Shown: positions 1-6,200 of the stretch, one piece after another
Numbering within the stretch: the stretch's first letter is position 1
Layout: each line of letters starts with the position of its first letter
Source of the DNA: Planctomycetaceae bacterium
GTDB lineage: Bacteria; Planctomycetota; Planctomycetia; Pirellulales; Pirellulaceae
Length of the DNA stretch: 6,200 nt
NCBI GenBank assembly: GCA_002685655.1
Contig: NYXM01000017.1
Span: 1-6,200, forward strand
Reading direction: 5' to 3'
Notes under the pieces: generated by a model
Database searches by the model: none
What the model was told of the DNA's origin: nothing
What the model saw: only the letters and a program-made list of their open reading frames with translations
Made by a program: the position numbers and the translations under genes

Positions 1-150
1 GATTTTCACTGACTGGCAACAGTGAAACAAAACTGCCCTCCAAAAACTAGCTCAGTTCACCAGGAAATGCCAACTTTGGCGCGGCCTAGATCCGGCCTCT
101 TTTGCATTGGCGACCAACTTCGTAGTTCTGGCCGAATCAAATCACTGCCG

Positions 151-179
151 TTGACGAAAGCTATGGCCGGCGTTACGGT
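151..179 (+). promoter_or_regulatory. Candidate sigma70-type promoter for the helicase gene
   Basis: TTGACG at 151-156 matches the -35 consensus at five of six bases. Exactly 17 bases later, TACGGT at 174-179 has the key TA...T pattern of a -10 box but only three of six matches. Transcription would begin near 186, leaving a leader of about 36 bases before the TTG start at 222. The spacing is the best support. The -10 box is poor and planctomycete promoters are not well defined, so this is a suggestion. Nothing else recognisable was found in 1-150. Confidence 0.3.
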
Positions 180-205
180 TAGGTCGAATTGACGTCTTGA
201 GAACT

Positions 206-209
206 GGAG
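206..209 (+). promoter_or_regulatory. Ribosome binding site for the TTG-started helicase
   Basis: GGAG at 206-209 lies 12 bases before the TTG at 222, a slightly long spacing. It supports translation from TTG at 222 rather than from the first in-frame ATG at 279. Starting at the ATG would also remove the front of the Q motif. Confidence 0.4.
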
Positions 210-221
210 CTAATTGACAAA

Positions 222-1463
222 TTGACTAAAACGGCAGATCAACCGAAGCGGTTTGACGATTTCGATATTTCACCGGAAATGAGTACGGCGCTTCGCAACG
301 CCGGTTACACGGAGCCAACTCCTGTTCAGGCGGGAGTCATTCCCGAGGCCTTGGAAGGGCATGATGTCATTGGGCAGGCCCGAACCGGGACGGGCAAGAC
401 CGCTTCTTTCGTCATTCCAATTCTCGAGCAGCTTGATCCACCCAAGAGGAACCAAGGCCCTCAAGCGCTGGTTCTTGTCCCCACACGTGAATTGGCGGTC
501 CAAGTTCGCGACGAAGTGGTGAAGTTGTCGCAAGGACAACGCGTGCAATGCGTTGCCGCGTATGGTGGCAAACCGATTCGTGGTCAGATCGAGAAACTAA
601 GACGCCACCCGCAGATCGTGGTCGGGACGCCAGGTCGCGTGATTGATCACATTGGCCGAGGCACGCTGCGGCTGAACGACTTGTGGTGCATCGTTCTGGA
701 TGAGGCTGACCGGATGCTCGACATCGGTTTCCGACCGGACATCGAAAAAATCCTCCGCCGCTGCCCGACACAACGGCAGACGTTGCTGTTAAGTGCCACC
801 GTACCGCCACCGATCGAACGGCTGGCCAAACGGTATATGCACGAACCCGTTATGCTGAACTTCTCGGCCAAAGACATGATGGTCGAAACGATTGAGCAGT
901 TCTACTTCACCGTCGATAACCGCATGAAATTCGATTTGCTTGTACATCTTCTGGAGCGCGAACAAGCAAAACAGGCGATTATCTTCTGTCGCACGAAACG
1001 CGGCGTCGATCGACTGGTGACACGTCTCAGAAAGAGGCTCGACAGTGTCGATTGTATTCATGGCGACTTACCTCAGAGTTCGCGCGATCGCGTCATGAAA
1101 TCATTCCGAGACGCCAGGCTGCGTTACTTGATCGCCACGGACGTGGTCGGTCGTGGCATTGATGTGACGGGTATCTCGCACATTGTCAACTTCGATACCC
1201 CGTCGTTTTGCGACGACTACGTTCACCGCGTTGGTCGGACGGGCCGGATGGGTCGCGAGGGTGTGGCTTACACGTTCGTCGCGCCCGAAGAGGGTCCCGA
1301 ACTAACGCGTATCGAACAGCGCATCAACTTACAGCTCAAGCGTGGCGAACTCAAAGGGTTCAACCACTCGGCACCTGTCGAGGTCGCGCCCGAGACACCG
1401 GCCACGCCCCCGCCAGCATCGTTGATGAAACGTCCGCCGAAGAAGTACCGTCGCGGGCTGTAG
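222..1463 (+). CDS. DEAD-box ATP-dependent RNA helicase, RhlE-type
   Basis: Cytoplasmic ATP-dependent RNA helicase that unwinds short RNA duplexes, typically in ribosome assembly, RNA decay or cold adaptation. The full motif set is visible in 413 residues: Q motif with Gln36 in PTPVQ, motif I ARTGTGKT (53-60), Ia PTREL (87-91), GG (115-116), Ib TPGR (136-139), II DEAD (160-163), III SAT (191-193), IV around IIFCRTK (253-259), V ATDVVGRGID (305-314) and VI HRVGRTGR (335-342). The two RecA-like domains span about 30-205 and 225-365. A short proline-rich, basic tail (about 385-413, ending KKYRRGL) probably helps bind RNA. The TTG start is chosen because the aromatic residue and first part of the Q motif (RFDDFDISPEM) lie before the first ATG at 279. 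The RhlE assignment rests on overall similarity and the short tail; other DEAD-box subgroups such as RhlB, SrmB or CsdA are less likely. No sign of truncation. It stands alone, 200 bases before the next gene. Confidence 0.93.
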   Translation: MTKTADQPKRFDDFDISPEMSTALRNAGYTEPTPVQAGVIPEALEGHDVIGQARTGTGKTASFVIPILEQLDPPKRNQGPQALVLVPTRELAVQVRDEVVKLSQGQRVQCVAAYGGKPIRGQIEKLRRHPQIVVGTPGRVIDHIGRGTLRLNDLWCIVLDEADRMLDIGFRPDIEKILRRCPTQRQTLLLSATVPPPIERLAKRYMHEPVMLNFSAKDMMVETIEQFYFTVDNRMKFDLLVHLLEREQAKQAIIFCRTKRGVDRLVTRLRKRLDSVDCIHGDLPQSSRDRVMKSFRDARLRYLIATDVVGRGIDVTGISHIVNFDTPSFCDDYVHRVGRTGRMGREGVAYTFVAPEEGPELTRIEQRINLQLKRGELKGFNHSAPVEVAPETPATPPPASLMKRPPKKYRRGL

Positions 1464-1520
1464 CAGAAACCAGGGACCCGTACCAGATGGCGGGGCGGGC
1501 AGGCCATAGTGGACCTGATC

Positions 1521-1582
1521 GTTGGCCGGCATTGGTTGTATCACAGGGGTGGTTTAACGAGGGGCGCGCGTCGCCAGCCAAC
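1521..1582. repeat. Imperfect inverted repeat in the helicase-transporter gap
   Basis: GTTGGCCGGC at 1521-1530 and GCCAGCCAAC at 1573-1582 are complementary at nine of ten positions, with 42 bases between them. The mismatch becomes a G-U wobble in a minus-strand transcript and stays C-A in the plus-strand one. No T-run follows, so it is not a standard terminator. It could be a weak structure or protein site upstream of the transporter, or chance. The rest of the gap (1464-1663) holds no convincing promoter or gene. Confidence 0.25.
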
Positions 1583-1663
1583 AGAATTGTGGCGATTCAG
1601 TCGTCGTGTGGCGTTGCGTGTGCTTGACGATGTTCGGTATCTGAAAAGCGATCGTACGAATTG

Positions 1664-3145
1664 ATGAAAACCGAGCCGCTTTATCCGGAGCCGCCCGCGG
1701 CGCTCGTTCGGCCGAGCGTCTTGCACGTTGTTGGTTACGTGGGACCTGGTGTGATCATTGCCTCGGTAACGATCGGCAGCGGGGAACTGGTCTATGCATC
1801 GCGGAGCGGGGCGATCTTTGGCTACGGCTTGCTGTGGTGCTTCTTTTACGCTGGACTGTTCAAAGCGATTCAGGTTTACACGGCGGCCCGGTTCATTACG
1901 CTGACTGGCGAACATCCGATTGAAACCTGGAAGCAGTTGCCCGGTCCGTGGTGCTGGTTTCCGCTGTTGATCGCCGTCCCCGCGGTGGCGTTGATGCCGA
2001 TTGCGTTTTCCGCGATTCCGGAGATCCTGGGTGGGTTCATTCACCGGCTCGTTGGGATGGAAATGTCGGGTCCTGGGATTGGCCCCTGGGGTTATCTGGA
2101 GTTCTGGATCAACTTCTGGAGTTCGCTGTTGCTGCTACTGTGCATGGCAATGGCACTGGGCTCCACCTACAAGGTCCTCGAACGCGTTTCGATCGTTGTG
2201 CTTGGCGGAATTGTGGTGTGCGTTGGGGCCGCGGTCGTCATAGTCGGGCCGGATCTGATCCAACTGCTCAACGGCATGTTGTTGCCCCGGCGACCGGTTT
2301 ATCCGGACTGGCTGTTGGAAGCACCCCAATATGCGAAAGAGTTTCAAGACCGCAATCCCTGGCTCGAGGTGTCGATCTACCTTGGTGCGGTCGGCGGCGG
2401 GGCGTACGACTACATCGGCTATATTGGAATGTTGCGCGAGAAGAAGTGGGGTCTGGCCGGGCGCCGTGTTGCAACTCGTGAAGAAATTGCCACGGCCGTT
2501 GCCGACAACACAGACTCGGCGCAAATCACCCTCACGAGAGCTAAGCAGTGGCGGCGAGCCCCGCTCTTCGACACCGTGGCCTCTTTCGCATTCGTAATCC
2601 TGGTTACCCTGCTGTTTGCGATTCTCGCCAAACTCGTACTGAACCGCGAAATGGCTGTACCGGCGAACAACGATCTACTCAACGAGCAGGAAACATTCTT
2701 AACCGCACTGCATCCCGAGCTACGGTGGGTCTACCGGTTGGGTGTGTTTCTCGCCTTCATCGGTACGCTCTATGGTGCGTTCGAGGTTTACCGACACACC
2801 TTTGTCGAAAGCGCGAGAGCCGTGGTACCAAAACTAATCACACCACAGCGCTTACCCGCGATCCGAATGGGAGTCGTGACCTATTGCCTTCTGGGCGGGC
2901 TGACAATGATGTGGCTGCCGGAACGCGTGGCGGGGACGATTATCAGCCGGATGACATTTGGGAGTATCATCAGCGGAGCGGCCTCTTGTGGGTTATGGTG
3001 CTTTGCTATGCTGTGGGCCGACCGCGTGCGATTGCCAGCCCCGTTAAGAATGAGTCTACCGATGCAAGTCCTGACCATCATTGCCGGTTTGGGCATGACG
3101 ATTCTGGGAGTTATTGTCACCGTTGTATACTTTCGACCGTCGTAG
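1664..3145 (+). CDS. Nramp-fold membrane transporter lacking the canonical metal-site motifs
   Basis: Inner-membrane secondary transporter of 493 residues with about 11 hydrophobic segments, near residues 21-45, 50-76, 96-125, 142-165, 172-195, 235-256, 303-327, 355-378, 400-417, 424-450 and 466-490. This count fits the Nramp (SLC11) version of the LeuT fold. The TM1 opening GPGVIIASVTI aligns without gaps to the Nramp GPxF... start, but the metal-binding DPGN that should follow reads GSGE (residues 38-41). The TM6 region reads GAVGGGAYDYIGYIG (241-255) with no MPxN-like motif, so the Met ligand is missing too. Automatic annotation would probably call this a divalent metal transporter, but those ligands are absent, so the substrate is unknown. 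Co-transcription with a sugar-acid-type enolase-superfamily gene 9 bases downstream allows an organic substrate, which is inference. ATG at 1664 is preferred over the adjoining TTG at 1661. No clear Shine-Dalgarno precedes either. Confidence 0.8.
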   Translation: MKTEPLYPEPPAALVRPSVLHVVGYVGPGVIIASVTIGSGELVYASRSGAIFGYGLLWCFFYAGLFKAIQVYTAARFITLTGEHPIETWKQLPGPWCWFPLLIAVPAVALMPIAFSAIPEILGGFIHRLVGMEMSGPGIGPWGYLEFWINFWSSLLLLLCMAMALGSTYKVLERVSIVVLGGIVVCVGAAVVIVGPDLIQLLNGMLLPRRPVYPDWLLEAPQYAKEFQDRNPWLEVSIYLGAVGGGAYDYIGYIGMLREKKWGLAGRRVATREEIATAVADNTDSAQITLTRAKQWRRAPLFDTVASFAFVILVTLLFAILAKLVLNREMAVPANNDLLNEQETFLTALHPELRWVYRLGVFLAFIGTLYGAFEVYRHTFVESARAVVPKLITPQRLPAIRMGVVTYCLLGGLTMMWLPERVAGTIISRMTFGSIISGAASCGLWCFAMLWADRVRLPAPLRMSLPMQVLTIIAGLGMTILGVIVTVVYFRPS

Positions 3146-3149
3146 AGGG
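3144..3149 (+). promoter_or_regulatory. Ribosome binding site overlapping the transporter stop codon
   Basis: AGAGGG at 3144-3149 overlaps the transporter TAG stop (3143-3145) and ends 5 bases before the ATG at 3155. This fixes the start of the downstream enolase-superfamily gene and suggests translational coupling within one transcript. Confidence 0.5.
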
Positions 3150-3154
3150 CCTCC

Positions 3155-4252
3155 ATGCAAGACGCAAGCGATCGCAGACTGAACCTTGCCGAATACAGAC
3201 TTCATCGCCTTCGCTTAGAACTCGCGAGGCCGATCGGTGATTCGCAGGTCGTCTTTACGGACCACTGGATGACCGTGTTGGAACTGACGACCGAAGATGG
3301 ACTGACGGGAGTTGGATTCGAATTGCAACAGGGAAAGCCGACGCCCGCGCTGGCCCAGTTGGAAGCGCAGTTCGAATACAACATGTGGCCGATGCTGCGG
3401 GGGTCGAGTCCTTTCGGGGAGGCATTACGAATCTCGCGACCCCGCGGTGGAAATATTAACGCGGGGACGTTGCCTCTGGCTGTCGAGACTGCTGCCTGGG
3501 ACCTGGTCGGCAAGGCCGCCGACCTTCCACTTTACCGGCTGCTTGGCGGGGCCAATCCCGAAGTCCCAGCCTACGGCAGCACGCTCGACTTTCACTTGAG
3601 CGACGACGAGTTTGTCAGCCGTCTGGGTGACTTCAAGAAGATGGGATTCCGCGCCATCAAGATCAAAGTGGGGCATCCCGACGTCGAATGGGATCTGAAG
3701 CGAATGCAGATGGCCACCGAAGTGATGGGACAGGATGCCGATCTGATGGTCGACGCGAATGAGGCCTGGTCGCCCAAAGAAGCGATCCGCCGCAGTCACA
3801 TTTACAACAACGCGGGCTTTGATGTCTATTGGATCGAGGACCCGATCACGCGAGAAGATTACAACGGCTACGCACAACTGCGCGGCGAAATACCGTTCTC
3901 TCGCGTCAACACGGGCGAGTATCTTGGCTTCCACGGCAAACGGCGGCTGCTCGAAGCCGGCGGCGTCGATGTGCTTAACGTCCACGGGTCGTTCGGGATG
4001 TCTCGAGCGGCTGCGCATCTGGCCGGCGACTACGGGATTCCCGTTTCGCTAGGCAACACCATCATGGAGATCGGAGTGCATTTGGCGGCCAGCCTGCCCG
4101 AAGTATTGTTTTTGGAATTCTCCGACTTAGTATGGAACAAAATCGCGAAAGAGCCCGTCAAGTTCGCCGACGGCAAAGCCATTGCGCCCGATCGCCCGGG
4201 CCATGGAATCGAACTCGACGGCGACGCGCTCGCGGAATACTCACACAATTAG
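3155..4252 (+). CDS. Enolase-superfamily protein, mandelate racemase type, atypical active site
   Basis: A 365-residue cytoplasmic protein with the usual two-part layout: N-terminal capping domain (about 10-130) and (beta/alpha)7-beta barrel (about 135-345). Family members take a proton from the carbon next to a carboxylate, using Mg2+ to stabilise the enolate, and commonly racemise or dehydrate sugar acids. Visible motifs are KIK (Lys169, Lys171), and metal ligands Asp200 in VDAN, Glu228 in WIEDP and Glu255 in NTGE. Glu321 in LEFSD matches the position of the mandelate racemase electrophilic Glu. In contrast, the Asp that normally follows QP at the end of strand 6 appears as Asn275 (LNVHGS), and the strand 7 His appears as Asn301 (SLGN). 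If this reading is right the His/Asp dyad is absent and chemistry would rely on the Lys face. The barrel C-terminal part resembles talarate/galactarate dehydratases more than the convergent neighbour does. Substrate unknown. It lies 9 bases after the transporter, probably in one operon. Confidence 0.85.
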   Translation: MQDASDRRLNLAEYRLHRLRLELARPIGDSQVVFTDHWMTVLELTTEDGLTGVGFELQQGKPTPALAQLEAQFEYNMWPMLRGSSPFGEALRISRPRGGNINAGTLPLAVETAAWDLVGKAADLPLYRLLGGANPEVPAYGSTLDFHLSDDEFVSRLGDFKKMGFRAIKIKVGHPDVEWDLKRMQMATEVMGQDADLMVDANEAWSPKEAIRRSHIYNNAGFDVYWIEDPITREDYNGYAQLRGEIPFSRVNTGEYLGFHGKRRLLEAGGVDVLNVHGSFGMSRAAAHLAGDYGIPVSLGNTIMEIGVHLAASLPEVLFLEFSDLVWNKIAKEPVKFADGKAIAPDRPGHGIELDGDALAEYSHN

Positions 4253-4271
4253 AGCGCCGGCCGATTCGCTC
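4252..4271. terminator. Weak stem-loop between convergent genes, possible shared terminator
   Basis: GAGCG (4252-4256) and CGCTC (4267-4271) form a 5-base-pair stem with a 10-base loop. The arms touch the stop codons of both convergent genes (TAG ending at 4252, and TGA read on the minus strand from 4272 to 4270). No T-run follows on either strand, so intrinsic termination is doubtful. It is recorded because it is the only structure in the 17-base gap. Confidence 0.2.
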
Positions 4272-5421
4272 ATTTGAGCTCCGTCTCTTGGACTCGAAAT
4301 GACTGCATTGCTGATCGGTCGACAACCACGCCCAGACCGGGACAGTTGGGTACATCAACGATGCCGCCCTCAATCCGAAGCGGTGTCTCGAACATCTCCT
4401 CGCGGAGTGGGTTGGGGCTGCGGTCGCATTCCAGTCGAAGCTCCGTCGCTTCGGCGCGTCCGGGCTCTCCGTAGGCCGTGGCCAAGAAATGCGTGGCTGC
4501 GGCCAGGTTCACCATCGTGCCCCAGGCGTGCGGCACGACATTGATTCCGTGCGAAGCAGCGACGGCGCGGATCTTCAACGCTTCGGACGGGCCGCCGCAA
4601 TAGGCCAAGTCGGGCTGGGCGAACTGTACTCCGCCGGACGCCAGCAGCGACTGGAATCCGTAGCGTGTCTGTTCACACTCGCCACCTGCCAATGGTACGC
4701 AGAGCTTCTCGTGAAGCTGCCGGTACAACTCGGGGTGCTCAGGGGAAACTGGTTCCTCGAACCAAGCGAAGTCCGCTTCATCGAGGGTCCGGCCAATGCG
4801 GATGGCTTCGGGTAAGTCGTAGGCATGATTCGCATCGGCCATCAGCGTCATCTCCGGCAGAGCCTGCCGCATCACTTCGATCAGCTTCCGATCGAAGCTG
4901 GCGTTCCTGCCGATCTTGATCTTCAGCGCACGAAAGCCTTGTTCGCAGTAGCCGCTGGCTTCGGCGATCAAGGCATCGATCAGCGCGGCGTCGGGCAAGT
5001 CGCGGAAGTACATTCCAGTCGCGTAACCATGCACCTGATCACGAAATCGTCCGCCCATCAATTCGCTAACGGGTTGGTTCAGTAGTTTCCCCTTCAGGTC
5101 CCACAAGGCCATGTCAATGCCCGAGATGGCCGCCATAAGTACGCCACGTCTTGCGAAATCGAGTGTCGTCTGCCACATATGATGCCAATGGACGTCGATC
5201 TGTCGCGGATCACGTCCCAACAACTTCGGAGCATAGACAGTGGCGACTGCCGCCTGATTCACCGCGGCTGGCCCAAAGCACTCGCCCCAACCAACCTCAC
5301 CCGTGTCGGCAATCATCTCAACCAACAACGACTCGCGGGCACCGCATCGCAACTGTGAGTAGGAAAACGGCTCATCCAACTCACAACGAAGTTGATGCGT
5401 GCGAATACATTCGATAGTCAT
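4270..5421 (-). CDS. D-galactarolactone cycloisomerase-like enolase-superfamily enzyme
   Basis: A 383-residue cytoplasmic enzyme of the mandelate racemase/muconate lactonizing group. Cap domain about 1-125, barrel about 130-350. The active site is complete: KIK (Lys167, Lys169), metal ligands Asp196 (ADAN), Glu222 (WFEEP) and Glu248 (AGGE), and the dyad Asp271 (QPD) with His298 (VPHAWGT). The N-terminal stretch (VGWGECFGPA at 43-52, GRDPRQ at 69-74, SGIDMALWDLKGK at 100-112) and the HGYATG segment recall the Agrobacterium D-galactarolactone cycloisomerase Gci. That enzyme opens galactaro- and glucaro-lactones to a 3-deoxy-2-keto-hexarate in uronic acid breakdown. The resemblance is from memory, so a sugar-acid dehydratase is a fair alternative. 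The ATG at 5421 has a good Shine-Dalgarno. It lies 31 bases downstream of the GH78-like gene on the same strand, probably co-transcribed, and converges on the other enolase-superfamily gene. Confidence 0.85.
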   Translation of the reverse strand: MTIECIRTHQLRCELDEPFSYSQLRCGARESLLVEMIADTGEVGWGECFGPAAVNQAAVATVYAPKLLGRDPRQIDVHWHHMWQTTLDFARRGVLMAAISGIDMALWDLKGKLLNQPVSELMGGRFRDQVHGYATGMYFRDLPDAALIDALIAEASGYCEQGFRALKIKIGRNASFDRKLIEVMRQALPEMTLMADANHAYDLPEAIRIGRTLDEADFAWFEEPVSPEHPELYRQLHEKLCVPLAGGECEQTRYGFQSLLASGGVQFAQPDLAYCGGPSEALKIRAVAASHGINVVPHAWGTMVNLAAATHFLATAYGEPGRAEATELRLECDRSPNPLREEMFETPLRIEGGIVDVPNCPGLGVVVDRSAMQSFRVQETELK

Positions 5422-5428
5422 GAGTTAT

Positions 5429-5433
5429 ACCTC
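5429..5433 (-). promoter_or_regulatory. Ribosome binding site for the cycloisomerase-like gene
   Basis: Read on the minus strand this is GAGGT, 7 bases before the ATG at 5421. It is one of the clearest Shine-Dalgarno sites in the window and supports that start. Confidence 0.5.
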
Positions 5434-5452
5434 GCTATGCGCCTTTTCCGGG

Positions 5453-6200
5453 TTATCGCTCAATATGCACGGTGTGTTTGCCTGACGGAAGGACGACAAA
5501 GCCGTTCTCTACCTGATCGGCGGTTGATGACTTGTTATCAATCGAGATGTGGTCATTGGACGGCGTTCCCAGGCTGGCAAGGTCGACTCTCAGTGTCGTG
5601 TGTGGTGGCGTTTGCAACGTGATGTTGATATCTGTCGGACTCACATCCCAAGCCACTTCGAGTAGGCCGGAAGGTGTCGGGATCGCACCATGACGCCGAT
5701 GAAGGCGGTCGGAATGGTGATAGCGCAGCACGATATCTCGGAGTCCGGGTTGTGTTGGCTCGATGCCCAGGATGTAACGTGAGAAGAGTCCCGGGAAGAA
5801 AGCGCTTTCGGTCTGAGCATCACTGCGCCCACTGGCGATCGGTCTGAAAGTCCCCTTGCGGCCACTGCCGTTGAGCCACCATTCTTCCCACAGCGTGCCA
5901 TTCGTCTGGGGCGACAACATGTGCGCGAAGCGCGCCCAGAGCAGATCCCAAGATTCGTCCGTGTAGCCCGCTTCGCAAAGCCCTGCGTGTAGGAAGTGAG
6001 ACATAGCGGGCGTGACCATAACGGTTCCAGAGGCGCGGCGAACAAACTGCCCACTCTCATTCGTGTGCAACTGCGCCGCGATGGCTTCCATCTGCTCCGG
6101 AGATGCGATCTTGAGCGCCATTGCCATGGCGTTAGCGTGCTCGCTGAATTGATCGGAACGTTCTCCGTCGACGAGTGCATCCGCAAAGAGCTGTCTCGCC
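5453..6200 (-). CDS. GH78 alpha-L-rhamnosidase-like protein, C-terminal part (5' end outside window)
   Basis: The reading frame is open from its TAA at 5453 to the right window edge, so about 248 C-terminal residues are visible and the start lies beyond the window. The internal ATG at 6127 is not the start, because family-like sequence (VDGERSDQFSEHANAMAMAL) runs through it. Two regions are seen. The first is the end of the (alpha/alpha)6 catalytic barrel, including HANA and TLWEEWW; its first Glu (codon 5885-5887) sits about where GH78 enzymes carry the catalytic base. The second is a C-terminal beta-sandwich beginning near RYILGIEPTQPGLRDIVL and continuing through AIPTPSGLLEVAW to the end. 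GH78 enzymes hydrolyse terminal alpha-L-rhamnose from glycosides and pectic or algal polysaccharides. The general acid and any signal peptide lie outside the window, so activity and location cannot be judged. Other (alpha/alpha)6 glycosidases are possible but fit less well. It is upstream in the same direction as the cycloisomerase-like gene. Confidence 0.78.
   Translation of the reverse strand, partial: ARQLFADALVDGERSDQFSEHANAMAMALKIASPEQMEAIAAQLHTNESGQFVRRASGTVMVTPAMSHFLHAGLCEAGYTDESWDLLWARFAHMLSPQTNGTLWEEWWLNGSGRKGTFRPIASGRSDAQTESAFFPGLFSRYILGIEPTQPGLRDIVLRYHHSDRLHRRHGAIPTPSGLLEVAWDVSPTDINITLQTPPHTTLRVDLASLGTPSNDHISIDNKSSTADQVENGFVVLPSGKHTVHIER

Follow-up and report, generated by a model that had tools for sequence, protein, structure and literature searches.

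The window, that is the whole stretch of 6,200 nucleotides analysed, contains the gene of an Nramp-related membrane protein, here called the carrier, followed by the gene of an enolase-superfamily enzyme, here called the partner (Table 1). The reading frame of the carrier is real, from ATG to stop; the TTG directly precedes this ATG, which is counted as residue 1. A span of 1724–2428, given for the protein in a first-pass annotation of the sequence, corresponds to residues 21–255. The carrier gene has a DEAD-box helicase gene on one side and the MR_MLE gene of the partner on the other. PF03746 (pxpA), the neighbour by which the PxpT/YcsG group was recognised, is absent from its flanking genes in the window.

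Table 1. Genes and residues of the carrier locus, with positions in the window
Feature	Position	Strand	Basis or remark
Carrier CDS, Nramp-related (PF01566) membrane protein, 493 aa from ATG	1664..3145	+	alternative TTG start at 1661
TM1 GSGE, residues 38–41, at the place of DPGN	1775..1786	+	profile alignments
Arg47	1802..1804	+	alignment
Lys67 (TM2), accompanying the acidic residue 41	1862..1864	+	
Glu120 (TM3), on the DMT1 glutamate equivalent to DraNramp Glu134	2021..2023	+	profile alignment
TM6 GAVGGGAYDYIG, residues 241–252, including Asp249	2384..2419	+	sequence; helix break 243–246 in the model
Partner CDS, enolase-superfamily (MR_MLE) enzyme, 365 aa, 9 bp downstream of the carrier	3155..4252	+	Pfam
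Second MR_MLE gene	4270..5421	-	
Alpha-L-rhamnosidase-like gene, C-terminal part	5453..6199	-	

The carrier exceeded the cut-off of the Pfam family Nramp, PF01566 (41.9 against 29.8 bits), in a match limited to residues 47–215 of the 494-aa reading and to positions 5–157 of the 357 in the profile (N-terminal half), and also that of the NCBIfam model Nramp_1, NF037982 (65.7 against 50). The curated MntH/NRAMP models were not reached (NF001923, 21.1 against 430; TIGR01197, 18.2 against 272.5). A phmmer search of the PDB gave two matches, one to an Nramp protein, which was weak, and the other unrelated; profile alignment to PDB proteins outperformed this single-sequence search. The closest named relatives found by homology search were Planctomycetota MAG proteins. 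One clade member, a protein of 482 aa from Gimesia alba (P0093) with the same sequence as the ORF of locus L142, appears in public databases under the name manganese transport protein MntH, which is probably wrong. For a homologue of 792 aa (P0050), a precomputed list gives PF13229 and PF05048 as additional Pfam domains. PF01566 is often expanded; the 24 genomes G001–G024 had 1–11 matches each (E ≤ 0.001), some of them parts of the same gene, and the TM1 motifs were of many kinds.

TM1 and TM6 motifs, charged residues and the predicted fold

The first-pass annotation had placed GSGE of TM1 where Nramp proteins have DPGN, and had described the replacement of the Met motif of TM6 by a glycine-rich stretch. 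Both observations held. In profile alignments to human DMT1, NRAMP1 and EleNRMT, GSGE falls ungapped on DPGN or DAGG, and residues 236–254, the TM6 region read, contain neither Met nor His. It is thereby confirmed that the carrier lacks the canonical metal ligands of both helices. DPGN, the TM1 motif of canonical Nramp/MntH proteins, is not found in the carrier, and neither is the NRMT combination of DxxG in TM1 with TxxA/T in TM6; GSGE and GAVGGG stand in their place. In the mutational scan of DraNramp reported by Berry 2026 (PMC13060092), Asp56 was strictly required for Mn import, and at Asn59 other polar residues or Gly were tolerated and Glu was not. GSGE has both disallowed states, the lost Asp56 and a Glu at 59. 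As had been proposed, metal transport by the known mechanism is thus unlikely, and we judge it very unlikely that the carrier is a metal transporter of the known type.

Conservation of GSGE in the clade had been named as a point to check. Among 121 proteins (the window and the best 120 of 508 homologues from the first homology search) 117 matched the regular expression, all of them ending in GE; of the other four, three have GNGE and one (P0085) begins too far in for the expression. With a second expression, which four proteins with LASVT escaped, E41 and K67 were present in 116 of 116 readable sequences of the 120 close homologues. Gly40, Glu41, Arg47, Lys67, Gly244, Gly245 and Tyr250 are invariant in a 72-row alignment of GSGE proteins down to 30% identity, and Asp249 reaches a conservation of at least 90% there. 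In the 80 genome loci, the conservation of GGGxDY is in part a product of the search, since the scan used GGGxDY or GPGxI[IV]ASVT; E41 lies outside both patterns. The conservation of the motif is far from chance. In a tree of 84 PF01566 proteins the window falls in a 17-row group nested in a 46-row group (44 GSGE, one GTGE, one GAGE), both with 100 SH-aLRT. The larger group is separate from the GPGT and GPGS rows, the PxpA-adjacent GPGF rows, the single DPGN row and the single DAGG (NRMT-like) row; the tree stems from a short search and has long branches, and only the clade itself is relied on.

The strongest companion of Glu41 is Lys67 in TM2, a residue on which the first-pass annotation was silent. 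Covariation was counted in 193 distinct PF01566 proteins from all loci, five with gaps being set aside. Where residue 41 is acidic (Asp or Glu), Lys or Arg is found at 67 in 149 of 151 proteins and Gln in the other two; where it is not, Lys is found in 2 of 37 (both with His41) and 35 are without it. The proteins are related, and these counts are not independent events. In canonical proteins, taken as relatives of one actinobacterial sequence, the residue matching 67 is Ala in all 119 in which DPGN was found (of 120). Counting from Asn59, position 67 would correspond to DraNramp 85, between Asn82 and Gln89, residues which have been named in polar gating networks (PMC10185341). Glu41 had been suggested as a possible ligand of another cation. 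This is now less likely, since Lys/Arg67 of TM2 accompanies Glu41; from the covariation, membership of a charge pair is a better reading of Glu41 than the role of a free ligand for metal.

The canonical glutamate of TM3 is present as Glu120, which is invariant in the 24 rows of alignment A1. The acid was kept in 17 of 17 rows of the close group with its sisters, and in the wider clade (27 rows) the position holds Lys in nine, Asp in three and other residues in 15. The register of TM3 is less sure than that of TM1, because a MAFFT alignment puts an Ile of the single canonical protein at the Glu120 position.

A confident structure model predicted a full-length match to the Nramp/LeuT fold. The first-pass annotation had asked for the two segments around residues 38–41 and 241–255 to be inspected in such a model, and they differed. 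The break of TM6 was retained, at 243–246. The TM1 helix (within 28–81) is unbroken across GSGE in the model, in which residues 31–40 have a mean pLDDT of only 74; a canonical control run with the same program showed a helix break at 47–49, with the helix stopping at the DPGN Asp. LAT carriers have been described with a carboxylate site at a glycine loop (PMC10998858). Carboxylate binding by a GSG loop as in those carriers is weakened by the model, since a TM1 unbroken across GSGE does not reproduce a glycine-loop site of the LAT type.

The partner enzyme and the gene neighbourhood

The partner matched PF13378 with 143.8 bits and PF02746 with 34.6 bits. In alignments clean of the second MR_MLE protein of the window, K169, K171, D200, E228 and E255 are invariant in 19 of 19 partner sequences, including rhizobial and haloarchaeal relatives at 43–48% identity. 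We take these to be the catalytic residues (KxK) and the three acidic metal ligands, the combination by which an MR_MLE protein was assigned to the enolase superfamily. Enolase-superfamily enzymes need a divalent metal, and known members mostly act on carboxylates. All scores of the partner against the NCBIfam equivalogs were far below the cut-offs, including those of the closest models, the L-talarate/galactarate and arabinonate dehydratases. The nearest solved structure is 2OZ8, named only 'Mll7089 protein'.

The plasmid matches to the partner comprised 1,356 records, with 25 among the matches listed and seven regions examined. Sugar (carbohydrate) ABC transporter genes lie around the relatives of the partner in five of the seven regions; of the remaining two, one is without ABC transporter genes within 8 kb and the other has no annotation. 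Several regions contain genes of the SDR, FAA hydrolase, Gfo/Idh or amidohydrolase type, and an Nramp gene is listed in none of the six annotated regions, the annotation of which is known to be incomplete. This context agrees with a pathway of sugar oxidation where the Nramp-related carrier would stand in for the sugar transporter.

The second MR_MLE gene of the window is convergent to the carrier and partner genes. Its product is arabinonate/galactonate/rhamnonate dehydratase-like, with all scores below the cut-offs, and the alpha-L-rhamnosidase-like gene lies 31 bp from it. Together these two genes may point to deoxysugar use. LUD/LutB lactate-utilisation genes were observed within about 4–6 kb of the non-adjacent partner enzyme and also near a haloarchaeal GSGE carrier (L280, L281, L217).

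Whether the clade repeatedly neighbours enolase-superfamily genes had been posed as a question, and the loci answer that it does. In 21 of 27 distinct close-clade loci with readable flanks, an ortholog of the partner (at least 605 bits) touches the carrier gene, 20 times downstream on the same strand and once divergently (L007); in L001, L005, L006, L008, L019 and L021 it is not adjacent. The 27 loci are distinct in the last 120 residues and include near-copies (L014/L200, L020/L177) as well as L194, the second fragment of the L049 genome; L003, L018 and L049, which end at or just after the carrier, were left out. Starts are those of the longest ORF, and the negative gaps in L017, L024 and L029 and the overlap in L007 reflect overlong starts. 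A first partner profile had included the second MR_MLE protein of the window, inflating the score of that protein (378 bits). No partner ortholog was flagged among the two called genes on either side of 20 other PF01566 paralogs; the paralog L226 adjoins a remote MR_MLE protein.

The same association was seen at the genome level. Among 170 genomes of one order, the ortholog (at least 647 bits) was found in 12 of the 13 with a close-clade carrier versus none of the 157 others (Fisher, 1.6e-17), with up to 12 candidates scored per genome, by which an ortholog could be missed. G456 is the exception, with a carrier and no ortholog; G500, without a carrier, has a weaker match of 458 bits. All of nine further carrier genomes hold the ortholog, including the non-adjacent cases L005, L006 and L008, and it was found in none of nine genomes whose known GSGE protein belongs to another clade. 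Chance adjacency is unlikely, since 12 carrier genomes had only 10–39 MR_MLE matches each. Five changes of the adjacency label are required on the 30-row carrier tree, and the genome and locus counts are for that reason not independent. Adjacency looks old, with a few separations, and carrier and partner are inherited together almost one-to-one. The earlier suggestion of an organic substrate, made from the enolase-superfamily neighbour, has thus gained strong genomic support.

Neighbours of other GSGE genes were scanned with one representative per recurrent cluster. A PF04199 cyclase gene lies directly upstream in 13 loci, and further close neighbours are PhyH, Ldh_2, aldehyde dehydrogenase (Aldedh), FAA hydrolase, ROK kinase and the AP_endonuc_2 TIM barrel. 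An Amidohydro_2 protein near GSGE genes had L-fucono-1,5-lactonase as its nearest model, below the cut-off. UxaA-type and MFS genes occur beside haloarchaeal GSGE genes, and SSF transporters and one P450 were also found. NIR_SIR and NTP_transferase genes each occur in 11 loci, on the opposite strand, and for cluster c5 (11 loci) no family was found at the thresholds used. The wider-clade score band has 50 loci, some of them fragments (L049, for example); 15 of the 50 have no co-directional neighbour within 100 bp. Some of the conserved neighbours of the wider clade (NIR_SIR, NTP_transferase) do not suggest sugar acids.

Possible cargo of the carrier

The best-supported function, which we consider probable from motifs and gene context, is that of an Nramp-related organic-anion carrier serving the enolase-superfamily enzyme. 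The protein would be an Nramp-related LeuT-fold protein from which metal binding is gone, and its cargo a small organic anion imported for the adjacent dehydratase or racemase; an aldonic (sugar) acid or the corresponding lactone is the most likely candidate. Transport itself, its inward direction and its coupling to protons or otherwise would all be part of this function. Glu41 and Lys67 would be in mutual contact, and the carboxylate of the substrate would meet Lys67/Arg47 or the glycine-rich segments of TM1 and TM6. A 6-deoxyaldonate such as L-rhamnonate or L-fuconate may be the cargo, which is a guess from scattered neighbours.

The main rival is a carrier of another divalent cation (Mg2+/Mn2+), with Glu41, Asp249 and Glu120 as ligands, that would supply metal to the adjacent enzyme. 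The linkage of carrier and enzyme could reflect such a supply, because of the metal requirement of the enolase superfamily, and acidic residues do persist in TM1, TM3 and TM6. In addition, EleNRMT moves Mg2+ with a rebuilt site (PMC8806188), the TM3 Glu coordinates Mn in BfraNramp (PMC12873925), and YcsG and MumT, Nramp relatives in metabolic operons, are reported Mn importers (PMC10448178, PMC5050338). However, Glu41 is accompanied by the invariant Lys67, the TM3 position holds Lys or another residue instead of the acid in 24 of 27 wider-clade rows, and the relatives of the enzyme adjoin sugar ABC transporters; the essential Asp56 and the untolerated Glu at 59 in DraNramp (PMC13060092) also argue against Mn. 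We therefore regard this rival as unlikely.

A neutral organic solute (a free sugar, lactone or glycoside fragment) as the cargo, or export of a pathway product, would suit the sugar-handling neighbours of GSGE genes (ROK, Gfo/Idh, AP_endonuc_2, ThuA) and the sugar ABC transporters beside the relatives of the enzyme elsewhere. It is also improbable in view of the conserved charges in TM1, TM2 and TM6 and of a partner from a superfamily acting mostly on carboxylates. That the protein is a receptor or otherwise does not transport, as the apparently unbroken TM1 of the model might suggest, we hold to be highly improbable, given the full-length LeuT-fold match with the TM6 break kept and the tight linkage to a catabolic-type enzyme.

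More tentatively, the organic-anion function may extend beyond this clade. The acid-plus-base half of PF01566 (GSGE, GTGE and GAGD with Lys/Arg67) could form a large, mislabelled branch of organic-acid carriers, in which a TM1–TM2 ion pair would replace the metal site and TM1, at least in the clade of the window, would no longer be unwound. If this broader reading were true, metal transport would be confined to a single branch of the Nramp fold family. Nramp is a textbook family of metal transporters, and databases call such proteins divalent metal or manganese transporters. An organic cargo of the present carrier, if right, would bear on the origin of metal selectivity in that fold, and metal-uptake inferences from PF01566 counts would be corrected. 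For one uncharacterised Nramp-related group there is now a concrete partner enzyme, a few charges to mutate and a named organism, which makes the cargo directly testable.

Relation to known Nramp proteins and other carriers

Ray 2026 describes the Nramp-related proteins as paraphyletic and without the metal and proton motifs, and all groups except 'NRMT-like' and 'G-motif 3' as entirely uncharacterised; the absence of canonical motifs in these groups is thus already known. Berry 2026 takes the proteins of its alignment as likely metal transporters. The use of 5-oxoproline is reported to depend on PxpT in C. glutamicum and on YcsG in B. subtilis (PMC13274462); for YcsG, a possible polar effect behind the result was raised by the authors (PMC10448178, PMC5050338). 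An Nramp relative with an organic substrate therefore has a precedent, and one with a metal has too. Among the papers listed, our literature searches gave no report of an Nramp protein tied to sugar acids or the enolase superfamily, which is not proof of absence. In the loci collected here, PxpA (PF03746) adjoins Nramp-related proteins with GPGT (L222) and GPGF (L111, L112, L118, L122, L125, L131, L137), from a flavobacterial genome and Pseudonocardiaceae relatives, in line with a 5-oxoproline role. A PDB sequence search with a PxpA-adjacent relative gave no match (the YcsG model 9a52 was not reached).

The carrier has 13–18% identity to canonical Nramp proteins in eight rows of the structural comparison. 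Canonical Nramp/SLC11 proteins (DraNramp, BfraNramp, DMT1) have DPGN in TM1, the motif MPH with its Met and His in TM6 and Ala at the position of residue 67 (119 of 119 readable), whereas the carrier has GSGE, neither TM6 residue, and Lys67. The Mg2+ transporter EleNRMT and its group are reported with DxxG and TxxA/T (PMC8806188), in contrast to GSGE and GAVGGG, and the single DAGG protein examined branches elsewhere and has Leu at 67 instead of Lys. PxpT, YcsG (MntG) and MumT were compared through the PxpA-adjacent relatives, which have GPGF with Asp67 (seven proteins) or GPGT (L222) and branch apart. APC/LAT carriers such as Asc1 (SLC7A10) were likened to the carrier by description; unlike them, the carrier has GSG followed by an acid, and its TM1 is predicted to run unbroken through GSG.
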